NCBI GenBank assembly: GCA_903828645.1
Contig: CAIKNA010000053.1
Span: forward strand, 1-34,167
DNA from: an uncultured Bacteroidales bacterium
GTDB taxonomy: Bacteria > Bacteroidota > Bacteroidia > Bacteroidales > FEN-979
Direction: 5' to 3'
DNA: 34,167 nt
The notes under the pieces are model-generated. The model was not told where the DNA came from, did no database searches, and was given only the letters and a program-made list of their open reading frames with translations. The first letter of the stretch is position 1; the number at the start of each line of letters is the position of its first letter. The position numbers and the translations under genes are program-made. Shown piece by piece: positions 1 through 34,167 of the stretch.

Positions 1-1239
1 ATGACAAAAGCTGGGATCATGATTCCCGTTGAAACGAGGGTTTCACATGGCTCCTGGGATGGCAATCCTGTGATTTTCGGAGTATCCAAGGATATCTCAA
101 AAATCAAATTGTCGGAAGAAAAATTTTCAAAAGTATTTTACCTCAATCCTTCTGCCTGTGGTTTAAGTGATTTGAGCAACAGCACATACATCGAGGTAAA
201 TGATGCATTCTGCGCGTTTTTCGGGTTTGAAAAGGATGAAGTTATTGGTAAAACAGCATCGGAATTACACATTTTGTCTGAAGAGACAAAGCGTGCCATA
301 CTGCTGATGGCTGACAACAAGGGGAATGTAACCGGAGCACATACCGAATTACGGGCAAAGAACGGTGATATCAAGCAAGTACTTTTATCATCTGAAAATA
401 TCCAGGTGCAGGATAAAACATATCGTTTTACGGTTGTTCATGATATCACCGAACGCAAGAAAGCGGAAAACGCAATTCGTGAACTGAATTTATCCCTTGA
501 ACAACGGGTTAAAGAACGCACAAACGAACTCGAAACCATCAACAAAAAACTTGCATTTCACCTTGGTGAAATCGAACAGTTAACCTATATTGCCGCTCAT
601 GACCTGTCGGAACCACTCGTTACACTTACCAACTTTACGCAGCTTATTCATGAAGAGTATGCCGGGAATCTGGACGATGACGGCAACAAAAGCATCGATT
701 TCATCTATCATTCGGCAGCAAGGATGAAGACCCTTGTAAAGGGAATCCTAGATTACTCGCGGTTAGGGAAGGATAGTAAATTAACAAAGGTTGACTGTAA
801 TGAAATTGCCGGCGAAGTTCTCTCTTATATGCAGGACTCTGTAAAGGAAAGTAATGCGAAAATAAATATACAGCTGCTGCCTGTCGTAAACGGATATAAA
901 ACAGAATTAATCCTCCTGTTTCAAAATCTGATTAACAATGCGATCAAATTCAGGAAGAAGAAGATTTGCCCTGAAATAAATATTTCAGCGGAGTTCCTGA
1001 AAAATGAATGGCAATTTGATGTCAAAGACAATGGCATCGGAATTAGTGAACAGGACCGGAAAAAGGTTTTCGTTATTTTCAAACGGATGGTTAACCGGGA
1101 TGAATTTGAAGGAACAGGAATTGGCCTTGCACATTGTAAGAAAATCGTGGAACTTCATGGGGGTGAAATCTGGGTGGATTCCAATAACGATGGCGGATCT
1201 ACATTCAGTTTTACCATTCCGGTTTTATCAGAAAATTAA
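1..1239 (+). CDS. PAS-domain sensor histidine kinase, 5' truncated
   Basis: This is the C-terminal 412 residues of a membrane or cytosolic sensor kinase that would autophosphorylate a histidine and pass the phosphate to a response regulator. Residues 1-36 look like the tail of one PAS/PAC domain, so the gene very likely begins before the window and the ATG at base 1 is internal. A second PAS domain spans about 42-152, followed by a coiled coil (about 155-190). The dimerisation/phosphoacceptor helix has H200 in the context AAHDLSEPL, typical of the HWE/HisKA-like kinases that follow PAS domains. The ATPase domain shows the N box NLINNAIKF near 310, DNGIGI at 343 and GTGIGLA at 371. No receiver domain follows and no response regulator gene is adjacent, so the partner is unknown. 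The signal sensed cannot be read from the sequence. Confidence 0.9.
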   Translation: MTKAGIMIPVETRVSHGSWDGNPVIFGVSKDISKIKLSEEKFSKVFYLNPSACGLSDLSNSTYIEVNDAFCAFFGFEKDEVIGKTASELHILSEETKRAILLMADNKGNVTGAHTELRAKNGDIKQVLLSSENIQVQDKTYRFTVVHDITERKKAENAIRELNLSLEQRVKERTNELETINKKLAFHLGEIEQLTYIAAHDLSEPLVTLTNFTQLIHEEYAGNLDDDGNKSIDFIYHSAARMKTLVKGILDYSRLGKDSKLTKVDCNEIAGEVLSYMQDSVKESNAKINIQLLPVVNGYKTELILLFQNLINNAIKFRKKKICPEINISAEFLKNEWQFDVKDNGIGISEQDRKKVFVIFKRMVNRDEFEGTGIGLAHCKKIVELHGGEIWVDSNNDGGSTFSFTIPVLSEN

Positions 1240-1643
1240 AAAGATTGAACATAAGCAGGTTAGTCATACCGACAAAGTCGGCCATCCCAAACCACCTGTA
1301 GTTTACCCTGATAAATACCCTGTATTCAGATATGCAGGATGGAATGGGGTGTTTTGGTATGAAATTACCATTTATTCTAAATATATCAATAAATTAGCAG
1401 TAATATTTCCTTAATTGGGAGGAAATATTTCCTTTAAAATCCGGCGGTATTCCCTCTGCCTGACCCTCCAAAACATTTTTGAATACAATACCTTTACAAG
1501 GATTTGATTGATCTTAATAAACAGATTTTTATCAGGCATATCAATACCTTTATTTTTTTGTATAAGTAACATGATAGAAGATCTATTGATCAACTTTAAA
1601 TTTCCTGATTAAGATCGTAATTTAACTTAATATACCCGCAAAA
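1240..1643. other. Intergenic gap with an inverted repeat
   Basis: This gap of about 400 bp is AT-rich and carries no convincing gene. A perfect 10-bp inverted repeat, AATATTTCCT at 1402-1411 and AGGAAATATT at 1420-1429, surrounds an 8-nt loop. The right arm also forms the 14-bp palindrome 1420-1433, so two alternative hairpins are possible. There is no good T-run after it, so it may be a weak terminator for the kinase gene or an operator. A 60-codon minus-strand ORF at 1411-1593 overlaps this repeat and has no recognisable feature. Confidence 0.4.
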
Positions 1644-3089
1644 ATTAAAAAGCACATCTTATTACTGAGTTTTGCAGCAATCCTGATGCTCACGACCATT
1701 CATATTGCTGCCCAGGTAGCCATCACCACTGATGGCAGTGCTCCAGACAATTCAGCCATGCTCGATGTGAAATCAACCACGAAAGGAGTGCTTGTCCCGC
1801 GGATGACCGGCCAGCAGCGCGATCAGATCGTCAGTCCTGCCAAAGGCCTGATGATCTTTTGTACCGACGACAATGCTTATTACTTCAATGCCGGGAGCCA
1901 GGGATCGAAACTATGGCTGATGATGAGCAGCCAGTGGACCAATTCGGGAACGAACATTTTTTATAACCTTGGCAATGTAGGAGTCGGAGTTTCTTCACCG
2001 CTTTCAAAATTAGATGTAAACGGAACAATTTCCCTGAATGGCAATGCATTGCTTCTCCGGGGAGGCAACAATGCGGACCATGGTTTAAAATACGATGCAA
2101 CCGCCGACGGTCCTTATTTATTCGGTTATGCCGGCGGGGCACTAGGTACAATTGGTTTGCCTAACGCGCTCGAATGGAGTTATACAGGGCATGTAGCTGC
2201 AAAAAATAATTTCTCCGCCGAAAAAAACATTACCGTTGATAATTCAAACAGCAATACCGGAAGTTTAACCGGTGGTTTGATTTTTGGAGGTAACAGCGCT
2301 GAGGGTATCGGCTCCAACCGCAACCCGGGCAACAATCAGTATGGATTGGATTTTTATACAAGTTCCGCCAAAAGGATGCAAATAGCAAACAATGGAAACG
2401 TTAGTATAGGTCCCAATACCCCCAATGAATCGGCAATTCTTGAACTGGGAAGCACAACTAAAGGCTTCTTGCCTCCAAAAATGACTCAGAATCAACGGGA
2501 TTTGATTTCATCACCCGCAGCAGGGTTAATGATCTATAATAGTACTACTCAACTGCCTAATTACTTTGATGGTACTATATGGAGAAATTTTGATGGCACT
2601 GTGGCGCAAATCGAAATCGGTATGAATTTAATGGGTGGACTGGTTGCATACATATTGCAATCAGGCGATCCCGGATACGATTCAACCAGCATGCACGGCT
2701 TAATAGCTGCTGCATCCGATCAAAGTACAAGTGGTATTCAATGGTACAATGGAATTTATACCACAACCGGGGCAACGGGAACTGCAATAGGCACCGGAAA
2801 TGCCAATACCAATGCGATTATTGCCAGTCAGGGAGCTGGAAGTTATGCGGCACAATGGTGTGCTGACCTGGTGATAAATGGGTATGGCGACTGGTATTTA
2901 CCCAGTAAGGATGAATTGAATAAACTCTTTGTGAACAGGGTGGCCCTTGGAGGATTTGCTCAAACATTATACTGGAGTTCGAGTGAAACCAGCCTCAATA
3001 CAGCGGCAGGTGAGAATTTATACAATGGTTACAAGTCATCATATGATAAGAGTTACCTGCCCCGTGTTCGCGCGGTAAGGTCTTTTTAG
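1644..3089 (+). CDS. Secreted DUF1566-domain surface protein, probable ATT start
   Basis: This is a predicted exported protein of 481 residues. The first in-frame ATG is at 1686, but the frame stays open back to a TAA at 1623. The extra codons read KKHILLLSFAAILMLTTI and then HIAAQ, a textbook signal peptide with cleavage after AAQ. The only sensible start is the ATT at 1644, directly before AAAAAG, so either ATT is used or one base differs from ATG. The mature protein has two copies of a module common in Bacteroidota surface proteins: AMLDVKSTTKGVLVPRMT near residue 39 and AILELGSTTKGFLPPKMT near 264, each followed by QRD, then PAxGLMI. The C-terminal 140 residues match DUF1566 (GDWYLPSKDELNKL, YWSSSE, RAVRSF), a fold related to C-type lectins and sulfatase-modifying factors. 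No T9SS sorting domain is visible. The role is unknown; adhesion or carbohydrate binding is inference. Confidence 0.75.
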   Translation: MKKHILLLSFAAILMLTTIHIAAQVAITTDGSAPDNSAMLDVKSTTKGVLVPRMTGQQRDQIVSPAKGLMIFCTDDNAYYFNAGSQGSKLWLMMSSQWTNSGTNIFYNLGNVGVGVSSPLSKLDVNGTISLNGNALLLRGGNNADHGLKYDATADGPYLFGYAGGALGTIGLPNALEWSYTGHVAAKNNFSAEKNITVDNSNSNTGSLTGGLIFGGNSAEGIGSNRNPGNNQYGLDFYTSSAKRMQIANNGNVSIGPNTPNESAILELGSTTKGFLPPKMTQNQRDLISSPAAGLMIYNSTTQLPNYFDGTIWRNFDGTVAQIEIGMNLMGGLVAYILQSGDPGYDSTSMHGLIAAASDQSTSGIQWYNGIYTTTGATGTAIGTGNANTNAIIASQGAGSYAAQWCADLVINGYGDWYLPSKDELNKLFVNRVALGGFAQTLYWSSSETSLNTAAGENLYNGYKSSYDKSYLPRVRAVRSF

Positions 3090-3131
3090 CGTTCGCTTTG
3101 TCGTTGAAGGAGGAGCGGATAAGCCGATGGA

Positions 3132-3153
3132 GCCGACCAGTCGGCACCTTTTG
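3132..3153 (+). terminator. Weak hairpin after the DUF1566 gene
   Basis: GCCGAC at 3132-3137 and GTCGGC at 3140-3145 form a perfect 6-bp GC-rich stem with a 2-nt centre, followed by ACCTTTTG. The T-run is short and the hairpin lies about 40 bp after the stop at 3089, so termination is only possible, not clear. Confidence 0.3.
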
Positions 3154-3312
3154 AAATGGAATATGCTCTTGTCATGATCCATTTTTTCAAAGTAACAGAT
3201 AAGCATGAATGTTTTCAGGTTAACGTCGCGATTTACCGGAATCAGATAGTTAATTTCCGTTCAGACGCTCATTAATTTGCTGCCCGCCCGCAAAAGGTTT
3301 ACCGGTAAGTCG

Positions 3313-3320
3313 TATTTTTG
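3313..3320 (+). promoter_or_regulatory. Bacteroidota -7 element for the 3362 gene
   Basis: TATTTTTG matches the -7 consensus TAnnTTTG exactly. Transcription would start near 3326, giving a leader of about 36 nt before the ATG at 3362. No clear TTTG -33 box is seen at the usual spacing. Confidence 0.5.
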
Positions 3321-3361
3321 ACGACCGTTTTTAATAAAGCAGTTTCATTTTTTTTCTTCAA

Positions 3362-4750
3362 ATGCAGTTTAAAAAAGTCATCCCTGTCATTCTGTTTGCT
3401 GCTGTTGTACTCCTGTGGGCGGCATTTTCTCCCGAACCGGCAAAAGCCCAGTTTATTCTGTCAGGTGACTATGACGGACATCTCTCTGCCCTCAACCTGC
3501 ACAGGACCATTTCGGATTCGCTGAACAGCAAGGCGATAAATTTTGCCGGGTTCGGAGAGCTGGATATGAACTATCTGCATAAAAAATGGAATGTATACGG
3601 GTCAATATTTGCAACCTACAACAAGGGAACCAGCCTTTCAACGATCGAAACCCCGGGTTCATTTCATTTGGGTTTCTTTGAGGCCTGGTTCATGTACCAT
3701 CTTTCAAAGAATTTTTCCATCCAGGCCGGAAGGATAGAGATCAGCTACAGCGATGAGGCCTTTTTCCAGGCACGCGACTGGAGCGGCCTGGTAACATCCC
3801 ATAATGCGATCATCGCTCATTATCTTATTCCTGATACCAGTGTCATGGCCGACCTGGGATTTGCGGCCAATAAATTTGATCCCGGAAATGGCGTGTTCAG
3901 CACGAACCGGACGGTCAACAGCTACCGGTACATGTCTTATCTATACCTGCGCAAGCGTTTGTTCGATGATCAGCTGGCTCTTACTCTTATGGATATTTTC
4001 AATGCCGATGACAACGGGGTTCAGCAATCCCTGCTCTATGGACGGAACACCCTGGGGCTGACCGGCTGGTTGTCACTGGATGACTGGGACATCAGCCTGG
4101 GCGGGAATTACCAGTTCGGGCATGTCAGCGATGGGCGAAACCTGAGCGCCTGGTATACTGCTTTATATGTGAGTTACCAACCCACATCATGGCTAAGCCT
4201 GATGCCCGCTTTTGAGCACCTCAGTGGGGACAATTTTGCCGATTCCGCAGAATGGAAGAAAACGGTGCATGGGTTCAGCATCCTTTATGGAAACATGACC
4301 CGTTCTTTCGGCAATGCAAGTGTTTTAAGCAATTCCTACAAACTGAACCTTCACCCGGGCCTCAATAACCTTTATTTCACGGCAACGTTCGATGTCCTCG
4401 AAAATTTTTCCATCGAAGCCTCCTACCACTGGTTCAGCCTCGCCCATCCGTATATCCGTGAATTCAATCGCGACAGTCTCAGGATCGAGATCATGAAGGT
4501 TCCCCTGAGTTTTATGCACCAGGCAGAGGTGACATTCACCTATACACCCGTTCCTGCAATTGTACTGACACTCGATTACCAGCTTCTTTTCCCCGGGGCG
4601 GCAATGGCGAACTATAATGGCTGGAATTTCAATCCCGGTGTACCGGTTTCAACTGCCTACATTGAAATCGAATGGACCCCGGTTTTTTACCCCCGCAAAA
4701 AGAGACATTTATTATTCCCGCCGGGGAGTCCGGCTACCAATCACGGGTAA
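3362..4750 (+). CDS. Outer-membrane beta-barrel, alginate-export/porin-like
   Basis: This 462-residue protein starts with a signal peptide of about 31 residues (charged MQFKK, long hydrophobic core, then PAKAQ). The rest is built of alternating amphipathic strands rich in aromatic residues, for example NVYGSIFATYNKG, FHLGFFEAWFMYHL and NFSIQAGRIEISY. The pattern and length resemble the alginate-export (Alginate_exp) and other large porin-like barrels of Bacteroidota, often annotated only as hypothetical proteins. The assignment rests on this pattern, not on a catalytic motif. The ATG at 3362 is chosen because it starts the signal peptide and lies about 36 nt after a -7 element. No SusD or TonB partner is adjacent, and the substrate is unknown. 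The gene ends convergent with the HD protein, 71 bp away. Confidence 0.75.
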   Translation: MQFKKVIPVILFAAVVLLWAAFSPEPAKAQFILSGDYDGHLSALNLHRTISDSLNSKAINFAGFGELDMNYLHKKWNVYGSIFATYNKGTSLSTIETPGSFHLGFFEAWFMYHLSKNFSIQAGRIEISYSDEAFFQARDWSGLVTSHNAIIAHYLIPDTSVMADLGFAANKFDPGNGVFSTNRTVNSYRYMSYLYLRKRLFDDQLALTLMDIFNADDNGVQQSLLYGRNTLGLTGWLSLDDWDISLGGNYQFGHVSDGRNLSAWYTALYVSYQPTSWLSLMPAFEHLSGDNFADSAEWKKTVHGFSILYGNMTRSFGNASVLSNSYKLNLHPGLNNLYFTATFDVLENFSIEASYHWFSLAHPYIREFNRDSLRIEIMKVPLSFMHQAEVTFTYTPVPAIVLTLDYQLLFPGAAMANYNGWNFNPGVPVSTAYIEIEWTPVFYPRKKRHLLFPPGSPATNHG

Positions 4751-4821
4751 AACGGCGATCCTCTGACCAGGAAAAGCTGAGTTGTTATAACCGTAGGGAA
4801 ACTACTTCAGCGGGAGAGGAA

Positions 4822-5472
4822 TTAATCCCCGACCCATTCCCTGAAAAACTGTTCCAGGTAGCATTCCATAAACCGGTGTCTTTGTTCGGCCATTTTCCTG
4901 CCGGTTTCCGTATTCATCCGGTCCTTCAGCAACAGCAGTTTTTCATAGAAATGGTTGATGGTGGGTGCCTTGCTGTTGTTATACTGCTCCGGGGTCATCC
5001 CAAATGCTGGTTTAACCGACGGGTGATACATTTCCCTGCCTTTAAATCCGCCATAGTTGAAGGCCCGGGCTATGCCGATGGCACCGATGGCGTCGAGGCG
5101 GTCGGCGTCCTGAACGACTGCCAGTTCCGGTGTAAAGAACTCCCGGGCAATGTTTCCGCCATTGAAAGAGATGTTGGCCATGATCTTTTCAACATGATCA
5201 ATCACCTGCCGGTCCGCGGATGCTGCGCTCAGAAACGTGCGAACACGCATGATCCCGGCAGATTCGTCCCCGTTTGCAAATTTGTGATCCCCAATATCGT
5301 GAACAAGAGCGCCCAGTTCAACGATGAAGTCGTTCACATGCTCAGTTTTTGCAATTGTCCTGGCGTTTTTGCAAACCCGTTCGATGTGCCACCAGTCATG
5401 ACCGCCTTCGGCATGCCGAAGTTCCGCTTTTACAAATGCTGTTGTTTTTTCAATTATTTCACAGTTGGTCAT
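4822..5472 (-). CDS. HD-domain metal-dependent phosphohydrolase
   Basis: This 216-residue cytosolic protein belongs to the HD superfamily (YedJ/YpgQ-like group). The metal-binding residues are visible in order: H25 in GGHDWWH, H58-D59 in ALVHDIGDHKF, and D122 in VVQDADRLDAIGAIG. Small stand-alone HD proteins of this type hydrolyse phosphate bonds in nucleotides, but the substrate of this group varies and cannot be told here. The start MTNCEII fits family members that begin a few residues before the first helix. It stands alone on the minus strand, convergent with the barrel gene and divergent from trxB. No exact -7 element was found in the shared upstream region. Confidence 0.88.
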   Translation of the reverse strand: MTNCEIIEKTTAFVKAELRHAEGGHDWWHIERVCKNARTIAKTEHVNDFIVELGALVHDIGDHKFANGDESAGIMRVRTFLSAASADRQVIDHVEKIMANISFNGGNIAREFFTPELAVVQDADRLDAIGAIGIARAFNYGGFKGREMYHPSVKPAFGMTPEQYNNSKAPTINHFYEKLLLLKDRMNTETGRKMAEQRHRFMECYLEQFFREWVGD

Positions 5473-5637
5473 TGGAATAGGTCATTTAACCTGTCTCATT
5501 CAGGATTTTATTTTTATGGTTTTTGGTCAGGGATGGTGCAAAGTTCGTAAAGTTTATGATTTCAGACAGGAAAAAGATCTTCTCATTTCCGGTATGATGG
5601 CCTTTGGTCGTATGACAGCGGATTCCCGGTTTTTTCC

Positions 5638-5645
5638 TACTTTTG
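5638..5645 (+). promoter_or_regulatory. Bacteroidota -7 element for trxB
   Basis: TACTTTTG is an exact TAnnTTTG match. Transcription would begin near 5651, about 12 nt before the ATG at 5664. This rules out the in-frame TTG at 5643, which lies within the promoter element itself. Confidence 0.6.
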
Positions 5646-5663
5646 CAGTTCAAAACCATATTT

Positions 5664-6599
5664 ATGAACGAAAACATGGAAAAAGTTCGCTGCCTGATCA
5701 TCGGATCAGGCCCGGCCGGATATACGGCAGCCATTTATGCCGCCCGTGCAGATCTCAAACCTGTGATCTACCAGGGAATGCAGCCGGGGGGGCAGCTGAC
5801 CATCACCACGGAAGTGGATAATTTCCCCGGTTATCCGAAAGGTATCACCGGCCCGGAGATGATGGAAGAGTTCAAACAGCAGGCCGAACGATTCGGTACC
5901 GATATCCGTTTTGGCGTGGTGACGGAAGTTGATCTTTCAAAACGGCCTTTTCTGGTCAAAGCCGACGACGGGAAAACCATTTCGGCTGAGACGGTGATCA
6001 TTGCCACCGGGGCATCGGCAAAATGGCTGGGGATGGAATCGGAACGGAAATTCATGGGAATGGGCGTTTCCGGTTGTGCAACCTGTGATGGCTTTTTCTA
6101 CCGCGGACAGGAGGTAGCCATTGTCGGGGGCGGGGATACCGCTGCCGAAGAGGCTACCTACCTCGCAAAACTCTGCAAGAAAGTCTACATGATCCATCGC
6201 CGCGGTGAATTGCGTGCCTCCAAGGCCATGCAGCATAAAGTACTCAATACGGCAAACATTGAGATGGTATGGGACAGCGCTCCCGAAGAAGTCCTGGGAG
6301 ATGAAAGCGGTTTGACCGGTGTGCGTGTGCGCAACGTGAAAACCGGTGAACTCAGAGACCTCCGGGTGATGGGATTTTTTGTAGCCATCGGCCATAAACC
6401 CAATACAGAGTTATTCGGGGGTCAGCTCGAACTGGACGAAATGAGTTACATCAAAACCAAACCCGGAACCACCCAGACCAGCCTCGAAGGTGTTTTTGCC
6501 TGCGGCGATGTGCAGGATCACCATTATCGCCAGGCTGTTACCGCAGCGGGATCAGGATGCATGGCCGCGATAGAAGCGGAGCGGTATTTGTCAAATTAA
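5664..6599 (+). CDS. trxB: Thioredoxin-disulfide reductase
   Basis: This 311-residue flavoenzyme uses NADPH to reduce thioredoxin in the cytosol. The FAD-binding GSGPAG is at 14-19, the redox-active disulfide C138-A-T-C141 lies in GCATCDG, and the NADPH fold shows VGGGDTAAEEA followed by the HRR that recognises the 2'-phosphate. The C-terminal FAD motif VFACGDVQD is present. Length and motif order are standard for low-molecular-weight TrxR. The start is placed at ATG 5664 rather than the in-frame TTG 5643 because of the -7 element; ATG 5676 (MEKVRC) is an alternative. The next gene, purL, is 103 bp downstream on the same strand without its own visible promoter, and that gap is filled by heptamer repeats. 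Confidence 0.96.
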   Translation: MNENMEKVRCLIIGSGPAGYTAAIYAARADLKPVIYQGMQPGGQLTITTEVDNFPGYPKGITGPEMMEEFKQQAERFGTDIRFGVVTEVDLSKRPFLVKADDGKTISAETVIIATGASAKWLGMESERKFMGMGVSGCATCDGFFYRGQEVAIVGGGDTAAEEATYLAKLCKKVYMIHRRGELRASKAMQHKVLNTANIEMVWDSAPEEVLGDESGLTGVRVRNVKTGELRDLRVMGFFVAIGHKPNTELFGGQLELDEMSYIKTKPGTTQTSLEGVFACGDVQDHHYRQAVTAAGSGCMAAIEAERYLSN

Positions 6600-6601
6600 G
6601 T

Positions 6602-6695
6602 GAACATCGAATATTGAATATCGAATATTGAATAACGAATGTTGAAATTTGAACTGTTTTTGCATTCTGCAACTTGCAATTTGCATTTTGAACCT
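6602..6695. repeat. Heptamer array A, GAATATT and TGCAATT classes
   Basis: Eight consecutive 7-bp units at 6602-6657 all begin with GAA: GAACATC, GAATATT, GAATATC, GAATATT, GAATAAC, GAATGTT, GAAATTT, GAACTGT. After three bases, five more 7-bp units at 6661-6695 all begin with TG: TGCATTC, TGCAACT, TGCAATT, TGCATTT, TGAACCT. The block fills almost the whole trxB-purL gap, starting 3 bp after the trxB stop and ending 7 bp before the purL ATG. Read in the transcript direction, the first block contains TGA and stops translation. Confidence 0.85.
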
Positions 6696-6702
6696 TCCAC
6701 TC

Positions 6703-9700
6703 ATGATAACATTTTTCAGGAATTCTGATCATTTCTATGCTGTTGAAAGCCGGGAGAAACTTGGCGGCAGTGACCTTGAAAAATTAACCTGGCTGTTCGG
6801 CGGTGCGGAGTGCATCGCCGAACCTGTTTTACAGGGCACCTTTGTCGGGCCCAGGCGGGAGATGATCACCCCCTGGAGTACCAATGCCGTGGAAATCACA
6901 CAGAACATGGGAATCAGCGGCATCTCAAGGATAGAGGAATTTACGATTTACGATTTACGATTTACGAATGACAATTTACAATTGACGAATGACCCTTCAC
7001 CTGTAACGTGTCACGAGTCACGAGTCACTTCCTACGATCCCATGTTGCAGCACATCTACGAAGGTCTCGGCCAGGAGATCTTCCACATTCAGCATGAACC
7101 CGATCCTGTGCTCTTCATCGATGACATTGCTGCCTTTAATAGCCAGGAGGGACTGGCACTGAGCGATGATGAAATCGTGTACCTCAAGGAACTCAGCCGC
7201 AAAGTTGGCCGTAAGTTGACAGACAGCGAGGTTTTTGGGTTTTCCCAGGTCAATTCCGAACATTGCCGTCACAAGATTTTTAACGGCACATTTATCATCG
7301 ATGGGAAGGAGATGACCGAGTCGCTCTTTACCCTGATTAAAAAAACAGCCAAAAAGCAACCCGGTCTGCTGGTATCAGCTTACAAGGATAATGTTGCATT
7401 CATTCTCGGGCCGCAGATCGAACAATTTGCCCCGTGCAGGCAAAATGTAGCCGATTTCTTTGTCATCAAAGATATACAGTCGGTTATCTCCCTGAAGGCC
7501 GAAACACATAACTTTCCGACAACGGTGGAGCCTTTTAACGGCGCAGCCACCGGTTCGGGCGGCGAAATCCGCGATCGCATGGCAGGAGGCAAGGGAAGCG
7601 TTCCGATGACCGGTACGGCGGTTTATATGACTTCCTATCCAAGGCTGGATGGCGGGCGTTCATGGGAGAAAGGCATGGAGCCACGTCCTTGGCTTTACCA
7701 GACCCCGGAAGAGATTCTCATCAAGGCCTCAAACGGGGCGAGCGACTTTGGCAACAAGTTCGGACAGGCGCTCATCTGTGGTTCAGTGCTTACTTTTGAA
7801 CATGCCGGAAACGATCGCAGGTACGGTTATGACAAGGTGATTATGCAGGCCGGCGGGGTTGGTTTTGCCAAAAAGGAAGACAGCCTTAAAGACGAACCGA
7901 CGACAAATCAGCAGATTGTGGTCCTGGGCGGGGATAATTACCGCATCGGCATGGGGGGAGGCGCGGTATCATCGGTTGCCACCGGCGAATATGGCAACGC
8001 CATTGAACTCAATGCCGTTCAACGGTCGAACCCTGAAATGCAGAAGCGGGTATTCAATGCCATCCGTGCCATGACCGAAATGGATGTGAACCCGATCGTT
8101 TCCATTCATGATCATGGTGCCGGCGGACACCTCAACGCATTGTCGGAACTCATTGAAACCACTGGTGGAACCATTCAAATGGATCAGTTGCCTCTCGGCG
8201 ATCCTACCTTGTCTGCCAAAGAGATTGCCAGCAATGAGTCGCAGGAAAGGATGGGGTTGGTGCTGGCGGATAAAGATGTTGACCTCATGCAGGAAATTGC
8301 AAAACGCGAGCGGGCGCCTTTCTACATAGTCGGACGCACTACCGGTGATATGCAACTTGTTTTTGAGGAGCATCCGGGTGGTATCCGTCCCATCGACCTG
8401 AAACTGACGGACTTTTTCGGCAAGCCTCCCAGGACCATTCTTCATGATTCAACATTCGTTGTTCAGTATTCGAAATTGCTGTATGATCCGAAGAAACTGA
8501 AGGAATACCTTGACCAGGTGCTCCAGCTTGAAGCTGTCGCCTGCAAAGACTGGCTCACCAACAAAGTCGACCGCGCCGTAAGCGGAAAAATTGCCAAACA
8601 GCAGACCTGCGGGGCCATTCAGCTTCCGCTCAACAACGTGGGCGTGACTGCCCTTGATTACCAGGGAGTAAAGGGCATCGCCACCTCTCTCGGCCATGCG
8701 CCGGTTGCAGCGCTCATCAATCCGGCTGCCGGGTCGAGGCTTGCAATCTCCAAAGCCCTTTCCAACCTGGTATGGGCCCCGCTGTCCCATGGATTGAAGG
8801 GGGTTTCGCTCAGTGCCAACTGGATGTGGCCATGTAAAAATGCCGGGGAAGATGCCCGCCTATATTCAGCGGTAAAGGCAGTCAGCGATTTTGCCATTGC
8901 TCTCGGGATCAACATCCCCACCGGGAAGGATTCCCTTTCGATGACCCAGAAATATCCGGATGGCACTGTGGTTTATTCTCCCGGAACCGTGATCATTTCA
9001 GCAATAGGAGAGGTGTCGGATGTGAAAAAAGTGGTTAGTCCGAACCTGCTCCCTGATGATGATACGGCACTGATCTACATTCCCTTTTCCATAGGGGGTT
9101 TTGAATTGGGTGGCAGCAGTTTTGCCCAGGCATTGAACCAACTGGGAGATGAAACCCCCGATGTGGCCGATGCGGATTACTTTGTGGGTGTTTTTGAAAC
9201 AATCCAGGGGCTGATCCGGGAAGGATTGATTCTGGCCGGGCATGATGTTGCAGCAGGCGGACTCATCACAACACTTCTCGAAATGACCTTCCCGGTCGAA
9301 AATACGGGTCTTGAAATAACCCTGGACGCTTTGATCTCTGCAGATGCAAACCCTGCCGGGAAATCCGATCCAGCCAGGGTTCTGTTCAGCGAAAAGCCCG
9401 GTATTGTCATCCAGGTTAGAAACAGTGACCTGGAAAAATGGAAAAACGGCGACACCATTCTCCTCCCGGAATCGAAAATCGAAAATCGAAAATCGAAAAT
9501 CCTCCATGCATTCCCCATTGGCATAATAACCCGTCATCGTTCACTCAACCTCTCTTGCGGGGATGAATCCTGCTCCTTTGACATCGATGCGCTTAGAGAT
9601 ACCTGGTACAGGACCTCCTACCTTCTCGATCGCCGGCAATCGGGAGAAAAACTGGCGCTCGAACGGTTTACAAACTATAAAAAGCAGCCACTGGTATTCA

Positions 9701-10530
9701 CTTTCCAGCAGCGTTTTACAGGAAAGGCCATGCAATTCGGGATTGACCCGAAGCGGAGAAAACCATCGGGCGTGAAAGCGGCCATCATTCGTGAGAAGGG
9801 GGTGAACCGCGACCGCGACATGGCATGGGCGCTCTATCTTGCCGGGTTTGATGTGAAAGACATCCATATGACCGACCTGATCACCGGGCGTGAAAACCTC
9901 GAAGATGTCAACCTCATTGTGTTTGTGGGCGGATTTTCCAATTCTGATGTCCTCGGCTCAGCCAGGGGCTGGGCCGGTGCATTCCTTTACAATGACCGTG
10001 CTAAACTTGCGCTGGCTAACTTCTTCGCGAGGAACGATACGCTGAGCCTGGGTGTATGCAATGGTTGCCAGCTGCTTGTTGCACTCGGGCTTATTTATCC
10101 CGGTCATGAGAGGCAACCGTGGATGTCGTGGAACGATTCACACAAATACGAGTGTGCTTTTGTAGGTGTTGATATTCTCGAGAACGACACGGTGATGCTG
10201 AAAAGCCTCGCCGGATCGAAACTTGGTATATGGGTGGCTCATGGTGAGGGAAAATTCAACTTTCCACTCAAACAGGAGCAATACCACATTCCGGCCAGAT
10301 ATAGTTATCACGGTTACCCGGGAAATCCCAACGGGTCGCAATTCGATGCAGCCTGCATCGCTTCTGATGATGGAAGGCACCTTGCTATCATGCCCCACCT
10401 GGAAGATTCGGTTCTTCCATGGCAATGGGCTTGTTACCCCGGCGATCGCCGCGGAGATGAAATAACCCCCTGGATTGAGGCGTTTGTCAATGCAAGGGAA
10501 TGGATACAGAAAACTAAAAATCACTCATGA
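6703..10530 (+). CDS. purL: Phosphoribosylformylglycinamidine synthase, large single-chain form
   Basis: FGAM synthase makes formylglycinamidine ribonucleotide from FGAR, glutamine and ATP in purine synthesis. At 1275 residues it is the single-chain form, with the N-terminal domain, the two AIR-synthase-like halves and the glutaminase domain fused. Visible motifs include GFSQVNSEHCRHKIF, the ATP-site stretch around ETHNFPTTVEPFNGAATGSG, and HDHGAGGHLNALSE. The C-terminal glutaminase triad is C1119 (GVCNGCQLL), H1232 and E1234 (MPHLEDS). ATG 6703 (MITFFRN) is chosen over an in-frame TTG at 6649, whose extra residues come only from repeat DNA. Two in-frame heptamer arrays are built into the gene: residues about 79-109 in an N-terminal linker and about 924-933 between motor-like domains. 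Neither touches a catalytic motif. The stop overlaps the next start in ATGA. Confidence 0.96.
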   Translation: MITFFRNSDHFYAVESREKLGGSDLEKLTWLFGGAECIAEPVLQGTFVGPRREMITPWSTNAVEITQNMGISGISRIEEFTIYDLRFTNDNLQLTNDPSPVTCHESRVTSYDPMLQHIYEGLGQEIFHIQHEPDPVLFIDDIAAFNSQEGLALSDDEIVYLKELSRKVGRKLTDSEVFGFSQVNSEHCRHKIFNGTFIIDGKEMTESLFTLIKKTAKKQPGLLVSAYKDNVAFILGPQIEQFAPCRQNVADFFVIKDIQSVISLKAETHNFPTTVEPFNGAATGSGGEIRDRMAGGKGSVPMTGTAVYMTSYPRLDGGRSWEKGMEPRPWLYQTPEEILIKASNGASDFGNKFGQALICGSVLTFEHAGNDRRYGYDKVIMQAGGVGFAKKEDSLKDEPTTNQQIVVLGGDNYRIGMGGGAVSSVATGEYGNAIELNAVQRSNPEMQKRVFNAIRAMTEMDVNPIVSIHDHGAGGHLNALSELIETTGGTIQMDQLPLGDPTLSAKEIASNESQERMGLVLADKDVDLMQEIAKRERAPFYIVGRTTGDMQLVFEEHPGGIRPIDLKLTDFFGKPPRTILHDSTFVVQYSKLLYDPKKLKEYLDQVLQLEAVACKDWLTNKVDRAVSGKIAKQQTCGAIQLPLNNVGVTALDYQGVKGIATSLGHAPVAALINPAAGSRLAISKALSNLVWAPLSHGLKGVSLSANWMWPCKNAGEDARLYSAVKAVSDFAIALGINIPTGKDSLSMTQKYPDGTVVYSPGTVIISAIGEVSDVKKVVSPNLLPDDDTALIYIPFSIGGFELGGSSFAQALNQLGDETPDVADADYFVGVFETIQGLIREGLILAGHDVAAGGLITTLLEMTFPVENTGLEITLDALISADANPAGKSDPARVLFSEKPGIVIQVRNSDLEKWKNGDTILLPESKIENRKSKILHAFPIGIITRHRSLNLSCGDESCSFDIDALRDTWYRTSYLLDRRQSGEKLALERFTNYKKQPLVFTFQQRFTGKAMQFGIDPKRRKPSGVKAAIIREKGVNRDRDMAWALYLAGFDVKDIHMTDLITGRENLEDVNLIVFVGGFSNSDVLGSARGWAGAFLYNDRAKLALANFFARNDTLSLGVCNGCQLLVALGLIYPGHERQPWMSWNDSHKYECAFVGVDILENDTVMLKSLAGSKLGIWVAHGEGKFNFPLKQEQYHIPARYSYHGYPGNPNGSQFDAACIASDDGRHLAIMPHLEDSVLPWQWACYPGDRRGDEITPWIEAFVNAREWIQKTKNHS
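6938..7028. repeat. Heptamer array B inside purL, 13 units of NNNTNAC
   Basis: Thirteen units in unbroken 7-bp register: AATTTAC, GATTTAC three times, GAATGAC, AATTTAC, AATTGAC, GAATGAC, CCTTCAC, CTGTAAC, GTGTCAC, GAGTCAC twice. Every unit has T at position 4 and AC at positions 6-7. The array passes from the GATTTAC class to the GTCAC class seen separately elsewhere in the window. It is translated as about 30 residues ([14 protein letters not shown] and onward to ESRVTS) in a linker of FGAM synthase. Confidence 0.92.
9474..9501. repeat. Heptamer array C inside purL, GAAAATC units
   Basis: Four perfect tandem copies of GAAAATC, preceded by a partial unit, are read in frame as ESKIENRKSKIL near residues 922-933 of FGAM synthase. 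The reverse complement, GATTTTC, differs from the common GATTTAC unit at one base. Confidence 0.88.
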
Positions 10531-11285
10531 ATAAAATCATTTTTATCACAGGTGCCACTGCCGGTTTTGGCCAGGCAATCGCCCGGAAATTCGCAGAAAA
10601 CGGGAACAATCTCATCATCACCGGACGAAGGAAAATTTTGCTGGAGGAACTTGCAAAAGAACTGATCACAACGTTTGACATAGAGGTGCTGCCGCTGTGT
10701 TTCGATGTAAGGAAACTGGAGGAGGTTGAAAGTGCCATAGAAGCTTTGCCTGTCAAATGGAAAAAAATTGATGTACTTGTAAACAATGCCGGCCTTGCCG
10801 TTGGGTTGAACCCCATTCACGAAGGGGTAGTGGATGACTGGGAACGAATGATCGATACCAATGTAAAGGGGTTGCTTTACATGACCCGGTTTGTTTCCCC
10901 GTTGATGGTTGCCCGGAAACAGGGTCATATCATCAACATCGGATCGATTGCCGGCAGGGAGGTATACCCGATGGGAAATGTATATTGCGGCTCAAAATAC
11001 GCCGTGGACGCAATCACCAAGGGAACCCGCATCGACCTGGTATCGCATAACATCAAGGTGACCCAGATTGCCCCGGGTGCGGCGAATACCGAATTTTCAA
11101 TGGTACGCTTCAAGGGCGATAAAAGCCGTGCCGATAATGTCTATATCGGGTATGAACCACTTTCGGCAGTTGATATTGCAGAAACGGTCTATTATGTGAC
11201 CACCCTGCCTGCCCATGTAAACATCAACGACCTTGTGCTGATGCCGACCGCGCAGGCCAGCGCTGTGAACATACACAAAGAATAA
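10527..11285 (+). CDS. Short-chain dehydrogenase/reductase, YdfG-like
   Basis: This 252-residue cytosolic SDR oxidoreductase has the cofactor motif TGATAGFG at 8-15, NNAG at 86-89 and the catalytic S140, Y153, K157 set (IGSIAG, then YCGSK). ITGRR after the second strand suggests NADP. The overall sequence is closest to the YdfG group, which oxidises L-allo-threonine, serine and 3-hydroxy acids in characterised members; the substrate here is not proven. Its ATG overlaps the purL stop by four bases (ATGA), so it is probably translationally coupled to purL. The pairing with a purine gene has no obvious metabolic meaning and may be only operon packing. The C-terminus, DLVLMPTAQASAVNIHKE, is typical of the group. 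Confidence 0.92.
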   Translation: MNKIIFITGATAGFGQAIARKFAENGNNLIITGRRKILLEELAKELITTFDIEVLPLCFDVRKLEEVESAIEALPVKWKKIDVLVNNAGLAVGLNPIHEGVVDDWERMIDTNVKGLLYMTRFVSPLMVARKQGHIINIGSIAGREVYPMGNVYCGSKYAVDAITKGTRIDLVSHNIKVTQIAPGAANTEFSMVRFKGDKSRADNVYIGYEPLSAVDIAETVYYVTTLPAHVNINDLVLMPTAQASAVNIHKE

Positions 11286-11369
11286 CCCCGGGGGGATTTT
11301 CCGGCACAGTCACTTTTTCTTATCATTGCATTAAAATAATCGTTTCAAAGTGGTTAAATAACAATTCTG

Positions 11370-13133
11370 ATGGAAGTAACGCGTATTTTTGATTTACTGC
11401 CTTATCATGAATTAACGTTCAGGCCCAAGGAGGATGTCGTGGCTTCAAAGGAAAACGGCGATTGGGCTAAATACAGCATCAGGCAATACCGCGAAATCGT
11501 TGATAACATCAGTTACGGGTTCCTGGCCCTCGGAATCCAGCCCGGGGATAAAATTGCGCAGATAAGCTCAAACCGTGCCGAGTGGAATTTTGTAGATATG
11601 GCAATCCTCCAGGTGGGGGCGGTCCATGTTCCCATCTACCCAACCATCAGCGAATCGGATTACACGTACATCCTCAGCCATGCGGAGGTAATCTATATCT
11701 TCATCTCAGGACAGGAGCTTCTGCGTAAAATCGATCATATCCTGCCTGAAATGGAACATATCAGGGGTGTATTTACCTATAAGGATCATCACGAACACAA
11801 GCATCTGAACGAGCTGATCGAACTTGGAAAGCAACATCCCGACCCGGCGGGGCTTGAGGCCAGGAAAGCGGCCGTTGCGCCAGGCGACCTGGCAACCATC
11901 ATCTATACTTCCGGCACAACAGGCAATCCCAAGGGGGTGATGCTGAGTCACCATAACATTATCTCCGATTTTAAAGTCTGCGCCTATATTCCGCCTTTCG
12001 GGGAAGAGGCAAGGGCGGTAAGTTACCTGCCATTGTGCCACGTGTATGAACGAATGCTGAATTACCTGTACCATTATCTTGGATTTTCAATCTATTATGC
12101 GGAGAGCCTGGGAACCATCACAGAGAACATGAAGGAGGTAAAACCTGATATTTTATCGACGGTACCCCGGCTGCTTGAAAAAATATATGATAAATTATTT
12201 GCCACAGGGCATAAACTGACAGGCCTCAGGCGATGGATTTTTTTCTGGGCCCTGCATCTTGCCCTGAGGTATGAGTTGAAAGGCGCCAATGGCTGGTTTT
12301 ATGAATTGAAACGGAAACTTTATGACAAGCTGGTATATTCCAAATGGCGCGAAGCGCTGGGAGGAAAGCGCCTGCTGGTCATTTCGGGTGGCGCGGCACT
12401 GCAGCCCCGCCTGGCCAGGATGTTTACATGTGCGGGAATCAGGGTGCTCGAAGGGTATGGGCTGACAGAGACCTCCCCGGTGATCGCCGTGAACGACCTT
12501 ACCGAAAACGGGATGAAGTTCGCCACCGTGGGCAGGGTCGTGAAGGGAGTTCAGGTTAAAATTGCCGCAGACGGGGAGATTTTATGCAAAGGACCCAATG
12601 TGATGCTGGGCTACTATAAAGAACCTGAAATGACCGGTGAGGCGATCGAACCCGAAGGATGGTTTCATACCGGCGACCTCGGGCGGATCGAGCCCGAAGG
12701 CCATCTTAAAATCACGGGAAGGAAAAAAGAACTTTTTAAAACTTCGTTTGGAAAATATGTAAGCCCCCAGCCCATCGAAGATACGTTCAAGGAATCGCTG
12801 TTCATCGATCAGATTGTGGTGGTGGGCGAAAACCAGAAGTTCGCCGGAGCACTCATCGTGCCTGATTTCGTCTTCCTGAAATCATATTGCACCGTCAAGG
12901 AGATACCCTATACCACAAATGCTGAAATGATCCGGTTGCCGCGCATCAGGAAACGTTTCCAGACAGAGGTAAACAAGTATAACAAACTTTTGGGGGATAC
13001 CGAGAAAATCAAGAGCTGGGACCTGCTCGACACCGAGTGGACCTTTGAAACCGGTGAAATAACGCCAACGTTGAAGTTGAAACGGAACAACATCATAAAA
13101 AAATACGAAGCTGAAATTTCCAAACTCTTTTAA
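11370..13133 (+). CDS. Long-chain acyl-CoA synthetase, AMP-forming (copy 1)
   Basis: This 587-residue enzyme activates fatty acids to acyl-CoA through an acyl-adenylate. It shows the AMP-binding P-loop YTSGTTGNPKG at 179-189, the acyl-adenylate motif EGYGLTETSPV, the GWFHTGDLG motif and the hinge/lysine region ITGRKKELFKTSFGKYVSP. It belongs to the FAA1/COG1022 type common in Bacteroidota. The start MEVTRIFDLL aligns with the start MKQVTRIFDLL of the next gene, supporting both starts. It is 84 bp after the SDR gene and 29 bp before its own paralogue. An imperfect -7 element TATCATTG lies at 11321-11328, one base off consensus. Confidence 0.95.
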   Translation: MEVTRIFDLLPYHELTFRPKEDVVASKENGDWAKYSIRQYREIVDNISYGFLALGIQPGDKIAQISSNRAEWNFVDMAILQVGAVHVPIYPTISESDYTYILSHAEVIYIFISGQELLRKIDHILPEMEHIRGVFTYKDHHEHKHLNELIELGKQHPDPAGLEARKAAVAPGDLATIIYTSGTTGNPKGVMLSHHNIISDFKVCAYIPPFGEEARAVSYLPLCHVYERMLNYLYHYLGFSIYYAESLGTITENMKEVKPDILSTVPRLLEKIYDKLFATGHKLTGLRRWIFFWALHLALRYELKGANGWFYELKRKLYDKLVYSKWREALGGKRLLVISGGAALQPRLARMFTCAGIRVLEGYGLTETSPVIAVNDLTENGMKFATVGRVVKGVQVKIAADGEILCKGPNVMLGYYKEPEMTGEAIEPEGWFHTGDLGRIEPEGHLKITGRKKELFKTSFGKYVSPQPIEDTFKESLFIDQIVVVGENQKFAGALIVPDFVFLKSYCTVKEIPYTTNAEMIRLPRIRKRFQTEVNKYNKLLGDTEKIKSWDLLDTEWTFETGEITPTLKLKRNNIIKKYEAEISKLF

Positions 13134-13162
13134 TAAGCCCTTGTTTTAACATTTAGGAAACC

Positions 13163-14959
13163 ATGAAGCAAGTCACCCGGATTTTTGATCTCCTGGAGCT
13201 ATACAAAGAGGAATATCGTTCCATCGGCGACCTGTTTAATATAAAAAGGAATGGGAGCTGGGTCCATTTTTCGGCGGATGAATATTTACGCAACAGCAAC
13301 CTCATCAGCCTCGGGTTCCTGGCGATGGGCTTTCAGAAAGGAACCCGCATCGCTATGGTCATGAACAATTGCCCGGAATGGAATTTTATCGACATGGGCA
13401 TCCTCCAGGTTGGAGCAGTCCAGGTTCCGGTCTATCCGACGATCAGCGAAGAAAATTACCGTTACATTTTCAAGGATTCCGAAATTGAATATCTGATCTT
13501 TTCCGACCAGGAGATTTATGAACGGATCAGGAGTGTAATCCCCAATATTCCCGGATTAAAAGAAATTTTTTCCATTGAGCAAATAGATGGAATCCGCAAC
13601 TGGAATGAGATTCTTGAACTCGGGAGGCAGCACCCCGATCATGCCGGTCTTGAGGCAATCAAAGCGGCCGTTCTGCCCGGCGACCTTGCCACGATCATAT
13701 ATACCTCGGGAACGACAGGCAGGCCAAAAGGGGTGATGTTGTCGCACAACAATTTTGTGACCAATTACAAGGCCCTGGGTGAAATTCCCCCGCTTAAAAT
13801 GCACGACCGGGTAGTGAGTTTTTTGCCATTATGCCATGTGTACGAACGAACAGCTGGGTATGTTTACCAGTCTTTTGGGGTTTCCGTTTTCTATGTTCAC
13901 AATATAGATGAACTTGGAGATGATATCAGGGAGGTGAAGCCTCATGGATTTGCCTCGGTTCCCAGGGTATTCGAAAAAATTTATAACAGGATAGTCGCAA
14001 GCGGGCGCCAGCTGCCACTTCCGATGAAGATCCTTTTCTTCTGGGCACTGAGACAGGGGCATAAATTTGAGCTGGACCATGCACGCGGGTGGGTATACGA
14101 TGTGAAACTGTTCATTGCCAACCTGCTGGTTTTTCGAAAATGGCGTGCTGCACTGGGCGGAGAACTGAAATTCATCGTTTCGGGAAGCGCTTCTTTGCAC
14201 CCGCGTTTGGCGCGCATCTTCTGGGCAGCAAAAATTCCTATCCTCGAGGCTTACGGACTCACTGAAACTTCACCGGGGGTAACCTGTTATCGTTTTGAAC
14301 CCGGCTTTATGAAGTTCGGCACCGTTGGCACCCTGCTTACAGGAAACCAGATGAAGATTGCAGAGGACGGGGAGGTTCTGTGCAAAGGGCCCAACATCAT
14401 GATGGGCTACCTCAACCGGCCTGAAAGAACGGCGGAGGTCATCGATGCCGAGGGTTGGTTCCACACCGGCGACATCGGGGTAATCGAGGATGGGAAATTT
14501 CTGAAGATTACCGACCGGAAAAAAGAGATTTTCAAAACCTCCGGCGGAAAGTTCATCGCCCCGCAACCCATAGAGCAACGGATGAAGGAGTCACCCTTTA
14601 TGGAGCACATCATGGTGGTAGGAGAAAACCGCAACTATGCGGCTGCACTTATCATCCCGAATTTCGAATACCTGAAAAACTGGTGTGAAGTAAAAAATAT
14701 TGAATTCGGTTCGAGGGAAAAAGTGGTTAAGAACCCTATGGTCATCAGAAGGATTCGCAGGGAGGTTGAACGGTTCAACCAGGATCTTGATAAAACGGAA
14801 AGGATCAAAAAGATCAGGCTTCTCGATGCAGAATGGACGACCGACTCCGGGGAAATCTCCCCCACGCTAAAACTCAGGCGTAAGTTTATTGTTGAAAAAT
14901 ACGGCAGGATGATCGAGGAGACCTACCGGTCATCCGAATACAACTACCGGGTTGAATAG
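13163..14959 (+). CDS. Long-chain acyl-CoA synthetase, AMP-forming (copy 2)
   Basis: This 598-residue paralogue of the preceding gene is very similar along its whole length. The P-loop YTSGTTGRPKG is at 180-190, followed by EAYGLTETSPG, GWFHTGDIG and ITDRKKEIFKTSGGKFIAP. The adenylate motif differs slightly from copy 1 (A for G after E, and G for V after SP), which could mean different chain-length preference, though that is inference. The pair most likely arose by tandem duplication followed by divergence, with 29 bp between the genes. It has a slightly longer C-terminal tail (ETYRSSEYNYRVE). Its stop is only two bases from the end of the convergent holA gene. Confidence 0.95.
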   Translation: MKQVTRIFDLLELYKEEYRSIGDLFNIKRNGSWVHFSADEYLRNSNLISLGFLAMGFQKGTRIAMVMNNCPEWNFIDMGILQVGAVQVPVYPTISEENYRYIFKDSEIEYLIFSDQEIYERIRSVIPNIPGLKEIFSIEQIDGIRNWNEILELGRQHPDHAGLEAIKAAVLPGDLATIIYTSGTTGRPKGVMLSHNNFVTNYKALGEIPPLKMHDRVVSFLPLCHVYERTAGYVYQSFGVSVFYVHNIDELGDDIREVKPHGFASVPRVFEKIYNRIVASGRQLPLPMKILFFWALRQGHKFELDHARGWVYDVKLFIANLLVFRKWRAALGGELKFIVSGSASLHPRLARIFWAAKIPILEAYGLTETSPGVTCYRFEPGFMKFGTVGTLLTGNQMKIAEDGEVLCKGPNIMMGYLNRPERTAEVIDAEGWFHTGDIGVIEDGKFLKITDRKKEIFKTSGGKFIAPQPIEQRMKESPFMEHIMVVGENRNYAAALIIPNFEYLKNWCEVKNIEFGSREKVVKNPMVIRRIRREVERFNQDLDKTERIKKIRLLDAEWTTDSGEISPTLKLRRKFIVEKYGRMIEETYRSSEYNYRVE

Positions 14960-14961
14960 AT

Positions 14962-15978
14962 TCAGTGCAGGATTTTAAAAATCAGCTCTTTCATTAATTC
15001 GCCATCGCCTACCGAGGCATTGTTTACACCTTTGGTCTTCAGGTCATATTCGCGGAGGGTCGAGATGATGGCCATGGTTTTTCCGGGCGGGAAACTCCTG
15101 GCAGCCTGCTGGTAATCCGCTACAAAGAAAGGGTTTACTGAAAGCGCCGCGGCTACGGAGTTTCTCGATTTATCAGGGAGGAAGTGATAGGTGAGCACCT
15201 TTGCAAAATAGGAGAACAGGAATGGGATCACTTTTACCAGTGGATTTTCGCGCGGATTTGCTGCAAAGTAGAGGATTATCTGGTTGGCTTTTACGACATT
15301 CCTGGCGGCCAGCGCTTTCTGTAGTTCAAACACATTGAAGTCTTTGCTGATCCCGATGTTCTTCTCAACATAACCTTCGGTGATCTCCGATCCGGCAGGG
15401 ATATTGATCAGGAGTTTCTGAATCTCATTGACGATCTTTCCAAGGTCGGCCCCCAGGAATTCGGTGAGCATGGCGGCAGCTTTCGGTGTGATGGAATATT
15501 GCCGCTGGCGAAGGTAATCACTGATCCATTCGGGGACTTTGTTGTCGTAAAATTTGGCTGATTCAAAAGCGACACCGATTTTTTCAATGGCTTTGAAAAG
15601 CACTTTGCGTTTGTCGAATTTGCTGTACTTATAACAAAGGACGAGGATGGTGGAGGTGAGCGGGTTTTCCACGTAGGGCAGAAACTCTTCGATTTTGTCC
15701 AGGTCCTGTGCCTCCTTGACAATCAGGACCTGGTAATTTGCCATCATCGGGAATCGCCTGGCATAGGTCATCAGCGTCTGCACATTGGAATCTTTCCCAT
15801 AGGCGATGGTCTGGTTGAACTCTTTTTCCAGGTCACTCAACACATTTTGTTCGATAAAATCGGAAATGGCATCAATAAAATACGACTCCTCTCCATGCAG
15901 CAGGTAAACCGGGTGATAGATCCGGTTTTTCAGGTCGCTCAGGAGGTTTTCAAAACTGATGCTGTTCTTTTCAGCCAT
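14962..15978 (-). CDS. holA: DNA polymerase III delta subunit
   Basis: This 338-residue clamp-loader subunit opens the sliding clamp during replication. The N-terminal segment YHPVYLLHGEESYFIDAISD is the family signature for the delta subunit, followed by the degenerate AAA+ fold (QVLIVKEAQDLDKIEEF, then ILVLCYKYSKFDKRKVLFK), a helical lid and the C-terminal collar domain. Length is typical. It lies 23 bp downstream of amn on the same strand and probably shares its transcript. The stop is two bases from the stop of the convergent acyl-CoA synthetase gene, leaving no room for a separate terminator. The delta' partner gene is also in this window, at 32453-33544. Confidence 0.93.
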   Translation of the reverse strand: MAEKNSISFENLLSDLKNRIYHPVYLLHGEESYFIDAISDFIEQNVLSDLEKEFNQTIAYGKDSNVQTLMTYARRFPMMANYQVLIVKEAQDLDKIEEFLPYVENPLTSTILVLCYKYSKFDKRKVLFKAIEKIGVAFESAKFYDNKVPEWISDYLRQRQYSITPKAAAMLTEFLGADLGKIVNEIQKLLINIPAGSEITEGYVEKNIGISKDFNVFELQKALAARNVVKANQIILYFAANPRENPLVKVIPFLFSYFAKVLTYHFLPDKSRNSVAAALSVNPFFVADYQQAARSFPPGKTMAIISTLREYDLKTKGVNNASVGDGELMKELIFKILH

Positions 15979-16001
15979 GGGGGCCAGGGTTTCTTATTAT
16001 G

Positions 16002-16775
16002 TCAATCGAACCTCAGGTGCTTTACCAGCAGTTTCTTTTCAATAAGGTCCTGCATTGTTTCGATCCCGATCTTTACATGTTCTTCTGCAAAAGTCACCGT
16101 CACCTTTTTATCACTGGCCTGGGTCTTGATGCCCCTGCCGACCATGGGCTGGTCTGAGACAAGCAGGACGGCTCCCGTAGGGATTTCATTGGCAAAACCT
16201 ACCATGAAGAGGGTTGCAGACTCCATGTCGATGGCAATGGCCCTGGTTACACGCAAATGTTCCTTGAATTGCTCATCGTATTCCCAAACCCTTCGGTTGG
16301 TGGTGTATACCGTGCCGGTCCAGTAATTTTTCCTGTGGTTGTGAATCACGGTCGACATCACCTTTTGAAGGTTGAATGCGGGAAGGGCAGGAACCCTCTC
16401 AGGGAAATAGTCGTCGGAAGTTCCGTCGCCGCGGATGGCAGCAATCGGGATGATCATGTCGCCCACCTTGCATTTTTTCTTCAGGCCTCCGCATTTACCC
16501 AGGAACAGGGCTGCCTTAGGCTTGATCGCACTGAGCAGGTCCATAATCGTCGCCGCATTGGGGCTTCCCATGCCGAAATTGATCATGGAAATGCGCTCAT
16601 GGGTTGCCGTTGGCATGGCTTTTTCCTGGCCTTTTATGGGTACATTGAACCATTTTGCAAAAAGATCGAGGTAAACACTAAAATTGGTCAGCAGGATAAA
16701 ATCGCCGAATTCTTCAAGTGTCGTCCCGGTATAACGGGGCAACCAATCATCCACAATCTCTTTTTTTGTTTTCAT
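16002..16775 (-). CDS. amn: AMP nucleosidase
   Basis: This 257-residue enzyme splits AMP into adenine and ribose 5-phosphate and helps control the adenylate pool. It is the short Bacteroidota form, which lacks the regulatory N-terminal domain of the E. coli enzyme. The nucleoside-phosphorylase fold is shown by MINFGMGSPNAATIMDLL, FLGKCGGLKKKCKVGD and the substrate-binding AIDMESATLFMVGF, where the Met-Glu pair contacts ribose. LLVSDQPM with the following R is also typical. The start MKTKKEIVDDWLPRYTG is conserved in the family. An exact -7 element on the minus strand at 16865-16872 gives a leader of about 80 nt. The gene is divergent from the HsdR_N gene and upstream of holA. Confidence 0.92.
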   Translation of the reverse strand: MKTKKEIVDDWLPRYTGTTLEEFGDFILLTNFSVYLDLFAKWFNVPIKGQEKAMPTATHERISMINFGMGSPNAATIMDLLSAIKPKAALFLGKCGGLKKKCKVGDMIIPIAAIRGDGTSDDYFPERVPALPAFNLQKVMSTVIHNHRKNYWTGTVYTTNRRVWEYDEQFKEHLRVTRAIAIDMESATLFMVGFANEIPTGAVLLVSDQPMVGRGIKTQASDKKVTVTFAEEHVKIGIETMQDLIEKKLLVKHLRFD

Positions 16776-16864
16776 CTTTTAAAAATTAATTTTCACCCCG
16801 GGGCTGGTCACTAACGCGAAACAAAAGGTTTATCGGCCGGAAAGCAACTCCATCGTATCCTGCG

Positions 16865-16872
16865 CAAAGATA
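16865..16872 (-). promoter_or_regulatory. -7 element for amn-holA
   Basis: On the minus strand this reads TATCTTTG, an exact TAnnTTTG match, with a start site expected near 16858 and the amn ATG at 16775. It lies 22 bp from an oppositely directed -7 element, so the two promoters overlap back to back. Confidence 0.55.
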
Positions 16873-16894
16873 CAGGATTTGTCATATTTTTATG

Positions 16895-16902
16895 TAAGTT
16901 TG
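16895..16902 (+). promoter_or_regulatory. -7 element for the HsdR_N gene
   Basis: TAAGTTTG is an exact TAnnTTTG match. Transcription would start near 16909, only about seven bases before the GTG at 16916, so the mRNA would have almost no leader. Confidence 0.5.
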
Positions 16903-16915
16903 TATTTTAAGCACC

Positions 16916-17380
16916 GTGGAAAAACTCAACCTGCCCGACATAGCCGCCCGCATCCGCATGGGGAAGAACGGGAAACAGGAGATTTATGACGGGATCAGGA
17001 AGAAGTTTGTCAGGCTTACCCCCGAAGAGTGGGTCCGGCAGCATTTTCTCCATTTCATGATCCTTCAGCTTGGTTTTCCGGCCACCCTCATCGTGGTGGA
17101 AGGGGCTATGAAATATAACAACATGGCAAAACGGTTTGATATCCTGGCTTATCGGACCGATGGAAAACCCTGCATGGTGGTTGAATGTAAAAGCCCGGGT
17201 GTGGAAATCACCCAGGCGGTCTTTGACCAGGTCGCCATGTACAACATGACCCTCACCGTCGATTACCTGGCGGTTACCAACGGAATGGCCCACTATGCCT
17301 GCAAAATCGATCACAGCAGCCGAACCTACACGTTTTTAGAGGAGATCCCCCCCTTTCTAATCGTAAATCAAAAATCGTAA
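16916..17380 (+). CDS. Orphan HsdR_N-type PD-(D/E)XK domain protein
   Basis: This 154-residue protein consists of the N-terminal domain of type I restriction HsdR subunits only, with no helicase part. The nuclease-fold residues are visible as D75 (KRFDILAY) and E90-C-K92 (CMVVECKSPG). There is no HsdM, HsdS or helicase nearby, so it is not a restriction system. Such single-domain proteins are widespread in Bacteroidota beside holA; their function is unknown, and a DNA repair or replication role is inference. The start is GTG at 16916, because an in-frame stop lies at 16895 and the family begins with this helix. The last residues (LIVNQKS) and the TAA stop are supplied by the heptamer array that follows, so the original C-terminus may have been replaced. 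Confidence 0.85.
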   Translation: MEKLNLPDIAARIRMGKNGKQEIYDGIRKKFVRLTPEEWVRQHFLHFMILQLGFPATLIVVEGAMKYNNMAKRFDILAYRTDGKPCMVVECKSPGVEITQAVFDQVAMYNMTLTVDYLAVTNGMAHYACKIDHSSRTYTFLEEIPPFLIVNQKS

Positions 17381-17425
17381 ATCAAAAATCGTAAATCGTA
17401 AATCGTAAATCGTAAATCGTAAATT
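17363..17425. repeat. Heptamer array D, GTAAATC units
   Basis: Nine tandem 7-bp units: GTAAATC, AAAAATC, GTAAATC, AAAAATC, then GTAAATC four times and GTAAATT. It is the reverse complement of the GATTTAC class. It covers the last codons and the stop of the HsdR_N gene and runs into the gap before DUF3822. In the transcript direction all three frames meet a TAA. Confidence 0.93.
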
Positions 17426-17500
17426 GGCCCTCCCCATTCCGGGTTTTCTTCTTATCATTGCACTCACGATTACGGTTTCTGTTTCCGTGTCGCAATTCCT

Positions 17501-18394
17501 ATGGCTAATCAACACACATTCGCAGTAAATTTGCTGGATGAATCTTTCAATCCTGAGGAAACAAGGAATTACGGGCTTGCAGTTACTTTAAGCGACGTCA
17601 GCATCAGTTGTTGCATTCTTGATTTCAGGCGGAATAAATTTCTTGGATTGACCCGCTGTGTGAGGGCTGATCTGAAACCGCAGGATGGTGTGTCAATCGC
17701 CCAGCCTACGATCATGGAGTTTTTAAGCAGTGTGTCCGCAGCCATCCCATGGATGAAAAGCTCTTTTAAGCTGACAAAAATTGCTTTTGACGGCAGGAAA
17801 TCGACCCTGGTACCTGCTTTCCTGTTTGACCCGAACGAGACGGAGCACTATATGAACTTCAATTTCAGGCAGGAGCAGGATGAAAAGATCTTCTGTGACC
17901 ATCTTATGCCCATGGATGCCTGGCAGGTATTTGCCATTCCGGAGCCGGTCGTGGAAGCGGCCAGGGAGGTCTTTCCGAGGATCGGCATGGTCCATTTTTC
18001 AAGTCTTTTGATTGAAAGCGTTTGGATCAACTATAAAAACCGCATCAACTCTCCGCATGTGTTTCTGAATCTGCGCGATGGTCTCTTTGACCTCATGATC
18101 TTCGACGGCAGGCAAATGAGCTACTTCAACACCTTTCCCTTTCAGAACCCTGAGGATGTTGCCTATTACCTGATTTTTGTGCTGGAACAGATGAATTTCA
18201 ATCCCGAGAACATCCCACTGGTGCTTTTGGGAAATGTTGAGACAGTTGATGGTCTTCCTGAACTTTTACACAGGTATATCCGCCATATTGAACCAGGGCG
18301 GAGAAACGAGGCATACAAGTATAGTTATATTCTGAACCAGTTGCCGCCTCAGACCTTTTTCCCGTTGCTAAATTTTTTCTCATGCGCATTATAA
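17501..18394 (+). CDS. DUF3822 family protein
   Basis: This 297-residue cytosolic protein is a Bacteroidota-specific family (DUF3822) regularly found directly before rsmD. There is no signal peptide or membrane segment. The sequence alternates strands and helices and has no catalytic motif that I can name; a distant actin-like/PilM-like fold has been my impression of such proteins but is not provable here. The ATG at 17501 is preceded by a one-mismatch -7 element (TATCATTG, 17453-17460) that shares the string TCTTATCATTGCA with the upstream region of the first acyl-CoA synthetase. The end overlaps rsmD by 13 bp, implying coupled translation and a possible role in ribosome assembly, which is inference. 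Confidence 0.82.
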   Translation: MANQHTFAVNLLDESFNPEETRNYGLAVTLSDVSISCCILDFRRNKFLGLTRCVRADLKPQDGVSIAQPTIMEFLSSVSAAIPWMKSSFKLTKIAFDGRKSTLVPAFLFDPNETEHYMNFNFRQEQDEKIFCDHLMPMDAWQVFAIPEPVVEAAREVFPRIGMVHFSSLLIESVWINYKNRINSPHVFLNLRDGLFDLMIFDGRQMSYFNTFPFQNPEDVAYYLIFVLEQMNFNPENIPLVLLGNVETVDGLPELLHRYIRHIEPGRRNEAYKYSYILNQLPPQTFFPLLNFFSCAL

Positions 18395-18927
18395 GCGGCA
18401 TTTACAGGGGGCGCCGGCTCCAGCCACCCATGAACCTGCCGGTCAGGCCAACGACAGATTTCGCCAAGGAGGGATTGTTCAATGTGCTGAATAATATGAT
18501 CGATTTTGAATCGCTGAGAGTGCTTGACCTTTTCGCTGGAACCGGAAGCATCGCTTTTGAATTCCTGTCAAGAGGGGCAATTGAAGTTACGGCAATAGAT
18601 TCGAATCACCGGTGTATCGAATTTATAAAAAAGACTGCGGAAACCTTTGGTGCGAAAAATATAAAAGCAGTTAAATCGAACAGTTTTGTGTTCATCAAGC
18701 ACATGGTGTCAACCTACGACCTGATTTTTGCCGACCCGCCATATGACCTTGAAGGCATTGAATCAATCCCCGACCTGATATTTTTCTCAAATTTGCTTGC
18801 GGATGAAGGTAGATTGATCCTGGAACACTCTTCGGACTATAAATTCGAAAAAAATGTGCATTTTGATTCGCACAGGAATTACGGAAGCGTTAACTTCAGT
18901 TTTTTTAAAAGGGGGGAAGGCCAATAG
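18382..18927 (+). CDS. rsmD: 16S rRNA (guanine966-N2)-methyltransferase
   Basis: This 181-residue enzyme transfers a methyl group from S-adenosylmethionine to G966 of 16S rRNA in the small subunit. It starts with MRIISGIYRGRRL, the family signature, followed by RPTTDFAKEGLFN. The SAM site is LDLFAGTGSIAFEFLSRGA (FAGTGS at 51-56) and the catalytic motif is DPPY at 118-121. Length is standard. The start lies inside the end of DUF3822. The gene is convergent with the DUF2795 gene, with a short heptamer array in the 37-bp gap. Confidence 0.95.
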   Translation: MRIISGIYRGRRLQPPMNLPVRPTTDFAKEGLFNVLNNMIDFESLRVLDLFAGTGSIAFEFLSRGAIEVTAIDSNHRCIEFIKKTAETFGAKNIKAVKSNSFVFIKHMVSTYDLIFADPPYDLEGIESIPDLIFFSNLLADEGRLILEHSSDYKFEKNVHFDSHRNYGSVNFSFFKRGEGQ

Positions 18928-18930
18928 GCA

Positions 18931-18958
18931 AATTTACGATTTGCGATTTACGATTTAC
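18931..18958. repeat. Heptamer array E, GATTTAC units
   Basis: Four units, AATTTAC, GATTTGC, GATTTAC, GATTTAC, followed by a partial GATT. The array starts 4 bp after the rsmD stop and fills the gap between two convergent genes. Confidence 0.88.
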
Positions 18959-18964
18959 GATTGA

Positions 18965-19186
18965 TCAATATTCGTCTTCGTGAAAGAAGAAATCATCTTT
19001 TGTGGGATAGTCGGGCCATATATCTTCGATCCGGTCGTAAGATTCGCCTTCGTCTTCGATCTCTCTTAAATTTTCAATAACTTCCTGCGGCGCTCCTGAC
19101 CGGATGGCCCAATCGATCAGCTCTTCCTTGGTGGCAGGCCAGGGAGCATCTTCCAGTTTTGAGGCCAATTCGAGTGTCCAGTACAT
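18965..19186 (-). CDS. DUF2795 small acidic protein
   Basis: This 73-residue, strongly acidic protein matches the DUF2795 family as found across Bacteroidota: MYWTLELASKLEDAPWPATK, then ELIDWAIRSGAP, and an acidic tail ending in DFFFHEDEY. The family is small, cytosolic and of unknown function. Its conservation argues it is real despite its size. An exact minus-strand -7 element at 19211-19218 places the start site about 19 nt before the ATG, so it can be transcribed apart from the cobalamin gene upstream. Confidence 0.88.
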   Translation of the reverse strand: MYWTLELASKLEDAPWPATKEELIDWAIRSGAPQEVIENLREIEDEGESYDRIEDIWPDYPTKDDFFFHEDEY

Positions 19187-19210
19187 TTATTACTTTTTTT
19201 GAATTTCGTG

Positions 19211-19218
19211 CAAAAGTA
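19211..19218 (-). promoter_or_regulatory. -7 element for the DUF2795 gene
   Basis: The minus strand reads TACTTTTG, an exact TAnnTTTG match, with CTTG about 21 bp upstream (19240-19243) as a possible -33 box. Confidence 0.6.
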
Positions 19219-19238
19219 TAAAAAAAAAAATCAGAATG

Positions 19239-19805
19239 TCAAGAGTTTTTTTCAGCGATCCAGGGGGTCTCCATTGCTCCGGCATCTTTACCTGTTTTTC
19301 GGGCAAGGACAAACAGGTAATCCGACAAACGGTTAAGCAGCTGAATTATTATATTCTCAACCGAACTTATCTGGTCGAGGCGGATCAGCGACCTCTCGGC
19401 GCGCCGGCAAACAGTACGTGCAACATGACAGAATGAAACCACCGGGTGACCTCCGGGCAGGATAAAGTTCGTAAGGGGAGGGAGTTGCTCATTCATGGCA
19501 TCAATCTCCTTTTCCAGCACCACGATATCCTCTTCTGAGAGAGAAGGTAAATTTCGCGTCACTGTTTCAGGATCTTTTGCAATCATCGCTTCCGCAACGA
19601 ACAGGTTTTCCTGGATCCGGATCAGCACAGCCCGGTAATGGGCATCAATTTCCTGGTCGCGGATTAACCCGATGAAACAGTTCAGTTCGTCCAGATTTCC
19701 ATATGCTTCGACACGCTCATGGCATTTGGCAACACGCGTGCCTCCAAGCAGGGAGGTTTCACCCTTGTCGCCGCCTTTGGTGTATATTTTAAAATCTCCG
19801 GCCAT
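19239..19805 (-). CDS. pduO: ATP:cob(I)alamin adenosyltransferase, PduO type
   Basis: This 188-residue enzyme transfers the adenosyl group of ATP to cob(I)alamin to make coenzyme B12. The N-terminal ATP-binding motif KIYTKGGDKGETSLLGG, the VCRRAERSLIRL helix and the C-terminal LNRLSDYLFVLAR are characteristic of the PduO family. The frame stays open upstream to a GTG at 19895, but those 30 residues are encoded by repeat DNA; ATG 19805 (MAGDFKIYTKG) matches the family start. It lies 117 bp downstream of PEP carboxykinase on the same strand. No B12-dependent enzyme or riboswitch is present in the window, so the consumer of the cofactor, perhaps methylmalonyl-CoA mutase, is elsewhere. Confidence 0.93.
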   Translation of the reverse strand: MAGDFKIYTKGGDKGETSLLGGTRVAKCHERVEAYGNLDELNCFIGLIRDQEIDAHYRAVLIRIQENLFVAEAMIAKDPETVTRNLPSLSEEDIVVLEKEIDAMNEQLPPLTNFILPGGHPVVSFCHVARTVCRRAERSLIRLDQISSVENIIIQLLNRLSDYLFVLARKTGKDAGAMETPWIAEKNS

Positions 19806-19832
19806 AGTCGGGAATAGTCGTTTGGGGATATA

Positions 19833-19916
19833 TCGTAACACGCTACACGTGAAAGAAGAAAGATGACATGTCACGAATCTCGCGTCACCCGTCACCCGTC
19901 ACCTGTCACCCGTAAC
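19833..19916. repeat. Heptamer array F, GTCACCC class
   Basis: Twelve units keep a 7-bp register. The best part, 19861-19916, reads AGATGAC, ATGTCAC, GAATCTC, GCGTCAC, CCGTCAC, CCGTCAC, CTGTCAC, CCGTAAC; seven of these eight fit NNNTNAC. The units at 19833-19860 are more degenerate. It lies between the stop of PEP carboxykinase and the start of pduO (both minus). In their transcript direction it reads GGTGACG and so carries TGA stops. Confidence 0.88.
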
Positions 19917-19922
19917 GTTTTT

Positions 19923-21713
19923 TTATTTCTTCAACCTGGCCTTAAGCTGTTCGAACTGATCTGCCATCTCCTTCGGCAACCTCTCGCCAAATTGAGCCTG
20001 GTGTTCTGCTATCAGGTCGCATTCATCGAGCCATTCATTTTTGTCCACCAGGAGGATCTCCTCCATCTTATCCGCCACCCCGCCAAGTCCGCTAACGTCG
20101 ATGGACCCTTTTTCGGGAACAAGTCCGATGGCTGTTTCAACCGCTTTTGCGGTGTCTTGTGTGCGTTCAAAGATCCATTTCAGCACCCGGATGTTGTCGC
20201 CATATCCCGGCCATAGGAATTTGCCATCGGGACCTTTACGGAACCAGTTGACATTGAATATCATTGGCAGTTTGGATTTGTCAGGGGCATTCTTCCCGAT
20301 ATTCACCCAGTGTCCGAAGTAATCGCCCATGTGATATCCGCAAAATGGAAGCATGGCAAACGGGTCGCGGCGTACGCCCGCCTTCAACCCGATGGCGGCG
20401 GCGGTAACTTCCGAGCCAACAATTGAGCCCATGAAGACGCCGTGATTCCAGTCAAATGCCTGGTAAACCAGGGGCACTGTACCGGGACGGCGACCGCCGA
20501 AGAGAAACGCTGAAATGGGAACCCCGGCAGGGTTTTCCCAATCCTTGTCGATCACGGGGCATTGATTGGCCGGGGCGGTAAACCTTGCATTCGGATGAGC
20601 TGCCGGCTTGCCGTTTTCCTTATTGTAAACTTCGTTGGTCCATGTAATGGTTCCCTCCGGGATATCCGATCCGATCCCTTCCCACCAGATGTCGCCATCA
20701 GGGGTAAGGCCGGTGTTTGTGAAAATGGAATTGGCCTTGCACGACAACATCGCGTTGGGATTGGTCTCCATGGAGGTAAAAGGTGCCACACCGAAGAAAC
20801 CGGCTTCAGGGTTGATGGCATAGAGTCGACCGTCGTCGCCGAATTTCATCCATGCAATGTCATCCCCTACGGTTTCTACTTTCCATCCCGGGATGTTCGG
20901 GATGAGCATGGCGAGGTTGGTTTTGCCGCAGGCGCTTGGGAAGGCGGCAGCTACATATCGTTTTACTCCCTCCGGGTTTGTGATGCCCATGATGAGCATG
21001 TGCTCGGCCAGCCAGCCTTCGCGGTGGGCCATGTTGGATGCGATACGCAGGGCAAAGCATTTCTTGCCAAGCAGCGCATTTCCGCCGTAACCGCTTCCGA
21101 ATGACCAGGTTTCATTTGTGTCGGGGAAATGCGAGATATATTTCTTTTCAATCGGGGCACATGGCCATTTGACATCTTTTTGACCCGGTGCCAGCGGAGC
21201 GCCGACAGAATGGATACAGGGAACAAAGTCGCCATCTCCGAGTATGTCGAGTACAGCCTTTCCCATCCGGGTCATGATGCGCATGTTCACGACCACATAA
21301 GGTGAATCGGTGAGCTGGATCCCGATATGGGCAATTTTTGATCCGAGAGGACCCATGCTGAAAGGAATCACATACAGTGTCCTTCCCTTCATGCAGCCAC
21401 GATACTCTTCGGTGAGGAGTTTTTTCATTTCGGCGGGGGCCATCCAGTTGTTTGTCGGACCTGCATCTTCCTGCCTGGCAGAACAAATAAAAGTGCGGTT
21501 TTCCACACGCGCTACGTCGCTTGGGTCGCTCTGGAAATAATAGCTGCCGGGACGTTTGGCTTCGTTCAGTTTGATGGCCATGCCCGACTGTACCATCATG
21601 TCGAGCAATGTCTGGTTCTCTTCTGCTGATCCATCGCACCAATGAATTGCATCGGGCTGGCAAAGGTCAGACCATTCCTTTAACCATTTTTCTAATTTCG
21701 GACTGATTATCAT
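19923..21713 (-). CDS. pckG: Phosphoenolpyruvate carboxykinase (GTP)
   Basis: This 596-residue cytosolic enzyme interconverts oxaloacetate and PEP with GTP or GDP, feeding gluconeogenesis or, in reverse, CO2 fixation. It is the GTP-type family: the kinase loop [13 protein letters not shown] at 259-270 contains the hyper-reactive C262, [11 protein letters not shown] at 209-219 is the substrate/metal region and [13 protein letters not shown] at 283-295 follows. ATP-type enzymes, usual in Bacteroides, lack the ACGKT form. Start and length agree with the family. It lies 39 bp after the aspartate aminotransferase gene on the same strand, a sensible pair because that enzyme makes oxaloacetate from aspartate. 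The gap holds heptamer array G. Confidence 0.96.
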
Positions 21714-21715
21714 AT

Positions 21716-21743
21716 GATTTACGATTTACGATTTACGATTTAC
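21716..21743. repeat. Heptamer array G, four perfect GATTTAC units
   Basis: Four identical units followed by GATTGTT, in the 39-bp gap between the aminotransferase stop and the PEP carboxykinase ATG. In the minus-strand transcript they read GTAAATC and stop all frames. Confidence 0.93.
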
Positions 21744-21752
21744 GATTGTTCA

Positions 21753-22955
21753 CTAATTTAATTTTTCAAGGGCTGATTTGATTCTTCTCACCGCCTCGGT
21801 GAGTTTGTCCTTGCTGGTGGCATAAGAGAAACGGATGCAGTTAGGGTCGCCAAAGGCATCGCCGGGAACGAGTGCCACAAAAACATTGTTGAGCAGGTAC
21901 ATGCAGAAATCATTGGCGTTTGTGATTATCGTATTCCCTGTTGATTTTCCGAAATACCAGGAGATGTCGGGGAAGATGTAAAATGCACCATCGGGGTGGT
22001 TGAGTTTCATGCCAGGAATCCCTGCCAGAAGCTGCAGCATCAGGTCGCGGCGTTCACGGAAGGCTGCCTGCATGATCTCCATATCGGGTGTGGCGGAGGG
22101 CTCGGTGATAAATGCGGTGAGTGCAGCACGCTGGGCAATGGATGATGCCCCGGAGGTAAACTGGCCCTGGAGCTTGTCGCAGGCTTTAGCAATGGCAAGC
22201 GGGGCCGCAATGAACCCGATTCTCCATCCGGTCATGGCGTAACCTTTTGAAACTCCGTTGATCAGTACGACCTGATCTTTGATAAAATCGAACTGGCAGA
22301 TACTTTCATGCTTGCCGACGAAATTGATATGCTCATAAATCTCATCCGCCACAATAGTGATCGCGGGATATTTGACCATCACCTCTGCTATTCCACGCAG
22401 TTCTTCACGGGTGTAAACCGAACCGGTTGGATTGCAGGGAGAACTGTAGATCATCAGCCTGGTTTTTGGTGTGATGGCAGCTTCGAGTTGCCGGGGCGTA
22501 ATTTTAAAATTGTTTTCGATCGTGGCAGGGATAAAGACAGATTTTCCTTCGGCCACCTTGATGATCTCCTTGTAGGAAACCCAGTATGGAGCAGGCACAA
22601 GTACCTCATCACCCGGATTAACCAGGCTGAGCATGACATTGGCAATAGACTGTTTGGCACCGGTGGAAACCACGATCTGGCTGCAATCGTAATCAAGGTT
22701 GTTGTCACGCTTCAGTTTAACGCATATCGCCTTGCGCAGGTCTTCATAACCGGCAACAGGGGAATAAAAAGTATAGTTCTGATCAATGCCTTCTTTAGCG
22801 GCTTTTTTAATGTAGTCAGGGGTGTTGAAATCGGGTTCGCCAAGGCTGAGGTTGATCACATCATGACCTTGAGCTTTGAGTTCGCGGCTCTTACGCGACA
22901 TGGCCAGCGTTTCACTTTCGGCCAGGTACTGGATTCTGTTAGCGAGTGTTGTCAT
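21753..22955 (-). CDS. aspC: Pyridoxal-phosphate aminotransferase, aspartate type
   Basis: This 400-residue class I aminotransferase is closest to the bacterial aspartate aminotransferase Ib group. The PLP lysine is K237 in NGVSKGYAMTGWRIGF; other active-site residues are N175 in SSPCNPTGSVY, D204 and Y207 in VADEIYEH, and the substrate arginine in CIRFSYATS. It likely converts aspartate and 2-oxoglutarate to oxaloacetate and glutamate. The order aminotransferase then PEP carboxykinase suggests aspartate carbon is passed to PEP. An exact minus-strand -7 element at 22990-22997 gives a leader of about 29 nt. Related specificities (aromatic, prephenate) cannot be excluded. Confidence 0.92.
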   Translation of the reverse strand: MTTLANRIQYLAESETLAMSRKSRELKAQGHDVINLSLGEPDFNTPDYIKKAAKEGIDQNYTFYSPVAGYEDLRKAICVKLKRDNNLDYDCSQIVVSTGAKQSIANVMLSLVNPGDEVLVPAPYWVSYKEIIKVAEGKSVFIPATIENNFKITPRQLEAAITPKTRLMIYSSPCNPTGSVYTREELRGIAEVMVKYPAITIVADEIYEHINFVGKHESICQFDFIKDQVVLINGVSKGYAMTGWRIGFIAAPLAIAKACDKLQGQFTSGASSIAQRAALTAFITEPSATPDMEIMQAAFRERRDLMLQLLAGIPGMKLNHPDGAFYIFPDISWYFGKSTGNTIITNANDFCMYLLNNVFVALVPGDAFGDPNCIRFSYATSKDKLTEAVRRIKSALEKLN

Positions 22956-22989
22956 AAGGTAGTGGAAATGAAGTTTTTGAAAAAAAGAA

Positions 22990-22997
22990 CAAATTTA
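22990..22997 (-). promoter_or_regulatory. -7 element for the aminotransferase operon
   Basis: The minus strand reads TAAATTTG, an exact TAnnTTTG match, with transcription expected to begin near 22984 and the ATG at 22955. Confidence 0.55.
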
Positions 22998-23040
22998 GAA
23001 AAAAAATCTGAGTAAGAATTGGGAATTGTGAAAAAAGATC

Positions 23041-23096
23041 GTTTCACCCATCACCTGTCACCTGTCACGTGTCACGTGTCAATTGTCATTTGTCAC
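23041..23096. repeat. Heptamer array H, GTCACNN class
   Basis: Eight 7-bp units: GTTTCAC, CCATCAC, CTGTCAC, CTGTCAC, GTGTCAC, GTGTCAA, TTGTCAT, TTGTCAC. Six of eight fit NNNTNAC and all keep TCA. Two GAATTGN units at 23016-23029 may extend it to the left. It lies between divergent promoters, about 44 bp from the minus -7 element and 36 bp from the plus -7 element. Confidence 0.88.
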
Positions 23097-23131
23097 TAAT
23101 ATTCACCTTGTTGCCAGTCATTCAGTTTTCA

Positions 23132-23139
23132 TACCTTTG
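23132..23139 (+). promoter_or_regulatory. -7 element for the 23156 gene
   Basis: TACCTTTG is an exact TAnnTTTG match with CTTG about 21 bp upstream (23107-23110). The start site would be near 23146, ten bases before the ATG at 23156, which rules out earlier in-frame starts. Confidence 0.6.
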
Positions 23140-23155
23140 TCACAAAACAAACCTC

Positions 23156-23695
23156 ATGCATCCCCCTTTAGATCATCCTTTGTATTATCACCTGGTCGGT
23201 GGATTTCTCCGGTTCCTTTCCATCTTCGGAGGCGCTTTTTTCCTGTTGTGGTTTTATCTCCGGGAAACCCGGAAACCAGCTCCATTACCCTGCAGCAGCC
23301 AGGATCACCTGACAATTCTTCCGCTGCGCCTCCAGGCATATGAGCGGTTTGTCCTTTTCCTGGAGAGAATTCACCCGTCGAACCTGGTTTTACGTTTAAA
23401 CAGCCCGGACCTCACAGCGTTACAGTTGCAGTCGTTGCTTGTCCGTACGATCCGTGAAGAGTTCGAATACAACCTTTCCCAGCAACTCTATATCCCAGAA
23501 ACTTCATGGGAACTGATAAAAAATGCCAAGGAAGAGACCATTGCCATGATCAATCATGCATCGTCGGCATTGCCTGAAAATGCGGGCTCGGCTGATCTCG
23601 TGAAGATGATTTTCGAGGTGGCGATCTCCCGTGGAAAACTACCGGTTGAAACAGCCCTTGATGAGATTAAAAAGGAATTGCAGCGGTTGTTCTGA
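23156..23695 (+). CDS. Membrane-anchored protein of unknown function
   Basis: This 179-residue protein begins MHPPLDHPLYYHLVGGFLRF and has one hydrophobic segment of about 20 residues near 12-32 (ending FFLLWFYLRE), so it is probably an N-terminally anchored inner-membrane protein with a soluble helical domain. The soluble part contains LPLRLQAYERFVLFLERIHP and QLQSLLVRTIREEFEYNLSQ, helical stretches that recur in similarly sized Bacteroidota proteins; no enzyme motif is visible. The start is chosen from the -7 element at 23132-23139; a longer reading frame begins at 23069 but its first 29 codons lie across the repeat and promoter. It is convergent with the small barrel gene, 7 bp apart. Confidence 0.7.
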   Translation: MHPPLDHPLYYHLVGGFLRFLSIFGGAFFLLWFYLRETRKPAPLPCSSQDHLTILPLRLQAYERFVLFLERIHPSNLVLRLNSPDLTALQLQSLLVRTIREEFEYNLSQQLYIPETSWELIKNAKEETIAMINHASSALPENAGSADLVKMIFEVAISRGKLPVETALDEIKKELQRLF

Positions 23696-23702
23696 TGTCT
23701 GA

Positions 23703-24320
23703 TTACTTCGCAAACCGATAGGCCAGTGATAAACTGGCTGAACTGCTGCTGAACCCAAAACCAAAGGATGAACTTGTCGTTTCGACAGTCTGGCTATTGT
23801 TGATAGTTTTCGTCTTCCCATAGGAGTATTGGATACCCGGTGTGATTTCAGCGCCAATAACCAGGTGGTCGGAAATGGTGTAGTTTACGCCGGCGATAAA
23901 ATTGACCAAAGGTGTCGTGTTCCAATCCTTCCTTTCCAAGTTGGAGTAAGGGGCTTTTGCAATCTGTTTGTTGTAACTATAGTTGCATCCGGCCTCGATA
24001 CCCCAGATGAAGTCGAGATGTGCGACAACCGGTACCCGCTTTTCAAAACCAAGTCTGAATCCCACGCCGTAGCCTTGTGTTTTCACGTCAAGGGAGTCCT
24101 CCGGCCTGCCCCATTCAGCCTGATTCCTGAGGTTAAGGGAAAGAAGGCTCAATCGTAAAAGTGTTTTTTCATTGCCGGTTTTGTAATTGATACCAAACTG
24201 GTTGAGGCTGGTGAAAGTTATGCCAACCTGGTGGATACGAAGAGAGTTTTCCTGTTGGGCATATGTTCCCAATGTAAAGAACATAAGCAGGATTGTGAAG
24301 CAAAAAACGATGGTTTTCAT
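23703..24320 (-). CDS. Small outer-membrane beta-barrel protein
   Basis: This 205-residue protein starts with a signal peptide (MKTIVFCFTILLMFFTLGTYAQ, cleavage after YAQ). The mature part is a series of short strands with alternating hydrophobic residues, such as TLLRLSLLSLNLRN, YGVGFRLGFEKR, FIAGVNYTISDHLVIGAEI and the last strand ASLSLAYRFAK. This is the pattern of the OmpA/OmpW-like eight-strand barrel proteins of Bacteroidota, which often have no known substrate. A serine-rich stretch (TTSSSFGFGFSSSS) precedes the last strand. It has no visible operon partner. Confidence 0.75.
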   Translation of the reverse strand: MKTIVFCFTILLMFFTLGTYAQQENSLRIHQVGITFTSLNQFGINYKTGNEKTLLRLSLLSLNLRNQAEWGRPEDSLDVKTQGYGVGFRLGFEKRVPVVAHLDFIWGIEAGCNYSYNKQIAKAPYSNLERKDWNTTPLVNFIAGVNYTISDHLVIGAEITPGIQYSYGKTKTINNSQTVETTSSSFGFGFSSSSASLSLAYRFAK

Positions 24321-24521
24321 AAAAATTTGTTTTAGTTATTTTATTAACGATACAATTTGATCTCTATTTTAATAATGTTTATGATTTAACATAAATTAAC
24401 CTTCCCGGTAATCACTGATAACAATGAAGTTTTTCATTCCTGGTTAGAACGACAGTTCCTTATTAAAATCGAATAAGTTGGATGCCGTGTGGAAATATTT
24501 TAGGTATAATATCGGTTATTT
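24321..24521. other. Divergent AT-rich intergenic region
   Basis: Between the small barrel gene (minus) and the promoter of the adhesin gene lies AT-rich DNA without a gene or repeat array. TACAATTTG at 24350-24358 resembles a -7 element but has one base too many between its halves. Confidence 0.4.
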
Positions 24522-24553
24522 GTTGACATTCATTAAAAGAAATATTACTTTTG
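24522..24553 (+). promoter_or_regulatory. Promoter of the T9SS adhesin gene
   Basis: TACTTTTG at 24546-24553 is an exact -7 match, and GTTG at 24522-24525 sits 20 bp upstream as the -33 element, the usual Bacteroidota spacing. Transcription from about 24560 gives a leader of about 164 nt before the ATG at 24724, and shows that the in-frame open stretch from 24478 is not coding. Confidence 0.65.
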
Positions 24554-24723
24554 ACCGCTCAAGTGAAGGGAACTCCGGTATTCTCTTGTTGAACCTGCAC
24601 AATTCTCCTGTTTTACTCCATTCATCTGTAATATTCACCGGCTCCTTCCACCTCTGGCTTCCTTTCAGGAAGAGTGATAAAAATTCTAATCATTTTATTA
24701 ATCATGAACTAAAACAAAAAACC

Positions 24724-27700
24724 ATGGGAAAAAAAATTACTTTTTTACTGGCATTTTTTTTGCTTGGAGTCATCACCTCATGGGCACAGGTTGACACGTA
24801 CAACTTTGCCAGCTCCTCCGGAACGTACACCCCTCTGGCCACTGAAACCATTTTATGGTCCGGAACTTTTGATGAAAATATTTCGGCATCGATCACGATC
24901 CCGGGTTTTACAATGAACGGGATTATTTACAACAACATGTATGTAACGTCAAACGGCTTTATTACACTGGGTACAACTGCTGTTCCGGGTACTTATTATT
25001 ATGCTCCGATTTCGGGAAATGCCGCATTTGACAAGGTTATTTCCCCTTTTGGAGGTGATTTGCAGAATGCAGGTTCGGGCACTCCGAAAATTTCATATAA
25101 TACCAATTCATCCGGCGAAATTGTGGTGCAGTGGCAGGACGTGAGGATCTATGGGACCAATTATATCGGAGAAATACTTAGCTTCCAGGTTCGTATGAAC
25201 CCGGCTACGGGAACAATCAGGTTCATTTACGGTGGTACGATCGCCGGAACTGCAACTGTCGGGGCTTTGCAGGTCGGGCTCAGGGGAACGACCAACGCGG
25301 ATTTCAACAACAGGACCAACGCATCAGGCTGGGCATTATCGAACACCGGCAGTTCAAACGGGGCGGTATGTTCATTTTCAAACGTGTTGACCCCTACATC
25401 CGGTTTGACCTATACCTACAGTATCTGCAATACCATCACCACCTTCCCATTCAAAGAAAGTTTTGACGGAACAACTTTTGCACCAAACTGCTGGACTAAC
25501 GTAAACACCGCAGGAGTTGGTGTGCCCGGGACCTGGGACAGGCAGACTGTAGGGTTCAATCCGACCTGTGCTCCCCACTCGGGTGCGGCCATGGCCCGTT
25601 TTGATTCCTGGGACTATGCCGCAGGAACCACGGGATTTCTTGCAACCCCCCAGATGGCGCTGGCTTCCGATCAATACGAGGTGCATTTCTGGATGTACCG
25701 CGATAATGGCTGGGCAGCAAATGCCGATTTGGTCAATGTCTATTATAATACCTTCCCAAACACTGCCGGGGGCACGCTGCTTGGAACGGTTCACAGGTCC
25801 AGTGGACTTTCGCCGGTGGTGGCAACGCCAAACCAATGGTATGAATATGTATTCAACATGCCTTACGGCTCGTCAGGCAATGCTTTTATCGTTTTTGAAG
25901 GTGTAGGCCAATATGGCAACAGCATGTTCATTGATGATGTAAAGGTGAAACCGATTTTCAACTGTCCGTATGGGTCAACCGCCGAACAGGAACCCTGCGG
26001 ATCTGATCTAAACGGGGGATGCAACATGCCTGTTCCGGCCTTTGAACCCATCGCCCTGGGTGAGACCAAATGCGGATCCGCATTTAGTAGTTCAAGCCTG
26101 CGCGATACCGACTGGTATACCTTTACTCTTCTGCACAGAACGGATGTGACCCTGACTGTTAATGCAGAATTCCCGATGCAGATTGGCTTTATCGCTTCGC
26201 CCTGTCCGCAAAGTACTTTCCTGGCCTATAATTTCGGAGCTGCCTATGCTGTTACCACCGTCAATATGACACTGGAGGCCGGAACCTATACTGCTTTTGT
26301 TGCACCATCGGATTTTTCTGAAAACCCATGTGGAAATGAAAACAAATACTGGGCGACCTTAACTGGAGTTTCCTGCTTTGTGGATACCTTCCCGTTCAGG
26401 GAAAGTTTTGACGGGGCGACTTTTGCCCCTCCATGCTGGGTAAACATCAATACGGCCGGACCCTCCATCCCGGGAACCTGGGACCGGCAAACGGCTGGTA
26501 CCTTTCCTGTATGTTCTCCTCATACAGGTGCCGCGATGACCCGTTTCGACTCCTTTGACTATAATGCCGGGACAACAGGGTTACTCGTTACACCTCAATT
26601 GGCGTTGCCTTCCGATCAGTATGAAGTTCATTTCTGGATGTATCGCGATAACGGCTACCCTACAACTGCAGACCGGGTGAACGTTTATTATAACACTAGT
26701 CAGAATACGACAGGTGCCATCCTTCTCGGGACGGTGAACCGGAGTTCCATCTTGTCGCCTGTGGTTGCAAATACCAATCAATGGTATGAATATGTCTTTA
26801 CCCTGCCTCCCGGTTCCTCCGGAACCGCCTATATTGTCTTTGAAGGAGTCAGCGCCTGGGGAAACAGCATATTCATTGATGATGTAAAAGTGAAGGCGAT
26901 CTTCAACTGCCCTGCTGTTTCAACTGCCGAAGCTGAACCCTGCGGCTCAGACCTCAACGGCGGATGCAACATGGCTGTCCCGGCTTTTGAACCCATTGCT
27001 CCCGGGCAAACCATCTGCGGAACAGGTTGGTTTGATGGCTCCATCCGCGATACTGACTGGTTTACCTTCACCCTGACTGAAACCACGGATGTTACTATGA
27101 CAGTCAGTGCAGAATTTCCTGTATTAATGGGCTTTATCGCATCTCCCTGCCCGGTATATTCATTTATTAATTATTATGCCGGACCAGCCGTCCCCCCCGT
27201 TTCGGTCACCTCAACCCTGGCTGCAGGAACCTATTACGTGTTTGTAGCGCCGGATTTTTCAACCCTTATCACCTGCGGAGGGGAGGACAAGTACTGGGTT
27301 AAACTGGAAATGAGCTGTCCTGCAGGTTCAACTGCCGAACAGGAAGCGTGCGGTGCAGACCTCAATGGTGGATGCAACATGGCAACCCCGACATTTGAAC
27401 CGATCACTCCGGGGGAAACAATATGCGGAACTTCCTGGTGTGACGGGGGTACCCGCGACACCGACTGGTTTATTTTCACGCTGACACAGAGAACAAGGGT
27501 AACCTTGAATGCAAAGGCTGAATTCCCGGTGATGATAGGGTTTATCCCTTCCGGGTGCCCGGCTTATTCATTTCTTGCGAACCAGTTTGGAGCTGCAAAT
27601 ACAACCATTTCAACTGAGACGGTACTGGATCCCGGAACTTACTATGTCTGGATAGGTCCTTCAGACTGGAGTACCATCATTCAATGCGGTGGGGCCGACC

Positions 27701-28569
27701 GGTACTGGGCCACCCTGACCGGGAGCACCTGTTTTGAACCCACCGTTGTTACCGCATCTTTGATCACTGCGACCACAGCCACTATTTCATGGACAGCACC
27801 GGTTCCCGCACCTGTCGGTGGTTATGATTACGAGATCCGCTCCAGCGGGGCACCCGGAAGCGGAGCCGCAGGATTAGCTGTTTCTGGTATTACACCTGCG
27901 GGAGTTTTGAGTGTTGCTGTTTTTGGACTGAGCCCATTGACAAATTATTTTGCCTATGTCCGCTCCAACTGCAGTGGAAACGGTTTCAGTCCCTGGTCAG
28001 TCGCGGGGCTGTTTTCAACCCCCTTCATTGCCGGGGAACTGGTTATTCCAACCACAACTGTTTTGAGTGGAGAATCAGATTGTTATAACGCACTCGAGAC
28101 CATCACCCTTGGTGGAAGCCCGCCATCTTTCGTTGTTTTCAGCGGAGGCAGCGTCACTTTGATTGCTGGATTGTCCATTCATTTTCTGCCGGGTGTGCTG
28201 GTCACTGCAGGAGGTTTTATGCATGGATACATTGCACCGGGCGGTCCTTTCTGTGTAACAGTACCAGTAACCAAAGCCGGATTGGTTGAAACAAAAGAGG
28301 CTGCTCCGACGGTTACGGAAAGTGCATTATTCAGAATCTACCCCAACCCGACGACCGGAAATTTCACCCTGGAACAAAAGGGGGATAAACAATACGGGAA
28401 GGTCAGTGTGGAAATCTATGGATTACGTGGAGACAGGGTTCTTACCACTGAATTACAAGGTGAAAGGAAGCATGAATTCTCCCTCTCACAAATGCCCGTT
28501 GGACTCTATTTCATTAAGGTAATTGCAGAGGATGATGTAGAAACGCTAAAACTGGTTAAAACCAGGTAA
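24724..28569 (+). CDS. Large modular T9SS-secreted adhesin-like protein
   Basis: This 1281-residue secreted surface protein starts with a signal peptide (MGKKITFLLAFFLLGVITSW, cleaved after AQ) and ends in a T9SS type A sorting domain (about 1200-1281: FRIYPNPTTGNFTLEQ, and MPVGLYFIKV followed by KLVK). An N-terminal beta-sandwich covers 22-233. Then come repeated modules: a cleaved-adhesin/choice-of-anchor J domain at 235-413 and 551-728 (PFKESFDGTTFAPNCW, GTWDRQT), and a PPC-like module at 414-550, 729-864 and 865-1002 (CGSDLNGGCNM, RDTDWFTFTL). A fibronectin type III domain (1003-1095) and a glycine-rich module (about 1100-1180, FLPGVLVTAGGFMHGYI) follow. No protease active site is visible. 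ATG 24724 is used, not the in-frame ATG-like start at 24478, because of the signal peptide and promoter. A strong terminator follows. Confidence 0.9.
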   Translation: MGKKITFLLAFFLLGVITSWAQVDTYNFASSSGTYTPLATETILWSGTFDENISASITIPGFTMNGIIYNNMYVTSNGFITLGTTAVPGTYYYAPISGNAAFDKVISPFGGDLQNAGSGTPKISYNTNSSGEIVVQWQDVRIYGTNYIGEILSFQVRMNPATGTIRFIYGGTIAGTATVGALQVGLRGTTNADFNNRTNASGWALSNTGSSNGAVCSFSNVLTPTSGLTYTYSICNTITTFPFKESFDGTTFAPNCWTNVNTAGVGVPGTWDRQTVGFNPTCAPHSGAAMARFDSWDYAAGTTGFLATPQMALASDQYEVHFWMYRDNGWAANADLVNVYYNTFPNTAGGTLLGTVHRSSGLSPVVATPNQWYEYVFNMPYGSSGNAFIVFEGVGQYGNSMFIDDVKVKPIFNCPYGSTAEQEPCGSDLNGGCNMPVPAFEPIALGETKCGSAFSSSSLRDTDWYTFTLLHRTDVTLTVNAEFPMQIGFIASPCPQSTFLAYNFGAAYAVTTVNMTLEAGTYTAFVAPSDFSENPCGNENKYWATLTGVSCFVDTFPFRESFDGATFAPPCWVNINTAGPSIPGTWDRQTAGTFPVCSPHTGAAMTRFDSFDYNAGTTGLLVTPQLALPSDQYEVHFWMYRDNGYPTTADRVNVYYNTSQNTTGAILLGTVNRSSILSPVVANTNQWYEYVFTLPPGSSGTAYIVFEGVSAWGNSIFIDDVKVKAIFNCPAVSTAEAEPCGSDLNGGCNMAVPAFEPIAPGQTICGTGWFDGSIRDTDWFTFTLTETTDVTMTVSAEFPVLMGFIASPCPVYSFINYYAGPAVPPVSVTSTLAAGTYYVFVAPDFSTLITCGGEDKYWVKLEMSCPAGSTAEQEACGADLNGGCNMATPTFEPITPGETICGTSWCDGGTRDTDWFIFTLTQRTRVTLNAKAEFPVMIGFIPSGCPAYSFLANQFGAANTTISTETVLDPGTYYVWIGPSDWSTIIQCGGADRYWATLTGSTCFEPTVVTASLITATTATISWTAPVPAPVGGYDYEIRSSGAPGSGAAGLAVSGITPAGVLSVAVFGLSPLTNYFAYVRSNCSGNGFSPWSVAGLFSTPFIAGELVIPTTTVLSGESDCYNALETITLGGSPPSFVVFSGGSVTLIAGLSIHFLPGVLVTAGGFMHGYIAPGGPFCVTVPVTKAGLVETKEAAPTVTESALFRIYPNPTTGNFTLEQKGDKQYGKVSVEIYGLRGDRVLTTELQGERKHEFSLSQMPVGLYFIKVIAEDDVETLKLVKTR

Positions 28570-28603
28570 ATTTTCCTGCCTGACCAGGATCTATTGAAAT
28601 TGG

Positions 28604-28681
28604 CAGGAGCCTGTCTGAAACGGTTCAATTCCCTGCATCTATGCAGTGTGTACTGACCGTTGGGACAGGCTCCTGTTTTTT
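28604..28681 (+). terminator. Intrinsic terminator with three stacked stems
   Basis: CAGGAGCCTGTC at 28604-28615 pairs perfectly with GACAGGCTCCTG at 28664-28675, followed by six T (28676-28681). Inside this stem, AACGG (28619-28623) pairs with CCGTT (28657-28661), and CTGCAT (28633-28638) pairs with ATGCAG (28641-28646). It ends the adhesin transcript and points at the tail of the GNAT gene. Confidence 0.85.
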
Positions 28682-28723
28682 AATGAAGAGTACCCTTGAT
28701 AGCCCTTATGTTGCCAGAGGATG

Positions 28724-29464
28724 TTAATTGATGGTTTTCATCCGGTACCAGTAACGGTACGCTTCCTTGAATCCCATTTTTTCATAGAGCCTGATTGCGG
28801 GGGAATTATCTGTCAGTACCTGCAGATAGGCCATGCTGGCACCTTGTTTTCTGCCCCAGCGCATAATGTTCTCAACGATGAGATATCCCAAACCGGTATT
28901 GCGGTAAGCTTTATCAACCACAATATCGAAGAGACCTATAAACCGGCCTTCCACCACCCCAAGGCCAACGCCGATGGTTTTTTGGTTACGCGACAGCGAG
29001 ATCAGGCATTTCGGAAGGAAAAGCTGTTTCATGATGGCGATGTAGGTGGATTTTCGGGTGGGGTCAAATTCATTCATCCGGATAAAATCATCCATCCACC
29101 GGGGATTTAATTCAACATCGATGCGGATCTCGCTGATGGGACCAGGTGCGATGTTGCGAATATCCATGGTTTGAAATGATATCTCCGAATGGATGAAGTA
29201 TCCCCTCGAGGCCAGGCGCTGATCCATACCTGCAGGCTCAGAAAATTCCGTGATTTTAAAGCAGGGGTTAATGTTTCTTGATACGTAGAGGCTTTCACAG
29301 CCACTGATCTTTTCGTCAGGGTCAAGGGTGGAAGGATAAAGCAAACTCACTGAATTGGACCGCTTGGTCACCCCGTTAGCAAACCGCAGGATCCATCCGT
29401 CATAGTGCATTGTCTGTAACGAAGGCCAGGCGTTGTTGCTGAGTTCTTCAAAGTGACGAACCAT
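28724..29464 (-). CDS. GNAT family N-acetyltransferase
   Basis: This 246-residue cytosolic acetyltransferase has its GNAT domain in the C-terminal half. The acetyl-CoA motif A is FDIVVDKAYRNTGLGYLIVE, with R188-N-T-G-L-G193 forming the pyrophosphate loop, and motif B is VLTDNSPAIRLYEKMGFKEAY. The N-terminal 110 residues (MVRHFEELSNNAWPSLQTMH, then YDGWILRFANGVTKRSNSV) are an additional conserved domain found in a group of GNAT proteins of unknown substrate. It is the second gene after the AlkD-like gene, 13 bp away, with a heptamer array across the junction. Confidence 0.92.
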   Translation of the reverse strand: MVRHFEELSNNAWPSLQTMHYDGWILRFANGVTKRSNSVSLLYPSTLDPDEKISGCESLYVSRNINPCFKITEFSEPAGMDQRLASRGYFIHSEISFQTMDIRNIAPGPISEIRIDVELNPRWMDDFIRMNEFDPTRKSTYIAIMKQLFLPKCLISLSRNQKTIGVGLGVVEGRFIGLFDIVVDKAYRNTGLGYLIVENIMRWGRKQGASMAYLQVLTDNSPAIRLYEKMGFKEAYRYWYRMKTIN

Positions 29465-29468
29465 TTTG

Positions 29469-29489
29469 ATTTACGATTTACGATTTACA
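29469..29489. repeat. Heptamer array I, three GATTTAC units
   Basis: Three perfect units followed by AATTGCC. The array covers the junction between the AlkD-like gene and the GNAT gene. In their transcript direction it reads GTAAATC and supplies the TAA stop and last codons of the AlkD-like gene. Confidence 0.9.
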
Positions 29490-30200
29490 ATTGCCTCTTC
29501 TAAAACGGTCTTTTCCCTCCTTTGTCATCTTTTCCGTAGCATATTGAAAAATCAGGCGGGGAGAAGTCTCCTTGAATTTTAGTAAAAAGGCCTCGGCGGG
29601 TAATGGTTGCTTTTTCCAGGTTTCACGCAGAAACCAGCCAAGCCCCTGGTGTACTTCACGGGCGGGATCGTGCATCATCGGTTCGATGAAATTGTAAAAC
29701 GGGCTGAAATCGGCAGAATGTTTCATCGGTTTGATCAGGCTCACCACGGCTGCCCTCCGCTGAAATTTATTGGAAGCACTCCTCCACAATTCAATCGATT
29801 GGAGACCAATCAATTTTTTTTTGAAGAATAGGTTCATCAACTCCCCGCAGATGTAATCCGTTTGTGCCCAGTTTGTGATGCCAACTGAGAACCAGCTTTC
29901 AACGGTTTTAAAAACACCGGCTGTCCAGGATTTTTGAAAACCAAGAACCAGCTGAATGGCAATGACCGTCATTTCATACTTTGGAGATTTCACAAGAACC
30001 AGGGAAGTGTCAAGGATGAAATCCTGCGTGATGCCCGGCAATGAAAGGATCTCTTTTACCTTGCCATTAACCTGCTCCTTGTTTAATCCATATGCATCAT
30101 AGCCCTCTTTGAAATATTTTGCATATTTCTCAACGATGGCCGGGTTTGTGTTTGCTTCGCCAAAATCCCGGAGGCCGGTAAAAACGTCATCAGTTGTCAT
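29478..30200 (-). CDS. AlkD-like DNA alkylation repair protein
   Basis: This 240-residue protein is a HEAT-like helical repeat DNA glycosylase of the AlkD/AlkC-related family, which removes or protects alkylated bases. The segments LVLVKSPKYEMTVIAIQLV, SVGITNWAQTDYIC, KFQRRAAVVSLI and HQGLGWFLRETWKK are typical helices of the family; the Trp-Ala-x-x-Asp region corresponds to the part that contacts the lesion. Specific catalytic activity cannot be confirmed. An exact minus-strand -7 element at 30276-30283 lies about 80 nt upstream of the ATG. Its last five codons (GNCKS) and stop come from the heptamer array, so the natural C-terminus may have been changed. Confidence 0.85.
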   Translation of the reverse strand: MTTDDVFTGLRDFGEANTNPAIVEKYAKYFKEGYDAYGLNKEQVNGKVKEILSLPGITQDFILDTSLVLVKSPKYEMTVIAIQLVLGFQKSWTAGVFKTVESWFSVGITNWAQTDYICGELMNLFFKKKLIGLQSIELWRSASNKFQRRAAVVSLIKPMKHSADFSPFYNFIEPMMHDPAREVHQGLGWFLRETWKKQPLPAEAFLLKFKETSPRLIFQYATEKMTKEGKDRFRRGNCKS

Positions 30201-30275
30201 TGGAATAATTATCTGGGGGATTTATAATCACTTATTTAGTCACTACGGTAGCCGGTTTCGCGACAATATTTTTCA

Positions 30276-30283
30276 CAAATATA
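30276..30283 (-). promoter_or_regulatory. -7 element for the alkD-GNAT pair
   Basis: The minus strand reads TATATTTG, an exact TAnnTTTG match, with a start near 30270 and a leader of about 70 nt. Confidence 0.5.
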
Positions 30284-30357
30284 AAAAAACGGACGATATT
30301 TTCTAATTTCGCCGTATCGCACCAGGGAAATTATGTTGTTTGCCAGGAAATTGAAGT

Positions 30358-32406
30358 ATGAAATCGAAAAACCAAGCTGTTGTCCGGAAAAAGAGGGCTC
30401 CTGCAAAACCGCAGCCCGGTAAAATCCAGGAGCGGGGATTTATCCTGAAAAATAAGGAGCTGCTTTTGCTAGCCGTGGTAGTCATTGTTACCATTTTCAT
30501 CTATTTTCCTTCGTTACATCATCAGTTTACCAACTGGGACGACAACGACTATATAACGGAAAATCCTTATATAAAGGCACTTACTGCTGTAAATGTGGAC
30601 TATATCTTCACGAAACCCATTGCACTCAATTATCATCCGCTTACCATGCTTACCCTGGCTCTGAATTACAGGTTTTCAGGAACAGAACCCTTTTCATATT
30701 TTCTTGTCAACATCATTCTCCATCTGCTAAACACGATTCTGACCTTCTATTTTGCTTTCCTGCTTTTAGACCGCAATAAAATTTTGGCTCTCTTTACCGC
30801 AGCAATTTTTGCAGTTCATCCGATGCATGTCGAGTCGGTTGCCTGGATTTCGGAACGAAAAGATGTGCTCTATGCTTTTTTCTTTCTTTCGGCGATGATC
30901 TCATGGATTATCTACATCGGTAAGAGACATTGGAAATGGTTTCTGCTTTCCTTTGCTTTATTTGCGCTTGCCGGCTTGTCCAAACCTTCATCGGTGGTTT
31001 TACCACTGATCCTGTTCCTGCTGGATTATTTTTATCAGCGAAAAGTCACCCTGCTTCTTTTTGTCGAAAAGATTCCATTTTTTGCAGTCGCCATTGGTAT
31101 TGGCCTTGCAACAATATACGCACAGTTGCATACCTCCATCGTAGCGTTCAGAAATTACAACCTTGTCCAGCAATTTCTTTTTGCCTCCTATGGTTTTTTC
31201 ATCTATATCTTTAAACTGATTATCCCCGTCGGGCTATCAGCACTCCATCCTGTCCCGGTCTTCAACAATTCGCTGGACCTGCCGTTAATCTATTTTGTGA
31301 CTCCATTTCTGAATATTGTGATGATAGGGATTTTGCTCTATTCTCTAAAACACACCAGGGTGTTGTTCTTTTGTTTGGTGTTCTATTTTCTGAATATCGT
31401 TTTGACGCTTCAGTTTATGCAGGTTGGAAGTGCAGTCGTTGCCGAACGTTACACTTATATCTCCTATATCGGGCTCCTGGTTGGACTGGCATGGCTGTTG
31501 AACCAGGCGGCATTAAGGTACAAGGTCGCGTTGCCCTATATTTACCTGTTAATGGTCCTTTTCTTTGGAACAATGACTGTCCTTGCAAGTCAGCGGGTTG
31601 CGGTATGGGAAAACAGCGGAACCTTGTGGACCGATGTCATTGCCAAATATCCTCAGAGTCATACGGCATACAACAACAGGGGTTATTACTATGTAAAGGA
31701 AAACATGTTGGACAAGGCATTGCCTGATTTTACAAAATCTCTTGAACTGTTGCCGAATTTCGTAGATGCCCTCAACAATCGTGGAAGCCTCTATCGTTTG
31801 CAGAACCAGCCTCGTTTGGCAATCGGCGATTACAGCAAGGCTCTTGCTATCGATTCAATTCATGTAAAAGCGCTTTCCGGCAGGGGCAATGCATATGCCA
31901 GCCTGGATATACTTGATTCGGCACTGGCCGATTTCAACAAGGCATACAGACTCAATCCCGGTATGGCAACTGCCCTGGGCGACCGTGGTTCGGTGTTTTT
32001 CAGGTTGGGGCAATTTGAGAATGCCATCGAAGATTGCAGCCGCAAGATCGCAATCGATTCATTGAATGCAGGGATTTACCTGAACAGGGGAGTGGCTTAC
32101 AGCTCCCTTAAAAAATGGCAGCTGGCCATCAACGACTACTCATTTTATTTGAAGTTCCATACAGATAACCCGGCTGTGTATGAATGGAGAGGTGTTTCAT
32201 ACAGAAGCCTGGGGTCCTACCGGCCGGCCATCGATGATTTCACAAGGGGGATCAAAGTAAGCCCGGCGAAAACCTCCCTGTACATTAACAGGGCAATGGC
32301 CTACCAGCTTGCCGGGATGCCTAAGGAAGCTGTCGGGGATATTAAAATGGCGCAACAACTGGGCGCAAATGTAACCGAACAGTCGGTATTGGCGGGATTG
32401 AAATAG
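30358..32406 (+). CDS. TMTC-like GT-C membrane protein with C-terminal TPRs
   Basis: This 682-residue protein has an N-terminal cytoplasmic tail, about ten hydrophobic membrane helices (roughly 34-425) and then about seven tetratricopeptide repeats (436-670, for example AYNNRGYYYVKENMLDKALP). The first loop carries the acidic pair D61-D62 in TNWDDNDYI, and the second has HPMHVESVAWISERKDVLYA (H154 to D169). These are the hallmark regions of eukaryotic TMTC O-mannosyltransferases and their bacterial relatives, which use a lipid-linked sugar on the outer face of the membrane. A glycosyltransferase of the GT-C fold is therefore likely; donor and acceptor are unknown. The start has a basic tail before the first helix, as expected. 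It is divergent from the AlkD-like gene and convergent with holB. Confidence 0.85.
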   Translation: MKSKNQAVVRKKRAPAKPQPGKIQERGFILKNKELLLLAVVVIVTIFIYFPSLHHQFTNWDDNDYITENPYIKALTAVNVDYIFTKPIALNYHPLTMLTLALNYRFSGTEPFSYFLVNIILHLLNTILTFYFAFLLLDRNKILALFTAAIFAVHPMHVESVAWISERKDVLYAFFFLSAMISWIIYIGKRHWKWFLLSFALFALAGLSKPSSVVLPLILFLLDYFYQRKVTLLLFVEKIPFFAVAIGIGLATIYAQLHTSIVAFRNYNLVQQFLFASYGFFIYIFKLIIPVGLSALHPVPVFNNSLDLPLIYFVTPFLNIVMIGILLYSLKHTRVLFFCLVFYFLNIVLTLQFMQVGSAVVAERYTYISYIGLLVGLAWLLNQAALRYKVALPYIYLLMVLFFGTMTVLASQRVAVWENSGTLWTDVIAKYPQSHTAYNNRGYYYVKENMLDKALPDFTKSLELLPNFVDALNNRGSLYRLQNQPRLAIGDYSKALAIDSIHVKALSGRGNAYASLDILDSALADFNKAYRLNPGMATALGDRGSVFFRLGQFENAIEDCSRKIAIDSLNAGIYLNRGVAYSSLKKWQLAINDYSFYLKFHTDNPAVYEWRGVSYRSLGSYRPAIDDFTRGIKVSPAKTSLYINRAMAYQLAGMPKEAVGDIKMAQQLGANVTEQSVLAGLK

Positions 32407-32421
32407 ATTCATTCACCATTT

Positions 32422-32436
32422 GGAAAAGATTTTTCC
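32422..32436. terminator. Weak hairpin between convergent genes
   Basis: GGAAAA and TTTTCC with a 3-nt centre form a small symmetric hairpin between the TMTC-like gene and holB. It could act weakly in either direction. Confidence 0.3.
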
Positions 32437-32452
32437 TTGGCCAATGCAGGTT

Positions 32453-33544
32453 TTATTTACCGGAAGAACCAAAATCCGGTCTGAATAACCGGACAATTTT
32501 CAGGGACAGGTCGAGGAACAGGGTTCCCGGATGAGCATTGCGTTCAATGTGGAAGATGGCATCATTGAACAGCTGATTGAAACCGATAAGATCGTCGGGT
32601 TTAATAAACGGCGAAAAATCCCGGATGAATTTCAACTCTTCGCCTTCAAGGGCTTCAGGGATTTCTCCGAGATAATTCATTGAAGCGCACAAACCAATGG
32701 TCTTAAGAGAATAAATGAGGAACCTTTTTTGCTTTTCCCGGCCGGTTTTGGCTATCTCGGGCGCAAATTTGATGAGCTCTAAGATTTTAGCTCCATAACA
32801 TGCGCGCATCCATTGACGAAAGGTCACAAAATGGGTTGAATCCTCTTCGTTTTTACCATGGGTAAACGACTTTGGAATCTTTACCATTAGCGTGCGCGAG
32901 AGAATCGTCTTGATAATCTGATCGGGTTCCTCGGAAACCAGGATGAAAAGCGTTTTTTCAGGAGGCTCTTCGAGTATTTTCAGGATTTTGGGCGCTGCCG
33001 AATAGAAAAGTTTTTCAACCATCCAGATAATCATCACTTTATAGTCGGACTCATAGCTTTTATAGCTCAGGGTGGTGATGATTTCGTTGCAGTCGTAAGC
33101 ATTGATAATTCCCTGCTTGTTTTCAATGCCTATTGTCTCATACCAGCCTTGCAAACCGGACTCAAAGTTGTTGTCAAGAAGAAACGCCCGCCACTCTTCG
33201 AGGAAATACTTGCTTTGAGGTTTACCGGTAATTTTTTTTGTTGTGGCAACAGGATATATGAAATGCAGGTCGGGATGGACAAGTTTCTGGTATTTCACAC
33301 AGGATGGACAGATGCCGCAGGAATCGGGCAATCCGCCGGATTGCTGGTCCTGAACTTCAGGATCCGGAGGGATTCCCTGTTTATTGGTACAGTTGATGAA
33401 TTGGGCATAGGCGACTGCAAGGGCGAGTTTGCTGCTATCTTCAGGCCCGAAAAACAATTGAGCATGACTGACCCTCTGGTCAAGTACTGTCCTGACCAAT
33501 TTGCTTTTTATTTGCTGATTTCCTGGTATTTCGCTGAATTTCAT
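32453..33544 (-). CDS. holB: DNA polymerase III delta' subunit
   Basis: This 363-residue clamp-loader subunit works with delta and tau/gamma to place the sliding clamp on DNA. The start MKFSEIPGNQQIKSKLVRTV is the conserved opening; an in-frame ATG at 33577 would add 11 unrelated residues. The nucleotide loop is degenerate (FFGPEDSSKLALA), as in delta' proteins that do not bind ATP. Four cysteines at about 52, 76, 79 and 82 (CGICPSC) form the zinc module, and SRT replaces the SRC motif. LKILEEPPEKTLFILVSEEP is the sensor region. An exact -7 element at 33604-33611 supports independent transcription. The delta gene holA is 17 kb away in this window. Confidence 0.93.
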   Translation of the reverse strand: MKFSEIPGNQQIKSKLVRTVLDQRVSHAQLFFGPEDSSKLALAVAYAQFINCTNKQGIPPDPEVQDQQSGGLPDSCGICPSCVKYQKLVHPDLHFIYPVATTKKITGKPQSKYFLEEWRAFLLDNNFESGLQGWYETIGIENKQGIINAYDCNEIITTLSYKSYESDYKVMIIWMVEKLFYSAAPKILKILEEPPEKTLFILVSEEPDQIIKTILSRTLMVKIPKSFTHGKNEEDSTHFVTFRQWMRACYGAKILELIKFAPEIAKTGREKQKRFLIYSLKTIGLCASMNYLGEIPEALEGEELKFIRDFSPFIKPDDLIGFNQLFNDAIFHIERNAHPGTLFLDLSLKIVRLFRPDFGSSGK

Positions 33545-33603
33545 AAATGGGCAACGGGTGCAATCCGCCCCGGGCAAACACCATCAGGGCAGAATTTGTT
33601 TTG

Positions 33604-33611
33604 CAAATTTA
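33604..33611 (-). promoter_or_regulatory. -7 element for holB
   Basis: The minus strand reads TAAATTTG, an exact TAnnTTTG match. The start site near 33598 lies upstream of both possible holB starts. Confidence 0.5.
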
Positions 33612-33655
33612 CCCGATTTTATCGATTCTGCGAATCTTACCGCCCGGTTGCAGGG

Positions 33656-33829
33656 TCATTGCCAGAATATTTCCGGAAAAGGCTCAGGAACTGGGACGTT
33701 ATCTGGTAATTTTGTTCTCGGAACCAGGTACACGGAGCGTACGGGATATTTAAGGTTTTTTTTCTTTTTGCCGGTGAAAGTGATAATTGAATCAATTGCC
33801 ACCAACTTAAAACGGAGCAAGGTTGCCAT
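33656..33829 (-). CDS. Possible small protein, 57 residues
   Basis: An ATG-started minus-strand ORF just upstream of the holB promoter reads MATLLRFKLVAIDSIITF, followed by a lysine-rich stretch and a C-terminus PVPEPFPEIFWQ. I do not recognise it. A stop lies just before the ATG, so the frame cannot be longer. The non-random ending (many P, E and aromatic residues) keeps it as a candidate, but there is no clear promoter. It may be a spurious frame. Confidence 0.3.
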   Translation of the reverse strand: MATLLRFKLVAIDSIITFTGKKKKNLKYPVRSVYLVPRTKLPDNVPVPEPFPEIFWQ

Positions 33830-33849
33830 GATGATGTTTATGGCTTAAT

Positions 33850-34068
33850 CCGTTTTGCATGAAAAGGTGAAACAAAAAAGTGAAAAAGTTATTAACAATT
33901 TTAAATTTTCATCAGGATACAGGAGTTTTCCATACAGAAAGAAGGGTTTCCTGGATTCACAGGAATGAGTTCCGGCCTGGTTGCCAAACATTATTCAGGA
34001 ATTAGATAAAAGGATCAAAGGCGATTTCTGGATTAAATCAAATCTGGCAATGCTTTAAGAGGTTTTTA
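33850..34068. other. Intergenic DNA without a gene
   Basis: This AT-rich gap shows no ORF that I can support, no heptamer array and no clear promoter or terminator. Confidence 0.4.
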
Positions 34069-34167
34069 TTAAGGCAGATTGGTCACATCAGCCGCTGTTG
34101 GCCCGCCAAAGCCGAAGTTCAGGTTGACCATAGAGATCAGCGTTCCTTTATAGGACAGGATCGGTTC
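34069..34167 (-). CDS. C-terminal fragment of a gene cut by the window edge
   Basis: The minus-strand frame open at the window edge ends in TAA at 34069 and encodes 32 residues containing LSYKGTLISMVNLNFGFGG. The alternating hydrophobic pattern looks like a last membrane strand of a beta-barrel, but the length is too short to name it. Most of the gene lies beyond the window. Confidence 0.5.
   Translation of the reverse strand, partial: EPILSYKGTLISMVNLNFGFGGPTAADVTNLP

What the first reader, a model, noticed from the sequence alone, without database searches (positions are those of the whole stretch)
6938..7028. Thirteen-unit array inside purL that changes sequence class without losing register
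All 13 units fit NNNTNAC. The left units are GATTTAC-like, the middle ones are GAATGAC/AATTGAC, and the right ones are GTGTCAC/GAGTCAC. This joins two classes found separately elsewhere and fixes their relative phase. The conserved positions suggest a real constraint on T4, A6 and C7 rather than random drift. The array is translated as about 30 linker residues in an essential enzyme.
Basis: partly seen in the sequence, partly recalled or inferred. Interest (0 to 1): 0.85.

Follow-up and report, generated by a model that had tools for sequence, protein, structure and literature searches.

The report
Seven-base repeat array inside purL
A run of thirteen seven-base DNA repeats sits in frame in a floppy loop of the essential purine enzyme gene purL; it is built as two facing arms, like the mirror-image repeat arms that flank a little-understood small gene family (23S rRNA intervening-sequence proteins) in this bacterium's relatives, so it may be a leftover or empty form of that element.

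Summary
In detail: 13 of 13 units at 6938-7028 fit NNNTNAC (longest run in 30 shuffles: 4), in frame in a genuine purL of a Bacteroidales draft genome. A period-7 linker is found in 20 of 30 family purL genes and 0 of 56 other parsed relatives; a structure model makes it a low-confidence loop.

The reading changes. The "class switch" is a strand switch: 8 plus units (6938-6993), 9-nt spacer, 4 minus units (7003-7030). In the stretches sampled, close opposite arrays always face each other, and 11 of 13 other pairs fold well (median z -8.8). The purL copy keeps the orientation but not the complementarity (z about 0). Across purL species nearly all arms keep one phase although unit number and class change.

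Facing, unit-matched arrays also flank PF05635 (23S rRNA intervening-sequence protein) genes in relatives: both flanks periodic in 18 of 31 loci, 0 of 206 control ORFs. At one orthologous site some species have the gene, others arrays only. Arm sequence follows protein distance (Mantel r 0.52).

Best explanation: purL carries a gene-less, in-frame form of an intervening-sequence-like element with tandem-array arms. Architecture and association are shown; mobility and descent are inferred. Main rival: ordinary heptamer slippage.

The parts
6649..10530 (+). purL ORF (phosphoribosylformylglycinamidine synthase); likely Met start at 6703
6938..6993 (+). plus arm: 8 units of NNNT(G/T)AC (GATTTAC, GAATGAC, AATTTAC, AATTGAC)
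6994..7002 (.). 9-nt spacer between the arms (CCTTCACCT)
7003..7030 (-). minus arm: 4 units GT(A/C)ANNN, i.e. NNNT(G/T)AC on the minus strand
9470..9501 (-). second heptamer array in the same purL (AATCGAA x4.6, peptide around KIENRKSKI), in a loop that also varies among relatives
6601..6646 (+). heptamer array (TGAATAT/CGAATAT) between the upstream gene and purL
17359..17424 (-). heptamer array of the same vocabulary (AATCGTA, minus-strand GATTTAC)
18932..18962 (+). heptamer array (ATTTACG) starting 5 nt after an ORF end
19883..19913 (-). heptamer array (GGGTGAC class on the minus strand) overlapping the start of a cobalamin adenosyltransferase ORF
21716..21747 (+). intergenic heptamer array (GATTTAC)
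23044..23095 (-). heptamer array changing class in register (AAATGAC, AATTGAC, ACGTGAC, AGGTGAC on the minus strand)
29468..29492 (+). heptamer array (GATTTAC) in a 13-nt gap between two ORFs, overlapping the end of one

Best explanation
The array is an in-frame, gene-less copy of an element whose ends are two facing tandem arrays of 7-8 bp units. The full form carries a PF05635 gene (four-helix-bundle 23S rRNA intervening-sequence protein) between arms that can pair into a long hairpin; array-only forms fill intergenic gaps. An array-only form entered the short loop of PurL's N-terminal domain in an ancestor of this family. The loop tolerates tens of residues, and selection then allowed mainly whole-unit changes that keep frame. 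In this species the two arms have drifted to different unit classes, so the mRNA hairpin is gone. Shown: the array, the variable loop, the facing architecture, near phase-locked turnover at purL, and the association of such arrays with PF05635 genes. Inferred: descent of the purL copy from such an element, mobility, and recognition of the TNAC core by a PF05635-type protein.
For: Facing pairs: in the window and the G000, G013, G018, G002 and G001 stretches all 6 adjacent array pairs closer than 500 bp are plus-then-minus, none the reverse. Hairpins: of 13 other such pairs 11 have z below -4, median -8.8. PF05635 flanks: both periodic in 18 of 31 loci, 0 of 206 control ORFs; flank-to-flank inverted match above 12 in 26 of 31, control maximum 12. 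Arms of a locus match each other (4-mer cosine 0.76 against 0.10 between loci; own arm the best match in 18 of 22) and arm composition follows protein distance (Mantel r 0.52, 0 of 2000 permutations, 33 loci). sdhA-sdhB gap, the 30 best SdhB loci of 57 genomes: PF05635 gene 4 (periodic arms scored in 3 of these), array only 16, none at threshold 8, unparsed 2. In G000 a PF05635 gene (L222) lies between GATTTAC arms, the purL left-arm unit. At purL 11 of 12 plus chains and 13 of 16 minus chains share one phase to the flanking conserved residues. Of 51 phylum genomes with the array pattern 49 have PF05635, against 249 of 344 without (Fisher p 8e-5; the two lists were matched by hand).
Against: No PF05635 gene or remnant was seen in purL or in the short spacers read, so descent is not shown. 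The window copy does not fold (z 0.0 and 0.24). Outside the family, PF05635 loci rarely have strong tandem arms: both flanks periodic in 1 of 30, inverted match above 12 in 13 of 30 against 2 of 31 controls. The arm core tracks the protein tree only in part: 6 of the 7 TNAC-labelled loci lie in one 11-row clade, but 5 of its rows are not labelled TNAC, and NAG labels occur in several clades. Arm vocabulary is densest in the own genome in 4 of 6 tests. Of 24 long purL linkers 8 show neither arm by the motif used and only 6 show plus-then-minus; 10 of 30 family linkers have no period-7 signal. L221 in G000 has no arms; L252 arms look direct rather than inverted. Kinship is not corrected for in the Fisher, binomial or Mantel figures. 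No empty site with target duplication was found.
Confidence: 0.5

Rival explanations
1. Ordinary heptanucleotide simple-sequence repeat: polymerase slippage at 7 bp (proposed for bacterial heptamers) expanded a seed in a tolerant loop; no element is involved and PF05635 genes merely settle in such hairpins.
For: Heptanucleotides were the most abundant repeat class in most genomes, with slippage proposed (Mrazek 2007 as cited in PMC4679880, passages). G033 has 4 x GAATTAC within the unexpanded 9-aa linker, as if formed in place. In the window and the G000 stretches periodic segments are nearly all of 7 bp or its multiples.
Against: Slippage alone gives direct, not facing, arrays; the close pairs found are all convergent. 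Arms of one locus match each other and follow PF05635 distance. Three sister species also have 8-bp arrays.
Confidence: 0.34
2. Functional DNA or RNA site: the TNAC units are a recognition array (regulator, RNase or terminator), kept in purL for regulation.
For: T4, A6 and C7 in 13 of 13 units; other facing pairs mostly fold strongly; a translational role was suggested for TAACTGA arrays (PMC4679880, abstract and passages).
Against: Six of 30 family purL linkers are still 9 aa, two of these with an array or a decayed one; 56 other parsed relatives have none; unit class at the purL site differs between species; the window copy has no hairpin.
Confidence: 0.08
3. Protein-level coincidence: a repetitive peptide linker selected as protein.
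For: Some species show a seven-residue peptide period.
Against: The same units occur in intergenic DNA; a 7-bp unit runs through all three codon phases; peptides differ widely among species.
Confidence: 0.02

Closest known systems
23S rRNA intervening sequences (IVS) with S23p/IVP ORF, e.g. Coxiella (PMC4990558, abstract and passages seen)
   Same: PF05635-type ORF inside a terminal inverted stem (28 bp there), and tandem heptamers (GACAGAT, unit number varying between strains) just upstream of the ORF in that published case
   Different: Here the elements read lie between protein genes, arms are longer tandem arrays, and the purL copy has no ORF and no stem; RNase III excision not tested
Bacterial heptanucleotide repeats: TAACTGA arrays (PMC4679880, abstract and passages), GGGAATC-type repeats (PMC4692102, passages), Calothrix repeats (as cited in PMC4692102)
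   Same: 7-bp tandem units, mostly intergenic; TAACTGA sets can be split by related heptamers and it also fits NNNTNAC by rotation; some sets lie inside ORFs, one in purC
   Different: Described mainly as direct repeats (one inverted case in Beggiatoaceae); 'S23', 'helix bundle' and 'intervening' have 0 occurrences in PMC4679880; no facing-arm architecture in the passages seen
MITE/REP-type gene-less inverted elements (recalled, not from a call)
   Same: Short non-coding inverted elements related to gene-bearing ones
   Different: No transposase or RAYT link tested; no target duplication seen
Avd proteins of diversity-generating retroelements (PMC10053308, passages)
   Same: That paper notes that PF05635 resembles Avd
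   Different: No diversity-generating cassette was looked for; one RVT_1 match in the genome, its surroundings not examined

Membership tests
23S rRNA IVS / S23p element | PF05635 ORF within the element | tested here: not met
   purL insert is array only; met by the related loci
23S rRNA IVS / S23p element | terminal inverted arms forming a stable stem | tested here: not met
   purL arms face each other but fold no better than shuffles (z 0.0, 0.24); the three PF05635 elements folded (L222, L232, L236) have paired arms
23S rRNA IVS / S23p element | location in 23S rRNA | tested here: not met
   inside purL
23S rRNA IVS / S23p element | RNase III excision | not testable with these tools
   needs RNA experiments
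heptanucleotide tandem repeat (LSSR/STRR kind) | head-to-tail 7-bp units, many loci per genome | tested here: met
heptanucleotide tandem repeat (LSSR/STRR kind) | single direct orientation in an array | tested here: not met
   plus arm then minus arm
MITE-like element | mobility shown by filled and empty sites with target duplication | tested here: inconclusive
   sdhA-sdhB site filled differently between species; no duplication identified

The most novel reading that the evidence does not exclude
A family of selfish elements in Bacteroidota is defined by terminal inverted tandem arrays of 7-8 bp units that a PF05635 (Avd-like four-helix-bundle) protein recognises through a core sequence (such as TNAC or NAG) that changes with the protein. 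Arms turn over unit by unit while staying matched to each other, and gene-less copies spread into intergenic gaps and, rarely, in frame into essential genes such as purL. Kinship of PF05635 to Avd would make a reverse-transcriptase-assisted, template-copied array plausible.
Probability: 0.28. Interest if true: 0.9.

Novelty: new variant of a known kind. Interest (0 to 1): 0.66.

Why it matters
PF05635 proteins have no known function, and the function and origin of rRNA intervening sequences were still called unclear over 25 years after their discovery (PMC4990558, passages). Heptamer arrays have mostly been put down to slippage. A link between the two, with arm sequence following protein distance, gives a directly testable target (does the protein bind its own arms?) and offers a reason why odd seven-residue repeats appear inside a conserved bacterial enzyme.

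Tried and rejected
Protein-level coincidence was rejected: the same units occur in intergenic DNA and linkers of other species share little peptide. Ordinary genes between facing arrays (an aminotransferase ORF at 21753-22955; a decarboxylase-like ORF in L155, judged by eye) show that over distances above 500 bp array pairs mean little: orientations there are mixed. A search of papers for array letters listed 4 papers, by title unrelated. Searches for print on array-flanked IVP genes (PMC open-licence papers only) listed none that I recognised as describing it; apart from five papers opened for passages (PMC4679880, PMC4692102, PMC4990558, PMC10053308; four in fact) all were seen as listings only and long lists were cut. 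The vocabulary-sharing test was only partly favourable. Outside the family the tandem nature of the arms is weak. The first looks at the sdhA-sdhB gap used search expressions that missed many gene ends; only one search is counted. The reversed-pattern control is uninformative because the motif reads alike backwards.

Full report
Observation. The thirteen units are there exactly as described: 13 of 13 fit NNNTNAC over 6938-7028, against a longest run of 4 in 30 dinucleotide shuffles and 4 at the other periods tried (5, 6, 8-12) in the same window. They lie in purL: the ORF 6649-10530 matches solved PurL chains and PurL Pfam domains, the array falling in the N-terminal domain region before the FGAR-AT linker domain. 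The best named purL relatives are mostly uncultured Bacteroidales. The window is contig 53 of a 5.1 Mb draft genome of 409 contigs.

It is a DNA-level repeat common in the genome. A four-unit NNNTNAC pattern hits G000 382 and 346 times on the two strands, against 55 and 89 for the reversed pattern. The stricter RAWTKAC x3 pattern hits 36 of 61 genomes: 17 of 19 in the genus (own genome included), 17 of 18 in other genera of the family, 2 of 24 in other families of the order; the reversed pattern hits 3 of the 61. It hits 51 of 395 genomes drawn evenly from the phylum. In the window and the G000 stretches the periodic segments are nearly all of period 7 or its multiples, while three of four sister species sampled also have period 8.

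Anatomy. The right-hand class is the left-hand motif on the other strand. With plus units NNNT(G/T)AC and minus units GT(A/C)ANNN the array reads as 8 plus units (6938-6993), a 9-nt spacer and 4 minus units (7003-7030). Facing pairs are the rule in what was sampled: in the window and stretches of five genomes (G000, G013, G018, G002, G001) the 6 adjacent pairs closer than 500 bp are all plus-then-minus; same-strand arrays within 30 bp were merged, and the G000 stretches L141-L160 were chosen for carrying array hits, not pairs. Ten more facing pairs and one same-strand pair came from 20 other stretches, nine of which were picked because the match lists showed a pair. Thirteen such pairs other than purL, some of them picked ones, fold as RNA with median z -8.8 (range -15.9 to -0.9, 11 below -4); the purL copy has z 0.0 and 0.24. 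Hairpin loss is not uniform at purL: linkers of 22 aa or more have median z -1.1, but G018, G013, G032, G012 and G014 still fold (z -3.8 to -5.3).

The purL site in relatives. The other 56 have linkers between RIEEF and DPML of 8-19 aa (9 aa in 39), with a period-7 score of at most 5 and no two-unit TNAC chain. In 30 family members the linker is 9-42 aa and has a period-7 score of 10 or more in 20. Of the 24 longer than 9 aa, 11 are 9+7k aa (binomial p 2e-4, kinship ignored); by the TNAC motif 6 are plus-then-minus, 5 plus only, 5 minus only and 8 neither, some of the latter having other repeat classes and some none. The arms keep phase to the flanking conserved residues: 11 of 12 plus chains and 13 of 16 minus chains share one phase, while 13 facing pairs elsewhere show all seven offsets. 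So at purL an array shared by descent seems to have changed by whole units and swapped unit class in register; that the array abuts conserved codons may add to the phase lock. AlphaFold2 on residues 1-330 from Met 6703 (mean pLDDT 69, pTM 0.49) gives about 50 over most of the insert, as coil between confident strands 74-82 and 116-122. A second loop of the same protein carries another heptamer array (9470-9501). In-gene arrays are rare: of 51 heptamer arrays in 539 kb of G000, 4 lie inside long stop-free frames, two of them in purL.

The PF05635 link. A 421-nt spacer between facing arrays in another family of the class (G159, L206) holds a broken PF05635 gene; a 429-nt one (G224, L204) holds a nucleotidyltransferase-domain ORF. 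G000 has 5 PF05635 genes. By eye 4 of the 5 are flanked by inverted short-unit arrays, L222 by GATTTAC arms; three of these (L223-L225) were not recovered in the scripted test. In the scripted test of 31 usable loci out of 35 (5 from G000 plus the best-scoring one from each of 30 relatives), both 250-bp flanks are periodic in 18, against 0 of 206 control ORFs of 90-250 aa (either flank in 14 of 206); control ORFs are open frames, not annotated genes. Flank-to-flank inverted match exceeds 12 in 26 of 31; the control maximum is 12. Three whole elements folded have their arms paired. Arms of the same locus match (cosine 0.76 against 0.10; own arm best in 18 of 22) and arm composition follows protein distance (Mantel r 0.52, 0 of 2000; 33 loci, kinship and shared sites not removed). 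In the protein tree (few columns, many weak forks) 8 of 9 sdh-site copies fall in one 12-row clade in which 9 loci have arms labelled NAG (such as GATTAGS, GGCATGA); 6 of the 7 loci labelled TNAC, the purL vocabulary, fall in another, 11-row clade, the seventh being GATTTAC-armed L222 on a very long branch. The fit is partial: the other five rows of that clade are labelled otherwise or unscored (L243 as NAG), and NAG labels also occur in other clades. Outside the family the association is weaker: both flanks periodic in 1 of 30 loci, inverted match above 12 in 13 of 30 against 2 of 31 controls.

Gene-bearing and gene-less at one site. SdhB was found in 57 of 61 genomes. In the sdhA-sdhB gap of the 30 best-matching loci, 4 hold a PF05635 gene (periodic arms above threshold in 3 of them), 16 hold arrays only (GATTTAC, TGAATAT, AAATGCA, AAAGAAT, GAATTAC and others), 8 show none at the threshold (several with weaker repeats by eye) and 2 were unparsed; 5 further loci were added because they were known to carry the gene. 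At the genome level 49 of 51 array-positive genomes have PF05635 against 249 of 344 array-negative ones (p 8e-5; matched by hand, test; kinship and genome size ignored).

Interpretation. The purL array is best read as an in-frame, array-only relative of PF05635 elements that has lost its hairpin. It resembles, but is not a member of, the 23S rRNA intervening sequences: it lacks the ORF, the stem and the location. A published case shows tandem heptamers next to the ORF in the Coxiella 23S intervening sequence, with unit number varying among strains (PMC4990558, abstract and passages). PF05635 is noted elsewhere as resembling the retroelement protein Avd (PMC10053308, passages). Mobility, recognition and descent are inferences; slippage in a tolerant loop remains the main rival.

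Noticed in passing
G000:C329:3-1238: A second purL fragment (69% identity) in the same draft genome: a second copy or contamination (listed contamination 4.57%).
   Followed up: no
L163, L164, L172, L175, L176: Sister species carry octamer arrays (GGAC and GTAAAC cores among others), sometimes opposite a heptamer arm.
   Followed up: partly
L204 10521-11005: Facing heptamer arms around a nucleotidyltransferase-domain ORF (PF01909) instead of a PF05635 gene.
   Followed up: partly
L252 (G056): A PF05635 locus whose two strong heptamer flanks look direct rather than inverted.
   Followed up: no
L263 (G015), sdhA-sdhB gap: A long AAAGAAT array (score 116) fills most of the gap.
   Followed up: no
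L141 16743-16900: A G+C-rich 24-bp repeat array unlike the heptamers.
   Followed up: no
window 9470-9501: Second heptamer array inside purL; the matching loop in some relatives holds other repeat peptides (e.g. FNIQYSTF-like, NWKLEIGNWKLENF).
   Followed up: partly
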